Source: Methanocaldococcus vulcanius M7
GTDB lineage: Archaea > AGJL01 > Methanococci > Methanococcales > Methanocaldococcaceae
Reading direction: 5' to 3'
DNA: 64,000 nt
Assembly: GCF_000024625.1 (NCBI RefSeq)
Contig: NC_013407.1
Location: 682,001-746,000 of the forward strand
Shown here one piece after another: positions 1 through 64,000 of this stretch. The notes under the pieces were generated by a model. The model ran no database searches. It was given only the letters and a program-made list of their open reading frames with translations, and was not told where the DNA came from. How positions within the stretch are numbered: position 1 is the stretch's first letter; the number at the start of each line of letters is the position of its first letter. The position numbers and the translations under genes were made by a program.

Positions 1-384
1 ATAAAGCTATGTATTGAAAATCTAAGAAAGGGATTTTCTTCAAATCCCGATAACCTAATAGATATTGCTGATGAGGTAGATTGTCATATAACATACGATG
101 TAGGGCATATCCCTTACAACAAAAGATTAGAATTTTTGGAGATCTGTTCAGATAGGATTTATAACGCCCATATCTACGAGATAGAAATTAATGGGAAACA
201 CCTTCCTCCAAAAGATTTAAAAAATTTAAGGCCAATACTTGACGAACTTTTAAATATTAAGTGCAAATTGTTCTTAATTGAGTTAATGGAGATTGAATCG
301 ATTTTAAAAACTGAAAAGATGTTAATTGATTACTTTAATAGTGTCGATAACCACAACTTTTCTAATAAGGACTACAAAATTTAA
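1..384 (+). CDS. TIM-barrel sugar-phosphate isomerase/AP-endonuclease-like protein, 3' part
   Basis: The reading frame is open from base 1 to a TAA at 384, so this is the C-terminal 127 residues of a gene that begins before the window. The visible part reads CIENL, then DIADEVDCHITYDVGH, a layout typical of the xylose-isomerase-like TIM-barrel superfamily, in which an Asp-x-Gly-His near the C-terminus of the barrel binds metal. A short tail follows that is rich in Ile, Leu and Lys. Substrate cannot be told from this fragment. The next gene starts 53 bases later on the same strand. The TTG at 136 is only an internal Leu codon. Family assignment is from the motif, and specific function is unknown. 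Confidence 0.6.
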   Translation: MKLCIENLRKGFSSNPDNLIDIADEVDCHITYDVGHIPYNKRLEFLEICSDRIYNAHIYEIEINGKHLPPKDLKNLRPILDELLNIKCKLFLIELMEIESILKTEKMLIDYFNSVDNHNFSNKDYKI

Positions 385-437
385 GAGGAGACATTCCTCC
401 ATTTAACAAAGATAACAATATATTAAAGGGTGAGATT

Positions 438-1274
438 GTGATTTTTAATGATTTAAATGGAAATTTAAACTTTATAGATTTTAAGAAGTCATTTAACACT
501 CTGGATCTTTCAGAGGATACTTTAAAGATCTTAGAGGAAAATGGTATAAAACAGAAAGATATTGCTGTTGGAGAGTTTTCCGGAAGAGATAGTGTGGCAG
601 CAATAATAAAGGCAGTTGAAGATGGAAATCAGGTTATTTTACCAATAGTTGCATTCACGGGAACCGATTATGGGAATATTAATATTTTTTATAAAAATTG
701 GGAAATTACAAATAAAAGAATGAAGGAAATTTCAAAAGATAGTATTTTATTGCCTTTACATTTTATATTCGAACCAAAACTTTGGAATGCCCTAAATGGA
801 CGATGGGTAGTTCTATTATTCAAAAAATATGGCTATTATAGCCCATGTATAGGATGCCATGCATATTTAAGAATAATAAGGATTCCAACTGCAAAACACC
901 TCGGGAGTAAGATAATTAGTGGAGAGCGACTTCATCATAACGGAGATTTTAAAATTGACCAAATTGAAGAAGTTTTAAATGCTTATGAAAGAATTTGCAG
1001 GGAGTTTAACGTTGATTTACTTTTACCAGTTAGAGACATAAAAGAAGGAAAAAAGATCAAAGAGATCATTGGAGATGAATGGGAACAGGGAGAGAAACAA
1101 TTTTCATGCGTGTTCAGTGGCAACTATCGAGACAAGGAAGGAAAAGTGATATTTGAAAAGGAAAAAATAGAAGATATGCTTAACAATTATATCCTTCCCG
1201 CATCTATTGAAATACTAAAAAAGGGATATGAAGGGAATTTTAACTACTTAAACATCGTTAAACAGATAATTTGA
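438..1274 (+). CDS. PP-loop (ATP pyrophosphatase-like) protein of unknown substrate
   Basis: A 278-residue protein with GTG start at 438 behind a GGTGA ribosome binding site. Residues 45-52 read GEFSGRDS, a variant of the SGGxDS PP-loop that binds ATP in tRNA-thiolation, GMP-synthase-like and NAD-synthase-like enzymes. A CIGC pair at residues 137-140, followed by a positively charged patch and a conserved-looking GERLHHNGDF stretch, could hold a metal or a sulfur relay. It sits between a TIM-barrel gene and apgM, but the 270-base gap before apgM suggests separate transcription. I recall a similar protein beside apgM in M. jannaschii. The PP-loop fold is inferred from motif only; the arginine within the loop is atypical. 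Confidence 0.6.
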   Translation: MIFNDLNGNLNFIDFKKSFNTLDLSEDTLKILEENGIKQKDIAVGEFSGRDSVAAIIKAVEDGNQVILPIVAFTGTDYGNINIFYKNWEITNKRMKEISKDSILLPLHFIFEPKLWNALNGRWVVLLFKKYGYYSPCIGCHAYLRIIRIPTAKHLGSKIISGERLHHNGDFKIDQIEEVLNAYERICREFNVDLLLPVRDIKEGKKIKEIIGDEWEQGEKQFSCVFSGNYRDKEGKVIFEKEKIEDMLNNYILPASIEILKKGYEGNFNYLNIVKQII

Positions 1275-1544
1275 TAATTTAAATTATTAATTAAATAATT
1301 AATCGGCATAACTATAAAAGTAGGAAAAACGGAAACATAGAATTAATAAGATACAACACCAAATTCTTTTAGTTTATTGTTAAATAACGTAGGTAATCAA
1401 CAAAAATGCAATCTTTGAATTTATTTTAAATTAATTAACATATACATGTTATTTTCAATTTTTCATTTAATTAGTTTTAATTACTTCAAACTTATCCACA
1501 TCCGAATTTAATCAAATTATTAATCAAATTAATCCAGGGATACA

Positions 1545-2825
1545 ATGAGAGCGATTATAATACTATTAGATGGATTAGGAGACAGATCTTCTGAAATTTT
1601 AAATAATAAAACCCCTTTACAGTATGCTAAGACACCAAATCTTGATACACTCTCTAAAAAAGGAATGTGTGGGTTGTTAACTCCCTACAAGGAAGGGATC
1701 CCCTTAGGAACAGAAGTTGCTCATTTCCTACTGTGGGGGTATTCGCTACATGAATTTCCAGGAAGAGGAGTTATAGAGGCCTTAGGAGAGAATATCGAGA
1801 TAGAGAATAATGCAATATATTTAAGGGCATCATTGGGCTTTGTGAAAAAAGATGATAAGGGATTTTTGGTAGTAGATAGAAGAACGAAAGATATAGATAA
1901 AGAAGAAATAGAAAAACTCATTAAAGAATTACCGACTTGTATAGATGGGTATGAGTTTGAACTATTTTACTCTTTTGATGTTCACTTTATATTAAAAATA
2001 AAAGAAAGAAATGGATGGATCTCTGATAAAATCTCTGATTCAGACCCGTTTTATAAAAATAGGTATGTTATGAAAGTTCAACCAATAAAAGAATTATGCA
2101 ATGGAGAAGTTGAGTATAGCAAAGCGAAAGATACTGCAAAAGCACTTAATAAGTATTTATTAAATGTGCATAAAATATTAGAAAACCATAAAATAAACAA
2201 AAAAAGAAGAAAATCTGAAAAAATGCCTGCAAACTTTTTACTAACAAAGTGGGCATCAAGATATAAAAAAGTTGAAGATTTTAAAGAAAGATGGGGAATA
2301 AGTTCGGTTATATTGGCACAAAGTTCTCTTTTTAAAGGGCTGGCTAAATTTTTAGGTATGGATTTCATAAGAATTAACAGTTTTGAAGAGGGAATAGATT
2401 TAATTCCAGAATTGGATTATGATTTTATCCATCTTCATACAAAAGATACAGATGAAGCTGCCCATACTAAAAATCCAATGAATAAAGTAAAAGTTATTGA
2501 AAAAATAGATCAATCTATTGGAAAACTAAAACTCAGAGAAGATGATCTATTGGTGATCACTGCTGATCATTCCACACCTTCCGTTGGGGGGCTGATACAC
2601 TCAGGAGAGAGCGTTCCAATAATAATCTTTGGAAAAAACATTAGGATTGATGATGTTGAAAACTTTAATGAAGTTAGTTGTTCAAAAGGGCACCTTCGCA
2701 TTAAAGGAGAGGAATTAATGCCATTAATTTTAAATTATACTGATAGGGCTTTATTATATGGCCTAAGACCTGGAAAAAAATTAAGAAGATACATACCAAG
2801 TGATGATGATGTTGACATTCTTTAA
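1545..2825 (+). CDS. apgM: Cofactor-independent phosphoglycerate mutase
   Basis: This 426-residue enzyme interconverts 3- and 2-phosphoglycerate in glycolysis and gluconeogenesis. It belongs to the archaeal ApgM branch of the alkaline phosphatase superfamily. The metal-binding start LLDGLGDR lies at residues 7-14. The TPLQYAKTPNLDTLSKKG block and GTEVAHFLLWGY follow, and the second metal cluster appears as KDTDEAAHTKNP and ITADHSTPSVGG near the C-terminus. Length is normal for the family. The ATG at 1545 lacks a strong GGTGA site, having only CCAGGGAT about 8 bases upstream. The gene is followed by 47 bases and then a convergent gene. Assignment is firm. Confidence 0.93.
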   Translation: MRAIIILLDGLGDRSSEILNNKTPLQYAKTPNLDTLSKKGMCGLLTPYKEGIPLGTEVAHFLLWGYSLHEFPGRGVIEALGENIEIENNAIYLRASLGFVKKDDKGFLVVDRRTKDIDKEEIEKLIKELPTCIDGYEFELFYSFDVHFILKIKERNGWISDKISDSDPFYKNRYVMKVQPIKELCNGEVEYSKAKDTAKALNKYLLNVHKILENHKINKKRRKSEKMPANFLLTKWASRYKKVEDFKERWGISSVILAQSSLFKGLAKFLGMDFIRINSFEEGIDLIPELDYDFIHLHTKDTDEAAHTKNPMNKVKVIEKIDQSIGKLKLREDDLLVITADHSTPSVGGLIHSGESVPIIIFGKNIRIDDVENFNEVSCSKGHLRIKGEELMPLILNYTDRALLYGLRPGKKLRRYIPSDDDVDIL

Positions 2826-2872
2826 TCAAACTTTATTGTTATCATTAACTTTTATTTGTTATTTATTTGTTA

Positions 2873-4048
2873 TTATTCCTTTATCTTCTCTCTTTTTATC
2901 ATCTTAAACTTCTTTCCTCCACAACTACAAACCAGATCTTCAATTTTTTTAATATCTTTTCCAACTTTATAAACCTTTCCACATTTTAGGCATTTATAAT
3001 ACCTTACAACTGGTTTAACTAAGCCCGTGTATATGTTCTCTGTATCACCAATAACGGGCTTTAAATCTCTTCCGATTAATCTTGCAATGAATGTTGTATT
3101 GGCAATGATCTCACTACCCTCATAATAATTGAAGTTTGGAATTAACTCAGATATAACAAATCCCATATCAGTAATAGCTTTCTGAACTAAAAGCCACTCA
3201 TTTATTGGTTTGTGGGAATAGGAGAGATACGCAATCCCATCCTTTCCTAACGCATCGATCCCTCTTGATAAGAACAGCTTCAATCCGTTAGTGGTGTAAG
3301 GAGGATCCGTTGAGATCACATCAAATCTTCCCCTCAAAGATGTTGGAATCGGTTTTCTTAAATCATGTTTTATGGTTTTTATCTCCACTCCTTCCTCTTT
3401 TGAGAATTTATTTATCAAGGTTAAAATCCTATCGTCAATATCAACCACTACAACTTCCTCAGGCATGTGCGTTAAAGCAGTTGGAAGAGATGTTAAATCA
3501 TCATCTCCTACAAATAAAATCCTCTTTCCCTCAAGATCCCCTCTCTCATACATTAACGCAGTTCTATATGTTGCAGTTTCAGGTGTGGCAAACGATTGAT
3601 CTATTGAAGTATCGACCAGTGGTCTTTTTTCTGCCCAAACTTTAACCTTATCTAAAATATTTTCAAAAAACTCATCTAAGACAATTCCTCTACCTTTGCA
3701 TTTATCGCAAGTTAGAGATCTCTTATGTTTTAATTTTAAAAAATTTTCAGCAAATTTTATTCCCAACTCCGTTAGTTTAGCCCCCCTATTAGTTCTTTTT
3801 AACATTTTCTCTCTTTCTAAGAGCGTTCTTACCTTAGCCACTATTGGTAAAGGCAACCTCGTCTTTTGAGCGATCTTTTTTGTTGATATTGGTTGATGTC
3901 TATAAATAACTCTTATAATATCTTCAACTGCTCTCTTTCCCTCAGCAATATCTGCCTTTTTCGCAATGTTATCCAAAATTATTGGAAATTTCGCTTTTTC
4001 ATCAATTTTTATATTGCCACTTTTTCCAATTTTACCTATAACTTTCAT
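2873..4048 (-). CDS. bpsA: Branched-chain polyamine synthase (N4-bis(aminopropyl)spermidine synthase)
   Basis: This cytosolic aminopropyltransferase makes the quaternary branched polyamines found in thermophilic archaea. I chose the ATG at 4048, giving 391 residues, because it follows a GGTGA site; an upstream in-frame start would add 12 hydrophobic residues. The N-terminus carries a winged-helix-like segment (ISTKKIAQKTRLPLPIVAKV). A CxxC (CDKC) follows, then a Rossmann core with GDDDLTS and STDPPYT, the BpsA signatures for substrate binding. The C-terminus has two further CxxC-type pairs (CLKCGK and CSCGGKK), suggesting a zinc ribbon. It converges on apgM and lies 77 bases downstream of the methyltransferase gene on the same strand. 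Confidence 0.87.
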   Translation of the reverse strand: MKVIGKIGKSGNIKIDEKAKFPIILDNIAKKADIAEGKRAVEDIIRVIYRHQPISTKKIAQKTRLPLPIVAKVRTLLEREKMLKRTNRGAKLTELGIKFAENFLKLKHKRSLTCDKCKGRGIVLDEFFENILDKVKVWAEKRPLVDTSIDQSFATPETATYRTALMYERGDLEGKRILFVGDDDLTSLPTALTHMPEEVVVVDIDDRILTLINKFSKEEGVEIKTIKHDLRKPIPTSLRGRFDVISTDPPYTTNGLKLFLSRGIDALGKDGIAYLSYSHKPINEWLLVQKAITDMGFVISELIPNFNYYEGSEIIANTTFIARLIGRDLKPVIGDTENIYTGLVKPVVRYYKCLKCGKVYKVGKDIKKIEDLVCSCGGKKFKMIKREKIKE

Positions 4049-4125
4049 AATTTCACCAAGAATAAAAATAATACAAATGATCAATAATACTATCTTTTAA
4101 TCTATATCTATAAAATTTAAAATCA

Positions 4126-5283
4126 CTAAATACACTCTAAACTTAAAAATAAACACTTTAAATATTCAGTCCCTTTGGAAGTTATAGGATGATCTGGACT
4201 TTGAGAACCATATCTTACTATTTTAGCCCATTTCTTTGCCTTTAAGCAGGCATCTATAACTAATGCTTTAAAAGCATCCGGCTCTACTGGCTGAGAGCAG
4301 GAACAAGTGATCAACATCCTATCCGTTAACCTACTTCCCAACCTATTTAACATATGATAGCCCCTAATAGCGGACTTTAATGACTTCTTTGATTGGGCAA
4401 AAGCAGGGGGGTCTAATATAACGACATCAAACCTCTCTCCGTCTTCTATAAACTCTTCCATAATTTTAAATGCATTCCCTTCTATAAACTCATATTTATC
4501 CTTTGGAATATTGTTTAACTCCATATTCTCCTCAGCAGTTTTTAGGGCTTTTTTTGATAGATCAACTCCAACAACCTCTGCCCCTCTAATAGCTGCATGA
4601 ACAGAAAAACCCCCAGTATAACAGCATACATCCAAAACCCTATCCCCCTCTTTTATAAACCTCTCAAGATATAACCTATTCTCCCTCTGATCCAAGAAAA
4701 AACCTGTCTTCTGCCCATCAAAGGTAACTTTAAACTTTGCCTCTCCCTCTTTAATAATGGTTTCTGTTTTCTCTCCAGCTAATATGCCTTCCACTTCCGG
4801 CAATCCAGCCCTCTTCCTATTTCTCCCAGAACTTTTTTCGTATATGCTATCAACTCCCAAATCTAAAAGAGTTTCAACAACGACATCTTTCATCTTCTCA
4901 ATACCATAGTTAAATATCTGAACTGTTGCTATGTCGTTGTATTTGTCGATAACTAAGCCGTTCAGCCAATCTGACTGAGTATAAACCATCCTATATGTGT
5001 CTTTAAATCCTAATTTTAATCTGTATTCGTTTGCTTTAATTATCTTTTCCCTTATATAATTTTCATCTAAATCTTCCTTTCTCAAAGTCATTATTCTTAC
5101 TTCTCTTGGATTTTTAAAACCTCTACCTAAAAATTTTCCTCTCTTTGAATAAACATCTACAACCTCTCCAATCTCAATGTCATCAAAGTCATTTTTATTT
5201 AAAATATTCTCTCTTGGGATAATTAAATTCCCTTTCTCTATTGCTGAATAGCCCCCAAAATCAACATACAGTTTTGTTGCCAT
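4126..5283 (-). CDS. RlmI-like SAM-dependent rRNA methyltransferase
   Basis: A 385-residue class I methyltransferase of the RlmI/COG1092 family, expected to make 5-methylcytosine in large-subunit rRNA. The N-terminal 70 residues form a PUA domain. An EEHP-type middle region follows, and the catalytic domain shows the SAM-binding VLDVCCYTGGFSVHAA, the acidic VVGVDLSKKAL, the LDPPAFAQSKKS motif IV, and ITCSCSQPV with the cysteines expected in motif VI. Start ATG at 5283 follows GGTGA. It lies 33 bases downstream of topA on the same strand, so co-transcription is likely. Exact target nucleotide is not determinable from sequence. Confidence 0.85.
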   Translation of the reverse strand: MATKLYVDFGGYSAIEKGNLIIPRENILNKNDFDDIEIGEVVDVYSKRGKFLGRGFKNPREVRIMTLRKEDLDENYIREKIIKANEYRLKLGFKDTYRMVYTQSDWLNGLVIDKYNDIATVQIFNYGIEKMKDVVVETLLDLGVDSIYEKSSGRNRKRAGLPEVEGILAGEKTETIIKEGEAKFKVTFDGQKTGFFLDQRENRLYLERFIKEGDRVLDVCCYTGGFSVHAAIRGAEVVGVDLSKKALKTAEENMELNNIPKDKYEFIEGNAFKIMEEFIEDGERFDVVILDPPAFAQSKKSLKSAIRGYHMLNRLGSRLTDRMLITCSCSQPVEPDAFKALVIDACLKAKKWAKIVRYGSQSPDHPITSKGTEYLKCLFLSLECI

Positions 5284-5316
5284 ATTTAATTCACCGTATT
5301 TTTATTTTTTTGTATT

Positions 5317-8103
5317 TTATGTTTTATCTTCTCCTTTTTTATTTTCCTTTTTTTCATTCTCTTTTAGTTTTTCAGTGTATTTACATTTTGGATAGTTAGA
5401 GCAACCAATAAACTTTCCAAACTTGCCTTCCCTAACAACCAAGTCCCCTCCACATTTTGGGCATTTTCCTACGATCTCTTTTTCTTTTTTATTTATTGGT
5501 TCTGTGTATTTACACTTTGGATAGTTTGAACAACCATAAAACGCTCCATAGACCCCTTTCTTTAAAATTAATTCAGCTCCACATTTTGGGCAAATCCTAT
5601 CTTCTTCTTTAATCTCTACCTGCTTTAAAGGACATTCTGGATTTATGCATATCTCTCTATCTCCAATTTTTAAAATAGGAGATTTACAGGCATTGCAAAC
5701 TTTGTTTGGAATCTTTATTCTACCTTTATCTGGGAGGGAATAGTTTACATCACATTCAGGATAGTTAGAACAGCCAACAAACCTGCTCTTTTTATGTCTT
5801 ATTAAGATTAGATCTCCTCCACATTTAGGACATTTCCCAACGATTTTTGCTTTTTTGTTTGTAGCATCTAAGTTTTTAATAAGATAGGTTCCAACATCTT
5901 CCTCTTTTTCTTTAAACTCTTCTAATATTTTCCTTAATTTATTTTCTGCCTCATCTAAAACCTCATCCTTTTTAATCTTTCTAAACTGTATTTTTTCCAA
6001 CTTCTCCTCTAAGTCCCTTGTCATCTTTTCATCAACAATCTCTGGGCAGAACCTTTTCAGTGTTTCAATTACTGAAATCCCTAAATCAGTTACTTTTAAA
6101 GAGCCGTCATCAACAACATAGCCCCTTTTTATTAATTTGTCTATGATCTCTGCCCTTGTTGAATTATGAACAACTATGTTGTTGGCAATAAAGTTTAAAT
6201 ATTCTGAGTTGATAATATCATAAACATATCCGTTGTAGTTGATTTTTCTAATATTTGAGATTGTTTTTGTAATAAAATCTTTATTATCTGTAAATGAGAT
6301 AGTTTTCATACCTTTTTTCAAGTCATTGGCTTTAACGTATCTAAAATCTCCGTTATCATATATTAAAATTGGATGCTCTTCTGTTGCCTCAATAAAACTA
6401 CCATCTTCAAATTCGATTCTATAGACGCTCTCATCCTTCTCTAATTTTCTCCTACTTATAAATTTAAAACTGCTCTCAACCTCATCTTTATAATTAAATG
6501 AGAAACATTTTATGTCTTTGTTATTTACTGCTAACTCAATATTTTTCTCTTTATATTTTTCATTTAACAACTCAAATAATTTCTCAATCTCCATATATTT
6601 GATTTCATTATCAATTTTAACTTTAATTAATGTCTTTGCTGTTAAACATTTAGTCCCAAGCCCTCTTTTCTCTAATTCCTTAATTATACTTGCAACAGTG
6701 TATCTCTTTGGTGGTTGTGTTTCTTTTCTTGTTATTGTTATCTTTTCAACTTTAATTATGTCATTTTTCTTTAATGGGGGCAATTCAATCTCATCAAATT
6801 TTGGGAAGTAATAAATTTCATGCCAGCCCTCTTTTACGGTTCTTGAACCAGATAATTTAAATTTCTCTCCTTTAATGTCAATTTTTACGTTTAAATATTC
6901 TCTCTCTGCATTATCCCAGAAAGCAGATAAAGTTCTTCTTGCAATTAAATCATAAATCTTCTTCTCTTTCTCTGAAAGTTCTTCTTTTGGAATATCTACT
7001 ATATGTATGGCTGGATGTGCTGGATCATCTTTTTTACCTTCAACTGGTTTTAAATTCTTCTCTAATATTTTCTCAGCCCATTTTCCATAAATTGGATGAT
7101 TCTTTATTATATTCAAAATATCTTCCAAATACTTTCTGTCTTTTGGAAGTTTTTGGCTTGATGATCTTGGATAGCTGATCAGAGCTCGTTCATATAATCT
7201 TTGAGCAATTTCTTGCGTTTCCTTTGGAGATATTTTAAAATAACTGTATGCCTCTCTCTGTAAAGTTCCCAAGTCAAAAGGTGGAAGTGGCTTTATCCTT
7301 CTTTTTGTCTTCTTTATTTCAACAACTTTGGCAGATTTTTCATCTTTTATTTTTTCATAAACACTTTTTGCTTCTTTTTCATCCCAAAATTTCTCCTTTT
7401 CATGAATAGCTTTTAAATTATCTTTTAATAGTGCTTCAATAACCCAGTATGGCTTAGGAATAAATTTTTTAATTTCCAACTCTCTTTCAGTTAAAAACGC
7501 TAATGCAGGACCTTGAACTCTTCCGACACTCATCGTTTTCCATCTATTCACAGCCCTTATAGCATTCATTAAAGCTCTCGACAGATTTATACCAAAATAC
7601 CAATCTAAAATATGCCTACTCTCTCCTGCATCAACTAAGCCGTAATCAATCTCATCTGGATTTTCAAATGCCTTAACTATCTCTTTTTTTGTTAAGGATG
7701 AGAATCTCATTCTCTTTGCTTTTTCTCTTCCACAGCAGTATTTTAACGCATGATAACCAATTAACTCCCCTTCAATATCCCAATCTGTTGCTATATAAAA
7801 TTCATCTGCCTCTTTTGATAGTTTTTTTAATGCCTTTATGTATTTATTAACATATTCTTTTCCCTTATCAACACTTGCAGGCACCCATTTTATATCAAAG
7901 ATAGGATATTTTCCAAATTCATTATTTTCATTCTCAACCAAGGTGAAGAGATGCCCGACTGCACTTGCCACTATAATTTTTTTCCCGTCTCTTTCTAATT
8001 CATAGTATGGAACTCCATCAATGCTTTTTTTCTTTGGTTTTCCTAAAGCATTAGCTATCTTTTTAGCAACACTTGGCTTTTCACATATTATCAATGCAGT
8101 CAT
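5317..8103 (-). CDS. topA: DNA topoisomerase I (type IA) interrupted by a mini-intein
   Basis: A 928-codon precursor that should splice to a 766-residue enzyme relaxing negatively supercoiled DNA. The TOPRIM domain opens with LIICEKPSVAKK (residues 4-15) and carries ATDWDIEGE (105-113). The catalytic tyrosine is Tyr311 in LISYPRSSS. Residues 486-647 are an intein placed in the GLGTK/STRAEI motif just before the conserved Ser-Thr-Arg. Four C-terminal zinc fingers follow (CPKCGG at 758, CNAC at 803, CPKCGA at 838, CPKCGG at 881). Each ends in a CSNYPxC or similar motif. ATG at 8103 is the only sensible start. The gene leads a likely unit with the downstream methyltransferase. Confidence 0.94.
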   Translation of the reverse strand: MTALIICEKPSVAKKIANALGKPKKKSIDGVPYYELERDGKKIIVASAVGHLFTLVENENNEFGKYPIFDIKWVPASVDKGKEYVNKYIKALKKLSKEADEFYIATDWDIEGELIGYHALKYCCGREKAKRMRFSSLTKKEIVKAFENPDEIDYGLVDAGESRHILDWYFGINLSRALMNAIRAVNRWKTMSVGRVQGPALAFLTERELEIKKFIPKPYWVIEALLKDNLKAIHEKEKFWDEKEAKSVYEKIKDEKSAKVVEIKKTKRRIKPLPPFDLGTLQREAYSYFKISPKETQEIAQRLYERALISYPRSSSQKLPKDRKYLEDILNIIKNHPIYGKWAEKILEKNLKPVEGKKDDPAHPAIHIVDIPKEELSEKEKKIYDLIARRTLSAFWDNAEREYLNVKIDIKGEKFKLSGSRTVKEGWHEIYYFPKFDEIELPPLKKNDIIKVEKITITRKETQPPKRYTVASIIKELEKRGLGTKCLTAKTLIKVKIDNEIKYMEIEKLFELLNEKYKEKNIELAVNNKDIKCFSFNYKDEVESSFKFISRRKLEKDESVYRIEFEDGSFIEATEEHPILIYDNGDFRYVKANDLKKGMKTISFTDNKDFITKTISNIRKINYNGYVYDIINSEYLNFIANNIVVHNSTRAEIIDKLIKRGYVVDDGSLKVTDLGISVIETLKRFCPEIVDEKMTRDLEEKLEKIQFRKIKKDEVLDEAENKLRKILEEFKEKEEDVGTYLIKNLDATNKKAKIVGKCPKCGGDLILIRHKKSRFVGCSNYPECDVNYSLPDKGRIKIPNKVCNACKSPILKIGDREICINPECPLKQVEIKEEDRICPKCGAELILKKGVYGAFYGCSNYPKCKYTEPINKKEKEIVGKCPKCGGDLVVREGKFGKFIGCSNYPKCKYTEKLKENEKKENKKGEDKT
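6163..6648 (-). other. Mini-intein within topA
   Basis: A 162-residue self-splicing element. It starts at Cys486 (block A CLTAKTLIKV), has block B as IEATEEHPIL with Thr574 and His577, block F around NGYVYDIINSEYLNFIA, and block G ending VVHN with penultimate His646 and terminal Asn647. The +1 extein residue is Ser648. Joining Lys485 to Ser648 restores the standard topoisomerase I motif LGTKSTRAEI. No LAGLIDADG motifs are present and the space between blocks B and F is short, so this is an endonuclease-free mini-intein. Splicing is inferred from intact catalytic residues. Confidence 0.92.
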
Positions 8104-8404
8104 GATTCCACATTCGTTTTATTGACTTTAAATAACTTTATTATGAATTTGTGCTTCGATTTATTTATTATTAATGTTTGTTAATGTTTGTAAGTAGTTT
8201 TTCTTATTATTGTTTTTGGGTTATAAATAGTTCATATGATTGGTTCATTAAGTTATAATTTAGTTAAAGGTTTAATTATTATTACAACTATAAATATGGA
8301 TATACAAATTAAATAGTTAGAGTTAATAATTAAAATTTTGAAAAAATAAAAATAAAAAATAATGGATAGAAGATAGTTGGTAATATTATATTTGGTTTTA
8401 TTTA
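8104..8404. other. Intergenic, upstream of topA
   Basis: AT-rich stretch between topA and the MnhG-like gene, both on the minus strand. I see no open frame of note and no GC-rich structured region. A short direct repeat of TTAATGTTTG occurs near 8171-8190. It presumably holds the topA promoter, but I could not fix one with confidence. Confidence 0.4.
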
Positions 8405-8674
8405 TTATTCTGGAAGTTTATCGTTGTATGCTGCGTGGGCTATTGCATGGGCTAAAAATGGAGCCAATATTAAATAAACAAACGCTAATAACGTTTCTCC
8501 GAGAGCAAGAAAAATTAAAAAGCATGCGCAGTCGATAACTCCCAATATATGAATTCGTGCATATATCATATTTTTTCTGTCTTTTTCTACCCAGAGACGA
8601 TATGAGGCAACAATAATTCCAAAAGAAGCGATTACTACAAGGGCATCTTTTATTATATCAACAAACTGTTCCAC
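8405..8674 (-). CDS. MnhG/EhbC-like small membrane protein
   Basis: An 89-residue integral membrane protein with GTG start at 8674 behind GGGTGGTG. Three hydrophobic segments are visible (about residues 10-25, 42-60 and 62-80). The order IYARIHILG, then LILAPFLAHAIAHAAY, matches the MnhG/PhaG family, whose members are subunits of Na+/H+ antiporters and of energy-converting hydrogenases in methanogens. No other antiporter or hydrogenase subunit is encoded nearby, so it either works with subunits encoded elsewhere (Ehb subunits are scattered in Methanococcales) or alone. The specific EhbC assignment is an inference. Confidence 0.6.
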   Translation of the reverse strand: MEQFVDIIKDALVVIASFGIIVASYRLWVEKDRKNMIYARIHILGVIDCACFLIFLALGETLLAFVYLILAPFLAHAIAHAAYNDKLPE

Positions 8675-8995
8675 TGAGCACCACCCGTTATATTGTAAAA
8701 GGCCTAAACTTTTATTTAATTTTCATTTAAATACTTGTTAATTTTGATAAATAATTGTTTTGATAAAGTTGCCTGTATCTAAATCAGTAAGTTAAATTGA
8801 CCTATTAGATTATTCAAATTTAATTAAGTCAGTAGATTATAATGATCGATAATGATAGATTTTACTCGCGATTATTTATATATTACGCAAATGAATTTGA
8901 ATTTAATAGTAATTCACATAACTGTATTGCTAATAGCTTATATTTGTATTTTAGTATATTAGATGAACTTTGTCTATTCCTTTGTTTGCTATTTT
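8675..8995. other. Intergenic between the MnhG-like gene and wtpB
   Basis: A 321-base AT-rich gap. A 65-codon plus-strand frame from 8842 runs through it into wtpB, but it has no ribosome binding site and a composition (Phe, Tyr, Leu, Asn) expected from random AT-rich sequence. I see no structured element. Confidence 0.4.
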
Positions 8996-9757
8996 TTATT
9001 TTCTTTTATCTTTACGATTTGTTGTCCCAAACATTCTGAAAAGTGCAAATAATACAACACTTACCACGATCATTGCAACAGATATGGGTTTAGAGGCATT
9101 CAATCCAAAACTCATGAATCTTTCATAGATTAAGATAGGAACAGTTTTTGGATAGTATGCAATGATCAACAGGGCTCCAACTTCGCTAATTCCTCTTGCA
9201 AAACTTAAAATAGTTCCAGAAATAATATTATTTCTTATTAACGGAATAGAAATTTCAAAGAATGTTCTTAGTTTAGAAGCTCCGAGAGTTCTCGAAACAT
9301 ATTCTATTTCTTCATCAACACTTAAAAAGCCATCTCTTATACTGTTGATCATAAAAGGAATGCCAACAAAAAGATAAACAACAACAATCCCCCAAAAGTT
9401 GTCAACTATATACTCTCCAATAAATTTTATAAAATCAACACCATAAATAAAAGATAGAATCATAATCCCAACAACACTGTGAGGAATAGCCATTGGTAAG
9501 TCCAAAACTGCTTCAATAAAATTTTTAAATGTAAATTCATGCCTTGCTAAGATATATCCAGTGGGAATTCCAAAGATTAACGCTATTGACGTAGCGACAA
9601 CCCCAGCCAGTAGTGTTGTCTTAAACGCTTCGATAACTTCTTTATCAAGTAGTTGAGATAGATCTCCTGGGTTTAAGATCATATAAACGATGGGCAAAAA
9701 TACGAAAGAGAAGATAAATATTAAAAAGATTGATAGAAATGTATCAAATTTGTCCAT
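8996..9757 (-). CDS. wtpB: Molybdate/tungstate-type ABC transporter permease
   Basis: A 253-residue inner-membrane permease with about six hydrophobic spans. The EAA loop that docks the ATPase is visible as YVSRTLGASKLRTFFEISIP near residues 150-170, followed by FARGISEVGALLIIAYYP, a stretch typical of ModB/WtpB permeases. Tungsten is needed for formylmethanofuran dehydrogenase and other methanogen oxidoreductases, which fits the organism. Start ATG at 9757 follows AAGGGGTAATT. No binding-protein or ATPase gene is adjacent, so partners must be elsewhere. Tungstate versus molybdate (or sulfate) cannot be settled from sequence. Confidence 0.75.
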   Translation of the reverse strand: MDKFDTFLSIFLIFIFSFVFLPIVYMILNPGDLSQLLDKEVIEAFKTTLLAGVVATSIALIFGIPTGYILARHEFTFKNFIEAVLDLPMAIPHSVVGIMILSFIYGVDFIKFIGEYIVDNFWGIVVVYLFVGIPFMINSIRDGFLSVDEEIEYVSRTLGASKLRTFFEISIPLIRNNIISGTILSFARGISEVGALLIIAYYPKTVPILIYERFMSFGLNASKPISVAMIVVSVVLFALFRMFGTTNRKDKRK

Positions 9758-9958
9758 AATTACCCCTTTAATCGTTAAAAGCTATCACATTTGACTCTCC
9801 ATTTAATTTTAATTTATTGTTAATTATTTTTGGTTAATCTTAAAATTATCATAAACTCAACATTCTAATGTATAATATTAATAAAAAGGATAATCAATAA
9901 GTTATATAAAATTTGCGTAATCAGAATCAATAAACAAGATTGATGTGGAGGAATTTGC

Positions 9959-10945
9959 ATGATAACAGTAGGAATAGATCATGGAACATCTGGAATAACA
10001 ACATGCATAAAAAATAACGGAAAAAAGATAATATTTAAACTAAAAAGAACAGAACTTAAAGAAAAATCTTATTTAGAAGAATTAAAGAAATATATTCCAC
10101 TAGAAAACATCGATCTAATCGCTTTAACATATTCCATGGGAGATGGTATAGATAAAATCTTACCAATAGAAAGAGTTAGAAACAGAGGAGTTTTAAGCGT
10201 AGAAGGAGCAGGGGAGAAAATTGGAGGAGGAACAAAAGTTTATGATGAGATCAAAGATTCAGGAATTCAGACAGTAGTTATACCAGGATTGCATAGAGGA
10301 ATTGAATGTTTAGATGAAAGATTTAGAGCGTTGTATTCCCATATTGCATCTCCGGAGAAGGTTTCAATTGCCTACTACGCTCATAAAAAATTTGGATTTA
10401 ATGATTTTGTCCTTTCAGATGTCTCTTCAAACACCGTAACACTGCTTATAAGAAATGGAATTATCGTTGGAGGTTTTGATGCATGTATTGGAGCAATTGG
10501 AATTTTACATGGGCCTATTGATTTAGAGATGATTAGAAAAATAGATGCTGGAGAAATAACAGCAAATGACGCATTTTCAAAGGCAGGGGCTGTTAAGATA
10601 GCAAAAATTTATGAAGGAGTGGAGGATACCAAAAAAACAATAATAGATAAATACAATACCAATAAAAACTGCAAATTAGCAATAGAAAGTTTAATATTAA
10701 GTGTTTCAATGGAAATAAATGGATTACTTCCTTTAATAACAAATAAAAATAAAAAGAATGTTGTTTTAGCAGGATCTATTGGAACCCTAAGATCTCCAAT
10801 AGATATTCCAAGAAGATTAAAAGAACTAATTAATGCAAGGATCTATTCTTTATATGGAGAAAGTGGGGCCATTGGTGGTGCAATAATTGCAGAAGATATA
10901 TTAAAAGGAAAAGACAGTATTTTAGGGATAAAAGTTGAATTTTAA
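9959..10945 (+). CDS. Methanogenesis marker protein 12 (UPF0285 family)
   Basis: A 328-residue protein of a family found almost only in methanogens. The N-terminus GIDHGTSGITT and the later GGIIAE-like GAIGGAIIAEDI are typical of the ASKHA (actin/sugar kinase/Hsp70) nucleotide-binding fold, in which DxGTxx binds ATP phosphate. Start ATG at 9959 lies behind GGAGG. The stop overlaps the ribosome binding region of mtxX 10 bases later, so the two are co-translated. The partner and context suggest a role in methanogenesis or assembly of its enzymes. The actual reaction is unknown. Confidence 0.85.
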   Translation: MITVGIDHGTSGITTCIKNNGKKIIFKLKRTELKEKSYLEELKKYIPLENIDLIALTYSMGDGIDKILPIERVRNRGVLSVEGAGEKIGGGTKVYDEIKDSGIQTVVIPGLHRGIECLDERFRALYSHIASPEKVSIAYYAHKKFGFNDFVLSDVSSNTVTLLIRNGIIVGGFDACIGAIGILHGPIDLEMIRKIDAGEITANDAFSKAGAVKIAKIYEGVEDTKKTIIDKYNTNKNCKLAIESLILSVSMEINGLLPLITNKNKKNVVLAGSIGTLRSPIDIPRRLKELINARIYSLYGESGAIGGAIIAEDILKGKDSILGIKVEF

Positions 10946-10955
10946 GGGGTTAAAA

Positions 10956-11711
10956 ATGTATGCTATTGGATTAGGAGAGAATAAGGATGAAATTTTAAAA
11001 GCAGTGGAAAAGTTAGAAGAAGAGGGGATAGATATAGAGTTAATTAGAGATCCTAAACGTTTAGTGGATAAGTTAATTCGTGGAGAGATAGAAGGTGCAG
11101 TGAGGGGATCTCTTCCTTCATCAAAGGTTATTCCATATTTAAAATCAAAAATCGGGAAATTTTATCGGACTTCAATATTAAAAAATCCATTTACAGGAGA
11201 TATATTTTTACTCTCTCCTGTAGGGATTGATGACATCTCAGAAGAAGAGGAAGAAAGAGTAAAAGATAAAATAAAAATAATAAACCTTGCATCAAATTTT
11301 TTGCGATCTGTTGGAATCGAGCCAAAAGTTGCTCTTCTTTCTGGTGGGAGATTAGGAGATTTAGGGAGAAGTAAAACAGTAGATCGGACTATATTGGAAG
11401 CAGAATTGGTATTAAACCATATTAAGAAAAAAAATAAGAACTTAGAGATAGATCATAGGGGAATATTAATAGAAGAGTATTTAAAAGAAGGATATAATAT
11501 AATAATCCCTATGGATGGAATAAGTGGAAATTTAATATTCAGATGCTTAGCCCTTGTTTGTAGAGTTTCAGGATGTGGAGCAATAATTCTCTCAGAAAAA
11601 AATGTAAAATTTATTGATACAAGTAGAAATGCAGATTGGAGACGATACTACAATGCTATTAAATTTCTTCACGATCTTAATGTTAAGAATGGAAAATTAA
11701 CAAAATATTAG
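10956..11711 (+). CDS. mtxX: MtxX, methanogenesis marker protein 4
   Basis: A 251-residue protein resembling phosphate acetyl/butyryltransferases and annotated in methanogens as putative methyltransferase subunit X. Motifs include LIRGEIEGAVRGSLPSSK, an SVGIEPKVALLSGGRLGDLG stretch (compare PKVALLS in phosphotransacetylases), and DGISGNLIFRCLALV near the C-terminus. I start it at ATG 10956, which has GGGGTTAAAA upstream; an in-frame start at 10935 would overlap the previous gene. It forms a two-gene unit with marker protein 12. A 390-base gap follows. The biochemical activity is unproven. Confidence 0.82.
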   Translation: MYAIGLGENKDEILKAVEKLEEEGIDIELIRDPKRLVDKLIRGEIEGAVRGSLPSSKVIPYLKSKIGKFYRTSILKNPFTGDIFLLSPVGIDDISEEEEERVKDKIKIINLASNFLRSVGIEPKVALLSGGRLGDLGRSKTVDRTILEAELVLNHIKKKNKNLEIDHRGILIEEYLKEGYNIIIPMDGISGNLIFRCLALVCRVSGCGAIILSEKNVKFIDTSRNADWRRYYNAIKFLHDLNVKNGKLTKY

Positions 11712-12103
11712 TTAGTATTATCAAAAAATCAAATAACTATAATTGAATGAACGTCGAACACCCAATATAAATGAATACTACCAACATTGATTAATCACCT
11801 TGCTTGAATATACAAAATAAATGTAAAATAAGTATGTTATGTTAAATCAGATGACGGATAACAAAAATATTAAAAACGTAAAATAATTAAATATTAAATA
11901 AAAATAAAGATAATTAATAGATTATAATATAGCATAACATTAAAACAAACCAGATAACTACTAACAAAAGAAAGAATATCAACTCCCTTTTAATCTTTTA
12001 ATCTATATTAGATATTTAAACTTAATAACTTTAAAATAAAATAACCTAAATTTTCACGATGATTTTCCTATTTTAGAATGGCAAACTACAAAAGGTGAGG
12101 ATT
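11712..12103. other. Intergenic between mtxX and uppS
   Basis: A 390-base AT-rich gap with frequent stops in all frames and no GC-rich structured RNA. It separates the marker 12/mtxX unit from uppS. I see nothing further in it. Confidence 0.4.
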
Positions 12104-12934
12104 TTGGGAAGTATAAACACGTTAAAAAGCATTGGGAAAAGAATAATGCTCGATTTTTATAAAATTTTGGATAAATCAAGAGTATTGAAAATATATGAAA
12201 ATATCTTAGAAGAATCAATAGACAAAAACAATCTTCCGAAACATATTGCAATAATAATGGATGGAAATAGGAGAACAGCTGAGATATATGGAAAGGATAA
12301 GTATTATGGGCACTATTTAGGAGCTGAGAAAGTTAGAGAAGTTCTTAGATGGTCGAGAGACCTTGGGATAAAAGTAGTTACCCTCTACGCATTTTCAACT
12401 GAAAATTTTAAAAGATCTGAAGAGGAAGTCAATAAATTAATGGAATTATTCGAAAAGAAATTTTATGAGATTGCTGATGACGAAGAAACACACAAATATG
12501 AAGTTAGGGTTAGAGCCATTGGAAGAATCAACCTATTACCGAAAAACGTCCAAAAAGCTATAAAATATGCTGAAAAAAAGACGGAAAATTACAATAAATT
12601 CTTTGTAAATATAGCAATTGCATACGGAGGTCAGCAGGAGATTATTGATGCAATTAAAAAAATAGCTGAAAAGGTTAAAAGAGGGGAGATCGAGCCAGAA
12701 GACATTAACAAAAAATTGATTGATGAACATTTATATACTGCGAATTTACCGTTTCCAAATCCGGATCTTATTATAAGAACCTCAGGGGAGGAACGAATAA
12801 GCAATTTTTTAATTTGGCAGAGTTCTTATTCAGAATTATACTTCTGTGATACTTACTGGCCTCTATTTAGAAAAATTGATTTTTTAAGGGCAGTTAGGGA
12901 CTATCAACGAAGGCAGAGGAGGTTCGGAAAATGA
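12104..12934 (+). CDS. uppS: Undecaprenyl/polyprenyl diphosphate synthase (cis-prenyltransferase)
   Basis: This enzyme condenses isopentenyl diphosphate in cis to make the long polyprenyl carrier lipid used for protein glycosylation and cell-envelope sugars. The family signature HIAIIMDGNRR (catalytic Asp) is followed by GHYLGAEKVREVLRW and LYAFSTENFKR. The C-terminal NPDLIIRTSGEERISNFLIW and SELYF motifs are also intact. I prefer TTG at 12104 because GGTGAGG lies just before it; a GTG at 12095 would fall inside that ribosome binding site. The gene ends with ATGA, overlapping the start of the following lipoprotein gene by four bases. Confidence 0.9.
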   Translation: MGSINTLKSIGKRIMLDFYKILDKSRVLKIYENILEESIDKNNLPKHIAIIMDGNRRTAEIYGKDKYYGHYLGAEKVREVLRWSRDLGIKVVTLYAFSTENFKRSEEEVNKLMELFEKKFYEIADDEETHKYEVRVRAIGRINLLPKNVQKAIKYAEKKTENYNKFFVNIAIAYGGQQEIIDAIKKIAEKVKRGEIEPEDINKKLIDEHLYTANLPFPNPDLIIRTSGEERISNFLIWQSSYSELYFCDTYWPLFRKIDFLRAVRDYQRRQRRFGK

Positions 12935-13488
12935 AACATGAGGTTGATAAAATCAACGTGAACGATATAACAAACCCAAATAAAAAAATCAAAGTTAATA
13001 TTAATTTATATATTATAATATGCCTTTTAATAATAGCATCTCTTTTAATATGTGGATGCACAGAAACAAAAACAAATAATATGGAGATAAATACAATGAA
13101 CACCATTAACATTGATAAAGTTAATAAAACAAACATAACAGATTTAAATTTAAATCATACTAACATAAACATAGAAACAAAAACTCTTCAAACTGAGGAA
13201 AAAAATCTAAGTTATGAAATTCTTGCATATGGATCTTTTGGAAGTAAAGAAAGGGATAACTACTTCTATTATCTTGACAATAAAACAGTAATCGTTATAA
13301 ATCTTGGAGAAATGCCCACATCTGGATATGTTATAAAAATCCTAAATATAACAAAAAAAGGGAATAACCTTACAGTGTTTTATACGATAATTCCTCCAAA
13401 AAACGCTACTGCAATGGTTATAACCTACCCTTACATAAAACTCTATGTAAATGGAACATTTGATAATGTAATCTTCAAAGAAAAATAA
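12931..13488 (+). CDS. Lipoprotein with PrcB-like C-terminal domain
   Basis: A 185-residue secreted protein. Residues 1-24 are polar and basic, followed by a strongly hydrophobic segment and a lipobox LLICGC, so lipid attachment at Cys43 is likely. A low-complexity Asn/Thr/Ile/Met linker follows, with several N-glycosylation sequons (for example NIT, NLT, NAT, NGT). The C-terminal 90 residues (VIVINLGEMPTSGY to YIKLYV) resemble the PrcB_C domain, a small beta fold first named in protease-associated proteins. The start overlaps uppS by ATGA, implying translational coupling. Function is unknown. Confidence 0.65.
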   Translation: MKHEVDKINVNDITNPNKKIKVNINLYIIICLLIIASLLICGCTETKTNNMEINTMNTINIDKVNKTNITDLNLNHTNINIETKTLQTEEKNLSYEILAYGSFGSKERDNYFYYLDNKTVIVINLGEMPTSGYVIKILNITKKGNNLTVFYTIIPPKNATAMVITYPYIKLYVNGTFDNVIFKEK

Positions 13489-13778
13489 AAATAAAAATAA
13501 AAGAAAAGAGAAAGAGGAGAAGATCTGCTCATATCTGTTTTTAATATTTTAAGTTTTTATTTTTTTAATTTTTAGAGTTATTTTTGTATAGAAAAATTTG
13601 CATATAGTGTTGTTATATTTAATATTTATATTGTATTATATTTAATGCCATATTAATTTTAATTTTCAGATTTAGTATTATCATTCAGATATTTTTTAAC
13701 AACCATTGGGTAAAAAAGATTTAATAGTTCGCCAACTATTTTTATTTTGAAGTTAATACATTAAAAGGAGATGGTATT

Positions 13779-14582
13779 TTGAGGGCGGAAATTATTTTTT
13801 TAGGATGTGGTGGTGGACGATGGGCAACTATAACACAAAAAAAAGCGACAGGAGGATTTAGAATACATACAGATGAGTTAAGATTACACGTAGATCCCGG
13901 TCCGGGTGCGATAGTTCGATTAAATGAGTTAAAAATCTCCCCTTGGAGAACCAATGCGTTATTTATATCCCACTGCCATCCTGACCACTACACCGATGGA
14001 GAAGTTATAGTGGAAGCAATAACACAAGGAATGACAAAGAAAAGAGGAATATTTTTAGGAAGTTTATCAGTTGTTGAGGGTTTTGGAGATTATGAACACG
14101 TAATTTCGAAATATCATCAGTCAAAGCTTGAAGAAGTTAAAATACTTTATCCTAAAGATGAGGTAGAGTTATATGATACTAAAATAAGAGCAACACATAC
14201 AAAGCACGGCGATCCCTTTGGAATCGGATTTCGGCTTTACACACGGTATGGGGATATAGGATACACATCCGATACTGAGTTTATTTCAGAACTGATCGAA
14301 GATTTTGATGGAGTAAGGATCTTAATTGCAAACATAGTAAGAAAAAAGAATGAAAGAATAAAAGGGCATCTATGCTCTAACGATGCCATAGATCTAATAA
14401 ATTCAATGAATAAAAAACCTGAACTACTGATAATGACACATATGGGAATAAAAATGACAAATCCTCAATTAGAAGCAGAGTATATCTCCCAAAATACTGG
14501 TGTAGATGTGATACCTGCACGACTTGGTTTAAAAATCGAGTTATTGAACGGAAAGTATCGATACCAACTATTAAAACAGTAA
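13779..14582 (+). CDS. Metallo-beta-lactamase-fold hydrolase
   Basis: A 267-residue cytosolic MBL-fold protein with TTG start at 13779, preceded by AAAAGGAGATGG; the ATG at 13771 is out of frame and stops at once. The metal site SHCHPDHYTD occupies residues 64-73 (His65, His67, Asp69, His70). Further metal ligands are likely in ATHTKHGDP (near 150), YTSDTEF, and the C-terminal MTHMGI. The overall plan resembles RNase Z-like and phosphodiesterase-like members, but no beta-CASP domain is present. Substrate is unknown. It is isolated between a 290-base gap and a convergent flippase gene. Confidence 0.75.
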   Translation: MRAEIIFLGCGGGRWATITQKKATGGFRIHTDELRLHVDPGPGAIVRLNELKISPWRTNALFISHCHPDHYTDGEVIVEAITQGMTKKRGIFLGSLSVVEGFGDYEHVISKYHQSKLEEVKILYPKDEVELYDTKIRATHTKHGDPFGIGFRLYTRYGDIGYTSDTEFISELIEDFDGVRILIANIVRKKNERIKGHLCSNDAIDLINSMNKKPELLIMTHMGIKMTNPQLEAEYISQNTGVDVIPARLGLKIELLNGKYRYQLLKQ

Positions 14583-14602
14583 TAATAGGAGGTAGAAATT
14601 AC

Positions 14603-15844
14603 CTAATAATTATAATTAGATTTTATCTTTATAATTGCAAAGATCCCAATTAAAAATATTGTTATCGAAGTTATCAATGTAGCAATAGCTCCCCCAACTA
14701 TTCCATACAACTTTACTAAAAATAGGTTTAAGATAACGTTCAAAACTAAACCAAATGCCATTATATAAAAAGACGTTTTTGCATATCCCAACCCTTGAAG
14801 AGCAGAAGATATCAAAGTATAATAGCTCATAAACAATGATGATATGGATAAAATCCTTAAACATAAAATTCCTTCTGGATTTACAACTTTAAATAAAATA
14901 TTTAGGGGTATTTCTGGAAAAAATAAACATATGATAACAAAAATTGATGAAAATAAGGTATTTTGTATAATGCCCTCTTTTAACAATCCTAAATCCTTAG
15001 TTTTCGATATTCTTGGAAGAAGAGGAATGCTAACTGACGAAGCAAATAAAAACACTCCCCTCGATATTAAAGAAGAGTAACCATAAATTCCACTCCAAAA
15101 GCCACCCATTAAAGACATTATAATGATGTTATCAATATCTCCAAAGAGACGATAAGAAGAGGATGTTAATGCAATGGGAACTGAATATTTAAAAATATCT
15201 AAGTTGAATTTTGAAAACAGAGTTGAGGGATTGATTTTAAACAAGTATAAAACGTTTGAGATATTTAATGATCGACAGATCAGATACAAGCCAAAAACTC
15301 CACCAATTAAATAAGCCAAAGACACGGAGATCAAAGCTCCAAAAACACCAAGATATAATGTTAGAACAAATACAAATACAACTTTTATTGTATACTCCAC
15401 AATCCATGTGAGAGATAAATATTCTATCCTCAATAAACCTTGCAAAATTCCTCTCGAAAACGCTATTAACGTTGAGGAAATAATACACAATCCCACAGCA
15501 AAGTAAAGAATATTGGGAAGAGTTAGATAATACCCTCCTAAAATATACTTGATATATGGGCTTATGAAAAATCCTACGATAGATAAGATTAGCATTAGGT
15601 AAAATATTGATGAATATTTTCTTATATTTGGATGTTTTTCTTCCGCTAAAAACTTTGCAATTGCGGGAGGAACCCCTGAAGAGAAGAATATGGTTAACGT
15701 ATCAGCGATAGGAAGAATACCTTTTAATATCCCAAACTCTTCGGTTCCCAATAAAAAAGCAGTTATGAAATAAAATAAATAAGCCATCCCCTTAGAGTAA
15801 ATATTTGCCATCAGAATATAAAAACTATCCTTCTTTAGAGACAT
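14603..15844 (-). CDS. Oligosaccharide flippase (MATE/Wzx-type membrane protein)
   Basis: A 413-residue polytopic membrane protein with about twelve hydrophobic spans and few charged residues. The N-terminus KKDSFYILMANIYSKGMAY and the SGVPPAIAKFLAEE segment fit the polysaccharide-synthesis/Wzx branch of the MOP superfamily, which moves lipid-linked sugars across the membrane. This would pair functionally with UppS, which makes the polyprenyl carrier and is encoded 1.7 kb away on the other strand. ATG at 15844 follows AAAGGGGTTAAT. No glycosyltransferase genes are adjacent, so the specific sugar is unknown. Confidence 0.75.
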   Translation of the reverse strand: MSLKKDSFYILMANIYSKGMAYLFYFITAFLLGTEEFGILKGILPIADTLTIFFSSGVPPAIAKFLAEEKHPNIRKYSSIFYLMLILSIVGFFISPYIKYILGGYYLTLPNILYFAVGLCIISSTLIAFSRGILQGLLRIEYLSLTWIVEYTIKVVFVFVLTLYLGVFGALISVSLAYLIGGVFGLYLICRSLNISNVLYLFKINPSTLFSKFNLDIFKYSVPIALTSSSYRLFGDIDNIIIMSLMGGFWSGIYGYSSLISRGVFLFASSVSIPLLPRISKTKDLGLLKEGIIQNTLFSSIFVIICLFFPEIPLNILFKVVNPEGILCLRILSISSLFMSYYTLISSALQGLGYAKTSFYIMAFGLVLNVILNLFLVKLYGIVGGAIATLITSITIFLIGIFAIIKIKSNYNY

Positions 15845-15869
15845 ATTAACCCCTTTAACTCATTCAACT

Positions 15870-16628
15870 TTAACAACTCAACGTTTTTATAAAATTAACC
15901 AATTCCTCCACATCTTTAAAACAGATCGGATACTCAATCACCGGTCTCTCAATCACAATAACACGTGCTCCAACTTCCAACGCTCCAAAAACCTTTTCCT
16001 TAAAGCCCCCACTCTCTCCGCTGTCTTTTGTTATAACTACATCACATTTATAATCCCTTATTAAATATTTATTTAATTCCTTAGAAAACGTTCCATACAT
16101 TGCAACAATATGTTTTTGAGGTAAGATCTTTAATGCTTCACTTACAGATATTGGAAGAACTCTCGCTACAACCTTATCCTTTCCAACAATATCAACAACC
16201 GTCTTTAAATTCTTAATCCCTGCCATATGAAAAACTCTACCTGCGTTTTTAGCCAATTTTGCAGCTTCTTCAAAATCTTTAACATAGATAACATTTGGAT
16301 GATCTATCCTTTCCTCTCTTCGTTCAAATCTAACATATTTTATTCTGAGTTCTTTACAAACTTCAATAGCATTTTTACTTGCATTTATTGCAAAAGGATG
16401 AGTTGCATCAACCAAAACATCTATATTATATTTTTTTAAAACCTCCCTTAATTCCTCCTTATCTAAGGGCTTTGTTATAATTTCATTGGCAAAATTCTCA
16501 GCTAACTTACCCCCATAATCAGTAGTAGAGGTATAAACAATAAATAGATCACACAACTCCTCTAATCTTTTAATATTTTTTCCAATCTCAACACTATCCT
16601 TAGTTCCGCCCATTAAAAGTATGTTCAT
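15870..16628 (-). CDS. cbiJ: Cobalt-precorrin-6A reductase
   Basis: A 252-residue NAD(P)H-dependent reductase of the corrin ring in anaerobic cobamide synthesis. It starts ILLMGGTKDS, has the family block DVLVDATHPFAINAS (near residues 70-85), VFHMAGIKNL and ITKDSGESGGFKEKVFGA near the C-terminus. Methanogens need cobamides for the corrinoid methyltransferase Mtr. Start ATG at 16628 follows GGTGAAGTT. It is downstream of rfcS on the same strand but separated by 306 bases that contain a palindromic element, so co-transcription is doubtful. Confidence 0.88.
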   Translation of the reverse strand: MNILLMGGTKDSVEIGKNIKRLEELCDLFIVYTSTTDYGGKLAENFANEIITKPLDKEELREVLKKYNIDVLVDATHPFAINASKNAIEVCKELRIKYVRFERREERIDHPNVIYVKDFEEAAKLAKNAGRVFHMAGIKNLKTVVDIVGKDKVVARVLPISVSEALKILPQKHIVAMYGTFSKELNKYLIRDYKCDVVITKDSGESGGFKEKVFGALEVGARVIVIERPVIEYPICFKDVEELVNFIKTLSC

Positions 16629-16807
16629 AACTTCACCATTAAAATGTTTTTCTTATTCCTCAATGTTTAAACTCTTATAACAATAAATAATTCCAAAACA
16701 CATATTAATTTAAAAGATTTTTATATACTTCTTTTTTACTTATATCAAAATGGAAAATAAAAAAAAAGAAAAAAGTAAAGTTGTCAAATTTAAATAAATT
16801 TAAAAAT

Positions 16808-16864
16808 CTATTTTCCCATTAGAGCCATCTTAGCCAATAAAGCACTTAACTGAATTCTTTCATT
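16808..16864 (-). pseudogene. Displaced second copy of the rfcS 3' end
   Basis: Read on the minus strand, these 57 bases encode NERIQLSALLAKMALMGK and a TAG stop, identical in protein sequence to the last 18 residues of the intact rfcS (16935-16991). The two copies differ at 11 nucleotide positions, all synonymous, including TAG for TAA. There is no start codon or upstream frame; the sequence directly upstream is palindromic element A. It is either the former end of rfcS, pushed away by the element, or a copy carried in by it. Confidence 0.88.
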
Positions 16865-16934
16865 CCATAGGGCTCCGCCCTATTGGTATACCCGGGGATG
16901 CATTGCCTCGCTACGCTCGACAATACCTCTTAAA
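16865..16934 (-). repeat. Palindromic GC-rich element A at the rfcS 3' end
   Basis: A 70-base GC-rich element directly after the rfcS stop codon. On the minus strand it begins TTTAAGAGG, forms a hairpin with arms ATTGTCGAGC and GCGAGGCAAT, continues GCATCCCCGGGTATACC and ends with a second hairpin AATAGGGCGGAGCCCTATGG. Its first bases and last 30 bases are nearly the same as those of element B beside cfbD. No transposase or integrase is nearby. The duplicated rfcS tail starts immediately at its far end, as if the element inserted with, or carried, a 57-base copy of the gene end. Confidence 0.8.
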
Positions 16935-18569
16935 TTACTTTCCCATTAAAGCCATCTTGGCAAGCAATGCACTCAACTGAATTCGCTCATTAGCTCCTTC
17001 AACTATTCTAAAGTCGGTCTCTCCAATAGCATCTGCTAACTCAACCTTCTTCCTTTCATCAATATCTAAATTATTTATCTCTCTAAACATCTGATTCAAT
17101 ATATCCTCTCCACTCATTCCCCATTCGACCATAAGCTTATACAATAAATCCCTTGCTTCAATAAACTTTCCATTTAAAGCTAATTCCATCATCTTTTTAA
17201 CTTCCTCAGGTCTTGCCCTTGATGAGACCTTATAAACAATCTCATCATCTATAACATCACTCAAAGCTGCTGCTGTCTGCAAAACATTTATTGCCTTTCT
17301 CATATCTCCTTCAGAAACATAGATTATTGCATCTAAACCACTCTCAGTTAAATTCAAACCTTCTTTTTCAGCAATCTCTTTGAGCTTTTTGGCAATATCC
17401 TCCTTTTTTAATGGAGAAAACCTAAATATTGCACATCTTGATTGAATTGGAGGAATGATCTTGCTTGGATAGTTGCAACTCAAGATGAAACGAGCTACAT
17501 CTGAATATTTCTCCATAGTTCTTCTTAAAGCGTTTTGTGCATCTGCTGTTAATGCATCACTCTCATCTAAGAATATAATTTTAAATGGAACATCCCCAAT
17601 TGGCTTAGTTCTCGCAAAGTCCTTAACTTTTGTTCTAATTACATCTATCCCTCTTTCATCTGACGCGTTTAGTTCTAAAAAGTTGTCTCTCCAATTTTCT
17701 CCAAATAAGTCCCTTGCTAAACATAAAGCAGCGGTTGTATTATGCAGTATAGTTGGTAAATTCCCACCTATAAAGTTGTGATATTTTGGAACATGTAAGT
17801 CATAGATTGTGAATTCACCATTTAATTGTTCAATTTCAACAATTTCGTCCCAATATAGTTGATTTTCATGTAAGAATATAAGATATAATATTGCATCCCT
17901 TAACTTATCATCTATATTGCCATCTATTGACTCTAATTTGTAGAGAATTTCTTTTAAAACATCTCTACCTAAATCAACATCTAAATTTAATTTTTCTGAT
18001 AAATAGTTTAATATATTTTCATTTATAATTAAACCTTTTCCTTTTAATTTTTCATCTTTAAAGACAAAACCATCTTTTTTATAAATAATATTACATGGAA
18101 CTGCTAACTTATCTCCAACTTTTAAGTTCTCTACCTTTTCCCATTTTATTTCTCCATTTTTGTTGTTTATTAATAAAGGATGATAAGTAGTTACCTTCAA
18201 CTCTCTACCCATTTTGGTTTTTATTTTTATCAAAGTGTTGGTTTTATCTTTATAAACATACTGCACATCGAACTCTCTGATTTTTCCATCTTCATCAATT
18301 CCTAAAACTTTTAAGTTGTTGGTTAAAGTTGCTCCAAATTTTCCATTGCTTATCTTTTCAACAACATCTCCAATCTCTCTAATTTTTCCATTCACAATAA
18401 CCTTTGTATCTCCTGTTAGGCATTTTCCAACCCCTGGAGGTCCGCTAAATAATAAATGCGGCATGCTCTTTTTTTCAACATATTTCTTTAATCTCTTTAC
18501 TATTTCATCCTGTCCAACAATATCATCCAATGTCTTTGGTCTATACTTCTCTACCCATGGTTTCTCCAT
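16935..18569 (-). CDS. rfcS: Replication factor C small subunit interrupted by a mini-intein
   Basis: A clamp-loader ATPase subunit that opens PCNA at primer ends. I start it at ATG 18569 behind GGTGATAATA, giving EKPWVEKYRPKTLDD at the N-terminus and dropping four residues of a longer frame. The Walker A motif SGPPGVGK is split by an intein and resumes TTAALCLAR; after splicing the protein is 316 residues, the normal length. Walker B is FLDESDAL, the sensor/arginine finger region is LRRTMEKYS, and SRC is in IQSRCAIFRF. The C-terminal collar ends LLAKMALMGK. A second copy of that end lies downstream beyond element A. Confidence 0.94.
   Translation of the reverse strand: MEKPWVEKYRPKTLDDIVGQDEIVKRLKKYVEKKSMPHLLFSGPPGVGKCLTGDTKVIVNGKIREIGDVVEKISNGKFGATLTNNLKVLGIDEDGKIREFDVQYVYKDKTNTLIKIKTKMGRELKVTTYHPLLINNKNGEIKWEKVENLKVGDKLAVPCNIIYKKDGFVFKDEKLKGKGLIINENILNYLSEKLNLDVDLGRDVLKEILYKLESIDGNIDDKLRDAILYLIFLHENQLYWDEIVEIEQLNGEFTIYDLHVPKYHNFIGGNLPTILHNTTAALCLARDLFGENWRDNFLELNASDERGIDVIRTKVKDFARTKPIGDVPFKIIFLDESDALTADAQNALRRTMEKYSDVARFILSCNYPSKIIPPIQSRCAIFRFSPLKKEDIAKKLKEIAEKEGLNLTESGLDAIIYVSEGDMRKAINVLQTAAALSDVIDDEIVYKVSSRARPEEVKKMMELALNGKFIEARDLLYKLMVEWGMSGEDILNQMFREINNLDIDERKKVELADAIGETDFRIVEGANERIQLSALLAKMALMGK
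17739..18422 (-). other. Mini-intein within rfcS Walker A motif
   Basis: A 228-residue intein inserted after the P-loop lysine. Block A is CLTGDTKVIV starting at the Cys encoded at 18422, block B is LKVTTYHPLLI with the Thr-x-x-His pattern, block F is FTIYDLHVPKYHNFIGG, and block G ends ILHN before extein Thr. Joining the flanks restores GPPGVGKTTAAL. The region between blocks B and F is about 110 residues with no LAGLIDADG motif, so the homing endonuclease is absent or reduced to a linker. M. jannaschii RFC carries three inteins; this gene keeps only one. Confidence 0.92.
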
Positions 18570-18612
18570 TATTATCACCAAAAATTTTTATAGATCAATA
18601 TAATCCCTAACT

Positions 18613-18666
18613 TTATTCTAATGCATAATCCAAAATCTCTCCAAATCTTGACTTAACAATGTCTCT
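18613..18666 (-). pseudogene. Displaced former 3' end of cfbD
   Basis: On the minus strand these 54 bases read RDIVKSRFGEILDYALE and a TAA stop. The first 14 residues repeat residues near the C-terminus of the intact cfbD, with only one synonymous change in 42 bases (18886-18927 is the live copy). The final ALE and stop look like the original end of the gene. Upstream of this copy is element B, so there is no start codon and the tail cannot be translated as part of CfbD. Confidence 0.85.
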
Positions 18667-18885
18667 CCATAGGGCTCCGCCCTATTGGGATACCCGGGAT
18701 GCATTTACTTCTTAACGGAAGTAAATGCCTCTTAGATTACAGTGGGGCTGAACGAAGTGAAGCCCCACTCTGAGGTATAGTAATCGCCCATGGGCGAGTA
18801 ATGAAATCCGTAGGATTTCATCTGATAGGAGCTTTGCTCCTATGCATGTATTGCCTCGCTAATGCTCGGCAGTGCCTCTTAACAT
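18667..18885 (-). repeat. Palindromic GC-rich element B fused into the cfbD 3' end
   Basis: About 219 bases made of consecutive hairpins, read on the minus strand from the gene: GTTAAGAGGCACTGCCGAGC with its GCGAGGCAA arm; ATAGGAGC/GCTCCTAT; ATGAAATCC/GGATTTCAT; the perfect palindrome TCGCCCATGGGCGA; GTGGGGCT/AGCCCCAC; a second CTAAGAGG followed by CATTTACTTC/GAAGTAAATG; then GCATCCCGGGTATCCC and AATAGGGCGGAGCCCTATGG. Both ends match element A. The first bases provide the last cfbD codons and its TAG stop. No protein is encoded in it. Confidence 0.82.
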
Positions 18886-19932
18886 ATAATCCAAAATCTC
18901 TCCAAATCTTGACTTAACAATATCTCTTTTTCCTAAAACCTTTGCATGTGCATCTAATTCAACAATTGCATAATCATAAATTTCCTTTATTGGATGATAG
19001 GTTCTTGGTCCATCACTTATACCTATCTTTATTATATTTTTGTCTATTTTTTCAATTGGTAAAGCGTGAGGAACACCAGAGACAATAACTGCATCAACAT
19101 CCAAATTTTTTAATATTTCAACTGCCTTCTCTCCAGTTATTGCATACTCATCTAAACCTCCGATAGTATAATCTACATTAAACCTTTTTAATATATTTTG
19201 TGCATCTTTCCTTATCTTTGGAAGTCCTTTATTTATATCCAAATTTGCAATATTTATACAGTTAAAATACTTATTTAATACAATTAGAGGATGAGCAAAT
19301 AAATAGGCGGTCTCTTTCTTAGCATTCAACACACATGCTATTTTTCCATTTTTTTCTTTTAAATTTTTTAATACGTTGATTGCTTCATTTAAATCATCAT
19401 CATAACTTGGCTTTATATATTCTTTCTTTGCCATTCCCCTCTTTTTTTCAACCTCTGTCGCTTTTTTTAATAAAAACTTCTGTCTCTCAAACTCTTTCTC
19501 ATCAATAATGCCTAATTTTAAAGCTGACTCCATTGCCTTTATTGCCCCAACTGTGTTATCTCCACTACCGCTATGCACTTCAACTGGGATAATTGTTGCT
19601 CTATCATCATCTATAAATTCCCATAAATCCTCTCCAATAATCATGCTCGCACACGTTCCAACGATACCGATCATTGGCTGTTCTTTATTTAATTCTCTTT
19701 TTAAATATTCAATTGCATAATCCAGGGCTTTTTTTAAGTTTTCTGAAGCTCCAAAAACAATGGCATTTTCATCAATATTGCTTGTAAAAACCCTAACTCC
19801 ATCTAACTCTAAAAGTCGTGCAGTTCTGAAACAACAACCACTTGGGCCATGTAAAATTATAGCATCAACACCTAAGTCCCTAAGTTGATACATTGCAGCA
19901 GCTATTGGTGAAGGTCTTGGATGGAATATCAT
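18859..19932 (-). CDS. cfbD: Ni-sirohydrochlorin a,c-diamide reductive cyclase, catalytic subunit
   Basis: A 357-residue nitrogenase-like (NflD) subunit that, with the iron protein CfbC, reduces and cyclises Ni-sirohydrochlorin a,c-diamide in coenzyme F430 synthesis. The N-terminus HPRPSPIAAAMYQLRDLG and HGPSGCCFRTARLLE, then GTCASMIIGEDLW and PVEVHSGSGDNTVGA, are hallmarks with the cluster-ligand cysteines. ATG at 19932 follows GGTGAAATTTA. The last codons (MLRGTAEH and stop) lie in palindromic element B and replace an original ALE ending that is now 219 bases downstream. CfbB, an earlier pathway enzyme, is encoded at 46017. Confidence 0.9.
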   Translation of the reverse strand: MIFHPRPSPIAAAMYQLRDLGVDAIILHGPSGCCFRTARLLELDGVRVFTSNIDENAIVFGASENLKKALDYAIEYLKRELNKEQPMIGIVGTCASMIIGEDLWEFIDDDRATIIPVEVHSGSGDNTVGAIKAMESALKLGIIDEKEFERQKFLLKKATEVEKKRGMAKKEYIKPSYDDDLNEAINVLKNLKEKNGKIACVLNAKKETAYLFAHPLIVLNKYFNCINIANLDINKGLPKIRKDAQNILKRFNVDYTIGGLDEYAITGEKAVEILKNLDVDAVIVSGVPHALPIEKIDKNIIKIGISDGPRTYHPIKEIYDYAIVELDAHAKVLGKRDIVKSRFGEILDYMLRGTAEH

Positions 19933-20327
19933 TAAATTTCACCTTGTTGAACTATAAGTGCAGATTTTATTGTATAGTTTTGGTTTTTAGAATCTCATAT
20001 TGAATATTGTATTTTAACGGAAGTAGGTTAAGTATTTTATTCATTATCATAGGTATAGTTTTTTGTTTAATGTTTAAGAATGAGTAGATATTTATTAGAA
20101 GGGGTATTGTAATAATAAGATAATTAGAGCATAGATTCGTTTATATTTATTTTATACGTGGGCTTTATATTTGTTTAATTTTTAATTTTTTAATTGTTTG
20201 ATCTTGTTTCTTAGATTTTCGAATTTTAATTTTTTGATTTAATTGCTTAAAACCGCATATTATTTATTTCATTTTTAACCATTATTTGCTTGTTTATAAC
20301 ACATTAATAAGGTTGGTGAGAGATAAT
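19933..20327. other. Intergenic between divergent cfbD and endA
   Basis: A 395-base divergent promoter region, AT-rich throughout, with no open frame and no GC-rich structure. It should hold the promoters for both cfbD (minus) and endA (plus), but I could not place them with confidence. Confidence 0.4.
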
Positions 20328-20852
20328 ATGGCCAAAAAGATTGTTGGACTATTGGATGGAGATAGGGTGATAGTTTTTGATAAGAACGGTATTTCAAAGT
20401 TATCAGCGAAACATTATGGAAATTTAGAAGGTAATTTCTTATCCCTATCTTTGGTAGAGGCACTTTACTTGATGAATTTAGGGTGGATTGAAGTAAAAGA
20501 TAAAAATAAAAAAATTATAAGTTTTGAAGAGTTATATGAGTATGCAAGAACTGTGGAAGAAAAACTATGTTTAAAATACTTAGTTTATAAAGATCTAAGA
20601 ACAAGAGGTTATATTGTAAAAACCGGTTTAAAGTATGGAGCAGATTTTCGGCTTTATGAAAGAGGAGCAAACATTGAAAAAGAACATTCTGTCTACTTAG
20701 TAAAGGTATTTTCAGAAGATTGTTCTCTTTTACTAAGTGAACTAACAGGATTTGTTAGAGTGGCCCACTCTGTTAGAAAGAAATTATTAATTGCAATTGT
20801 TGATGCTGATGGAGATATTGTATACTACAACATGTCCTATGTAAAACCATAA
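20328..20852 (+). CDS. endA: tRNA-splicing endonuclease
   Basis: A 174-residue homotetramer-type archaeal EndA that cuts the bulge-helix-bulge at tRNA and rRNA intron borders. I start it at ATG 20328 behind GGTGAGAGATAAT; an in-frame start 42 bases upstream lacks a ribosome site. The N-terminal half is the dimerisation domain. The catalytic domain shows [14 protein letters not shown] (Tyr), HSVYLVKVF (His) and [14 protein letters not shown] (Lys), the expected catalytic triad. Length fits the compact methanococcal enzyme. It is followed 160 bases later by the sulfolactate dehydrogenase gene. Confidence 0.92.
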
Positions 20853-21012
20853 ATGTCTCTAAGTTGAATACAATTAGATATATGGATATGGAAATTTTAA
20901 GTGAAATACTAAAAAATATTAAAAATAATTAAATTATTAAGAATTATTAAAACATAATAAAACCTTATAAAAAATAAAAAGTTCAGTAAAGAGATATGAT
21001 GGGAGGGATACG

Positions 21013-22050
21013 ATGATCTTAACACCAGAAAGTGAAAAAAAACTAATAATTGACGTTTTAAAGAAATTTGATATTCCAGAAGAAGATGCAAAAATAACAG
21101 CAGAGGTTTTTGTTGACGCGGATTTGAAGGGTTTTACATCGCATGGAATCGGAAGATTTCCACAATATATAACTGCTTTAAAAGTTGGAAATATAAACCC
21201 AAAGCCAAACATAAAAGTTGTTAAAGAAAGTCCTGCAACAGCAGTGATAGATGGAGATCTTGGCTTGGGGCAAGTTATAGGGAAAAAAGCGATGGAATTA
21301 GCAATAAAAAAAGCAAAAAATGTTGGAGTTGGGGTTGTTGCTACAAGAAATGCCAATCATTTTGGTATCGCTGGCTATTATTCAGAATTAGCTATGAATA
21401 ACGATATGATCGGGATAACAATAACAAATACAGAACCAGCTATGGCTCCTTTTGGAGGTAAAGAGAAAATTTTAGGAACAAACCCCATAGCCATCGCTTT
21501 TAAAGGCAATAAATATAAGTTCTCCTTGGATATGGCCACTGCTTCAATTGCAAGAGGAAAGATTTTAGAAGCACTGAGAAAAAAATTAAATATTCCAGAA
21601 GGTTGTGCTGTGGATAAAGATGGAAAGCCAACGACAGATCCTGTCAAGGCATTGGAGGGCTGTATACTTCCGTTTGGAGGGCCTAAGGGATATGGTTTAG
21701 CGTTAGCCATTGAAATGTTATCTGCCATTGGAGGAGCTGAGGTAGGAACCAAAGTTAAAGGAACAGCAAATCCCGAGGAAAAATGCACCAAAGGGGATTT
21801 ATTTATTGTTATAAATCCTGAATTTTTTATGGGAAAAGAGGAATTTAAAAGAAAGGTTGATGAATTGTTAGAAGAGATTAAAACATCAGAACCAGCAGAG
21901 GGCTTTGAAATATTGATCCCTGGAGAAATAGAGGAAAGAAATAAAATGAAAAGGAAAGATGGATTTGAAATTGATAAAAATCTATATGAGCAGTTAAAAG
22001 AAATATGTAATGAGTTGGGGCTTGATATTGACAATTATTTAATATACTAA
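21013..22050 (+). CDS. comC: L-sulfolactate dehydrogenase (LDH2/malate dehydrogenase family)
   Basis: A 345-residue NAD(P)-dependent dehydrogenase of the LDH2 family (not the classical MDH/LDH fold). In Methanocaldococcus the family member oxidises sulfolactate in coenzyme M synthesis and also acts on malate and related hydroxyacids. Visible blocks are DADLKGFTSHGIGRFPQY with the catalytic histidine, NANHFGIAGYYS, NTEPAMAPFGG and TNPIAIAFKG, then PFGGPKGYGLALAIEML. ATG at 21013 follows GGGAGGGATACG. Preference for sulfolactate over malate is inferred from the organism. Confidence 0.88.
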   Translation: MILTPESEKKLIIDVLKKFDIPEEDAKITAEVFVDADLKGFTSHGIGRFPQYITALKVGNINPKPNIKVVKESPATAVIDGDLGLGQVIGKKAMELAIKKAKNVGVGVVATRNANHFGIAGYYSELAMNNDMIGITITNTEPAMAPFGGKEKILGTNPIAIAFKGNKYKFSLDMATASIARGKILEALRKKLNIPEGCAVDKDGKPTTDPVKALEGCILPFGGPKGYGLALAIEMLSAIGGAEVGTKVKGTANPEEKCTKGDLFIVINPEFFMGKEEFKRKVDELLEEIKTSEPAEGFEILIPGEIEERNKMKRKDGFEIDKNLYEQLKEICNELGLDIDNYLIY

Positions 22051-22228
22051 AAATTAGAATAGTTAAATTGATGGAATAATTGATTACAAGTCAATAACTT
22101 AAATGATCAATTGCCAATAATCAGATTTAAAACTAAATCACAAATTTTAAAATTAATAATACACAATATTATTAGTTTAATAATTAAAAAATTAAAAATT
22201 TAATAATTAGTCCATTATGGTGATCTTT

Positions 22229-22693
22229 ATGTTAGTAAAAGACGTTATGAAAAAACCAATAACAGTAAAGGATAATGATGACTTAACAGAGGTAATAAAA
22301 CTATTTAGAGAAAAGAGAATAAGCGGGGCTCCTGTATTAAACGATGATGGAGAATTGGTTGGAATCATATCTGAAAGTGATATAATAAAAACACTTACGA
22401 CCCATGACGAGGACTTGAATCTAATTCTCCCATCTCCTTTGGACTTGATAGAACTTCCACTTAAAACTGCTATAAAAATAGAAGAATTTAAAGAGGATCT
22501 AAAAAAAGCCCTAAAAACAAAAGTCAAAGATGTGATGACAAAAGATGTAGTGGTTGCAAAGCCAGACATGACTATAAACGACGCTGCAAAATTGATGGTT
22601 GAACATAAAATAAAAAGATTGCCAGTAGTTGATGAAGACGGGAAACTCATCGGAATAATAACAAGAGGAGATATAATAGAAGCATTAGTTTAA
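22229..22693 (+). CDS. Tandem CBS-domain protein
   Basis: A 154-residue protein made of two CBS domains (residues about 1-60 and 88-150), which bind adenine nucleotides or SAM and regulate partners. Repeat features are VKDVMKKPITVKDND and VKDVMTKDVVVAKPDM at the start of each domain, and GELVGIISESDI and GKLIGIITRGDI at the ends. I start it at ATG 22229, with GGTGATCTTT immediately upstream. No fused enzymatic domain is present. Neighbours are cofactor biosynthesis genes, which does not reveal the partner. Confidence 0.82.
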   Translation: MLVKDVMKKPITVKDNDDLTEVIKLFREKRISGAPVLNDDGELVGIISESDIIKTLTTHDEDLNLILPSPLDLIELPLKTAIKIEEFKEDLKKALKTKVKDVMTKDVVVAKPDMTINDAAKLMVEHKIKRLPVVDEDGKLIGIITRGDIIEALV

Positions 22694-22964
22694 TAACGAA
22701 AATCCATTAATTACTTTTCAAATTTAAATTAAAATTTAAATAATTTTTAATGTGTCCAATAAAATTATTTTTATTGAATTGTTTTTATTTAATTATATAT
22801 TAAACATTAAGTTGTTAAAATACTGTTAAAATCATATCAATGTAGCCGATCACTTAAAATAGACAACGTTAAACAAAACAACTTTCTTTACGTCATATAT
22901 TTAAAGTAAAATATTTTAATAATATTATATTATTTAATATTTTTAATAAAAACACGGTGAGATC

Positions 22965-23951
22965 ATGAGAATTCAAACCCCTTCAAGAATTCACATGGGT
23001 TTAATTGATTTGAACGGATCTATTGGAAGAGTTGATGGAGGAATTGGTTTATCCTTGGAAGAACCGAATATAAAAATTAAAGGAAAAGAAAGTAATGATA
23101 TATCTATTGAATTTGAAAAAAATTTGATTGAAAAATTTGGAGAAGAATACCTCTTATCCATAAAACAAAGAGCAAAAACGATTGCAGAAAGGATCTTAAA
23201 TTTTATCAATGAAAATGGGGTGGACTTGAAAATAACGTCCTTATTTCCTGCCCATTCTGGTTTAGGTAGTGGCACCCAGTTAGCGTTAGGTATTGGGAAA
23301 TTAATCTCAAAACTCTACAACAGAGACCTAAACGGATATGAAATTGCCAAGATTGCAGGTAGAGGAGGAACTTCAGGTATTGGAATAGGAGCTTTTGAGT
23401 ATGGAGGATTTTTAATTGATGGAGGGCATAGTTTCGGTAAAGGTAAAGATAAAGAGGATTTTAAACCCTCTTCAGCTTCAAAAGGGGTTAAACCAGCACC
23501 AATAATATTTAGACATGAGTTTGATTGGGATGTTGTATTAATAATTCCAAAAGGAGAGCATGTTTATGGGAAAAAAGAAGTAGACATATTTAAAAAATAC
23601 TGCCCAGTTCCTTTAAATGACGTTGAAAAAATCTGCCATTTAGTTTTAATGAAGATGATGCCGGCAGTTGTTGAAAAAAATTTGGATGATTTTGGAGAAG
23701 TTGTTAATAAACTTCAATATCTTGGATTTAAAAAAGTTGAGCTCTCTTTACAATCAGATATTGTTAAAAATTTAATTAACGAATTGCATAAAGATGTTTA
23801 TGCAGGACTTTCAAGCTTTGGTCCAACAATTTATGCCTTTGGAGATAAAAAATTAATCATTGAAAAAGTTAATAATGTTTTTGATAAATATGGAGTTTAT
23901 GGAGATATAATTATAACCAAGGTAAATAATATCGGATACAAGATTTTCTAA
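22965..23951 (+). CDS. mptG: Beta-ribofuranosylaminobenzene 5'-phosphate synthase
   Basis: A 328-residue GHMP-kinase-family enzyme that joins an aminobenzoate derivative with PRPP, the first committed step of methanopterin synthesis. It starts RIQTPSRIHMGLIDLNG, has the glycine-rich PAHSGLGSGTQLALG (about residues 95-110) in place of the GHMP ATP loop, and GRGGTSGIGIGAFEYGG. ATG at 22965 follows GGTGAGATC. It is separated from neighbours by 271 and 119 bases and is probably transcribed alone or with hisI-cofH. Confidence 0.9.
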   Translation: MRIQTPSRIHMGLIDLNGSIGRVDGGIGLSLEEPNIKIKGKESNDISIEFEKNLIEKFGEEYLLSIKQRAKTIAERILNFINENGVDLKITSLFPAHSGLGSGTQLALGIGKLISKLYNRDLNGYEIAKIAGRGGTSGIGIGAFEYGGFLIDGGHSFGKGKDKEDFKPSSASKGVKPAPIIFRHEFDWDVVLIIPKGEHVYGKKEVDIFKKYCPVPLNDVEKICHLVLMKMMPAVVEKNLDDFGEVVNKLQYLGFKKVELSLQSDIVKNLINELHKDVYAGLSSFGPTIYAFGDKKLIIEKVNNVFDKYGVYGDIIITKVNNIGYKIF

Positions 23952-24070
23952 TCGTTTAAATGGATTGTAAGTAAATGATACAATACACATAAAATATGGT
24001 GCATGTATAAAAAATAATTCTACCAAATCTTAAATTTTAATTTTATTTAGTATCATATTTAGGTGATTTT

Positions 24071-24457
24071 ATGAATGTAGAAGAGACAATAAAAAAACTA
24101 AATTTAAAATTCAGAGATATAGATGGAGAGAGGTTAATTTTAGCAATAACTTGCGATGGAAATAAGAATGTATTAATGGTTGCGTTTATGAATGAAGAGG
24201 CATTAAAAAAGACGTTGGAGACAGGATATATGCATTACTATTCAACAAGTAGAAAAAAGTTATGGAGAAAAGGAGAGGAAAGTGGAAATGTCCAAAAATT
24301 AATAAAATTTTATAGGGACTGCGATGGAGATGCTTTATTATTTATAGTTGAGCAGAAGGGAGTTGCATGCCATGAAGGTTATTATTCTTGCTTCCATTAT
24401 AAAATAGAAGATGATGATGGATTAAAAATAACTGAAGAATACTACTCCAAGGGATGA
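24071..24457 (+). CDS. hisI: Phosphoribosyl-AMP cyclohydrolase
   Basis: A 128-residue monofunctional HisI catalysing the third step of histidine synthesis. Motifs are [37 protein letters not shown], and the metal-binding [13 protein letters not shown] with [12 protein letters not shown], giving the Asp and Cys zinc and magnesium ligands. ATG at 24071 follows AGGTGATTTT. Its stop is four bases from the start of cofH, so the two are likely co-transcribed. Confidence 0.94.
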
Positions 24458-24461
24458 GATC

Positions 24462-25541
24462 ATGGATTTAGAAAAATTTAAAGAGAGAGAAATATCAAAA
24501 AAAGAAGCATTAGAGTTATTTGAGGATGATGAATACATATTTGATCTATTCAAATTAGCAGACGAGTTAAGAAAAGAGAGTGTCGGAAAAATCATTACCT
24601 ATGTGGTTAACAGAAATATAAACTTCACAAATATCTGCACTGGAAACTGCAAATTCTGTGCATTTAAAGCAAATGAAACTGATAAAAAGGCATATTTTTT
24701 AAATATCGATGAGATTGCTAAGAGGGCAGTTGAAGCAAAAAAACTCGGATGCACGGAGGTGTGTATTCAAGGGGGCTTACATCCAAAAATTGATACTTAT
24801 TATCAAGCAGAGATTTTAAGGGCAGTTCATGAAGCAACGAAACCCTATGGGGATATACATATACACGCATTCTCTCCAATGGAAGTTTACTTCGGAGCTG
24901 AAAATGCTGGCTTAACTATAAAAGAAGCATTAAAGATATTGAAGGAGAATGGCTTAAACAGCATGCCAGGAACTGCGGCGGAGATTTTAGATGATGAAAT
25001 TAGGAAAGAACTATGCCCTAATAAATTAAAAACAAGAGAATGGATTTATATAATTAAGGAGGCGCATAAATTAGGAATTCCTACAACTGCAACCATGATG
25101 TATGGACATATTGATGAATATAAGCACTGGGTTAATCATCTTTTTATAATTAAAGAAATTCAGCAAGAGACAAATGGCTTTACTGAATTCGTTCCTTTAT
25201 CATTTATGCATAAATATGCCCCAATTTATAGAGAGGGAAGAGCAAGAGCTGGAGCTACAGGAATTGAGGACTTGAAAGTTTTTGCGATTAGTAGAATTAT
25301 TTTTAATGGCATTTTAAGAAATATTCAAGCATCGTGGGTAAAGTTAGGAAAAAAGATGGTTCAAGTTGCTTTAAGATGTGGAGCCAACGATGTTGGTGGC
25401 ACTTTAATAGAAGAGAATATCTCAAAAAGTGCAGGGGCAGAGCATGGGGTTTATATGAGTGTTGAGGAAATTAAAGACATGATCAGGAGAGTTGGGCTTA
25501 TTCCTAAAGAGAGAACTACCTTGTATAAAATTCTGGACTAA
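24462..25541 (+). CDS. cofH: FO synthase subunit 2 (radical SAM)
   Basis: A 359-residue radical SAM enzyme that couples tyrosine-derived radical to 5-amino-6-ribitylaminouracil, and with CofG makes the deazaflavin FO of coenzyme F420. The cluster motif is Cys59, Cys63, Cys66 in ICTGNCKFCAF. Other blocks are CIQGGLHP, HIHAFSPMEV, and GTAAEILDDEIR. ATG at 24462 is four bases after hisI. CofG is not in the window. Distinction from MqnC-like relatives rests on overall sequence and the methanogen setting. Confidence 0.92.
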   Translation: MDLEKFKEREISKKEALELFEDDEYIFDLFKLADELRKESVGKIITYVVNRNINFTNICTGNCKFCAFKANETDKKAYFLNIDEIAKRAVEAKKLGCTEVCIQGGLHPKIDTYYQAEILRAVHEATKPYGDIHIHAFSPMEVYFGAENAGLTIKEALKILKENGLNSMPGTAAEILDDEIRKELCPNKLKTREWIYIIKEAHKLGIPTTATMMYGHIDEYKHWVNHLFIIKEIQQETNGFTEFVPLSFMHKYAPIYREGRARAGATGIEDLKVFAISRIIFNGILRNIQASWVKLGKKMVQVALRCGANDVGGTLIEENISKSAGAEHGVYMSVEEIKDMIRRVGLIPKERTTLYKILD

Positions 25542-25609
25542 GATTAGAAAATTAATAAAACAGAAAAAAGAAATTAAACAATCGAAAATTATTCAGTTTA
25601 GGTGATTAG

Positions 25610-26539
25610 ATGGAAGGTTTAACAGTAGGGTTGTTTGGACATATTGAAGGCGTAGGAAAAGAATTAGGAAAAAAAGGAACTTCAACAGATATAACACTAT
25701 ACAACTACAAGCAGGGAGAAAAGGCAATCTGTTATGTTGAACCAACAAGGTATCCTGATAGAATAAATCCTTTAATATACTGTATAAATATGATGGACTA
25801 CGCATTAGTTTTTATAAATGAGATAACAGGAGAATTGGGAGAGACACTTTTAGCATTGGATATGTTTGGAGTTGATAGAGGAAGTTTTGTTATTGGAGAG
25901 TATGTGGACTTGGAAATGTTAAAGAACATTATTTCTCAGACAACAATGAAAAATTTCGATATAATGGAGAAAGATTTTATAACCCTCAGAGAGAAGATGA
26001 TAAATTTAGAAATTGAGAGAGATTACTCTGCTCCAATTAAAATACCAATTGATCACTACTTCACTGTAAGAAGTGTTGGGACAGTAGTGCTGGGAAAAGT
26101 GGAAACAGGAACAGTGAAGGTTCATGATGAGCTTAGGGTCTATCCGACAGACAATGTTGCAATGGTTAGAAGTATACAGATTCACGATAACGATTTTAAA
26201 GAAGCAAAAGCTGGAAATAGAGTAGGTTTGGCTTTGAAAGGAGTATCGACTGACGATTTGGATAGAGGAATGATCTTATCTAATGGAGAGTTAGGTGTTG
26301 CAGATGCTTTAACCTTGAATATGAACTGGAATCCTTTCATGCAAAAAAGCGTAAAAGAGGGAGAACACTATCAAATTATTGTAGGACTGCAAAGTGTTCC
26401 TTGCGTGGTTGAGAAAGTAGATGACAAAAAACTGGAAATTTCACTTCAAAAAAAGGTAGTTTACGATAAAGAGGACAAGTTCTGTTTAGTGGATGGAAGT
26501 GCTAAGATCAGAATACTGGGAATTGGTTCATTGGGTTAG
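25610..26539 (+). CDS. EF-Tu/SelB-like protein with a degenerate G domain
   Basis: A 309-residue relative of archaeal elongation factors. The N-terminus GLFGHIEGVGKELGKKGTST aligns with the usual GHVDHGKT P-loop but the glycine-lysine-threonine spacing is lost. The DxPGH switch and the NKxD guanine motif are missing and the whole G domain is shortened to about 120 residues. Domain 2 (about 135-220) is intact in look: PIDHYFTVRSVGTVVLGKVETG and RSIQIHDNDFKEAKAGNRVG. A domain 3-like barrel completes it. ATG at 25610 follows AGGTGATTAG. It probably does not hydrolyse GTP; its partner is unknown. Confidence 0.72.
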   Translation: MEGLTVGLFGHIEGVGKELGKKGTSTDITLYNYKQGEKAICYVEPTRYPDRINPLIYCINMMDYALVFINEITGELGETLLALDMFGVDRGSFVIGEYVDLEMLKNIISQTTMKNFDIMEKDFITLREKMINLEIERDYSAPIKIPIDHYFTVRSVGTVVLGKVETGTVKVHDELRVYPTDNVAMVRSIQIHDNDFKEAKAGNRVGLALKGVSTDDLDRGMILSNGELGVADALTLNMNWNPFMQKSVKEGEHYQIIVGLQSVPCVVEKVDDKKLEISLQKKVVYDKEDKFCLVDGSAKIRILGIGSLG

Positions 26540-26773
26540 ATGTAAGTATTAGATAATGTGAATATATGATGTTTGTAGGGATAAAATAAATAAAAAATAG
26601 AAAAATAGAAAATAACATATCTGTAATATTAAAAATCTATAACTTACATACATAATCATAACAATGTTTATAATTATACTATTTACATAATAACTTTTAT
26701 ATAATTTTATATATTTTATTATTTATTATTTTTTATAGCAAAATTCAGCAAAATGTAAAGTAATGTGGTGATT

Positions 26774-27922
26774 ATGTTCTTATTGGATCCGTTCTCGGGT
26801 ATCAGCGGAGATATGTTTATATCTGCAATGATCGATTTTGTGGATAGGGAGGAGATGATCAAAACTATAAAAAAAGTTATAGATGTGGATATAGAAGTAA
26901 AAAAGGTAAAAAAATGCCATATATTAGCAAATAAGATAAATATCATTCCAAAAAAAGAAAGTTATAATATAAAAACCTATAAAGACATTAAAAACTTAAT
27001 AAAAACTTCAGATATTCCCAAAAATGTAAAAATATCTTCATTGGAAATCCTAAAAATACTCGCTGGGGCTGAATCAAAAGTTCATGATGTCGATATTGAA
27101 AAAGTTCACTTTCATGAGGTTGGAAACTACGATACAGTTGTAGATGTTATAGGGGCATCTTACATTATAAACAAACTTCAACTAAAAGATAACTGCCTTT
27201 ATAAACCAATTAACCTTGGAGGGGGCTTTGTAAAAACTAAACACGGTCTAATGCCAGTTCCCGCCCCAGCGACAGCTGAAATATTAAAAGATTTAAAGAC
27301 GTTCTTCTCAGATGTAAATGAGGAGTTAACCACACCCACAGGTGCGTCGATTTTAAAATATATTAACCCAAAATTGGTTAATGGAAGATCTATGGTTATA
27401 AAAAATGTTTCCTATGGAGCAGGAGATAAAGATCTTGAAATACTAAATGCGTTAAGGGTTTTTAAAGTTGAAAAGATAGATTTAAAGAGGGTGTTTGTAT
27501 TAGAGAGTAATGTAGATGACGTTCCTGGAGAGATACTTGGCCATCTGCAAGATAAGTTAAAAGGAAAAGTTAGAGATCTACACTTTATTCCAACGTATAT
27601 GAAGAAGAATCGACCCGCATACACAATAAAAGCGATAGTCGATGAAGATAAAGTAAATGAAGTTGCCAAAAGTATAATGAGAGAAACTGGAAGTTTGGGG
27701 GTTAGAATCTATAATGTAGAGAGGATCGTTTCAGAGAGGAGTTTTGAAACCGTTAAATTATTTGGTGAGGATGTTAGAATAAAGATTGGAAAAGTTGATG
27801 GTGAAGTAATATCAAAAAAACCAGAATTTGAAGACCTAAAAAAAATATCGGAAAAATATTCTATCCCAATAAAGAAGTTGTATGAACTTGTCTTTTCAAA
27901 GGAGGATGAGATGGTTATTTAA
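26774..27922 (+). CDS. larC: LarC-family nickel-pincer cofactor protein
   Basis: A 382-residue protein of the LarC (DUF111) family, which in lactate racemase systems inserts nickel into the pincer nucleotide in a CTP-dependent way. It opens FLLDPFSGISGDMFISAMID, has KVHFHEVGNYDTVVDVIGAS (about 115-135) with histidines, and GGGFVKTKHGLMPVPAPATAEIL. The C-terminal domain contains ESNVDDVPGEILG. I start it at ATG 26774 after GGTGATT. LarB, LarE and LarA are not nearby, so its actual target in this methanogen is unknown. Confidence 0.85.
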   Translation: MFLLDPFSGISGDMFISAMIDFVDREEMIKTIKKVIDVDIEVKKVKKCHILANKINIIPKKESYNIKTYKDIKNLIKTSDIPKNVKISSLEILKILAGAESKVHDVDIEKVHFHEVGNYDTVVDVIGASYIINKLQLKDNCLYKPINLGGGFVKTKHGLMPVPAPATAEILKDLKTFFSDVNEELTTPTGASILKYINPKLVNGRSMVIKNVSYGAGDKDLEILNALRVFKVEKIDLKRVFVLESNVDDVPGEILGHLQDKLKGKVRDLHFIPTYMKKNRPAYTIKAIVDEDKVNEVAKSIMRETGSLGVRIYNVERIVSERSFETVKLFGEDVRIKIGKVDGEVISKKPEFEDLKKISEKYSIPIKKLYELVFSKEDEMVI

Positions 27923-28005
27923 CTTAACTACATTTTTTATTTTTATATTTATTTTTATTAGTTAAATATTTTTTCTTGTTAATTTGATTTTTGGCTGATC
28001 TTAAA

Positions 28006-28440
28006 TTAGATGGACTCAGTTCTTATCGCTTCTGAGATTTTGTAGGGAATAATTGCAAGAATGCCCAAGATCAAATATATCGTAATACCTTTTAAAAGAT
28101 TCCACTCCTCAAAACCCAATAAAAACCCAATGCCATGAGAAATTAAAACCAAAAAAGCAACAATTCCAATTCCTAATCCTACAATAGAAGCAGTAAACAG
28201 ATAAGAAACTGCTCTTATATCCCCATAAATCGCCTTTTTCATGCCTATAATATATGTTATCCCCACAGCTAAAAGTGCCAAACCCCCAAATACATCTCCT
28301 ACAAATAATGGGAGAGAGATGTTAATCCCCAATATCTTACTAACTCCCAATGCCATCTCCACAAATCCTGAAATTATAAACGAACATCCAAAGATCAGAG
28401 ATACTGATGCAACCATATTTCTTACTCTTCTCACATCCAT
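28006..28440 (-). CDS. Small membrane protein downstream of feoB
   Basis: A 144-residue membrane protein with four hydrophobic spans (about 8-32, 40-62, 75-100 and 115-135), separated by short basic loops such as MKKAIYGDIR. I start it at ATG 28440 after GGTGATTAAT, 12 bases downstream of feoB. I do not recognise the family. Its tight position after feoA-feoB suggests an accessory role in iron uptake, but nothing in the sequence proves that. Confidence 0.6.
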   Translation of the reverse strand: MDVRRVRNMVASVSLIFGCSFIISGFVEMALGVSKILGINISLPLFVGDVFGGLALLAVGITYIIGMKKAIYGDIRAVSYLFTASIVGLGIGIVAFLVLISHGIGFLLGFEEWNLLKGITIYLILGILAIIPYKISEAIRTESI

Positions 28441-28452
28441 ATTAATCACCTT

Positions 28453-30486
28453 TTATCCAAACAAGAAATGCCCAATCACTGATATTAAGAGAGCAACTAC
28501 ATATGCAAGTATCATCTCATATGCAACTGCAAACAATGCCCATTTCCATCCAATTTCATTTTTGATGACTGCAAGTGTTGCTATACATGGGAGATAGATT
28601 AAGCAGAATGCCATAAAAGCATATGCCGATATTGGAGAAAATGCATGAGCAATAACATTTGAGAGGTTTTCTCCGGCTCCGTATAACATTGCCAAACTTC
28701 CAACAACCACTTCCTTTGCAATAATTCCAAAAACTAATGCAGAACAAGCCCTCCAATCCCATCCCATTGGAGCAAATAATGGAGTTAGCATTTTTCCTAT
28801 AATTGCCACATACGAATGAGCGATCAGATTTGGGTTGTTAAATACCTCATCTCCCAAGTAGCCCGATGGGCCATAGACAGACAGGAACCAAACTAAAACT
28901 ACTCCAAACACTATAACTGTCCCTGCTTTCTTTAAAAAGTCATAAACTCTCTCCCATGTATTTTTTAAGACCACGTTTAAATGTGGAATGTGATATTGTG
29001 GAAGTTCTACAATCAAATATGCCGGAGATGTTTTAAAAATCAATCTTCTAAACATCAAAGCAGTTAATAATGCTAAGATCACTCCAAGAGCATACATACT
29101 TAGGATTACAACTCCTTGATACTTAGAAAACAGTGCTCCTGCAAATAATGCATATATTGGAAGACGTGCAGAGCAGGAGAGGAGGGGGTTTATTAGTATG
29201 GTTAAAATTCTATCTTCTCTATTCTCGATAGTTCTCGTAGCCATTATTGCAGGAACATTACATCCAAAACCCATAACCATTGGAATAACTGCCTTTCCCG
29301 GAAGTCCGAATTTATTCATTACTCTGTCCATTATAAAAGGAATTCTTGCCATGTATCCGCTATCCTCTAAGAACGATATTGCAAAAAATAAAAATGCAAG
29401 TATTGGAAAGAACGTTAACACTGCCCCCACTCCTGAGATAACCCCATCTGCTAACAGTGAAGCGAGGAATTTGTTTGATATTGATGTTTTAATAAACGTT
29501 GATAAACTTGCAAATATATACTGTATTATCTCCGAAAAAGGTTTTGAAGCATCGAATGTAAATTTAAATAACATCCATAAAAATGGAATAATTAATAGAG
29601 TTCCAATTTTTTCGTCTGTTAATACATCATCGAGCATCTCTGTTGTCGTTAACTTTCCAGATGTCTTTTTTACAACGTCCTTAACAATCCTGTCTATAAT
29701 TTTATATCTTTCTTCTACTACCGCTAATTCGGGCTCTCCATATTTTTTTGAAAGTTCTTTTTTTATATCATTTAATACTGGCTCCAAATCTTTCCAAATT
29801 TTGCTATTCTTTACCATTTCATTTATATATTCATCATTTTCGATTAGTTTTATTGCCAAATATCTCGGGTTGTATTTTTTTAATGCCTCATCCTTCTCTA
29901 TAATTGAAGATAATCTTTTAATGTATGTTTCAAGATGTGGGTATTTTATAGAATATTTATCTTTTCTTTTTAAATTTTCTCCTTTTTTTCTTTTTTCTTC
30001 AACGGCTTCAACTATCGCTTTTTTTAAATCGTCAATACCTATTTTTTTGGATGCAGAGAGAGGAACTACTTTAATTCCTAAAATATCTTCTAATTTTTTT
30101 ACATCTACACTTATGCCCAAGTTATTTGCTAAATCCATCTTATTTAATGCTAATAAAAGATCCGCTCCAATTTCCATAAGTTGAAGTGTTAAGTATAGAT
30201 TTCTTTCCAAGGCAGTTGCATCTGCAATATTAACCACAAGATCTGGATTTTCGTTTATTAAGTAGTCCCTTGCAACAATTTCATCGATCGAGTTTGCTGT
30301 TAAGCTGTAAACTCCGGGGAGATCTACTATTTTAAATTTTTTTCCATCATATTCCATTTCTCCAACTTTTTTTTCAACTGTAACTCCTGCCCAGTTTCCA
30401 ATGTATACATTTTCCCCAGTTAAAGCATTAAATATCGTTGATTTTCCAACATTTGGATTACCTATTAAAGCGATCTCGTATTCCAT
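28453..30486 (-). CDS. feoB: Ferrous iron transporter B
   Basis: A 677-residue membrane GTPase for Fe(II) uptake. The G domain shows G1 GNPNVGKS, G3 VDLPGVYSL, G4 NKMDLA and a serine-rich G5 near VPLSASKK, with NWAGVTVEKK as G2. A helical regulatory region follows, then about ten membrane spans including the Gate repeats (GFGCNVPAIMATRTI) with the conserved Cys. I start it at ATG 30486 after GAGGGAGAGG; a start at 30513 would overlap feoA. The feoA-feoB-membrane protein order points to one operon. Confidence 0.93.
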   Translation of the reverse strand: MEYEIALIGNPNVGKSTIFNALTGENVYIGNWAGVTVEKKVGEMEYDGKKFKIVDLPGVYSLTANSIDEIVARDYLINENPDLVVNIADATALERNLYLTLQLMEIGADLLLALNKMDLANNLGISVDVKKLEDILGIKVVPLSASKKIGIDDLKKAIVEAVEEKRKKGENLKRKDKYSIKYPHLETYIKRLSSIIEKDEALKKYNPRYLAIKLIENDEYINEMVKNSKIWKDLEPVLNDIKKELSKKYGEPELAVVEERYKIIDRIVKDVVKKTSGKLTTTEMLDDVLTDEKIGTLLIIPFLWMLFKFTFDASKPFSEIIQYIFASLSTFIKTSISNKFLASLLADGVISGVGAVLTFFPILAFLFFAISFLEDSGYMARIPFIMDRVMNKFGLPGKAVIPMVMGFGCNVPAIMATRTIENREDRILTILINPLLSCSARLPIYALFAGALFSKYQGVVILSMYALGVILALLTALMFRRLIFKTSPAYLIVELPQYHIPHLNVVLKNTWERVYDFLKKAGTVIVFGVVLVWFLSVYGPSGYLGDEVFNNPNLIAHSYVAIIGKMLTPLFAPMGWDWRACSALVFGIIAKEVVVGSLAMLYGAGENLSNVIAHAFSPISAYAFMAFCLIYLPCIATLAVIKNEIGWKWALFAVAYEMILAYVVALLISVIGHFLFG

Positions 30487-30506
30487 CCTCTCCCTCAAAC
30501 ATTGGA

Positions 30507-30728
30507 TCAGCATTTTTCACACATGATCTTCATTGCTAAACCTCTTCCTATTGCAATATTGCTTCCTCTAACGGAAACGATCACTGGACCATTCTGATTC
30601 CTAACCACTTTTAATTTACTTCCAACATTTATCCCCATACTCGTCAATCTCTGCGTTGCTCCTGACCCTGCATCGATCTTTTTCACTACAACCTCTTCTC
30701 CTTCCTTTGTAAACGCAAGCGGATACAT
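30507..30728 (-). CDS. feoA: Ferrous iron transport protein A
   Basis: A 73-residue SH3-like protein that accompanies FeoB. The typical order is visible: KKIDAGSGATQRLTSMGINVGSKLKVVRN, then GPVIVSVRGSNIAIGRGLAMKIMCEKC. It ends 20 bases before the preferred feoB start. A TATA-like CATATATAAATG lies on the minus strand at about 30739-30750, unusually near the ATG. The repeated sites at 30760-30794 lie between it and the divergent regulator gene. Confidence 0.93.
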   Translation of the reverse strand: MYPLAFTKEGEEVVVKKIDAGSGATQRLTSMGINVGSKLKVVRNQNGPVIVSVRGSNIAIGRGLAMKIMCEKC

Positions 30729-30751
30729 ACTACCACAACATTTATATATGG

Positions 30752-30794
30752 TTAAATGATTTAATTATAGTTAAAACTTTTAATCGTAGTTAAA
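30752..30794. promoter_or_regulatory. Repeated operator-like sites between feoA and the DtxR-type gene
   Basis: Two 16-base sites, TTTAATTATAGTTAAA (30760-30775) and TTTAATCGTAGTTAAA (30779-30794), are nearly identical, each an imperfect palindrome with TTTAA and TTAAA arms, and start 19 bases apart. A third related palindrome, TTAAATGATTTAA, overlaps at 30752-30764. Their place between feoA and the DtxR-type gene suggests binding of that regulator, controlling iron uptake and itself. Binding is inferred. Confidence 0.6.
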
Positions 30795-30829
30795 TAATAA
30801 CTTGCGGGGTATAAATACCTTTCGGTGGC

Positions 30830-31210
30830 ATGATGTCTCAGAGTGTAGAAGATTACTTGGAAAGAATCTATCTATTCGTAAAAGAAAACAATAGACCAGT
30901 TAAAACTACGGAATTAGCAAAATTACTGAATATAAAGCCATCAGCAGTTACAAACATGGCAAAAAGATTACACAAATTAGGGTATGTCTATTATGAGCCA
31001 TATATTGGAATAACTCTAACCGAAAAGGGAATGAAAAAAGCAGAAAAGATTTTTGAAAAACACAAAACAATAAAACTATTTTTAACAGAATTTTTAGGTC
31101 TTGACGAAGAGACCGCCTCAGAGGAAGCTTGTAAATTAGAACATGCTTTATCAGATGAAATATTAAAAAGATTAAAAGAGTTTATGGAAAATTTCAATAA
31201 AAATAAGTAA
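30830..31210 (+). CDS. DtxR/MntR-family metal-dependent regulator
   Basis: A 126-residue DNA-binding protein. A winged helix occupies residues 1-65 (SVEDYLERIYLF, TTELAKLLNIKPSAVTNMAKRLHKLGYV) and the dimerisation/metal domain follows (FLTEFLGLDEETASEEACKLEHALSDEI), with Glu, Cys and His ligands typical of metal binding in MntR and IdeR. The SH3-like third domain of long DtxR proteins is absent. ATG at 30830 is preceded by CGGTGGC. It is divergent from feoAB and probably senses Fe(II) or Mn(II). Confidence 0.87.
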   Translation: MMSQSVEDYLERIYLFVKENNRPVKTTELAKLLNIKPSAVTNMAKRLHKLGYVYYEPYIGITLTEKGMKKAEKIFEKHKTIKLFLTEFLGLDEETASEEACKLEHALSDEILKRLKEFMENFNKNK

Positions 31211-31264
31211 TCTCAACAACTCTATAAGAAATACAAAAAAAGAAAAATAGATAATAATGTCCTT

Positions 31265-32152
31265 TTAATTTTCTAAATCTTTTAATCGTTTTCCAATTGT
31301 CTTTCCCAATGTAATTGCACTATCAAGATCATCGATCTCACAATTAATTTTTCCTGAGGCGTGTTTTAACTTCCCATTTAAAAAGACCGTAGCTTTTAAT
31401 GTTAAAATTTTTTTATCTTCGTCATAAATAGACAATGCCCCAAATGGGACGCTACATCCTCCTCCAAATTCGTTTAAGGCAGTTCTCTCGCATAAACATT
31501 CTAAAAAAGTTTTTTTATGATTTATTCTTTCTAAAATTTTTTTTATTTTATTATCATCTCTCCTACATGCAACGGCAATAACTCCCTGAGCAGGAGAAGG
31601 TGTTATATCTAACCTTCTATAATTAAAATCAGAAAGATCTATATTCAATCTAATGATTCCCGCCTCTGAGAGAACTATCGCATCATACTGTCCTTCTTTT
31701 AACTTTTTTAAGCGTGTATCGACGTTTCCTCTTAATAATTTAAATTTTACATTTGGATACATTGCTTTTAAAAAAGATCTTCTCCTTATACTTGATGTTC
31801 CAACAGTTATTTCTTTATCTAATTCTAAATCTTTATTTTTATCCCAAATTATTAGATCATAATAACTATCTCTCTCTAAAACCGCCCCTATCATTAAATT
31901 TTCATTCCAAATAGTTGGAACATCTTTAAAGCTATGAACTGCAATATCAATCTCGTTATTCATTAATGCCAAGTCAAGTTCTTTTGTAAAAACACCTATT
32001 CCAATTTCAGATAGCTTTTTATTTAATATTTTATCCCCTGTGGTTTTTTTTATTATTATTTCCACTTCATACCCAAGATTTTTTAATAACTCGGCTACTT
32101 TATTTGCCTGATACAATGCTAATTTACTACCTCTTGTTCCAATTCTTAACAT
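31265..32152 (-). CDS. hemC: Porphobilinogen deaminase (hydroxymethylbilane synthase)
   Basis: A 295-residue enzyme that polymerises four porphobilinogens toward uroporphyrinogen, the root of siroheme, F430 and cobamides, all of which have genes in this window. It starts RIGTRGSKLALYQANKVAE, has AVHSFKDVPT (about 75-85), RRRSFLKAMYP, LLRGNVDTRLKKL and the dipyrromethane-cofactor cysteine in FGGGCSVPFGA. ATG at 32152 follows TTGGGAGACC. It is 33 bases downstream of the Dph6-like gene on the same strand. Confidence 0.94.
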   Translation of the reverse strand: MLRIGTRGSKLALYQANKVAELLKNLGYEVEIIIKKTTGDKILNKKLSEIGIGVFTKELDLALMNNEIDIAVHSFKDVPTIWNENLMIGAVLERDSYYDLIIWDKNKDLELDKEITVGTSSIRRRSFLKAMYPNVKFKLLRGNVDTRLKKLKEGQYDAIVLSEAGIIRLNIDLSDFNYRRLDITPSPAQGVIAVACRRDDNKIKKILERINHKKTFLECLCERTALNEFGGGCSVPFGALSIYDEDKKILTLKATVFLNGKLKHASGKINCEIDDLDSAITLGKTIGKRLKDLEN

Positions 32153-32185
32153 GGTCTCCCAATTTCTTGGTTTTATTTTTTATTT

Positions 32186-32857
32186 TTACTCTTTATCAAC
32201 CAATTTTGCCTTTTTTATATGATAAACACCCCAGGTTTCATGCCACTCTATCTCCGCTTCTACAACTTCGATCCTCTTTTTAAACATGGGTGCATCAAAA
32301 ACAAATGTTTCCGCTTCTCCACCTTCAAATGCTTTGTGTATCCCATATTTTTCACATATTCTTAGTAGTTCATCAATATTATTTTCATCTATTCTCTTTC
32401 CTAACCATTCTTTTCCCAAACCATAAGCATAAACTCCCACAATCCTAACATCGAAAAGTTCGCTAACAGTTCTTAAAATCCACTCTGGATCTTTATGCCA
32501 TAATGGAGAGAAGGATTTTAAACCTAATTCTTCGCAAATTTTATCTATTCGTGATTTTTGATAAACACTTGCAACAGCCCCAGTTATAATTCCTTCAACG
32601 TCTAATTTTTTTAGCCCTTTTTTTAAATCCTCAACCTCTTTCTCTTTTTCTCCTTTTGTATATAGTTTTACTAACGGAATTTCAACGGCCTTTGAACTTA
32701 GTTCAGTTAAGTGCACATTTGGAATATGAAACATATAACTTTCTTTGTTTTCACTTTCAACATTTACTAAATATTTAACATCGAACCCCTGCTTTAATGC
32801 CCAATATAAAGCATAATTAGAGTCCTTACCTCCAGAATAAAGAACAGCAACTTCCAT
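32186..32857 (-). CDS. Dph6-like PP-loop ATPase (putative diphthine-ammonia ligase)
   Basis: A 223-residue PP-loop enzyme of the Dph6/COG2102 family, the archaeal candidate for the last amidation step of diphthamide on EF-2. The N-terminal PP-loop is [17 protein letters not shown]. Later blocks are [27 protein letters not shown], and [14 protein letters not shown], all typical. I start it at ATG 32857 because GAGGTGGAGAAT lies upstream; a GTG nine bases earlier would overlap that site. It probably forms a unit with hemC. Amidation is inferred from the eukaryotic homologue. Confidence 0.85.
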
Positions 32858-32981
32858 ATTCTCCACCTCATCATTTACTCATTTCAATAAATTATTTATG
32901 AATACAGCATGGTGCAAATTATGATATAAATTATAAGATATATGGAAATATTTCCAAGCATAACAAAAACTTAAAAATCAA

Positions 32982-33404
32982 TTACAAATCAACTATATAC
33001 CTAACGATCCACCCATTATTATTTTTTTTAACTTCCATCTTATGGTAGGTAATGGCTTTTACCTCTTCTTTGACGTTATGCTTTTTTTTATCTATTTCTT
33101 CTCCATAAGCAACGCATTTTAACTTATATCCTCCCTTGTTGTCTTTTTTAATATCTATATCAAAATCTCCAAAAACCATATTCTCAACATCAGTGTAATA
33201 CAGGAGTTCATTTAAAAAATTATAAAGTAGGGACTCTAAATCATCTCCCGAAACTTCAAATTCTATTTTGCCATTTTTTTCAATCTTATCAACATCGACC
33301 ATTATATTATACAGCCCTCTTGCTCCTTCTTTAAATGCTTCTTCTAAACTTTTTCCTACTGCTTCAACTCCAATATCTGCTGTTGTTTCAAAATATTTGA
33401 ACAT
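32982..33404 (-). CDS. Archease
   Basis: A 140-residue chaperone-like protein that activates the RtcB RNA ligase in tRNA splicing and repair. It starts [18 protein letters not shown] with the metal-binding His replaced by Thr-Ala-Asp in the expected loop, and has the block [23 protein letters not shown]. The C-terminal [14 protein letters not shown] completes the calcium-site motif. I start it at ATG 33404 after GGTGAAGATC. RtcB is not in this window. EndA, which generates its substrates, is at 20328. Confidence 0.88.
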
Positions 33405-33455
33405 GATCTTCACCAAAAAATTATTTTTATTATAGAGTCGTTAAATTGTTAATAG

Positions 33456-34496
33456 TTAAATACGCTTTCGGATATATCTTACAATTTCATCCCCCACCTC
33501 TACCGTTTTTAAATTTCCTCCTAAATCAGGTGTTGTTTTTTTATTGATTATACACTGTTTTACTGCCTCTCTAATTATATCTCCTTTTTCCTTTTCACCC
33601 ATGTAATCAAATAGCATCGCAACGCTTAAAATAGATGCCATAGGGTTTGCTATTCCTTTTCCTGCAATATCTGGAGCTGAACCATGAACTGGTTCAAAAA
33701 GCGCTTTTTTGCCTCCAATATTAGCAGAGGGGGCTAAGCCAAGACCTCCAATTAATACAGATGCCTCATCTGAAAGAATATCTCCAAATAAGTTGGTAGT
33801 TACAATAACATCGAATTTTTCTGGGTATTTAATTAGATTCATAGCAGTTGAGTCGACTAAAAAATCATCCGCTTTTATATTGTTGTATTTTTCTTTAATT
33901 TCATTAAATATTTTTAAAAAGAGTCCATCAGACACTCTAAGAACATTTGCTTTATGGATGCAAGAAACCTTTTTTCTATTGTTTCTTTTTGCATATTCAA
34001 ATGCAAATCTTATAATTCTCTCACTACCTTTTCTTGTTATTATTCTTTCAGAGATGGCAATATCATCTTCTAAAATTTTTTCTCTTCCAACATAAAGTCC
34101 TTCTGTATTTTCTCTGATTATTACTAAATCCACATCCTTAACCTTTAAAAATTCGTAGTTGTTTAATCTACCTATCAACTCTCCTACTCCAAAATTATTT
34201 ATTGGTCTAACATTTGCGTAGAGATCAAACATTCTCCTTAACGTTATTATTGGGCTTTTATAGTTTTTTACTTCGTTTGGTTTAGGAGATGTGATTGCTC
34301 CGAATAAAATAACATCTGCTTCTTTTGCTTTTTCTATGGTTTCATCAGGTAGGGCAGTGCCATATTTTTTTAAACATTCCAAGCCAACATCTCCTTTTAT
34401 TATCTCAAAGTCCCCGAGTTCTTTTAAAACCTTTAACGCCTCAGGAATAACTTCCTTTCCTATTCCATCTCCTTCCATAACACAAACTTTCCTCAT
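33456..34496 (-). CDS. aksF: Homoisocitrate/isocitrate-type dehydrogenase
   Basis: A 346-residue beta-decarboxylating dehydrogenase. In methanogens AksF oxidises homoisocitrate and its longer homologues in 2-oxosuberate synthesis for coenzyme B. Blocks are VMEGDGIGKEVIPEAL, SPIITLRRMFDLYANVRP, the signature NLFGDILSDEASVLIGGLG, and EPVHGSAPDIAGKGIANP. Choice of AksF over 3-isopropylmalate dehydrogenase rests on recalled similarity and its position next to glyA, as in M. jannaschii. ATG at 34496 follows GGTGTGATC. The gene is divergent from glyA. Confidence 0.82.
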   Translation of the reverse strand: MRKVCVMEGDGIGKEVIPEALKVLKELGDFEIIKGDVGLECLKKYGTALPDETIEKAKEADVILFGAITSPKPNEVKNYKSPIITLRRMFDLYANVRPINNFGVGELIGRLNNYEFLKVKDVDLVIIRENTEGLYVGREKILEDDIAISERIITRKGSERIIRFAFEYAKRNNRKKVSCIHKANVLRVSDGLFLKIFNEIKEKYNNIKADDFLVDSTAMNLIKYPEKFDVIVTTNLFGDILSDEASVLIGGLGLAPSANIGGKKALFEPVHGSAPDIAGKGIANPMASILSVAMLFDYMGEKEKGDIIREAVKQCIINKKTTPDLGGNLKTVEVGDEIVRYIRKRI

Positions 34497-34739
34497 GATC
34501 ACACCAAAAACTTTTATAACTTAATTAATGTTAATCTTAGCAAGTATACAATGTAAATGATTTATCAATTGTTAGGTATAAACATTTAAAAATAAGATTA
34601 AATGAGATAGAAAGGCGTATAAAGTGTATATACGTGATAAGGGTTATTATAAATTTCGTAGTGATTGTTATTGTAAAAATTTTATAATTAAAAAAGATAA
34701 TTAAAAAAGTTTTAAAAAATGAAAATGGAGGGATTGGTT

Positions 34740-36032
34740 ATGAAATACTCTGACGTGCCAAAATTTATAAAAGAAATATCAAAAAAACAGCATGATTGGA
34801 TGAGAAATAGCATAAAATTAATTGCAAGCGAAAATATAACAAGTTTGGCAGTTAGGGAAGCATGTGCAACTGATTTTATGCACAGATATGCTGAGGGTTT
34901 GCCAGGGAAAAGATTATATCAGGGTTGTAAATATATTGATGAAGTAGAAAATCTCTGTATAGATCTTGCTAAAAAATTATTCAACGCAGAGCATGCAAAT
35001 GTTCAACCAACAAGTGGTGTTGTTGCTAACTTAGCTGTTTTCTTTGCAGAAACAAAGCCAGGAGATAAATTAATGGCTCTAAGTGTTCCAGATGGAGGGC
35101 ATATAAGTCATTGGAAAGTTAGTGCCGCGGGAATTAGGGGGCTAAAAGTTATAAATCATCCATTTGATCCAGAGGAGATGAATATCGATGCAGATGCAAT
35201 GGTAAAAAAGATATTAGAGGAGAAACCAAAGATGATTCTTTTTGGCGGTTCATTGTTTCCATTTCCTCATCCAGTAGCCGATGCTTATGAAGCTGCTCAG
35301 GAGGTTGGGGCTAAAATTGCTTATGATGGAGCCCATGTCCTTGGATTAATAGCTGGGAAGCAGTTCCAAGATCCTCTTAGAGAAGGAGCGGAGTATTTAA
35401 TGGGAAGTACTCATAAAACTTTATTTGGCCCTCAAGGGGGTGTTATATTAACTACAAAAGAGAATGCTGAAAAGATCGACAACCATGTATTTCCTGGAGT
35501 TGTTAGTAATCATCACTTACATCACAAAGCAGGTTTGGCAATTGCATTAGCCGAGATGTTGGAATTTGGAGAGGACTATGCAAAACAGGTAATTAAAAAT
35601 GCAAAAGCACTGGCTCAGGCGTTATATGAGAGGGGCTTTAACGTTTTATGCGAACATAAGGACTTTACAGAAAGTCATCAAGTAATTGTAGATATTGCAA
35701 GCTCTCCTGATATTGAATTTTCAGCAAGCGAATTGGCTAAGATGTATGAAGATGCAAACATCATTTTAAATAAAAATCTTCTACCGTGGGATGATGTAAA
35801 CAACTCAGACAATCCAAGTGGTATTAGGTTAGGAACACAAGAATGCACAAGATTGGGTATGAAAGAAAAAGAGATGGACGAGATCGCTGAGTTTATGAAG
35901 AGAATTGCAATTGATAAAGAAAATCCTGAAAAGGTTAGAGAAGACGTTATAAACTTTGCTAAGGAGTATAGCGTAGTTCATTACAGTTTTGAAAAAGAGG
36001 ATGGGTTTGTTTTACCATTTAGAGGGTTATAA
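34740..36032 (+). CDS. glyA: Serine hydroxymethyltransferase
   Basis: A 430-residue PLP enzyme that interconverts serine and glycine, in methanogens with tetrahydromethanopterin as one-carbon carrier. The PLP lysine is in [13 protein letters not shown]. Other blocks are [34 protein letters not shown] and [13 protein letters not shown] use ATG 34740, which has GGAGGGATTGG upstream; an in-frame ATG 21 bases earlier would put that site inside the coding region. The family length fits the shorter start. Confidence 0.94.
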
Positions 36033-36181
36033 TTCGCAACAATAATTAAAAGCCAATAATAAAATCAAAATAAAAGTAAAAAATAATAAAAATATGAAAT
36101 AAAAATATGAAAAATAAAGAAGGAAGGAATAGGTAATAAAAATGTAAAGGATTAAAAAATAACTAATTTAATCATGGGAAT

Positions 36182-38035
36182 TTACTCCTTCATTAATTTT
36201 CTAACATCCTCTAAGAATTTTTCGTATCCAACTCTTTTCATAACTGCCGATAACCTTTCTCTTTGTGGTTTTTCAGCATATTTACCATAGACAACTAACA
36301 CTTTATCAATAAAGTTTAGTATCTCCTCAACACTCATCAACTTCATTTTAATTCCTTTAACAACTTCTCTTCCTGTCTTACCTCCAACATAAACTAAATA
36401 GCCCTCTTCTTTAACTTCTCTTGCCTCATTTGGACAGTTTTTAATACACTTTCCACAACCAATACATACATTGTAGTTTGTGTAAGACATCTCTCCTCTT
36501 ATATCTATCGCTTCAATCTTACAAACCTCAGCACATCTTCCACAACCGTTGCAGTTTTCCTCATTTACTTTCGGATATTTGACACCAACAATTCCTACAT
36601 CGTGAATTTGAGGTCTAACACAGCAGTTTGGACATCCGCTAATTGCAATTTTAAACTTGTATGGAGCAGGTCTCTCTTTAAATTTATCTTCTATTAAATT
36701 AGCCAATTCCGTTGTGTTTATCAATCCACTACTACAATTTCCTCCTCCGGGACATGCCAACGTTGCTCTAACTAATGGCCCCTCCGAACCAGTTAATAAT
36801 CCCTTCCCTCTCAATCTTAAAACAATATCTTCCGCATCGAATCCACTAATTCCATGAATTTCATATGCTCCTCTATCAGTTATTTTTATTTTTGCTCCGT
36901 ATTCTTCTGCAATATTTAAAATTTCTTTTATTTCCTCTGGTTTATACCATCCTCCTGGCTTTGCTCTTATCCTTATAAAGTAGTTTCCATCAGCCCTCTT
37001 TCCGATCCCTCCATAATCTGCGATCCAGTAGAAGGATATATACTCTCCAGTTTCTTTTCTTCTTTCAACTTCTTTTTTAAATCTCTTTAATTTTTTATTC
37101 CTTAATTTATTAATTGCCTCTACATCAACACCTTCTTTTAATTCAATGGCATTTTTAATTTCTTCTCCCTTTTTAGTTCTTATTATGATTGTTGAATAAC
37201 CATCTGGACTTCCAACACATCCAACTGAAACATCTGCCATTCCTGCATCAAAGTCCCTACATATATTACATCCAGAACAGACCTCAAATTCCTCTAATTT
37301 AATTTCTTTTTTATCATTTTCTAAGTAAACAATAAGTTTTCCTTTTTTAATGTCAAATTTTTTAACATCTTCAATTTTTATTCCATGTCTTTCCAAGACC
37401 TCTTTCATATTGTCATATTTGAATTTTTCCATACAGAATAATCCAATTAAATACTCTATCTTAGGTAGCTTTACGGGCTTTCCATCTCTTCCAAGTTCAA
37501 AATCATGTTTTGCCAAGTATGGGAAATACTGCAACTTCCTTAAACCGTTAATTTGACATGGCAAACCAACAACAGCAACTTTTTCTAACCCCATTTCTCC
37601 TGCTTTCCTCAAAGCATCTAACGTTGAGACAGCATATTTTGATTTTGTAGATTTTAATAAGTCATCTGCATTTTGGACAGCCATTGAGATTGGTTTCCAG
37701 CATTCATCCCCAACAACTATGGCTCCATCTATCTTCCCATTTTCTAAGAGGTATTTTAAAAAGGCAGTAACAACTCCACCATCCTGTCCTTCAATCTCAC
37801 TCTTTCCATAATAGTATTTTTCAAAAAAGTTTTCTCTTATTTTTATTTGATATTTTCCAGATGAAACTCTCGGACAAACTTCAAAACACATCCCATTTCC
37901 TTTTCTCAAACACTCATCTTTTAATTTTGGTCTATCTTCAAATGTTAATAGGTTATTTGGACATACAACCGTGCAAGTTCCACATCTTGCACACATATTA
38001 CCATCTACAATTTCGTTCAACTTCCATTCATACAT
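36182..38035 (-). CDS. fsr: Coenzyme F420-dependent sulfite reductase
   Basis: A 617-residue fusion that reduces sulfite to sulfide with F420H2, letting methanogens detoxify and assimilate sulfite. The N-terminal half is F420H2 dehydrogenase (FrhB/FpoF-like), starting with a ferredoxin cluster (Cys15, 18, 21, 25). The C-terminal half is a dissimilatory-type sulfite reductase with the siroheme/Fe4S4 ligands Cys428, Cys434, Cys468, Cys472 and an inserted two-cluster ferredoxin (Cys495-505 and Cys524-534). ATG at 38035 follows GGTGAAAAA. A palindrome at 38051-38077 sits just upstream. Confidence 0.94.
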   Translation of the reverse strand: MYEWKLNEIVDGNMCARCGTCTVVCPNNLLTFEDRPKLKDECLRKGNGMCFEVCPRVSSGKYQIKIRENFFEKYYYGKSEIEGQDGGVVTAFLKYLLENGKIDGAIVVGDECWKPISMAVQNADDLLKSTKSKYAVSTLDALRKAGEMGLEKVAVVGLPCQINGLRKLQYFPYLAKHDFELGRDGKPVKLPKIEYLIGLFCMEKFKYDNMKEVLERHGIKIEDVKKFDIKKGKLIVYLENDKKEIKLEEFEVCSGCNICRDFDAGMADVSVGCVGSPDGYSTIIIRTKKGEEIKNAIELKEGVDVEAINKLRNKKLKRFKKEVERRKETGEYISFYWIADYGGIGKRADGNYFIRIRAKPGGWYKPEEIKEILNIAEEYGAKIKITDRGAYEIHGISGFDAEDIVLRLRGKGLLTGSEGPLVRATLACPGGGNCSSGLINTTELANLIEDKFKERPAPYKFKIAISGCPNCCVRPQIHDVGIVGVKYPKVNEENCNGCGRCAEVCKIEAIDIRGEMSYTNYNVCIGCGKCIKNCPNEAREVKEEGYLVYVGGKTGREVVKGIKMKLMSVEEILNFIDKVLVVYGKYAEKPQRERLSAVMKRVGYEKFLEDVRKLMKE

Positions 38036-38050
38036 TTTTTCACCACGTTA

Positions 38051-38077
38051 AAAGTGTGATTAAATTATTCACACTTT
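38051..38077 (-). promoter_or_regulatory. Palindromic operator candidate at the fsr promoter
   Basis: AAAGTGTGA and TCACACTTT form perfect 9-base arms around a 9-base spacer whose inner part continues the symmetry (GTGTGA through TCACAC, one mismatched pair). A TATA-like AAAATATATATA on the minus strand at about 38096-38107 would place the transcript start near 38075, inside the palindrome. That position suits a repressor. It ends 15 bases before the fsr ATG. The regulator is not identified. Confidence 0.65.
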
Positions 38078-38327
38078 AATGTTCCTTGTCCAAAGTATAT
38101 ATATTTTATTATTTGATCGATAAGAATATTTTACCCATATGAGTATTTACTCCTTTCGATTTTTTTATTATCTAATTTATTAGATGCTGATTCATTATTT
38201 AATCTAAATTTAATCAATCTAAAATATTAAAAATATTAAATTAACCTAATTAGTTTCATCGCTAAACAACCTAATCTTTTATAACCTTTAACTGATTAAG
38301 TTCAATAATACTAAAAAGGTGAATGAT

Positions 38328-39272
38328 ATGGACTACATAACTCCATTTATAAAAAGCATTGAAACATCAGCATACTACACAATAAAAATATCTATAATTG
38401 TATTAATAACAATGTTTTTAGTAAGTTATTTTATGAATACAGGAGTTATGGCTAAAATAAGTTATCATCTCTCTCCAATAATGAAAAAATTAAAAATAAA
38501 CCCAATCTCCGCCTCTTCAATTTTAGCGTGTTTTTTCAGTCCAACAGTAGGATATTCAATATTGGCTGAGGGTCTGAGAGAGAAGAAGATAACTGAGAAG
38601 GAATTAATAGGCACTTCTTTAGCAAATTCATTTCCCTCTGTTTTATCTCACATATTTACATTTTTTATTCCCGTTGTGATTCCAATATTGGGTCTTACAG
38701 GGGTTATATTCGTTTTAATAAGATTGGGTGTTGCATTCACAAAAACAATAATTGGCTTAGTATATTTATCACTACACTCTACAAGAGATTATTTTGAAAC
38801 CCCACATATTGAGAACATGAATCGAAAAGAAAACATAAAAAAATCATTCAAAAGAACCTTAAAATTTGCAAAGCGATTAATCCCTACAATGTTTTTTATG
38901 ATGGCGTTGGTAATTTATCTTTCCAAAATTGGAACTTTCGATTATATTGGGAAATTTGTTAAACCAATAACAGATCTACTACACTTAAATCCAAATGTTG
39001 GAATATTGGCTTTAACCGAAATAGTGAATGTTCAAGCAGCAATAGTTATGGCCGGGGGCTTATTAAAAGAGAATATATTAACCTCTAAGGAAGTAATAAT
39101 CGGATTAATAATTGGAAATGTTTTAACATTTTCAACGAGATATGTTAAACACTCTCTTCCCCTACACATCTCACTGTTTGGATCAAGATTGGGAACAAAA
39201 ATAGTTATGATAAACGCAATTTTTACGTTAATACTTGATATTTTTGTAATAATTGGCCTTTTATTGGTTTGA
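38328..39272 (+). CDS. Nucleoside-recognition (GATE) domain membrane protein
   Basis: A 314-residue protein with about eight membrane spans. The two halves have SILACFFSPTVGYSILAEG and LALTEIVNVQAAIVMAGG, typical of Gate-domain proteins related to SpmA/SpmB and the FeoB core. I start at ATG 38328 after GGTGAATGAT. In M. jannaschii a similar protein also lies beside fsr, divergently. It may be a sulfur-compound, anion or metal transporter; the substrate is unknown. Confidence 0.7.
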   Translation: MDYITPFIKSIETSAYYTIKISIIVLITMFLVSYFMNTGVMAKISYHLSPIMKKLKINPISASSILACFFSPTVGYSILAEGLREKKITEKELIGTSLANSFPSVLSHIFTFFIPVVIPILGLTGVIFVLIRLGVAFTKTIIGLVYLSLHSTRDYFETPHIENMNRKENIKKSFKRTLKFAKRLIPTMFFMMALVIYLSKIGTFDYIGKFVKPITDLLHLNPNVGILALTEIVNVQAAIVMAGGLLKENILTSKEVIIGLIIGNVLTFSTRYVKHSLPLHISLFGSRLGTKIVMINAIFTLILDIFVIIGLLLV

Positions 39273-39343
39273 TTTATAATTTATACATGGAATAAAAAAT
39301 ATAATATTTAATAGAAATAAACATTTAACCTATTTTATTACTC

Positions 39344-40471
39344 TTATGAAACTTTATAGAAATATTTCAAGTTATTATCTTCTCCAAATAACTCGGGATG
39401 GAGCATTTTGGCAAAGTCCAACATATAATTAGAAGGATCCCTTGCTTCCCATACATAGTAATCTGAATGTGATATATAAAACCGTCCTGTCTTAAATGCT
39501 TTTAACTCTGCAAACTCTGGACTTATATTAAGAAGTTGACTTTTGTTTGAGATATTTTCATTATAATACCACAACATTATTACAACATCCGCATTTCTTG
39601 CCTTTTCAAAGAACGTCTCCTTATCAACATATTGAAAATCACATTTACAATTTGAAAACACATTTTTTCCATTAAAATCTGCTATCATCCTGCTGTAATA
39701 GCTCTCATTTCCATATATTCCAGGCATGTTTCTATACTTTGACCAACTAAATATAACCACTGTTGGCTCTGTAGAGTTTTTTACCTTCTTTATAATATTT
39801 TCCCTAACAGAAACAACTCCATTAAACCATTTACATGCATTATCATACGCGTTTTTACCCCAAAATGCAGCTGCAAATTTTATCCACTCAACTCTTCCCA
39901 TATATGTCGGCTCTTCGTAAGTATGGAATCTCGAAACAGGAATTCCTAACTCTTTTAATTTCTCTTCAACTTCATCTTCACTCTTCCAACCACTTAAAAA
40001 TACCACATCTGGAGAGAGATTAGCAACCAACTCGTAGTTTATATTTCCAGGAGAGCCAATATCAACAACCTTTCCCTCTTTATACAATCTTTTAAGTGTA
40101 GGGGACTCTTCTATTGCATACTTTGGAGCACCAACTATTGTATTATGATAGGCATGTAATATATCAGCCGTTGAGATAATGGGGCAGTAAAAATCAGTAA
40201 CTATCTTTTTTACAGGAACTTTTATCACTTTTGCTGAAATATTTGGGGTCTTATTATTTCCTTCAACTAATAAGAACTTGTTCCCTTCAGAATCGACAAC
40301 TAAACAGTATCCTTCGTTCCAGTGGGGATAAAGTTCAAATTTCTCTGCGAATTTAACGGCAGATGTCTCATTTTTATAATGAGGAGTGTTATTGTTTTTA
40401 ACACATCCTGAAAGTCCTACTAAAAGACAGACGACCATAAAAGATAAAAAAATATGGCTTTTCTTTGTCAT
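39344..40471 (-). CDS. Iron/cobalamin-type ABC substrate-binding lipoprotein
   Basis: A 375-residue lipoprotein. A signal sequence leads to LVGLSGC with the lipid-anchored Cys at about residue 23. The two-lobed BtuF/FepB-type fold is suggested by IVTDFYCPIISTADILHAY, DIGSPGNINYELVANLSPDVVFLS and the C-terminal FAKMLHPELF. A PVKKIV-like segment before the first lobe matches the same position in the protein at 44306. N-glycosylation sequons are frequent. It is divergent from the ATPase gene and probably delivers a chelated metal or cobamide to the permeases at 41885-43990. Confidence 0.8.
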   Translation of the reverse strand: MTKKSHIFLSFMVVCLLVGLSGCVKNNNTPHYKNETSAVKFAEKFELYPHWNEGYCLVVDSEGNKFLLVEGNNKTPNISAKVIKVPVKKIVTDFYCPIISTADILHAYHNTIVGAPKYAIEESPTLKRLYKEGKVVDIGSPGNINYELVANLSPDVVFLSGWKSEDEVEEKLKELGIPVSRFHTYEEPTYMGRVEWIKFAAAFWGKNAYDNACKWFNGVVSVRENIIKKVKNSTEPTVVIFSWSKYRNMPGIYGNESYYSRMIADFNGKNVFSNCKCDFQYVDKETFFEKARNADVVIMLWYYNENISNKSQLLNISPEFAELKAFKTGRFYISHSDYYVWEARDPSNYMLDFAKMLHPELFGEDNNLKYFYKVS

Positions 40472-40763
40472 AATCTCCCCAAAATTATTTTATATTTTTA
40501 TATTGTTTATGACTTCTCATATTTGACTTCTGTATTTATTATTTATTATTTTTTATTTTACATTTTTTAATATTAAATTAATATCATTTCTGATAATGTA
40601 ATACCACGTAAGATATTATCCCGAATAGATAATATAAAGTTTACTATCTACTTAAAAATATTTAAGAAAATATTTAAAATTTCTAAACAAAAATAAACTA
40701 CAAATAAAAATAACTTTACTTAAAACTAAAAAATAAAAAGATAACACCATTGAGATGATTTTT

Positions 40764-41888
40764 ATGTTAAAAGCAGAAAACCTATCAGTCGGATATGGAA
40801 ACTATGTGGTGGTTGAAGGCATAAATTTAGAGATAAATAGAGGAGAGATTTTGTGCATTATAGGCCCTAATGGAGCAGGGAAATCAACACTCTTAAAAAC
40901 AATTGCAACTTATTTAAAACCAAAAAAGGGAGTGGTTTATTTAAATGGAAAAAAGATTCATGATTTAAAGCCGAAGGATTTGGCAAAGGAGATGGCTGTT
41001 GTTTTAACAGAGAGGGTTAATCCGGGAAATATGACAGGTTTTGATGTTGTAGCAATTGGAAGACATCCATATACTGATCTATTTGGTAGATTGACAGAGA
41101 GGGATAAAGAGATTATAATCGAATCGGCAAGGGCAGTTAATGCAGAATATTTATTGGAGAAAAATTTCTTTGAGATGAGTGATGGAGAAAGGCAAAAGAT
41201 AATGATAGCGAGAGCATTAGCTCAAGAACCAAAGGTTTTAATCTTGGATGAACCAACATCATTCTTAGATGCAAAGCATAAAATTGAATTAACCTTATTG
41301 TTGAGAAAGTTAGCAGATGAGAAAAATTTAGCCATAGTTGTTACTCTACACGATATCGAACTTGCTTTAAGAATTGCTGATAAGATGGCTTTAATAAAAA
41401 ATCATAAAGTTATTGCCTATGGATATCCTGAAAATGTTATGAAAAGGGAGATAGTTAATGAACTCTATGATTTAAAAAATGCCAATTATAGTGAGGTCAT
41501 TGGTTATTTTGAATTGAAAAGCAATCCAATAAAAAATAAAAAAATATTTGTTATATGTGGAGGAGGAACTGGGGCTAATGTTTTGAGATATTTAGTTAAA
41601 AATAGATATGAGGTTGTTGTTGGCATCTTACATAAAAATGATGCTGATTACTTTATAGCAGAGGCAATGGGAGTTAAGATAATTGAGGAAGAGGCATATA
41701 ACAAAATATCAAAGGAGAAATTTGAAGAGGCGTTAAAAGAATTAAAAAATTCAGATGTTGTTGTTTATACTGATTTCCCTATAGGAGAGATGAATGAGCT
41801 AAATTTAAAGCTTATTGAAGAGGCAAAAAATTTAAAAAAGAGGATAATTTTTTATAGGGAGGATATTTCAGTTTTAAAGGGGGTTTAA
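40764..41888 (+). CDS. ABC importer ATPase (FecE/BtuD-type) with extra C-terminal domain
   Basis: A 374-residue protein. Residues 1-250 are the ATPase, with Walker A IIGPNGAGKSTLLKT, the signature MSDGERQKIMIARALAQEP, Walker B VLILDEPTSFLDAK and the switch His in VTLHDIELAL. Residues about 258-374 form an additional Rossmann-like region starting IFVICGGGTGANVLRYL, absent from ordinary FecE proteins. I start it at ATG 40764 after GATGATTTTT. Its stop overlaps the stop of the convergent permease by four bases. It should power the two permeases next door. Confidence 0.85.
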   Translation: MLKAENLSVGYGNYVVVEGINLEINRGEILCIIGPNGAGKSTLLKTIATYLKPKKGVVYLNGKKIHDLKPKDLAKEMAVVLTERVNPGNMTGFDVVAIGRHPYTDLFGRLTERDKEIIIESARAVNAEYLLEKNFFEMSDGERQKIMIARALAQEPKVLILDEPTSFLDAKHKIELTLLLRKLADEKNLAIVVTLHDIELALRIADKMALIKNHKVIAYGYPENVMKREIVNELYDLKNANYSEVIGYFELKSNPIKNKKIFVICGGGTGANVLRYLVKNRYEVVVGILHKNDADYFIAEAMGVKIIEEEAYNKISKEKFEEALKELKNSDVVVYTDFPIGEMNELNLKLIEEAKNLKKRIIFYREDISVLKGV

Positions 41889-42943
41889 TAGTCAATCTTT
41901 ATTTTCTTTTCTCCTTTATAGACCAAATACACAACCAACAATCCTCCTAATATATCCAAAACTGCTCCAATAGGAAGAGGAGAGGCAGGCCTATTTATTC
42001 CATAGATGTAATGAATTGGAAGATAATACTTCAATGAAAGGATATGGCAGGAAACCATTAAAATAACTCCCAAAAACATTGTTGCTGGAACTAAATATCT
42101 ATGGTCAGAGGTTTTTATTAATGGTCTTGCTAAGTATGGAGCAATAATTCCAATAAATGCAATTAATCCAACATAGGGAATTATAGCCCCAGTTATAAAC
42201 GAAGCGAAGAATAAAATTAAAATTCTTGTCTTTTTTATATCCAATCCAAAACTTTTCGCATACTGCTCTCCAAACAGTAGAGCGTTTAAGGACTTTATCA
42301 AAAACATAACTCCAATAATAAATACAATTGAGCAGATTGTCATTGGAATAATATCTCCCAAAGTTATCTTAGATAAAGAACCAACTGTAAATCCCCAATA
42401 TTCTTGAATCTTCAACTCTTCAGCATTTGCAATTAAATAAGCTCTTAGACCCATAAAGAAATAACTCAGTAATAAAGCAACAATTATAACTCCATTTGCC
42501 TCTCTAACTCTCAAAGCAATGATAATCAGCAAGATCATTGAAAAAATTCCTCCACACCAGCCAGCAACTAAAATACTTTTCCCTCCAAAAATCTCAAATA
42601 AATGTGAAAGGGAATCAACAAATATAACCAGTGCAACAACCATTAAAACTCCAGAGGAGATTCCAGTTGTGTATGGGGAAGCTAATAAATTCCTAAATAG
42701 CGTTTGAAGCATTAACCCAGCTACTGACAACGTTAAACCTATAAGAACCGCTCCAATTATTGGGGGTAATCGAATATCTTTTATTATTATATCCTTAAAC
42801 TTATCTCCTGTAGTTCCTGTTAATAGAAAATCTACTATATCTTTTAAAGTTATTAAATGAGTATCACCAGCCAGATATAGGGCAGTAAAGGGCAATATTA
42901 AAGATAAAACAAATAAAATTGATAAAATTCCAACTCTATTCAT
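41885..42943 (-). CDS. FecCD/BtuC-type ABC permease 1
   Basis: A 352-residue permease with about ten spans. Family blocks are LPPIIGAVLIGLTLSVAGLMLQTLFRNLLASPYTTG in pieces (for example SVAGLMLQTLFRN), the ATPase-contact GEQYAKSFGLDIKKTR, and VGLIAFIGIIAPYLARPL. Its ATG directly follows the TAA of the upstream permease gene with no gap, so translation is surely coupled. It is 30-40% identical by eye to permease 2. Confidence 0.87.
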   Translation of the reverse strand: MNRVGILSILFVLSLILPFTALYLAGDTHLITLKDIVDFLLTGTTGDKFKDIIIKDIRLPPIIGAVLIGLTLSVAGLMLQTLFRNLLASPYTTGISSGVLMVVALVIFVDSLSHLFEIFGGKSILVAGWCGGIFSMILLIIIALRVREANGVIIVALLLSYFFMGLRAYLIANAEELKIQEYWGFTVGSLSKITLGDIIPMTICSIVFIIGVMFLIKSLNALLFGEQYAKSFGLDIKKTRILILFFASFITGAIIPYVGLIAFIGIIAPYLARPLIKTSDHRYLVPATMFLGVILMVSCHILSLKYYLPIHYIYGINRPASPLPIGAVLDILGGLLVVYLVYKGEKKIKIDY

Positions 42944-43990
42944 TTAAATCCCCATTTTTCTTATTTTTAAATATATAAGAATTGCTATTGGTGATCCAAT
43001 TATTGAAAGAGGGCAGAGTAATGGAAGAACATTAGTCGATGATATTAAAACTCCTGGTCTTGTTAATATGTCTGCAACAACTAAAAACACCGCCCCTAAG
43101 AGCATAGTTGTAGGAATTACATAGATATGTTTGGAAGTTCCACAAATCATTCGTGCAAGTATTGGGCATGTTATTCCAATAAATGCAATAGGCCCAGTAA
43201 ATGCTACAACCGTTGCAGTTAAAACGCAAGAGAGGATAATAAGCCACATCCTTAAAGATTTTATATCAACTCCTACACTGATTGCATACTTCTCCCCTAA
43301 CAAATTTGCATCCAATTTTTTTGATAGAAAGATGTGGGTTAAAATTGAGAGTGGAATTATAATTAAAGCCATTATAACAACCATGTCCCATGTTAGATTA
43401 TTTACTGAACCCATTTCCCACATCAAAAAGCTTGAAAGATTGCTGTTTTCCTCTCCAATATAATCCCCCAAATAAATAACAATAGTGGAAAATCCTGCAG
43501 CAATTGATCCGATCATTAAACCGCAAATTAACAAAGTTGAGACCTGCTTAACAACTCTTGCAATATTTATTACTATAAACATCGTTATAAACGCTCCAAT
43601 GTATGCAGCTATTATAAATCCATAGATATTATGTGGAATTCCTAATTTGAAGAGCATGTAGGTAAAGATGTATAAAACAACTCCCAAAGATGCCCCACTT
43701 GCAACTCCCATTAAGTAGGGATCTGCTAACGGGTTTCTAAAATAGCCCTGCATTAAAATCCCTGCCAATGCAATAGCAATTCCAGCAACAACTGCCCCAA
43801 TAGTTCTTGGTAATCTTAGATAAAATATGATTCTATCCTTTATTTGATTCCCAGTAGTTCCTTTAATAAAGTAATCCACCAATTCTTTATTTTTTATAGG
43901 GATAGTTCCTAATTTTATGCTATAAATAGAAGAAACTATTAAAAGCAAACTTAAAATTGAGATAATTACCAAATATCTTTTGATTTTCAT
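42944..43990 (-). CDS. FecCD/BtuC-type ABC permease 2
   Basis: A 348-residue permease with the same layout as its neighbour: [56 protein letters not shown] as the coupling helix, and [22 protein letters not shown] at 43990 follows AGGTGTAATT. Having two different permeases suggests a heterodimeric channel, or two homodimeric importers sharing one ATPase; two binding proteins flank them. Confidence 0.87.
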
Positions 43991-44305
43991 AATTACACCT
44001 AAAACATCAAATCTTATTTTTTATAGCGGATGTGCTATTATTTTTCGTTTATTAAGAATTGTTCTATTTTTTTAATTTTTAATAATTCTTGATGGTTTTT
44101 ATGATTATTTATTAACTTATAAATTATTAAACAATTATATTGTTTAATCTGTTAATTCATTTATTTATGTATTTGTTAATGGAATATCAACAATAGCAAA
44201 AGCACCAAAATAAAAATTTATATAGAACAACTATGTAAAGATAAATGAACAAAATATAAAGATCACTTTAAATTAAAATTTAATAAACCTAACGGAGGGA
44301 GTGAA
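43991..44305. promoter_or_regulatory. Divergent promoter region, permeases and binding protein 2
   Basis: A 315-base AT-rich divergent gap. A TATA-like AAATTTATATAGA lies at about 44213-44225 on the plus strand, some 80 bases before the 44306 start, giving a leader of around 55 bases. No clear operator palindrome was found by eye. Confidence 0.45.
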
Positions 44306-45565
44306 ATGAAAAAATTCCTTACCTTTTGCATACTGTTTGTAGTAGTTTTTATGAGTATGTTGTCAGGATGCGTAAATAGCGAGCATCCCAATATTACTAA
44401 TTCATCATCCATATCCAATAATTTAACAAAAAATATGGCAAACTCCCAAATAAAAACACCTATTGTAGAATATGCAAAAAATTTTAAATTAATATATTAT
44501 GATAAAAATGGGAATGAGGTTAATCCCTACACTAATGGAGATAAATGGGCATACAAAGTGTTAATTGATGCATTAGGTCAGAAATTCCTATTAAAAAATG
44601 CATCTGAACCAGTTCCAAGTTGGGCAAAAGAAAAGTTAGGGGGCAATTTTAAAGTTATAAATGTTCCATTAAAGAGAGTAGTGGTAATGAGTTCAACTGA
44701 AATTGCATTAATGGAGGCCATAAACAACGACGGTTCAGTTATAGGATCAGTTAAAGGAATAATGTGGGGAAAAGCATACAAGTGGTATTTTAATAACATA
44801 AAAGAAGGGCTGGAAAATGGATCAATAATTGATGTTGGTTCAACAAGTAATCCAAACTGGGATAAAATTATTGAACTCAAACCACAAGTTATATTTGTTT
44901 ATCCTGGCTATGATGGAAATAAAGTTATATCGAAATGTAAAGAGTTAGGAATTACCTACGTTGCAGATGCAGAGTATTTAGAAAACGATCCACTTGGTAG
45001 ATGTGAATGGGTTAAAATGTTTGCCGCCTTCTATAACAAAGAACCGGAAGCAAAAAGATACTTTGATAGAATAGTAAATAACTGTTTAATGGTTATGAAT
45101 AAAACTAAAAACTGTCCAAAAGTTACAGTTGCATGGGGTTATAATTCACAATGGGGATGCTATGTTCCTGAAAACGACTCCTACGTTGCTAAGGAGATAA
45201 CAATATACTGCAATGGAGATTATATCTTTAAAGATCTAAATGGAACGGGTAGTGCGAAAATTGACTACGAAACATTTGCTGAGAGAGCAAGAAATGCAGA
45301 TGTTTGGGTTATTCCTTCAAGTGTAAAATGGCTCACAACGTTTAAAAAAGACAACCCTGGTTATGAGACATTTAAAGCAGTCAAAAATGGAAGAGTATTT
45401 TGTGAAAGTGAAGATTATTGGCAACTCGGATTATTAAAAACGGATGAGGTTATAATGGATTTAGCAACAATAATGCATCCAGAAGCATTCAAAGGAAGAA
45501 AAACACACTTCTTCCTAAAATATAATATAGAAAATAATACTGCAACACCATTCATTGCTAAATAA
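44306..45565 (+). CDS. Iron/cobalamin-type ABC substrate-binding lipoprotein 2
   Basis: A 419-residue lipoprotein with signal sequence and lipobox SMLSGC (Cys at about 22), then a Ser/Asn-rich glycosylatable linker. The binding domain has VPLKRVVVMSSTEIALMEAI, DVGSTSNPNWDKIIELKPQVIFVY and the C-terminal LATIMHPEAF, paralleling the protein at 39344. ATG at 44306 follows GGAGGGAGTGAA. It is divergent from the permeases and probably serves them with a second ligand or different affinity. Confidence 0.82.
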   Translation: MKKFLTFCILFVVVFMSMLSGCVNSEHPNITNSSSISNNLTKNMANSQIKTPIVEYAKNFKLIYYDKNGNEVNPYTNGDKWAYKVLIDALGQKFLLKNASEPVPSWAKEKLGGNFKVINVPLKRVVVMSSTEIALMEAINNDGSVIGSVKGIMWGKAYKWYFNNIKEGLENGSIIDVGSTSNPNWDKIIELKPQVIFVYPGYDGNKVISKCKELGITYVADAEYLENDPLGRCEWVKMFAAFYNKEPEAKRYFDRIVNNCLMVMNKTKNCPKVTVAWGYNSQWGCYVPENDSYVAKEITIYCNGDYIFKDLNGTGSAKIDYETFAERARNADVWVIPSSVKWLTTFKKDNPGYETFKAVKNGRVFCESEDYWQLGLLKTDEVIMDLATIMHPEAFKGRKTHFFLKYNIENNTATPFIAK

Positions 45566-46016
45566 ACAATAATACAAAACACCAAACTTTGTATAATAAT
45601 TCTTTTTTCAGTTAGGATCTTTTCCACATAGTAGCTTTGGAGAATTTTATTAACAATCACAATATATTATATAATATGTTTATCACAAAATCTTCCAATG
45701 GGAATATTAATAGGAGTTCTTATGGGAGTGGGTGGATTTGTTATCCTACGATTATTAATTAAAATCTTAAAAGTGTAAATAATATTAATGATTAAAAATT
45801 TTATTCAAAATAATTTTTCCTTACTTTATCTATTTTTGTTTATTATTTTTAGTCAATAATTTTTTATTAAATTTATAATTAAACCTTTATATAACCATGA
45901 TTTAGAAATTAAGTTTTTATAAACAAAAAAGAAAATAAGAAAAATATGTTTTATAAATATAATACACTATTATTTAAAAAATCTTTCTTTATATTTCAAT
46001 GGTATAGGAGATAGTT
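45566..46016. other. Intergenic upstream of cfbB
   Basis: A 451-base AT-rich gap. It contains a 26-codon hydrophobic frame (45698-45778, starting MGILIGVLMGVGGF) which could be a tiny membrane peptide or a chance frame; no ribosome binding site precedes it. A TATA-like CTTTATATAA near 45887-45896 may belong to cfbB. Nothing GC-rich is present. Confidence 0.4.
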
Positions 46017-47345
46017 ATGAAAAGAGTTGTAATTGCTGGAACATCGAGTGAAGTTGGAAAGACAGTTATATCTACTGGAATTATGAAGGCGTTATCAAAA
46101 AGATATAATGTTCAGGGCTATAAAGTTGGGCCTGATTATATAGACCCAACGTATCACACAATAGCAACAGGAAATAAATCAAGGAATTTAGATTCTTTTT
46201 TTATGAATAAAGAGCAGATAAAATATCTCTTTCAAAAACATTCAAAAGATAAGGATATAAGTGTTATTGAAGGAGTTAGAGGACTTTATGAGGGAATATC
46301 TGCAATAGATGATGTTGGAAGCACAGCAAGTGTTGCCAAGGCATTAAACAGCCCAATAATTCTGCTTGTAAATGCAAAAAGCTTGACAAGAAGTGCAATA
46401 GCAATAATAAAGGGATTTATGAGCTTTGACAATGTAAAAATTAGAGGAGTTATCTTTAATTTTGTTAGAAGTGAAAAACATATAAAGAAATTAAAAGAAG
46501 CGATGAGTTATTATCTTCCAGATGTTGAAATAGTTGGCTTCATCCCAAGGAATGAAGATTTTAAAGTTGAAGGAAGGCATCTTGGTTTAGTTCCAACACC
46601 AGAAAACTTGGAAGAAATAAAAAATAAGATAGAGTTGTGGGGAGAGTTGGTTGAAAAATATTTAGATTTAGATAAAATTGTAGAGATAGCTAATGAGGAT
46701 TTTGAAGATATTGACGATATATTTTTATGGGAGGTTAATGAAAATTACAAAAAAATAGCTGTTGCCTATGATGAAGCATTTAATTTTTACTATTGGGATA
46801 ATTTTGAGGCATTAAAAGAAAATAAAGCTAAGATAGAATTTTTCAGCCCATTAAAAGATAGTGAAGTCCCAGATGCAGATGTTTTATATATTGGGGGAGG
46901 ATATCCAGAACTTTTTAAAGAGGAGTTGAGCAAAAACAAGGAGATGATTGAAAGCATTAGAGAGTTTGACGGCTATATTTATGGGGAGTGCGGGGGCTTG
47001 ATGTATTTAACAAAATCGATTGACAATGTGCCAATGGTTGGCTTGCTAAACTGCTCATCAATTATGACTAAGCATGTTCAAGGGCTTAGTTATGTTAAGG
47101 CAGAGTTTTTAGAGGATTGTTTAATTGGAAGAAAAAACATGAGGTTTAAAGGGCATGAATTCCATTATTCAAAGCTTGTTAATATAAAAGAGGATAGATT
47201 TGCTTATAGAATAGAGAGAGGGATGGGAATTATCAATAACTTGGACGGAATTTTTAATGGTAAAGTTTTGGCTGGCTATTTGCACAATCATGCTGTTGCC
47301 AATCCTTACTTTGCCTCATCCATGGTTAATTTTGAGAATCGATAA
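46017..47345 (+). CDS. cfbB: Ni-sirohydrochlorin a,c-diamide synthase
   Basis: A 442-residue glutamine-dependent amidase (CbiA family) that amidates two acetate side chains of Ni-sirohydrochlorin in F430 synthesis, and can probably act on cobyrinate too. The N-terminal ATPase starts [18 protein letters not shown] and has [12 protein letters not shown]. The C-terminal glutaminase-like domain has [24 protein letters not shown] with the catalytic Cys, and a final [11 protein letters not shown] His. ATG at 46017 follows GGAGATAGTT. Which ring is preferred cannot be told from sequence. Confidence 0.87.
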
Positions 47346-47522
47346 AAAGGTTTTAAAAGATTAACAGCAAAATTTTAATGCTAAAACTAAAAAACGGAAG
47401 TTATGATTGGGACATAATAAAACTATTTAATTCTTCATCTCTCTATTTTCGTTATATTTTTATATACTCTAAATTGTTTATATCAAATTGCTTATTATAA
47501 CAACTAATCAAGGTTGAGAGGT

Positions 47523-48725
47523 ATGAAGGTTGGAATTGTTGGAGCTGGATTAGGTGGATTATTAATCGGAGCTTTGCTTTCTAAACACTGTAAGATAACT
47601 GTTTTTGAAAAACTTCCATTCATTGGGGGTAGATTTACCAATTTAAACTATGAAGGGTTTCAACTAACAACTGGGGCGCTACATATGATTCCCCACGGAA
47701 GTGATGGATACTTGGCATATGCATTAAAAAAAGCAGGAGCAGATGTTAAAATTGTAAATTCACAGCCAGATGGGACATTTCTCATAGGGGGAAGGGATTA
47801 CTTGTATAAAGAGTTGTTCTCTCTTTTAGGAATTAAAGAAAAAGCAAAAGCGTTTAAATTAGCTACACAATTAAAATTAGGAAAAGTTGATAAAAATATA
47901 TCGTTTGGAGAGTTTTTAGAAGATATTGATTTGGCTTACAAAATTGGAAATGCCTTTACTGGATGGGCATTGAGTTTAACGGCTTATGAAACACCAATGA
48001 GTGAAATAATCGAAATTGCAAATAACTATCATAAATTTGGAGGACCAGGGGTTCCAATAGGAGGATGCAAATCAGTAATTGATGCACTATCTAATATAAT
48101 AAAAAGAAATGGAGGAGAAATAATAACAGAATATAATGTAAAAAATATAGAAATCGAAGAAAAAGCATATGTTGATGATAAGGAGTTTGATATTGTTATA
48201 AGTAATCTCTCTCCAAAAAAAACACAGGAAATGTGTAATATTAAATTTTTACCTAAGGATAAAGTAAAACCCTCAAGAGGGATAAAAATAAGTATAGCAA
48301 CTAAAAAAGGAATTATTAACCATACAGGAGTTCTTTTTACACCCGAATGCGAGCGAATAAATGGTTTAAATCAACCTACAAACGTAGATAGATCATTAGC
48401 CCCTGAGGGATGGCATCTTGTAATGACTCATCAAACCCAAATAACAAACAATATAAAGAAAGAGATTGACCTTGGCTTAGAGGATATAGAAAACATATTT
48501 AAAGATGTGGATTATAAAATATTACATATTCAGTCATATAGAGATGATCTTCCTGTAAATCACGCCTCAAATGGAACTGATATAGATAATATCGTATGTG
48601 ATAGGTTATTTTTGGTAGGAGATGGAGCAAAAGGAAGAGGAGGAATTGAAGTTGAAGGAATCGCAATGGGTGTTTTAAAAGTGTATGATTATATTGTCCG
48701 CAACATTATAAATAAGTCAAAATGA
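47523..48725 (+). CDS. FAD-dependent phytoene-dehydrogenase-like oxidoreductase
   Basis: A 400-residue flavoprotein with the dinucleotide fold VGIVGAGLGGLLIGALL at the N-terminus and FEKLPFIGGRFTNLNYEGF next, as in NAD(P)/FAD amine-oxidase and phytoene-desaturase relatives. The C-terminal FAD contact is RLFLVGDGAKGRGGIEVEGIAMG. I start it at ATG 47523 after TTGAGAGGT. No carotenoid genes are nearby and the substrate is unknown; reduction of archaeal lipids or isoprenoids is one possibility. It is followed 28 bases later by mcm. Confidence 0.75.
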   Translation: MKVGIVGAGLGGLLIGALLSKHCKITVFEKLPFIGGRFTNLNYEGFQLTTGALHMIPHGSDGYLAYALKKAGADVKIVNSQPDGTFLIGGRDYLYKELFSLLGIKEKAKAFKLATQLKLGKVDKNISFGEFLEDIDLAYKIGNAFTGWALSLTAYETPMSEIIEIANNYHKFGGPGVPIGGCKSVIDALSNIIKRNGGEIITEYNVKNIEIEEKAYVDDKEFDIVISNLSPKKTQEMCNIKFLPKDKVKPSRGIKISIATKKGIINHTGVLFTPECERINGLNQPTNVDRSLAPEGWHLVMTHQTQITNNIKKEIDLGLEDIENIFKDVDYKILHIQSYRDDLPVNHASNGTDIDNIVCDRLFLVGDGAKGRGGIEVEGIAMGVLKVYDYIVRNIINKSK

Positions 48726-48753
48726 TAAAAATTAAGGAAAAGAGGAATGAGAT

Positions 48754-50772
48754 ATGGAATTCCAAGAAGAAATAAATTTGGAGGAATTTAAGGACTATTT
48801 AATTGCATATTTAAGGAATACTCATCAAGAAGACATAGTTATGGACAGTGAAGTTGTAGTTGTTGACTTAAATAATCTCTACTATTATGGATTAATGGAA
48901 TTTGTCGATTATTTAATTCATAATCCTCAAAAAGGTATAGATTTTATAAAAGAGTGCTATGAATCAGCATATTTTACGTTAAAAAATGAATATCCAAAAA
49001 ATTTTATAATTTCAGTTAAAAACTTACCGAAAATATTTAAAACCAATAAAAATGGGAAGCTATTTACGGTTGAAGATATAAAAAGCAATACATTAGGTAA
49101 AATTGTAGAATTTGAGGGAATAATAGTCATGGCCTCAAAAATTAGACCGATTCTTAAAAAAGCTTACTATTTCTGTCCAAAATGTGGAAAATCAGTAATT
49201 AAAGAAGTTGATTTTTTGAAAATTGCAGAAGAAAAAGAATATTGCGAATGTAAATCAGAACTAAACTTAATAGAGGAAAAATCCACTTATACTGATTTTC
49301 AGGAAATAAAGGTTCAGCAACCATTGGATCTAATGGACAACCCTGAAGAACCCCCAAAGTATATAACAGTATTTTTAGAAAATAGCCCCGGAATCTATGC
49401 TGGTAGAGTAAAAATAACGGGAATTCCTGTAAAAATTAAAAAGAGCAAGAAACTTCCAATTTATGAAATATATGTTAAGGCATTGCATTGTGAGGTTTTA
49501 GATGGAGAAGTTAAGGTGAAGATAACAAGAGAAGATGTAAAAAATATTGAAAAGATTGCTAAAAGGAATGACGTTGTTGATATATTGGCAGATAGATTGA
49601 TTCCAGAGATTAGGGGTCATTCTGCAATAAAAAAAGCTGTATTTTTACAACAAATAAAAGGAGTTAAAAAGCCCGGAAAGAGGGCAGATATTCACATACT
49701 CCTAATAACTGATCCTGGAATTGGAAAAACAGTGATTTTAAGAAAGATAGCTGAAATTCCCGGAAATTTATATGGCTCTGTAACAACAGCCACGGGTGTG
49801 GGATTAACAGCCGCTGTTGTTCGGGAAAAAACAGAGATCGGAGAAGATACGTGGGTTATTAAGCCGGGTTTGTTAGTTAAGGCACATAAAGGAACTGCCT
49901 GTATTGATGAATTAACTGTTAATAAAGATCTACAAAGTTATGTTTTGGAGGCAATGGAGAGTCAGACGATCCACATTAGTAAAGGAGGAATTAATGCAAA
50001 ATTGCCAGCCGAATGTGCTATTTTAGCTGCTTGTAATCCAAGATGGGGTAGATTTAATCCAGAGGTTTCAGTAGCAGAACAAATAAACATTCCAGCCCCT
50101 TTATTAAGTAGATTTGATTTAATATTTCCAATTAGGGATGAATCAGATAGAGACAAGGATAAAGATATTGCAGAGTATATTATTGACTTGCATAGGGCTT
50201 ATTTAGATGAAAAAATAAATAAAAAAATGGGTCTTGACTATTTGGAGATAGATGGTGTTAAGATAGATAAGGAGTTTATAATTAAATATATCCATTATGC
50301 AAGGCAAAAAAAGCCAATCATCAGTGAAAAAGCAAAGGAGTTGTTTGTAAAGTATTATGTAGAGATGAGAAAGAGGCATCAAATAACTGCAAGGCAGTTA
50401 GAAGCATCAATAAGGATCGCTGAGGCACATGCAAAAGCAAAATTAAAAGATGTTGTTGATGAAGAGGATGCAAAAGAAGCAATAAACATAATAACCGAAT
50501 GTTTGAAAGAGATTGCTTATGATCCAGAGACAGGAACATTTGATGTTGATAAGATTTTAGGAGTTTCTAAAAAAGAGAGGGATAAGTTGACAACTGTTTA
50601 TGAGATTATTAAAGAGTTGTCTGAGAAATCTGAACTTGTCGAGCATGAAGATATTGTCGAAGAGGCAAAAAATAAGGGAATCAAAGAGAATGAAGTGGAA
50701 AATATAATAAAGAAGTTGATCAAATATGGAGATATAGATGAACCAAAACCAGGAAGGTATAGATTGTTATAA
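48754..50772 (+). CDS. mcm: MCM replicative helicase
   Basis: A 672-residue MCM. The N-terminal domain has a zinc motif CPKC (141-144) with CEC (164-166). The AAA+ core has Walker A TDPGIGKT (319-326; the usual first Gly is Thr and the Ser is Thr), Walker B TACIDELTVN (381-390), and the arginine finger in PLLSRFDLIF. The C-terminus is a winged helix. Methanocaldococcus species encode several MCM copies; whether this is the main replicative one cannot be judged here. ATG at 48754 follows AGAGGAATGAGAT. Confidence 0.9.
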   Translation: MEFQEEINLEEFKDYLIAYLRNTHQEDIVMDSEVVVVDLNNLYYYGLMEFVDYLIHNPQKGIDFIKECYESAYFTLKNEYPKNFIISVKNLPKIFKTNKNGKLFTVEDIKSNTLGKIVEFEGIIVMASKIRPILKKAYYFCPKCGKSVIKEVDFLKIAEEKEYCECKSELNLIEEKSTYTDFQEIKVQQPLDLMDNPEEPPKYITVFLENSPGIYAGRVKITGIPVKIKKSKKLPIYEIYVKALHCEVLDGEVKVKITREDVKNIEKIAKRNDVVDILADRLIPEIRGHSAIKKAVFLQQIKGVKKPGKRADIHILLITDPGIGKTVILRKIAEIPGNLYGSVTTATGVGLTAAVVREKTEIGEDTWVIKPGLLVKAHKGTACIDELTVNKDLQSYVLEAMESQTIHISKGGINAKLPAECAILAACNPRWGRFNPEVSVAEQINIPAPLLSRFDLIFPIRDESDRDKDKDIAEYIIDLHRAYLDEKINKKMGLDYLEIDGVKIDKEFIIKYIHYARQKKPIISEKAKELFVKYYVEMRKRHQITARQLEASIRIAEAHAKAKLKDVVDEEDAKEAINIITECLKEIAYDPETGTFDVDKILGVSKKERDKLTTVYEIIKELSEKSELVEHEDIVEEAKNKGIKENEVENIIKKLIKYGDIDEPKPGRYRLL

Positions 50773-50837
50773 TAACAACTCATACTAAATTACATTTAAA
50801 AATTAAAATACGTGAAATAAATAAAAAGGGGATTGTA

Positions 50838-52229
50838 ATGCTAATAAATGGACACTGGATAGATAGGAAGGATATTGACGTTATTAATCCTTACACATTA
50901 GAAGTTATCGAGAAAATTCCTTCTTTGAATAGAGAGGAAGTTAAAACAGCGATTGATATTGCAGAAGAGTGTAAAGACAGTATGAAAAATACTTCAATCT
51001 CTCAAAGATACAAGGTCTTGATTGGTATAGCAAACAAAATAAAAGAAAATAGTGAAAAATTGTCAAAAATATTGGCCATAGATGCTGGAAAACCGATAAA
51101 ACAGGCAAGAATTGAAGTTAAAAGAAGTGTAGAAACGTTTTTATCAAGCGCCTTTTATGTAAAAGAACTTAGAGATGAGGTTATTCCCTCAGATAATCGC
51201 TTAATATTCACAAAAAGAGAGCCCGTTGGGATAGTTGGGGCAATAACCCCATTCAACTTTCCAATAAACTTATCCGCTCACAAAATAGCTCCTGCAATTG
51301 CAACGGGAAATGTAGTTGTTCATCATCCTTCATCCAAAGCACCACTCGCATGTATTGAACTGGCTAAGATTATAGAGGAAGAATTTAGGAAATATAACGT
51401 TCCTCTTGGATCTTATTCTCTGTTAACGGGTTTAGGAGAGATCGTAGGAGATGAGATAGTTAAAAATGATAAAGTAAACATGATCTCCTTCACAGGAAGT
51501 TCTAAGGTTGGAGAGGGGATAACAAAAAAAGCCGGTTTCAAAAAGATTGCATTAGAGTTGGGAGGTGTAAATCCAAATCTTGTGCTAAAAGATGCGGATC
51601 TAAAAAAAGCAGTTAACTCTTTAATTAGGGGCAGTTTTGTATATGCAGGGCAGATATGCATTTCAGTTGGAAAGATAGTTGTGGAAGAAAGTGTAGCAGA
51701 TAAATTTATAAAAATGTTCGTAGAAAAAGCAAAATCGCTAAATGTAGGCGATCCGTTAGATGAAAACACAGATATGGGGCCTTTAATTACCTTAGATCAT
51801 GCAAAATGGGCAGAGAACCTTGTCAAAAGATCGGTAGAAGAGGGATCTAAACTTCTATGTGGTGGAAAAAGAGATAAAACCTTATTTTATCCCACAGTGC
51901 TTGAAGTAGAACCAGATAATATAATCTGTAAAGTAGAGACCTTCGCTCCAATAGTTCCAATAATTAGAGCAAAAGAAGAGGAGATGATAGAGATAGCTAA
52001 TGATACGCAGTATGGGCTTCATTCAGCAATATTTACAAAAAATTTAGAAAAAGCATTAAAATTTGCTGAAAATTTAGAATTTGGAGGTGTTATAATAAAC
52101 GATTCCTCCCTATTTAGGCAGGATAATATGCCATTTGGAGGAGTTAAAAAAAGTGGGATTGGAAGGGAAGGTGTTAAATATGCAATGGAAGAGATGTCTA
52201 ATATAAAGACAATAGTTATTACTCACTAA
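50838..52229 (+). CDS. Lactaldehyde dehydrogenase (ALDH family)
   Basis: A 463-residue NAD(P)-dependent aldehyde dehydrogenase. In M. jannaschii the close homologue oxidises lactaldehyde to lactate for coenzyme F420 synthesis. Blocks are GAITPFNFPINLSAHKIAPA, SFTGSSKVGEGI, the glutamate motif LELGGVNPNLVLKD, and the catalytic cysteine in GQICISVGK. ATG at 50838 follows AAAGGGGATTGTA. It lies 65 bases after mcm and 64 before marker protein 3. Substrate is inferred by homology and gene order. Confidence 0.87.
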   Translation: MLINGHWIDRKDIDVINPYTLEVIEKIPSLNREEVKTAIDIAEECKDSMKNTSISQRYKVLIGIANKIKENSEKLSKILAIDAGKPIKQARIEVKRSVETFLSSAFYVKELRDEVIPSDNRLIFTKREPVGIVGAITPFNFPINLSAHKIAPAIATGNVVVHHPSSKAPLACIELAKIIEEEFRKYNVPLGSYSLLTGLGEIVGDEIVKNDKVNMISFTGSSKVGEGITKKAGFKKIALELGGVNPNLVLKDADLKKAVNSLIRGSFVYAGQICISVGKIVVEESVADKFIKMFVEKAKSLNVGDPLDENTDMGPLITLDHAKWAENLVKRSVEEGSKLLCGGKRDKTLFYPTVLEVEPDNIICKVETFAPIVPIIRAKEEEMIEIANDTQYGLHSAIFTKNLEKALKFAENLEFGGVIINDSSLFRQDNMPFGGVKKSGIGREGVKYAMEEMSNIKTIVITH

Positions 52230-52293
52230 AAAATTAAAAATAAAATAAGAAATAATTTAATCTAAGAGTTGGAAAAATGTCTTGGTGATGTTT

Positions 52294-53790
52294 ATGGCAA
52301 AGGTGATCGTTAACGGAAAAGAAAAAGTTGGAGAAACATTAAAAGATGTTTTAAAAGATGAATATTATGTGAATGGAACAAATATAGTCGTGATAAAGGG
52401 TGTTAAAAAGGAAGCGGAAAAAGTTCCAAAAAAGTTTTTAATTAAAACTACAAAAGGAAATATAACGATAGCAATAACCGAGAATAATGAGACAGCGAAA
52501 TTTTTCACAGAAAATTATAAAAATTTTGTTAAAAAATTGAGATGGATCAGTGGAATAGATGTTGCATTTGGATCTACAAGGATCGACTTAGAGATCTCAA
52601 CAGAAGAAAAAGAATTTAAAAAATGGGATGTTGTTTTGAGCATATCTGGCTTAGACAAGGATGAGGGGCATATCGTTTTTATAAAAAGAAAAACAGAAGG
52701 AGTTTATGGTCTAAAAGATCCAAAAATTGGAATTGTAGTAGGAGGTAAGTGGGTAATTGACAGATTAGAAGTAGGAGATAAGATAATAGATATTGAGCCG
52801 ATTAGAGAAGAGAAAGAGGCCGTTGATTACATCGTAACAACTGATTTAAACTTAAAACTTGAAGACGGATGGAAGATATTTACTTACTTTACGGCAGAGT
52901 TCGATGGAACACCCTCAGCAGTTGAGCACTGTTTAGCTTTAATGGAGGATGGAATCTTTGAGATAACTGAGAATACAAACACATTTGTCGCAGATTGCAG
53001 ATTACAAACATTGAAAATTGAAGAAGGAAATTTAATAGACAGAGAACGTGGATTTATAACTGTAAGAAACTATGGGGCGGGAGAAGGAAAAGTTTATATT
53101 TATAGGGAAAGTAGAAGTTCATCCCTATCCCACACAGTCGTTGGTAGAGTTAAAGAGGGAATGGAGTTAGTAGATTTTTCAGAATCTGGAATTCTATCAG
53201 TAAAAACCATCCCTGAGAGGTTGTGTGTTATTGGCTTAACGATGGAAGAGGCGGAAGATCTTTTGAAGAGATATGACATTGAAGTTGAAAAAGAAGGGGA
53301 CTTAGAAAATGCAATCGTTGTCGATCAACAGCCAGAATTTACCTTAGATGTATTGAAAGAGAAAAAAGTCAAAATTAGAGGATTAAATAAGGATAAAATA
53401 GTGGTTGTTGAGTTATATGAGGATAAAGCCCCAATTACAGCGTGGTATTTCAGAAAAACAACTGGCTTAACCACCAAGAGGGTAGGAAAACTCCACGTAT
53501 ATTTCAAACACAATGACATAATAATGTTCAAAGGAAATCCCGAATATGCAAAAGGGCTTCTCCCAGAGAACGTTCCAACAGATAAAGTAGAGGCCTGTTC
53601 GATAGGAGTTACAAACATGGTCAGTAGATACAAAGGTATGATCGGTGTTAGGTTAAGTGAAAGCGATAAATTTGGACCTACTGGAGAGAGTTTTGAAAAA
53701 ACCAACATTGTTGGAAAGATCGTTAAAAATGCCGAGTTTTTGAGAAAGGTTAAAACAGGAGATGATGTCTATATCCTTTTACAAAAATAA
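52294..53790 (+). CDS. mmp3: Methanogenesis marker protein 3 (UPF0288)
   Basis: A 498-residue protein conserved in methanogens. It begins with a short ubiquitin-like segment [19 protein letters not shown] and ends with a cyclophilin-like or PpiB-like beta region ([22 protein letters not shown], then [17 protein letters not shown]). ATG at 52294 after GGTGATGTTT is preferred over a start 12 bases earlier. It follows the lactaldehyde dehydrogenase as in M. jannaschii. Its role in methyl-CoM reductase or its modification is suspected but not proven. Confidence 0.88.
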
Positions 53791-54022
53791 ATAAAAATAA
53801 AACAGATCAATAGAACCATTAAAAAGTTATACAAAAGGATAAAAGATAACAACTCAATAACAAACCGAATATTTTAACTTTCTCACTCAATTTTTAATGA
53901 TAATATCCAATAAATACAATTCGATTTATTTTTCGAATCGTAATTGAATTTAACAATAGATAGTTTATCATACTTTATCATGATATAAAATTTACTTAAT
54001 TTAAACTTTTTTGGTGAGATCT

Positions 54023-55045
54023 ATGGGAAAAGAAGCGAATCCATTTAAAAAAATGCCGACTATATTGATGCCTGATGAATTAATGGCTAAGGCACTGAGG
54101 AGAGGAGAAAAAGTGGCAGTTGAGATGAGACAGAAAGAGTTGCCATGGCTTTTAAAGGCAAGATTCGTTGAGGAGCATAAAGTAAGAACCATCTCTTCGG
54201 TTGTGGCAGATAACTTACAGAAGGTTATAGACAAAACCCCTCCAATAAGAAAATTACCTAAATTCTATCAAGAGATGGTAGAGGTTTTAGTAGGAATTGA
54301 TGAATTTAAAAAATCGATGGGAGCGTTTAAATGGGCTTCTGAATTAGTTAGAAAATTAGGAAATGAGTATGCGAGAAAAATTAGGAAAGCAAGAACTCCA
54401 CAACAGGCAGGAAAATTAAGAAAAGAATTTGTTGGTAGAGTTAAATCAATATTAGAGCAGATACATCCAGAAATGGCATTTATAGCAGTGGCAAGGGAGA
54501 AATTAAAAGAACTACCGACATTTAAGGATCTACCAACAGTAGTTATTGCTGGTTATCCAAACGTTGGTAAATCAACCCTTTTAAAAAAACTCACTGGAGC
54601 AGATGTTGAAATAAACAGCTATCCTTTTACAACTAAGGGAATAAATGTTGGTTATATGGGAGAGATTCAAATGGTGGACACCCCCGGATTGTTGGATAGG
54701 CCATTACATGAAAGAAATGATATTGAGTTGCAGGCAATTTTGGCATTAAATTACCTTGCAAACGTGGTCTTGTTTGTTATAGACGCGAGCGAATTTTGTG
54801 GTTATACGATAGAAGATCAGATCAACCTTCTCAGGGAGGTAAAGCAGTTATTTAACGTGCCGATTATTGTGGCCATAAATAAAATTGACTTAGCAAGTGA
54901 AGATAAGATCAAAGAGATAGAGGAGAAGTTGAAAAAGTTGGGTGTAGAGACAGTGTTAAAGATCTCTGCCAACAGTGAAATAAACTTGGATACATTAAAA
55001 GAAAAACTTAAAAAAATAGCAATAAGGGAATTTATGAGCAAATAA
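54023..55045 (+). CDS. Nog1-type ribosome-assembly GTPase
   Basis: A 340-residue GTPase of the Nog1/Obg family that helps assemble the large ribosomal subunit. The N-terminal 150 residues form the Nog1-specific helical region (PFKKMPTILMPDELMAKAL). The G domain shows G1 AGYPNVGKSTLL, G2 NSYPFTTKGINVG, G3 VDTPGLLDRPL, G4 AINKIDLA and G5 ISANSE. I start it at ATG 54023 after GGTGAGATCT. It converges on an uncharacterised gene. Confidence 0.92.
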   Translation: MGKEANPFKKMPTILMPDELMAKALRRGEKVAVEMRQKELPWLLKARFVEEHKVRTISSVVADNLQKVIDKTPPIRKLPKFYQEMVEVLVGIDEFKKSMGAFKWASELVRKLGNEYARKIRKARTPQQAGKLRKEFVGRVKSILEQIHPEMAFIAVAREKLKELPTFKDLPTVVIAGYPNVGKSTLLKKLTGADVEINSYPFTTKGINVGYMGEIQMVDTPGLLDRPLHERNDIELQAILALNYLANVVLFVIDASEFCGYTIEDQINLLREVKQLFNVPIIVAINKIDLASEDKIKEIEEKLKKLGVETVLKISANSEINLDTLKEKLKKIAIREFMSK

Positions 55046-55081
55046 TAACAATAAAGCTTCTTTGATTTTATGTATTTGTTT

Positions 55082-55888
55082 TTATTCGTTCTCTATTTCA
55101 TTTATTAAGTTAAGTGATTCAGCATCACCATATTTGTTGGCAATGGCTTTCACTTTTTCCAAAACTTTTGGTTTTTTGTTTGTTAATTTTTTTAACTCTT
55201 TGCAATATTTTATAACATCTCTATATGCGACATCTAAAAATTTGTTTTTAAATCTTGAAAGTTCATAAGCGAGTAAACCTCTCAAAACGTCATCTGTTGA
55301 GAATAGAAAGACAGGATGTATCCATATAAGGATTTTTCCATCCTCCCTTTCAACAAAATTCTCTATTCTATTAACATCCATAAACACATCAATATAGACA
55401 GAAACATCTCCTTTAAATCCTACTTCATCTATTAACTCTTCCAAAATCTCATTTACGTTTGTGTCAAATTCGATAATCTTTTCATCCAACTCTTCATCTT
55501 CTAACTCCATCCATTTTAATATCCTTTCCTTGAACTCGATTGTTGTGTTGCTTGTAGGATAAATTATATTATAATTTCTTGCGTCAAATTTATATTCTTT
55601 ACTTGTTCTTGAAGATAAAGTTATAATCATCAACCCTTCATCCAGATTTTTTAAATTTACACTTTTTAATGTGTATTTTCTTGCCTCAACATCAAAATCT
55701 TCTAAATGATCAATATCCTCTAAACATCTAATATATGCCTTCTCCCCATTTTTTCCTTTTAAATAAAATCCCTTAAATTCAATATCTGCTAAATCCCCTC
55801 TGATAACATCCTTAGAAAACTCATCTAAATTTCTGTAAATATCCAGAAGTATTTTTTTGGCTAAAACTTTTGAAGTTTCTGTTTTCAT
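55082..55888 (-). CDS. Uncharacterised protein
   Basis: A 268-residue soluble protein, start ATG at 55888 after GGTGAAAATT. Parts are acidic and Leu/Ile-rich. The C-terminal third contains LRGLLAYELSRFKNKFLDVAY, which looks like a metalloprotease helix (HExxH) with the catalytic His lost, inside a predicted helix. I do not recognise the family. It sits between nog1 (convergent) and the NIP7-type gene 85 bases upstream, a ribosome-related setting that might hint at a role in ribosome assembly. Confidence 0.6.
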   Translation of the reverse strand: MKTETSKVLAKKILLDIYRNLDEFSKDVIRGDLADIEFKGFYLKGKNGEKAYIRCLEDIDHLEDFDVEARKYTLKSVNLKNLDEGLMIITLSSRTSKEYKFDARNYNIIYPTSNTTIEFKERILKWMELEDEELDEKIIEFDTNVNEILEELIDEVGFKGDVSVYIDVFMDVNRIENFVEREDGKILIWIHPVFLFSTDDVLRGLLAYELSRFKNKFLDVAYRDVIKYCKELKKLTNKKPKVLEKVKAIANKYGDAESLNLINEIENE

Positions 55889-55973
55889 AATTTTCACCTT
55901 ATAAATATTTAATCAGATCAGAAAGTAAATCAGTAAGACAATTAATAAAACGAAATAATCATAAACAAACTGA

Positions 55974-56453
55974 TTATCCTCCTTCTCTCAAATACCATCC
56001 CTTATCTTTTATATTCTTTATCATCTTACCATCAAAAAATCCAATTCCTAAAAATTCTCTATTTTTGTTAAAAACTGCGATCCTTCCAGAGCCCTTTATT
56101 TCTAAGATCGAGTTTTTAAATACATCCCTTCCATACAGGAACAATTCCTCTGCTTTTTCATTCACAATTGCGTAATTATTCATTATTCCGTTAGAAATAA
56201 TAGTAAACCCCTCCAAAGAAAGTTTAAAATCTTTTCTAATCTCCCCAAATATATTGCCAACTGAAAATATATTGTTAAAGTTTTTCAACACTTTTATAAC
56301 GGATGGATTTGTGTAACAAACAGTTGTCCAATTTCCCTCCAAAGCAACTAATCTCTCATATTTAAAATTTTTTACTGCATTTGGGCTTAGATACCTCCCC
56401 AACTCTTTACTAATAAGATTTATTTCTCCTTTTAATAGTTTTCTCGCTTTCAT
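55974..56453 (-). CDS. NIP7/UPF0113-type PUA-domain protein
   Basis: A 159-residue protein with a C-terminal PUA-like RNA-binding domain ([38 protein letters not shown]) and an N-terminal alpha/beta part, the layout of archaeal NIP7 homologues that act in large-subunit rRNA maturation. ATG at 56453 follows GAGAGGTGAAGA. It ends within 16 bases of the next gene upstream on the same strand, so they form a unit. NIP7 orthology is likely but not certain. Confidence 0.72.
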
Positions 56454-56468
56454 TCTTCACCTCTCGAA

Positions 56469-57929
56469 TTATATCCCACTCAACAAATCCAAAAACTTCT
56501 TTGTTTTCTCTTTTTTGACTTTTCCATACTTCTCCAATTTCTTAACATTAACATTTTTTTCTTTTAAAACTTCTTTTATTGGCTCTATCAATGCTATCTT
56601 TTTAAGCAGATCTTCAATCTCTTTTTTATCAAAGTTGAATCTCTCTACCGCATTCCAATCGTGAATTAAGTAAAGCGCAACTCCTCCAACATTTTTTAGA
56701 GGAATTTGGTATTTTGGCAATTCTTCTTCTAATTTAAATTTTAAATCCAACACATCAGTGCAATTAATCCCATCAACCTTCATCCAAGATAAGAATCCTT
56801 TTTGAGGTGTGATCATTATTGATGGAAATAGATTACTTCTTGCTCTTTCATCCGGGGTTTTGCAAAGGTAAAATTTAAACACATCTTCAGAAAACTTCTT
56901 AACAAGTATATCCTTAGAGACCTCTTTTGAGATTTCATTTCTAATTTGAAGAGCTTTTTTCAGGGGATCTATTGGTTCTCCATTTTTAAAAAGCCCTTCT
57001 CTTTCGAGCATCTCTTTTAATTCCAATTCTTTTAATTTTTTTTCTTCCATGCATCTAATATCCAAGATTCCTCCATTTACATCTGTTTCAGTTCTAAACA
57101 TCATACATATGTCTAAATATTTGTTTAGATAGGATTTTTCTTCTTCGTTTAACAACTCATCGATCTTTTTCTTGATAGAGTTTTCAATCTCATCTTTATA
57201 CGTCTTCAAATATCCAATTGCTAAGACCCTTCTAACATACTGATCGTCTATTATTTTATTTTTTGAAAAATTTCTTTTTATTGATGTAATTATAGCATTT
57301 CCAAACTTTTCTTTAATAAATTTCTCGTAATTTGGATCCTCCACCTTTACTCTTTTAAATTCTCTTTTTCCCTTATTTATGACGATAAGAGAGATCGTAT
57401 AAGATGTTAAAACCCCCCTACCCTTCGGCTCTAAGATGTCTAAAAAAGTTTTATACGTTGATACAAGATAAGGAGGGAATTCAAACATCATCCTCTTGTA
57501 AGATCCATCCAGAGGAAGATTTGGAGGAAGTAGGATGTTTCCAATATCCTCAGTTAAGTGGGATAAAGCGATCTTATGGGCTACTAATGCATGCCTTACT
57601 CTCTCCAAGATCCCCTTTTTTTCGCTTGCTATTCTTCTTAGGTATGTGCTATAACTTGCTATCTCTTGTAGTCCTTCACTATCATAGCCCCCTTTCAATT
57701 TCCCAACATTTTTATAAGGAGAATCAAATTCTAAAAATTCCATCTTGGATTTTAAATCTTGTAAGATCTTTAAATTTTTTTCTAATGTGGAGATTATATC
57801 GGATAATTCATTTTTATCAATATTTTTGTTTTTTATTTTCTCAACTACTGTTTTTAATTTCTCATTTAACCCGCTTAGTGAATCCAGAAATTCATTTGCA
57901 TTGTTAATTAAATTTCCAGTGTTATCCAT
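56469..57929 (-). CDS. DUF530-like archaeal protein
   Basis: A 486-residue soluble protein, start ATG 57929 after GGGTAATT (a longer frame would add nine residues). The first 100 residues are highly charged and predicted coiled-coil (NEKLKTVVEKIKNKNIDKNE). The core has few cysteines and a YNKG-like ISLIVINKGKREFKRVKVED block. It resembles a methanococcal family of unknown function (DUF530), by my recollection. It is 100 bases downstream of cca and 15 bases upstream of the NIP7-type gene, implying an RNA-related operon. Confidence 0.6.
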   Translation of the reverse strand: MDNTGNLINNANEFLDSLSGLNEKLKTVVEKIKNKNIDKNELSDIISTLEKNLKILQDLKSKMEFLEFDSPYKNVGKLKGGYDSEGLQEIASYSTYLRRIASEKKGILERVRHALVAHKIALSHLTEDIGNILLPPNLPLDGSYKRMMFEFPPYLVSTYKTFLDILEPKGRGVLTSYTISLIVINKGKREFKRVKVEDPNYEKFIKEKFGNAIITSIKRNFSKNKIIDDQYVRRVLAIGYLKTYKDEIENSIKKKIDELLNEEEKSYLNKYLDICMMFRTETDVNGGILDIRCMEEKKLKELELKEMLEREGLFKNGEPIDPLKKALQIRNEISKEVSKDILVKKFSEDVFKFYLCKTPDERARSNLFPSIMITPQKGFLSWMKVDGINCTDVLDLKFKLEEELPKYQIPLKNVGGVALYLIHDWNAVERFNFDKKEIEDLLKKIALIEPIKEVLKEKNVNVKKLEKYGKVKKEKTKKFLDLLSGI

Positions 57930-58028
57930 AATTACCCTACTCTGAGGTCTTTTCAATATTTAAAACATCAAATAATTTACAAAACTGTATGCTACTAAAA
58001 TGTAATGTAAAGAATATAAAACCAAAAG

Positions 58029-59342
58029 TTAGGAATAAGTTTTATCTAAATCTAACTCAATGATCTCTCCATTTTTTGGATTTACATGTTTGGGTATTGA
58101 AATATTTACAAATTTTCCGTTTATGATGTCTTTAAATAACTCAACCACATGAGAGTATTTTCGCTCAGCATATGCACATACTTTACAACCCTTTATAAAA
58201 ACTTTATCATATTTTTTTAGGAAATTTTCAACCCTCTCCCTATCGAACACAGGTGGACCTTCTCTTAATATAACCTTTGGCAGTTTCTCAACTAAAAACT
58301 CCCAATACAAATAACAAAACTTATCATCTGCAAAACACTTACTACTCAAAATTACAAATTCATTTTTAGTTATTGCTTTATTTATACTTTTTTGAAGCTT
58401 TTCCATCTGCGGGTAGAGGATGTCATCTACAACATCTTCTCTTCGAATTTTTAATATCAATCTATAACCATGTGGTCTGTCTTCCAATTTTTCCTCAATT
58501 TTTTTTCCATAATCTTTAAAAAATTCTAATGATGGGTTTTTTAAAAATTCCCTTGCATAAAATATAAATTTGCAAAAGTTCTCTTTGCTTAGTGGAGATG
58601 CAACATTTCTATTTAAATCTACAGGATCATAAACTACAAGTGGATCATCAAACCTTTTTAGATTAATTTTTTCTCTACTGTATAATTCAAAAATATCTTT
58701 TAAAATTATTGTTTTTCCTAATTTCCAATTTTGAGCATCTTTTAGTAAATTTTCAAAGGATCCATAATGTAAAATCAACAATTCACATAGATAACCAGAA
58801 AAACCCTTAGTTTTAACATCAGATCCATAAAGTCCTAAACTTCTTAAAAATGCCTTTAACACTCTAACTTCATCACATAACTCCTCATTTAACCTATTAC
58901 ATAAAAATTTGTGATGAAGAGGCGTTCGATCGACAGCAGATATTATCCTCTCTCCAAATTCAATTTTATAACAAGGAACTATATCTACTTCATATCCGTC
59001 TATAATTCCATTGACGTATGGATGAGAGGCATAGTTTATTGAGTAGGTTCCATTTAGTTCACTTATTGTCTCAATTCCTATCTTTATCCCGATGTCTTCA
59101 AGCGTCTCCTCATTGACAGATCTGTCAAATAATAAAAAAATGTCAATATCGTAATCGTTCTTTAAATTTGTGTTTCGTGCAGAGGATCCAACCAACAAAA
59201 CTTCCAAGACAGGAAAATTATTTCTTTTGATGATCTCCCATATTTTGCCTATTATTGCGTTAGATTTACGTTTAAGATTTTCCATTTCCTCTTTTGAAGG
59301 TTTTATCTCTTTTAGAACTTCCTCTTTTATATGTTCTATCAA
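58029..59342 (-). CDS. cca: CCA-adding enzyme (class I tRNA nucleotidyltransferase)
   Basis: A 437-residue enzyme that adds or repairs the tRNA 3' CCA. The archaeal catalytic motif is VGSSARNTNLKNDYDIDIFL (residues 51-70, metal-binding Asp65 and Asp67), with the third carboxylate in GYEVDIVPCY. TTG start at 59342 follows GGTGATCTAA; there is no nearby ATG. The neck and body regions follow (VRVLKAFLRSLGLYG). It is the first gene of a minus-strand group with the DUF530-like and NIP7-type genes, and the structured RNA lies directly upstream. Confidence 0.93.
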   Translation of the reverse strand: MIEHIKEEVLKEIKPSKEEMENLKRKSNAIIGKIWEIIKRNNFPVLEVLLVGSSARNTNLKNDYDIDIFLLFDRSVNEETLEDIGIKIGIETISELNGTYSINYASHPYVNGIIDGYEVDIVPCYKIEFGERIISAVDRTPLHHKFLCNRLNEELCDEVRVLKAFLRSLGLYGSDVKTKGFSGYLCELLILHYGSFENLLKDAQNWKLGKTIILKDIFELYSREKINLKRFDDPLVVYDPVDLNRNVASPLSKENFCKFIFYAREFLKNPSLEFFKDYGKKIEEKLEDRPHGYRLILKIRREDVVDDILYPQMEKLQKSINKAITKNEFVILSSKCFADDKFCYLYWEFLVEKLPKVILREGPPVFDRERVENFLKKYDKVFIKGCKVCAYAERKYSHVVELFKDIINGKFVNISIPKHVNPKNGEIIELDLDKTYS

Positions 59343-59509
59343 TTAGATCACCATAGAATAAGATTTATTTCTTAAACAAAAATAAAACCAACATTGATAA
59401 GACAATGATAAGACAATAATAAAATGATTGTATCAATATTATTTATTGTATTATGATTATTTTTATTATTAGAAAAACAATATTCAACAGTGAAAGTGAA
59501 AATTTAAAA

Positions 59510-59640
59510 AAATGTCTCTACCCTTGGAAAACCGATAAACCCTCATCGAAGCCCAATGGCTACTCAGGACGGCCGCCTTGTGGGTAGAGTGCCGAGGTGG
59601 TTTCATCCCAGAGAGGTCTCCACCTGATTGGCAGAATATA
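59510..59640 (-). ncRNA. Structured RNA with H/ACA guide-RNA features
   Basis: A GC-rich block on the minus strand with two hairpins. The first pairs TGCC with GGCA and AGGTGG with CCACCT. The second closes with CTCTACCC (59589-59582) and GGGTAGAG (59523-59516), immediately followed by ACA and a T-run, as at an H/ACA RNA 3' end. Inside the second hairpin CCTGA faces CGATGAGG around a GTAGCC/GGGCTTC stem, which looks like a kink-turn bound by L7Ae. A TATA box lies about 25 bases upstream. GC-rich RNAs of this sort were found by composition screens in M. jannaschii. Targets are unknown. Confidence 0.7.
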
Positions 59641-59658
59641 CTTTTAAAGAAGAAGTGA

Positions 59659-59666
59659 TATATAAA
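59659..59666 (-). promoter_or_regulatory. TATA box of the structured RNA
   Basis: TTTATATA on the minus strand, flanked by CG upstream and TCACTTC downstream. It is placed so that transcription would start near 59637, just at the base of the first hairpin. This fixes the strand of the RNA. Confidence 0.65.
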
Positions 59667-59774
59667 CGTTTTTTATAGTGTTCTTTTATAAATGTAAATA
59701 TTTCTATTTTAATTTATTTTAAATAATTCGAGCAATTAATAAAATGAATTTAACAGCAAATCATTTAACTTTGT

Positions 59775-60689
59775 TTATTTTAACCATCCAAAGTATTTTT
59801 CAATAATATACCACGCTCCCTGTGGCGGAATCAAGCCCACTTCCGTTATTATTGCATCAATATACTTAGACGGCGTTACATCAAAAGCAGGATTTCTGAT
59901 CTTTATTCCCTTATACTTTCCTTCAAAAACTACAACCTCAGAAGGATCTCTTTCTTCAATTTCTATTAATTCCCCAACTATCGTTTTCGGATGGAATTTA
60001 TACGTCTCAGCAGCTGTTAAAAAGGGAACTCTACTTTCATTTGCTACTAACGCTATTTGTGAGGTTCCAATTTTGTTCACAAGACATCCGTTTGCTGTTA
60101 TAGCATCTGCTCCAACAACAACAATATCTATTTCTCTTATAAAGTATCTAACTGCTGAATCTACAATGAGAGTTGTATCTATACCATAATCATATAAGGT
60201 TTTAGCAGTTATATATCCCTGATTCCGTGGTCTTGTTTCGGTGCAAAACACTTTAATTTCTTTTCCTTCATCATAAGCAGTTTTTATAACACTTATTGCA
60301 GCTTCAGAGTTGCAGTGAGTTAATATTGTATCTCCATCTCTTATTCTATTAGCCCCAAATTTTCCTATATTTTCAATTGCCTTTAATGACGAATTTATAA
60401 ACTCCTCTGCTCTTTTTACGACCCCAATTTTCGGATTCTCATCTTCTAAACCCTTTAAAACAAATTTTACTGCATTTGGTAAAGAAACTGCCGTTGGTCG
60501 TGCAGATACCAACAACTCTCCCGCCTTCTTCATTCTAATTTTAAATTCTTCATCATTTAAATCTTGTATTTTCAATGCATACGTTTTCAATGCATTAGCC
60601 GCAGCCCTACCAATCCTACCAGCCCCTCTAATCTCCATATTTTTAATTTTTTCAAACGTTTCTTTTATAACATCTATCTCACGTTCCAT
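59775..60689 (-). CDS. Ribose-1,5-bisphosphate isomerase
   Basis: A 304-residue member of the eIF2B-alpha/MtnA-related isomerase family. In the archaeal AMP pathway it converts ribose-1,5-bisphosphate to ribulose-1,5-bisphosphate for type III RubisCO. The catalytic pair is Cys126 in LTHCNSEAA and Asp195 in VVGADAITANG; RGAGRIGRAAANAL and RPTAVSLPNAV are the phosphate-site blocks. ATG at 60689 follows AGGTGTGATTT. RubisCO and AMP phosphorylase are not in the window. An eIF2B-like role is less likely given the active-site residues. Confidence 0.85.
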   Translation of the reverse strand: MEREIDVIKETFEKIKNMEIRGAGRIGRAAANALKTYALKIQDLNDEEFKIRMKKAGELLVSARPTAVSLPNAVKFVLKGLEDENPKIGVVKRAEEFINSSLKAIENIGKFGANRIRDGDTILTHCNSEAAISVIKTAYDEGKEIKVFCTETRPRNQGYITAKTLYDYGIDTTLIVDSAVRYFIREIDIVVVGADAITANGCLVNKIGTSQIALVANESRVPFLTAAETYKFHPKTIVGELIEIEERDPSEVVVFEGKYKGIKIRNPAFDVTPSKYIDAIITEVGLIPPQGAWYIIEKYFGWLK

Positions 60690-61130
60690 AAATCACACCT
60701 TTTAATATCACTACACTTAAAGTTTTAACCTAACTTTTATTTAAACATAACTATTTGTTTTCTTATTTATCTTGTTGTTTGTTTTTATTTTTTTGTGTTT
60801 TGAGTTTTTAGTTTAGATTTTTGTTTTTTATTTGTTTTTAGTTGGTTTCTAAGGGGTGGTTTGTTTTATTATTTTGTATATTTGGATGTATTTAATTATG
60901 GAGATTTTTTAGAGTTTTTAATTGTTTGTAGTTGTTTTTAAAAATCCATGGTTGATTAAGTGTGTTTTTTGTTTTTATGTTTTATTTATTGTTGTTTTTT
61001 AAATAAAAGTTCGAATTGTTTTGTTATAGGGTTTATAAAGAAGAGGGGTTATCTATGGGTAGAAGTTTTATAGTGTAGAAAAATATAAATATTAGTAAAA
61101 ACATTATAATGAAATAAGAAAGATTGCCCT
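60690..61130 (+). promoter_or_regulatory. CRISPR leader region, strongly depleted in C
   Basis: A 441-base stretch before the first repeat. From about 60760 to 61030 the plus strand is almost only T, G and A with very few C (long runs like TTTTGTTTTTAGTTGG), unlike other intergenic regions here. A TATA-like AAATATAAATATT near 61079-61091, about 45 bases before repeat 1, could drive the pre-crRNA. The opposite end of the array has a decayed repeat, which supports this side as the leader. Confidence 0.7.
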
Positions 61131-62904
61131 ATTAAAATCAGCACGAGTCGTGATGGAAACTCTTTTTCATCTATCTCTTTATACTGTATTAATACTGACT
61201 CAATTAAAATCAGCACGAGTCGTGATGGAAACTGAGGAAATTAAAATACAGTTAGCTGTTCAGAATGATAACATAATTAAAATCAGCACGAGTCGTGATG
61301 GAAACGTTTATATCAAATACTGATGATACTGATACTGCTGGTATTAAAATCAGCACGAGTCGTGATGGAAACTATGTGTTAAGGTTTCCAAAGCAGTATG
61401 TTAAATACGGTATTAAAATCAGCACGAGTCGTGATGGAAACTGGTTTAGTAAAAATGGGAGAAGAAGGAATCGATTTCCCAAATTAAAATCAGCACGAGT
61501 CGTGATGGAAACCATTGACATCATGTTTGAGAGTAAATTCTGAGGGTATTAAAATCAGCACGAGTCGTGATGGAAACTATGCAAGATATTCTTTATTATT
61601 GATAAAAGATCATTAAAATCAGCACGAGTCGTGATGGAAACCTGGTTCATTTTTTTAAGGAATTTTTAAAAATTTAATTAAAATCAGCACGAGTCGTGAT
61701 GGAAACATAAGCGTATTTGAGTTTTATGATGATGCTACAGCAATTAAAATCAGCACGAGTCGTGATGGAAACCTTTTATACCGTTTGCGAGTGAATACCT
61801 TTCGCATTAAAATCAGCACGAGTCGTGATGGAAACAGAGCCATTGCCCCGAATTTTTGTAGTGGAAGTATTAAAATCAGCACGAGTCGTGATGGAAACTA
61901 GATTAACAAGAAAATTAAGAAATATGGGATTGAATTAAAATCAGCACGAGTCGTGATGGAAACTGAAATAGCAATAGATTCACAAAACACAGTATTTATA
62001 TATTAATTAAAATCAGCACGGATCGTGATGGAAACTGAGATCAGGGGCAAAACTATTTATCTTTTTTATATTAAAATCAGCACGGATCGTGATGGAAACT
62101 TGATTGCATCATTTCCATCGGATTCTGTGTTGTTTCAAATTAAAATCAGCACGGATCGTGATGGAAACACATCAAGATTAACTGAAGAGGAAGTTAATGT
62201 TGAAATTAAAATCAGCACGGATCGTGATGGAAACACATCAAGATTAACTGAAGAGGAAGTTAATGTTGAAATTAAAATCAGCACGGATCGTGATGGAAAC
62301 ACATCAGATATATACTTATTATACCACTGTGTTAATTAAAATCAGCACGGATCGTGATGGAAACTACCGTAATCTACTCCGAAGTATTTGCATAATTCAC
62401 TGTATTAAAATCAGCACGGATCGTGATGGAAACACATCAGATATATACTTATTATACCACTGTGTTAATTAAAATCAGCACGGATCGTGATGGAAACTAC
62501 CGTAATCTACTCCGAAGTATTTGCATAATTCACTGTATTAAAATCAGCACGGATCGTGATGGAAACACTTTTGAATTTACTTAATGATGGATGGAGATCT
62601 GCATTAAAATCAGCACGGATCGTGATGGAAACATTTTATTTAGTTCTTCAACAACTCTTACAAGTTCATCAACATTAAAATCAGCACGGATCGTGATGGA
62701 AACTTATGATAATTACCCTATAAATGCATTGTTAAAAATATTAAAATCAGCACGAGTCGTGATGGAAACCTTTGTTAGAGGAAAGTAAGTTATCAGCTTG
62801 TTATACATTAAAATCAGCACGGATCGTGATGGAAACAAGAATACTCCTGCACTGCTATAAACTTGTTTAGTCCAATTAAAATCAGCACGTCTTGTAATAA
62901 AAAA
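61131..62904 (+). CRISPR. CRISPR array, 27 repeats and 26 spacers
   Basis: Thirty-base repeats starting ATTAAAATCAGCACG and ending CGTGATGGAAAC, at 61131, 61203, 61276, 61343, 61412, 61483, 61548, 61612, 61677, 61743, 61806, 61869, 61934, 62006, 62070, 62139, 62205, 62271, 62335, 62404, 62468, 62537, 62603, 62674, 62740, 62807 and 62875. Spacers are 33-43 bases. Repeats 1-13 and 25 have GAGTCGTG in the stem; repeats 14-24 and 26 have GGATCGTG; the last is decayed after the first 15 bases. The 3' GATGGAAAC matches the usual 5' crRNA tag. Two spacer duplications occur. No cas genes are in the window. Confidence 0.97.
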
Positions 62905-63133
62905 GATAAAAGAAATTTGATTAATCAACTCTAAAAGAGACAGATTGCCTAACGTTATGATATAGGAATTAGGACAGATCCTATGGAACTTAAACTTTTT
63001 AAAGGATGTTTCTCTCATTTATAATTCTTTTAATTATCAAAATCAGACCTTTTTATGAATGTTAATTCCTAAAAATTATATCAATTTTTATAAAAAATTA
63101 AGTTAAAATAGCCATCTTCAAAAAGTTTTAATT
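62905..63133. other. Gap after the CRISPR array
   Basis: A 229-base AT-rich stretch between the decayed terminal repeat and the DJ-1-like gene. No frame or structure of note is seen. Confidence 0.35.
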
Positions 63134-63760
63134 TTATTTAGAGTTGTTTTCTATAACTTTAAGAACTTCTAATCCGAATACTCTTGCGTAGTTAGGAGAT
63201 TGTGCAGTTATTATATTTCCATCAACAACGACTCCTTTATCCTCATATATTGCTCCATATTTTTTTAATTCTTCTATTGCCTCGGGATCTGGGAAGACAG
63301 TTGCTTTTTTACCCTTTAGAATACCTGCTCTTGCTAAAACAACAGGAGATAAGCAAATAGCTGCAACAACTTTATGATCTTCATAAAATTTCTTAACTAA
63401 GGATAACAATTCAGTATTATTCCATAGATATTCTTTGGAGCCGATCCCTCCTGGTATAACTATTGCCACATATTCGTTAGGGTTTACTTCATTTATGGTT
63501 TTATTTACAGTTATTTTATTTCCAAGCATACCTATGCATGTGCCTTTTTTTGTAGAGACGACATCTACTTTTAATCCATTTGCTTCAAATACTGCCATTG
63601 GTTCAAATAACTCCTCATCTCGGAAGTCCTTTGGAGCAATAACCATTAAAACTTTTTTATTACTCATAATTTCCCTCTTTTCGTTTGGAGAGGATGTGCA
63701 CATTGAAGAGAGTAGTGTAGTTATTATCAGCGCTATTAAGATCAATTTTAACTTTGCCAT
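63134..63760 (-). CDS. DJ-1/PfpI-family lipoprotein
   Basis: A 208-residue protein with a hydrophobic signal and lipobox LLSSMC (Cys21), then a full DJ-1/PfpI domain. The nucleophile elbow AAICLSPVVLA carries Cys136; the acidic partner is in RDEELFEPMAVFEANG and IPGGIGSKEYLW is the oxyanion region. The residue after the Cys is Leu where PfpI proteases have His, so protease activity is doubtful. Export of a DJ-1 protein is unusual. ATG at 63760 follows GTGAGAGC. It is divergent from the HAD-type gene at the window end, as its homologue is in M. jannaschii by recollection. Confidence 0.8.
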   Translation of the reverse strand: MAKLKLILIALIITTLLSSMCTSSPNEKREIMSNKKVLMVIAPKDFRDEELFEPMAVFEANGLKVDVVSTKKGTCIGMLGNKITVNKTINEVNPNEYVAIVIPGGIGSKEYLWNNTELLSLVKKFYEDHKVVAAICLSPVVLARAGILKGKKATVFPDPEAIEELKKYGAIYEDKGVVVDGNIITAQSPNYARVFGLEVLKVIENNSK

Positions 63761-63950
63761 GCTCTCACAAATAGTTCAACAATAGTTTATATGCATTTAG
63801 ATAATATTTTTTATTGAATGATATTTTATTATCATTATTGTCTTATATCTTAATCTTAAAAATTTTTATTTTATGTTATAACTTAAATTATATTAAAAAT
63901 TATATTAATTATTATTTAGTTTATTTAGTATATTTAGTTTAGGGATTGAC

Positions 63951-64000
63951 ATGATTGCGGTTGTATTTGATAGTGCTGGAACTCTTGTAAAGATTATGAG
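63951..64000 (+). CDS. HAD-superfamily phosphatase/P-type-ATPase-like protein, 5' end
   Basis: Only the first 16 codons are present, reading IAVVFDSAGTLVKIM after the ATG at 63951, which follows AGGGATTGAC. The DxxGTL nucleophile motif of HAD phosphatases is seen with Ser in the second position and Ala in the third. In M. jannaschii a soluble P-type-ATPase-like HAD protein lies beside the PfpI-like gene. The rest of the gene is outside the window. Confidence 0.6.
   Translation, partial: MIAVVFDSAGTLVKIM

Follow-up and report, generated by a model that had tools for sequence, protein, structure and literature searches.

The gene for the replication factor C small subunit (rfcS) of Methanocaldococcus vulcanius M7 is followed by a short palindromic element and by a second copy of its own 3′ end, and the two copies encode the same peptide with differences at synonymous positions only. 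The displaced tail is probably explained by a palindromic element that duplicates a long stretch of its target, combined with later exchange or conversion of the two tails. The element would be small and mobile, with many copies in Methanocaldococcus, and would insert with a long, variable target-site duplication (∼20–60 bp). Where it lands within the duplication length of a gene end, the gene would be rebuilt on one side and a truncated copy left on the other. The displaced rfcS tail would be such a copy, judging from the remaining pairs and from relatives with a single copy at the site rather than from an observed insertion. Recoding would have come after the duplication: filled and empty versions of the locus may have been exchanged between strains by homologous recombination, or may have converted each other, which would have kept both copies gene-like and left the attached rfcS tail of M. 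vulcanius with the sequence of an unsampled lineage.

The window, i.e., the whole 64,000-nt stretch of DNA that was analyzed, is part of a genome of 1,761,737 bases in 3 contigs (G000), one of the 14 genomes of the genus that were compared (G000–G013; L-numbers denote extracted loci). A match to rfcS was found in 13 of the 14.

The rfcS and cfbD loci

The rfcS gene (16935–18581, minus strand), identified by an NCBIfam match, contained one intein and formed a complete reading frame up to its own stop. Its attached tail, the last 18 codons and TAA (16935–16991, minus strand), was the divergent copy in sequence comparison. Directly downstream lay E2 (16865–16934, minus strand), a short element copy of 70 nt with two hairpins, and then the displaced tail (16808–16864, minus strand) of 18 codons and TAG, native-looking in sequence comparison. 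The tails were direct copies with 82% identity over 56 nt. They differed at 10 of 54 coding bases and in TAA/TAG (11 of 57), all differences were synonymous, and both translated to NERIQLSALLAKMALMGK-stop. Alignment and translation thus confirmed the arrangement described in the first-pass annotation, including the rebuilding of the rfcS end by the attached copy.

A degenerate pattern of the tail peptide with three mismatches allowed gave a single match in each of 11 genomes of the genus, two matches each in G000 and G008 and none in G009, while the same pattern read backwards had no match in any of the 14 genomes. Two rfcS tails were therefore found only in G000 and its sister genome G008. 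The second tail of G008, on contig C60, had the same right junction as that of G000, CCCTATGG followed by AATGA; it carried one changed residue and had lost its stop. The first-pass annotation had held that both copies evolved as real gene ends before coming together, and had named two observations that would speak against it. A tail in between the two copies was absent from the 11 genomes with a single tail; nonsynonymous change in a close relative was present in part, in this displaced copy of G008. Contigs C60 and C26 of G008 shared a 69-nt end inside the element; because the same sequence also begins C26, we only infer that the two contigs are adjacent.

The region between cobK and the displaced rfcS tail measured 180 nt in G000. 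In G008 (L063, 3204–10685) it held a McrBC-like pair, a glutamine amidotransferase and other genes, as read by eye, and the ORF list of these extra 7.5 kb, also read by eye, contained no integrase.

The same arrangement occurred at the gene next to rfcS, ∼1.8 kb away, where two tails flanked a longer version of this hairpin element (18613–18927). This gene, cfbD (Ni-sirohydrochlorin a,c-diamide reductive cyclase catalytic subunit; 18859–19932, minus strand; NCBIfam), has a frame that enters the element and ends in DYMLRGTAEH-stop. By sequence comparison, its attached tail (18886–18927, minus strand) was followed by E1 (18667–18885, minus strand), a long composite element copy of 219 nt, and by the displaced tail (18613–18666, minus strand), which ends in DYALE-stop, as does cfbD in the one-copy genomes G004 and G001. 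The tail copies were identical at 41 of 42 positions. At 18877–18890 the attached cfbD frame reads DYML before the element, as in one-copy G012 (DYMLSKI-stop) and unlike the displaced DYALE-stop; from sequence, the attached end is possibly another foreign end. A displaced cfbD tail was also present in G008, at a junction identical to that of G000, in an assembly without the attached cfbD tail.

The element and its flanking repeats across the genus

The element query had matches in 12 of the 14 genomes (E ≤ 0.001), of which a few were to rfcS tails only, because the query also held these tails. An alignment of 30 short copies, selected out of 36, showed the hairpins to be kept by compensating changes: 99.2% of the cells were paired, and 8 of 17 hairpin pairs had changed on both sides, a value reached by none of 500 shuffles. 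At gathering scores, the element had no RNA-family match in the window, L062 or L063, and at E ≤ 0.1 the only matches in L210, L230, L115 and L116 were two tRNAs. The inserts at cas4 and RLI of G012 (L210 and L230) had in common a longer sequence of ∼390 nt with several potential hairpins and no Rfam match at E ≤ 0.1. The names cas4, SMC and RLI are from NCBIfam-type protein matches, those of SMC and RLI being to partial sequences and below whole-protein cut-offs.

At least 94 distinct element copies were counted among the extracted loci, and the 93 with enough flanking sequence were used. Twenty of these were set aside as CRISPR-adjacent, 19 of which also scored 30 or more. Of the 73 non-CRISPR copies among the matches listed, 37 had a direct repeat that began where the element ends on the right, compared with 3 of 219 control segments, three of which were taken at shifted positions of each locus and tested alike; the other 36 copies had no such repeat at the threshold. 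A permuted-pair null was dropped, as CRISPR repeats and shared sites inflated it. The distance from the element to the right copy of the repeat was 0–5 nt in 36 cases and 14 nt in the remaining one. Repeat length was 20–62 nt, with one of 84 nt, and was at least 29 nt in 29 of the 37. The inserts between copies measured 53–89 nt or 124–383 nt. Among the 37, L042, with one of the longest inserts, proved on inspection to be a CRISPR-like repeat missed by the filter, and several others represent one target gene that was hit in more than one species. With inserts of 53–383 nt there is no room for an integrase gene between the two ends.

Most repeats lay at the ends or starts of protein genes or at tRNA 3′ ends (position classes overlap). 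A gene 3′ end with the body to the left of the element was found in 23 of the 37, and one with the body to the right in 6, of which 5 had in addition a gene end or gene start to the left. Gene starts with the body on the left accounted for 7, and gene starts on the right for 6, all with a 3′ end on the left. Five were tRNA 3′ ends (2 left, 3 right; one with the odd ARAGORN label tRNA-Stop), and one was neither a gene end nor a tRNA. Protein gene bodies, whether at a gene end or start, lay mostly on the TTAAGAGG (left) side, and tRNA genes on either side. In CRISPR-adjacent copies, the right end of the element abutted the first base of the repeat. At L247 (1277–1640), the element and the CRISPR repeat were themselves doubled (182 nt, 99% identical) at one end of the array, probably the trailing end given the repeat orientation.

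Several pairs were near-identical (35/35, 20/20, 41/42, 48/50 and 55/58). Each element copy had duplicated its own target, and no single target sequence was common to all copies. One-copy sites were found in relatives for cfbD (G004, G001, G012 and G007), RLI (G008), cas4 (G002) and rfcS (11 genomes), and support reading the flanking repeat as a probable target duplication. At cas4, the displaced copy ran into downstream sequence found in the one-copy G002. Some targets recurred, namely cas4 in G000, G004 and G012, SMC in G012 and G004, RLI in G000 and G012, and rfcS and cfbD in G000 and G008; for several of these, the most economical explanation would be common ancestry and partial decay. The RLI end of G000 (L233) held two different elements in tandem and three tail copies, the last degenerate, and G008 was single-copy there. 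At RLI of G004 (L244), the left half of the element was followed by other sequence; a cargo island at this site was considered and rejected, no second RLI tail being present in the 19.9 kb examined.

Origin of the two rfcS tails

Over codons 1–298 of rfcS, G000 differed per 54 nt by 3.4 from G008, 4.2 from G004, 4.8 from G012, 5.6 from G007, 6.0 from G001 and 6.4 from G002. The attached tail had 11 differences per 54 from both G008 and G004, a value that none of the 281 earlier 18-codon windows reached for either genome. It had 12 differences from G007 (4 of 281 earlier windows as high), 11 from G001 (10 of 281) and 8 of 54 from G012 (34 of 281), whereas the displaced tail had 6 from G008 and 4 from G002. 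Relative to six relatives of the clade, the attached tail had 5 private states in its 18 codons, compared with 10 in the other 298 codons (P = 0.0011), and the displaced tail had none. In a change-point scan against G008, divergence rose at codon 304, five codons into the duplication (permutation P = 0.011). Against G004, the best change was at codon 46 (P = 0.024), and the other four relatives gave no significant change; significance at the tail was thus obtained with G008 only. Private states, the contrast in divergence and the change point against G008 together give moderate support, within the limits of sequence comparison, to the attached tail being the odd copy and the displaced tail native-looking, divergence rising where the duplication begins or close to it. 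No donor of the odd tail was found among the genus genomes compared; G012 was rejected, its tail differing at 8 of 54 positions and the rfcS body being nearer to G008.

Under neutral decay of one copy and selection on the other, 10 synonymous differences out of 10 at rfcS would have P ∼ 1e-4. The pattern thus does not resemble a new duplicate decaying neutrally, which agrees with the first-pass annotation, and it extends to other pairs. Across 20 gene-end pairs, 43 differences were synonymous and 16 nonsynonymous (P = 4e-7), and 33 and 16 without rfcS (P = 1e-4), compared with a neutral expectation, one copy being neutral and the other purified, of ∼40% synonymous; the P values assume that changes are independent, and some genes enter them in two species. 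The pairs were picked by hand, and gapped pairs were counted only to the first gap. Left out were L042 (1 to 1) and L107 (0 to 1), both CRISPR, L047 (one codon), L097 (a gene start), rows without a gene, and the right-entering cases with the stop outside the repeat or at its edge (L113, L129, L145, L167, L178, L187 and L198; together 0 to 4). Nonsynonymous differences equaled or outnumbered synonymous ones in L111 (5 to 6 nonsynonymous), L160 (3 to 4), L189 (2 to 2), L115 (1 to 2), L105 (1 to 1) and L199 (0 to 1). When the displaced tails of cfbD and rfcS were compared between G000 and G008, 13 differences were synonymous and 4 nonsynonymous (P = 1e-5, with the neutral fraction taken as 0.25).

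An old target duplication followed by drift alone, with the all-synonymous rfcS pattern as luck, is improbable given this excess over the 20 pairs and between the sister displaced copies, even though some displaced copies do decay: rfcS in G008 as described above, cas4 in G004 and G012 (frameshift, nonsense) and probably the second SMC tail of G002. Gene conversion within the locus, with no exchange between strains, could by itself have kept the tails gene-like after a target duplication. It would account for cfbD copies that match almost perfectly within G000, yet differ at 7 of 54 positions between the displaced copies of G000 and G008 at the same right junction. We nevertheless consider it unlikely as the whole explanation, as it leaves the five private states of the attached rfcS tail, against none in the displaced one, unexplained. 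Exchange between strains, as in the preferred reading of target duplication with later exchange or conversion, would reach both copies. Since the displaced cas4 copy is continuous with the flank of one-copy G002, recombination with an empty allele can refresh a displaced copy, and the attached copy, being continuous with the gene body, is likewise refreshable; such refreshing is consistent with the excess of synonymous changes as well as with the foreign look of the attached rfcS tail. For cas4 itself, the data rank neither the attached nor the displaced tail as native or foreign. Against the preferred reading stand the 36 non-CRISPR copies that had no flanking repeat at the threshold, the lack of a PF01609 or PF00078 match in G000 and of a donor for the odd rfcS tail, the decayed displaced copies, the pairs in which nonsynonymous changes equal or exceed synonymous ones, and the left-side bias of protein gene bodies, which plain target duplication does not predict.

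The first-pass annotation had offered two other origins, and neither was supported. The element, or a larger integrative ancestor of it, might carry a recoded rfcS 3′ end and integrate site-specifically in the tail, leaving the old end displaced, as the available part of PMC6379469 describes for prophage e14 at icd. That precedent, the native look of the displaced tail beside a foreign-looking attached one and the same right junction in G008 would all fit. The same element, however, sits between copies of many different gene and tRNA 3′ ends, which one attachment site cannot match, and several pairs are 95–100% identical; such near-identical copies of each element's own target point to long target duplication instead. 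The lack of an integrase beside the G008 copy, on reading by eye, and of any exact match to the rfcS tail pattern in viral contigs also weigh against a carried end, which has only a slight chance of being correct. It is extremely unlikely that a divergent allele replaced rfcS as a whole and left the old tail behind. G012 and G000 do have the residue pair VARF and a single intein in common, but only the tail departs: codons 1–298 are nearest to G008, and sites agreeing with G008 or G012 are mixed along the gene. A per-window comparison with 12 relatives led us to reject this replacement. The intein number of rfcS (window 16935–18581, loci L059–L071) varied across the genus, from 0 in G002 to 1 in G000, G012, G001, G007, G011, G003 and G013, 2 in G005, G010 and G006, and 3 in G008 and G004.

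A more tentative proposal, to which we give a fairly low probability, is a form of homing, in which excised or fragmentary DNA made of the element and one gene-end copy recombines with the same gene end of a recipient, the 20–60 bp tail serving as the homology arm of the element. First insertions would be made by an enzyme that is neither RVT_1 nor DDE_Tnp_1 and has a strong orientation preference. Each transfer would then attach the recoded tail of the donor and displace the native one. Gene, tRNA and CRISPR array ends would be repeated landing sites, unbroken by the non-coding element, which would spread via the host's own gene ends.

Relation to known elements

The element family is probably that of the palindromic repeats described in M. 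jannaschii (Suyama, Lathe and Bork, 2005), likened here through the descriptions of citing papers. As cited in the accessible parts of PMC2229807 and PMC2996958, those repeats are palindromic, dispersed and partly fused to protein genes; the present elements are alike in genus, palindromic nature and dispersal with gene fusions, and also have conserved hairpins. Palindromic repeats are common in microbes, and how they move without harm to dense genes is mostly obscure. Duplications that reach far enough to restore a gene end would be an answer for one family and would yield a rule testable at each copy, and displaced tails would be markers of past recombination between these archaea. The literature searched, with most subscription journals (including the 2005 description) outside its coverage, held no report of long target duplications in Methanocaldococcus, nor of the combination of a non-coding hairpin element with many gene ends; the long duplications may be new for this family.

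Integration at a protein gene end is known from Escherichia coli, where e14 is a tyrosine-integrase prophage and phage 21 also integrates at icd. According to the portion of PMC6379469 consulted, integration of e14 in the end of icd rebuilds the gene and leaves a displaced end of 163 bp. It is a prophage with one target, whereas the present element is non-coding, from 53 nt upward, and has many targets. An integrase-type element at a gene end would have a common target and an integrase between the two ends, and neither was found. The insertion sequences IS1549 and IS1634 produce long variable direct repeats of 8–514 bp on insertion (PMC2266710, in part). They are full insertion sequences with a transposase, whereas DDE_Tnp_1 (PF01609) had matches in 5 of the 14 Methanocaldococcus genomes, 4 above the cut-off, and none in the other 9, which include G000. 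A MITE of an IS4/IS1634-type element would thus fit the long, variable duplication (20–62 nt, one 84 nt), but not the lack of a PF01609 partner in G000.

A retroelement using target-primed reverse transcription would be expected with a reverse transcriptase; RVT_1 (PF00078) had no match in any of the 14 genomes, and a control search was positive in 3 of 14 well-known genomes. Integration of the Cas1 type, as by CRISPR spacers or casposons, gives a near-constant duplication of one CRISPR repeat or ∼15 bp, whereas the duplications outside CRISPR arrays were 20–62 nt. Shorter duplications are also described in the parts seen of PMC2229807 for the small repeats YPAL and RU-2 (3–26 bp) and of PMC4046053 for casposons (1–27 nt), compared with the predominance of repeats of 29 nt or more here. 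In Rhs, another C-terminal end takes the place of the attached one, which is moved downstream via a proposed circular intermediate (PMC2935791, in part); the Rhs tips are unlike each other, whereas the two ends described here encode the same or nearly the same peptide. A count table in the available part of PMC12306157 includes M. vulcanius M7 and M. bathoardescens.

Follow-up and report, generated by a model that had tools for sequence, protein, structure and literature searches.

In the 64,000 nucleotides of Methanocaldococcus vulcanius M7 DNA analysed here (the window), the last residues of CfbD have been replaced by the start of a small palindromic element, element B, and a relic of the gene's end lies on the far side of that element. 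The same anatomy recurs at other loci, and the live and relic tails differ mostly at synonymous positions. We give an even chance to the reading that the live tail and the element were imported together, by recombination between element-bearing and element-free alleles; judged from the sequences, gene tails duplicated around an element are not confined to cfbD or to M. vulcanius.

The rewritten end of cfbD

The window genome comprises 1,761,737 bases in three contigs. Residues 4–350 of the 357 in its CfbD match TIGR03282 (E 3e-164). The live gene ends in ...RFGEILDYMLRGTAEH, giving the C-terminus DY-MLRGTAEH, and its last codons, ATG-TTA-AGA-GGC-ACT-GCC-GAG-CAT-TAG, lie within element B (Table 1), which bears out the earlier note's proposal that the element rewrote the C-terminus and supplied the stop. 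Beyond the element, the relic reads AGAGACATTG...GATTAT-GCA-TTA-GAA-TAA (...DYALE*). The same note had described a 42-base copy 219 bases on that runs into DY-ALE and TAA, and this description is exact: 41 of the 42 nt of the direct repeat are identical (spacing 261, with 219 bases between the copies), and the sole difference, GAT/GAC, is synonymous. Element B consists of hairpins in a chain, with a predicted RNA fold of −89.5 kcal/mol (z = −7.1). The rewritten part of CfbD is its unconserved tail only, outside the TIGR03282 model, which ends at residue 350, so that no functional change is implied. A sequence search at E 1e-5 found no solved structure of a CfbD relative.

Table 1. Positions in the window of the features at the rfcS and cfbD ends.
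Feature	Position	Strand	Basis or remark
Relic rfcS end, the R copy of element A	16808..16864	-	encodes the same residues; 9 sense codons differ synonymously
Element A, the other family member in the window, immediately following rfcS	16865..16933	-	94% to core
Live rfcS end, the L copy of element A	16935..16991	-	
End of ancestral cfbD, GCA TTA GAA TAA (ALE, stop)	18613..18624	-	
Relic tail copy R of the direct repeat (cfbD)	18625..18666	-	repeat alignment; also in sibling G008
Element B, 219 bp, hairpin-module chain	18667..18885	-	RNA fold; module copies elsewhere in genome
Right half of family core, ending CCAATAGGGCGGAGCCCTATGG, abutting the relic directly	18667..18705	-	97% to core positions 30-68
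Rewritten codons MLRGTAEH and TAG stop, from the start of element B	18859..18885	-	
Live cfbD, Ni-sirohydrochlorin a,c-diamide reductive cyclase catalytic subunit, 357 aa	18859..19932	-	TIGR03282
Live copy (L) of the cfbD tail in the 42-bp direct repeat	18886..18927	-	repeat alignment

The expectation that ALE or a similar ending is ancestral agrees with the relatives. CfbD ends DYALE in G004 (which we take to be M. jannaschii) and in G001, DYALK in G007, and HELK or HELR in a more distant clade. Since the element-free Methanocaldococcus relatives end in ALE or ALK, and none of them in RGTAEH, this ending is the ancestral one. The relic is also present in an independent assembly, that of the sibling genome G008, whose contig C26 carries the same cfbD element–relic junction and ends inside element B; an assembly artefact is thereby ruled out.

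Other cfbD genes have been altered at the same place. M. fervens (presumably our genome G002) has an insertion of its own, in which the protein ends DYTLRDAVQPL and the relic lies further on, with a different junction. In the genome that we take to be Methanotorris igneus (G035), an element and a decayed relic follow the gene. Together with the window genome, these insertions indicate that the cfbD end has evidently been struck at least three times. In G012 (locus L013), CfbD ends DYMLSKI, encoded by ATGCTAAG, which resembles the element start, and no element follows; this end is possibly the scar of a lost insertion.

A dispersed family with a recurrent layout

The core of the element family is TTAAGAGGCATTGCCGAGCGAAGCGAGGCAATGCATCCCGGGTATACCAATAGGGCGGAGCCCTATGG. 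Matches to it were found in 12 of the 14 genomes of the genus, in a catalogue built from sequence searches and the stretches around the matches, not from a full genome scan: six in the window genome (two of them weak), six in G008, one weak match in G009, 16–43 in each of nine relatives, among which M. jannaschii is rich in them, and none in G003 and G013. Outside Methanocaldococcus, an order-wide search found the core in only two genomes, both of one other genus. The copies are GC-rich, palindromic mosaics of hairpin modules. Rfam gave no match up to E = 1 over window positions 16500-20500. Carriage of the elements by viruses or plasmids was rejected, as the right-end motif had no exact match in IMG/VR and PLSDB gave no hit.

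In these hyperthermophilic methanogens the elements occupy gene boundaries: the 3′ ends of protein genes and tRNAs, some gene starts, and the repeats that trail CRISPR arrays. Almost every coding site has an intact gene body to the left of the element, the apparent exceptions being L079 (a tRNA-Ala) and L119 (a gene start). At the array loci L043, L044, L054, L062, L063, L121, L122 and L124, and at L215 and L221 of Methanotorris, the element adjoins a degenerate last CRISPR repeat, and another copy of the repeat comes after the element.

At the duplicated loci the order is gene body, live tail (L), element (E), relic tail (R) and native downstream DNA, and in two genera this layout recurs at numerous genes, at tRNAs and at the ends of CRISPR arrays. 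One procedure was applied to the elements and to control anchors drawn from the same loci. A flanking repeat with a local-alignment score of at least 20 was found at 36 of the 73 non-CRISPR element loci and at 2 of 162 control anchors, and one with a score of at least 27 at 26 element loci and at no control anchor. The flanking repeats vary in length, running to ~20–70 bp, and the relic usually starts no more than ~7 nt from the element's right end. Mismatches between L and R reach 24% in the first five bases of R and fall to 6–8% at 10–24 bases in; the high value at the start may be partly junction fuzz. The folding energy of the relics does not differ from background (p = 0.58), which rules out palindromic target tails as a common feature.

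Some loci carry more than one relic or element trace. Downstream of the M. jannaschii smc relic comes TTCTAAGAGGC, which is like an element start, and L037 and L227 each contain three successive copies of one gene end. The simplest reading of such stacked copies is that repeated rounds would have taken place at the same gene. Besides its tail duplication, rfcS has an in-frame, intein-like insertion within window positions 16935-18581, and the match to rfcS in G008 falls into three pieces more than 1 kb apart, as if additional intein-like insertions were present there.

Silent divergence and the origin of the tails

Across 24 coding loci, L and R differ at 69 synonymous and 36 non-synonymous codons (58 to 32 with one locus per gene, loci common to several species being non-independent in the larger count), whereas only 19% of random single changes would be synonymous. 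At an assumed 40% synonymous, which allows for constraint on the live copy combined with none on the relic (32–40% is our own estimate), such an excess has a probability of 9e-8 over all loci and of 2.5e-6 when each gene contributes one locus. The least decayed loci differ almost wholly synonymously, as at rfcS with element A (nine codons to none). The mostly synonymous differences mean that the relics have not been drifting neutrally for long; others have decayed, with frameshifts or non-silent changes (M. fervens smc and Methanotorris cfbD among the decayed), so the ages of the relics must vary. We also rejected, by argument, a tail copied with errors at insertion: this could not make the changes at rfcS or M. 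jannaschii hypE both so dense and wholly silent.

A second comparison is offered by the cfbD relics in G008 and in the window genome. They have the junction and the GAC marker in common and otherwise differ at six synonymous codons to one, an excess which indicates that coding selection acted on both during a large part of the period since the two lineages parted. Divergence between these two genomes is 2.9% in the element, 13% in the cfbD relic and 5.4% in the next 710 bases. The element copies within G008 are also alike one another, and thus conservation of the element is by itself no proof of transfer.

As to which tail is native, comparison with element-free G007 over 60 positions of M. 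jannaschii hypE shows 5 differences in the relic and 10 in the live tail, where the gene body leads one to expect 4; compared with sibling G008, the rfcS relic differs at 7 of 57 and the live tail at 11 of 57, with 3 expected. Against more distant relatives the two tails of M. jannaschii hypE are equally far, and hypE and cas4 of G001 do not discriminate between L and R. The live tail of M. jannaschii smc is like that of G012, whose element has the same right junction, and its relic has bases in common with G007. Among the sampled genomes no clear donor was found for the live tail of rfcS or of M. jannaschii hypE. Element-free tails are somewhat more divergent than gene bodies, and tails may simply evolve faster. 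At a few polarised loci there is a fair case for the live tail as the putative imported copy, a case unproven for all.

Two further observations concern smc. In G010 (L136) a patch of the gene is diverged from the close relatives G005 and G006 and is nearer to M. jannaschii, which suggests import of a short tract by recombination within the genus. The very close genomes G006 and G005 (L134, L135) are identical over the preceding 60 or more bases of smc; all of the last six sense codons then differ silently, the downstream DNA is unrelated, and no element is present.

Under the preferred reading, import by recombination, element-bearing alleles would pass between strains and species via homologous recombination, one crossover falling in the tail or body of the gene and a second just within R. 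The donor would then have supplied L and E, and R would be the former working tail of the recipient, stranded downstream. At cfbD the donor would have differed hardly at all, by one silent change, and at rfcS and M. jannaschii hypE it would have been diverged. A crossover just inside the relic would leave both the high-mismatch start of R and the junction and GAC marker common to the two cfbD relics. Decayed relics would be expected of older imports, but also of plain insertion. The first insertion creating each tail duplication would require some other activity.

That some process akin to plain transposition is needed for the first insertion holds under any model. The earlier note took element B to have inserted with a long target duplication. 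A non-autonomous element making unusually long duplications (~40–70 bp), identical at first and diverging later, would fit cfbD taken alone, where 41 of 42 bases agree; it would also fit the long flanking repeats at about half of the elements and the existence of decayed relics. For the family as a whole the claim stands less well, since the L/R differences across the family are mostly synonymous, relatives resemble the relic more closely than the live tail at M. jannaschii hypE and at rfcS, many silent changes without a non-silent one at these two genes are unexpected in a neutral copy, and the two cfbD relics show the same bias. We regard this explanation as possible but unlikely.

Improbable, in our view, is site-specific integration, in which tail and element would travel as a small circle, a recombinase would act in trans, and the carried tail would restore the gene. 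The topology of live tail, insert and relic is that of phage 21 and e14 in E. coli icd, and tRNA 3′ ends are among the targets; however, no tyrosine integrase lies near any element, and G001 and G005 are rich in elements yet gave no PF00589 match at E ≤ 1e-4, this family being present in 7 of the 14 genomes with no core match in the integrase loci. In addition, the junction points at one gene (cfbD, hypE) vary between species, and the diverged tract of M. jannaschii hypE seems to begin upstream of the repeat. We consider it quite improbable that the family is a naturally spreading tail-swap element, gene-less, bearing an alternative and silently altered end of a conserved gene and replacing that end time and again in new hosts, possibly through cutting of the native tail like that of a natural cleave-and-rescue system.

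Continued use of the relic, for example if DNA or RNA lost the element lying between the repeats and both tails stayed under coding selection, would explain the silent divergence of both copies, including the two cfbD relics, but other relics have frameshifts or non-silent changes and the live copy already encodes a complete protein, which makes this very improbable. Least probable of all is nuclease-driven homing, in which the native tail would be cut and the invading allele protected by a recoded tail and an altered relic junction: live tails are silently different, first relic bases are altered and conserved genes are struck repeatedly, but no nuclease is linked, TnpB loci lack the element, junctions differ at the same gene and the cfbD live tail is hardly recoded.

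The candidate mobilisers were rejected on linkage, as neither TnpB, tyrosine integrase nor Y1 transposase is linked to the elements. The 24 TnpB loci gave only 12-nt, chance-level matches to the core, and no element stands next to a TnpB gene, so a TnpB/IscB guide RNA was also dismissed. Y1 transposase (PF01797) occurs in only 2 of the 14 genus genomes, in one of them with in-frame stops. The window genome has, at L208 (G000:C1:48334-48675) and close to a TnpB gene, a reading frame for an IS200-type Y1 transposase that contains three in-frame TAG codons.

Comparison with known systems

Palindromic repetitive elements of M. jannaschii were described by Suyama, Lathe and Bork in 2005 (FEBS Lett 579:5281), and we are aware of nothing there on gene-tail duplication or on silent divergence of the copies. 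The present family likewise consists of dispersed palindromic repeats that feed reading frames, being found in 12 of 14 genomes and encoding the CfbD C-terminus. The elements of Suyama et al. come from the same genus and, as here, are palindromic, dispersed and contribute to reading frames. A later paper cites the 2005 finding that some of them are fused into protein genes (PMC2229807).

Among bacterial repeats, RPE, ERIC, YPAL/RU-2 and REP/BIME are, as here, short, gene-less, structured and mosaic, and sometimes extend ORFs (PMC2229807). YPAL/RU-2 has internal inverted repeats and duplications varying from 3 to 26 bp (PMC2229807), whereas flanking repeats here, in contrast to MITE-like repeats of bacteria, run to ~20–70 bp and are synonymously diverged. 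A MITE was ruled out, because the core ends, TTAAGAGG... and ...CCTATGG, are not inverted repeats and the flanking repeats are long and variable. REP/BIME with its RAYT transposase was likewise rejected on the scarcity of PF01797, a REP-type transposase being absent from most of the element-bearing genomes. The RepRanger survey (2025) gives genome-wide counts of palindromic repeats for M. vulcanius M7 and M. bathoardescens (PMC12306157); unlike the present analysis, it is not known to give the anatomy of individual families or flanking duplications.

In the openly licensed literature searched, no account of duplicated gene tails or of their silent divergence was found. The palindromic repeats of these methanogens appear to mark gene-end exchanges, with live tail, element and fossil tail adjoining. 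Such fossil tails may offer a direct route to recombination between archaeal species at cfbD, rfcS, smc and hypE. For annotation, the C-termini of such genes can vary between close relatives without functional change.

The closest topological likeness is to e14 and phage 21 in E. coli icd, where an insert at the 3′ end carries an alternative gene tail and strands the old tail downstream. Here too an alternative tail lies on one side of the element and the old tail on the other. In the recombinase the likeness fails, PF00589 being neither linked to the elements nor consistently co-occurring with them. In icd the insert is a large phage with its own integrase, whereas the elements described here span 70–300 bp, carry no genes, have no linked integrase and are found at many different genes.
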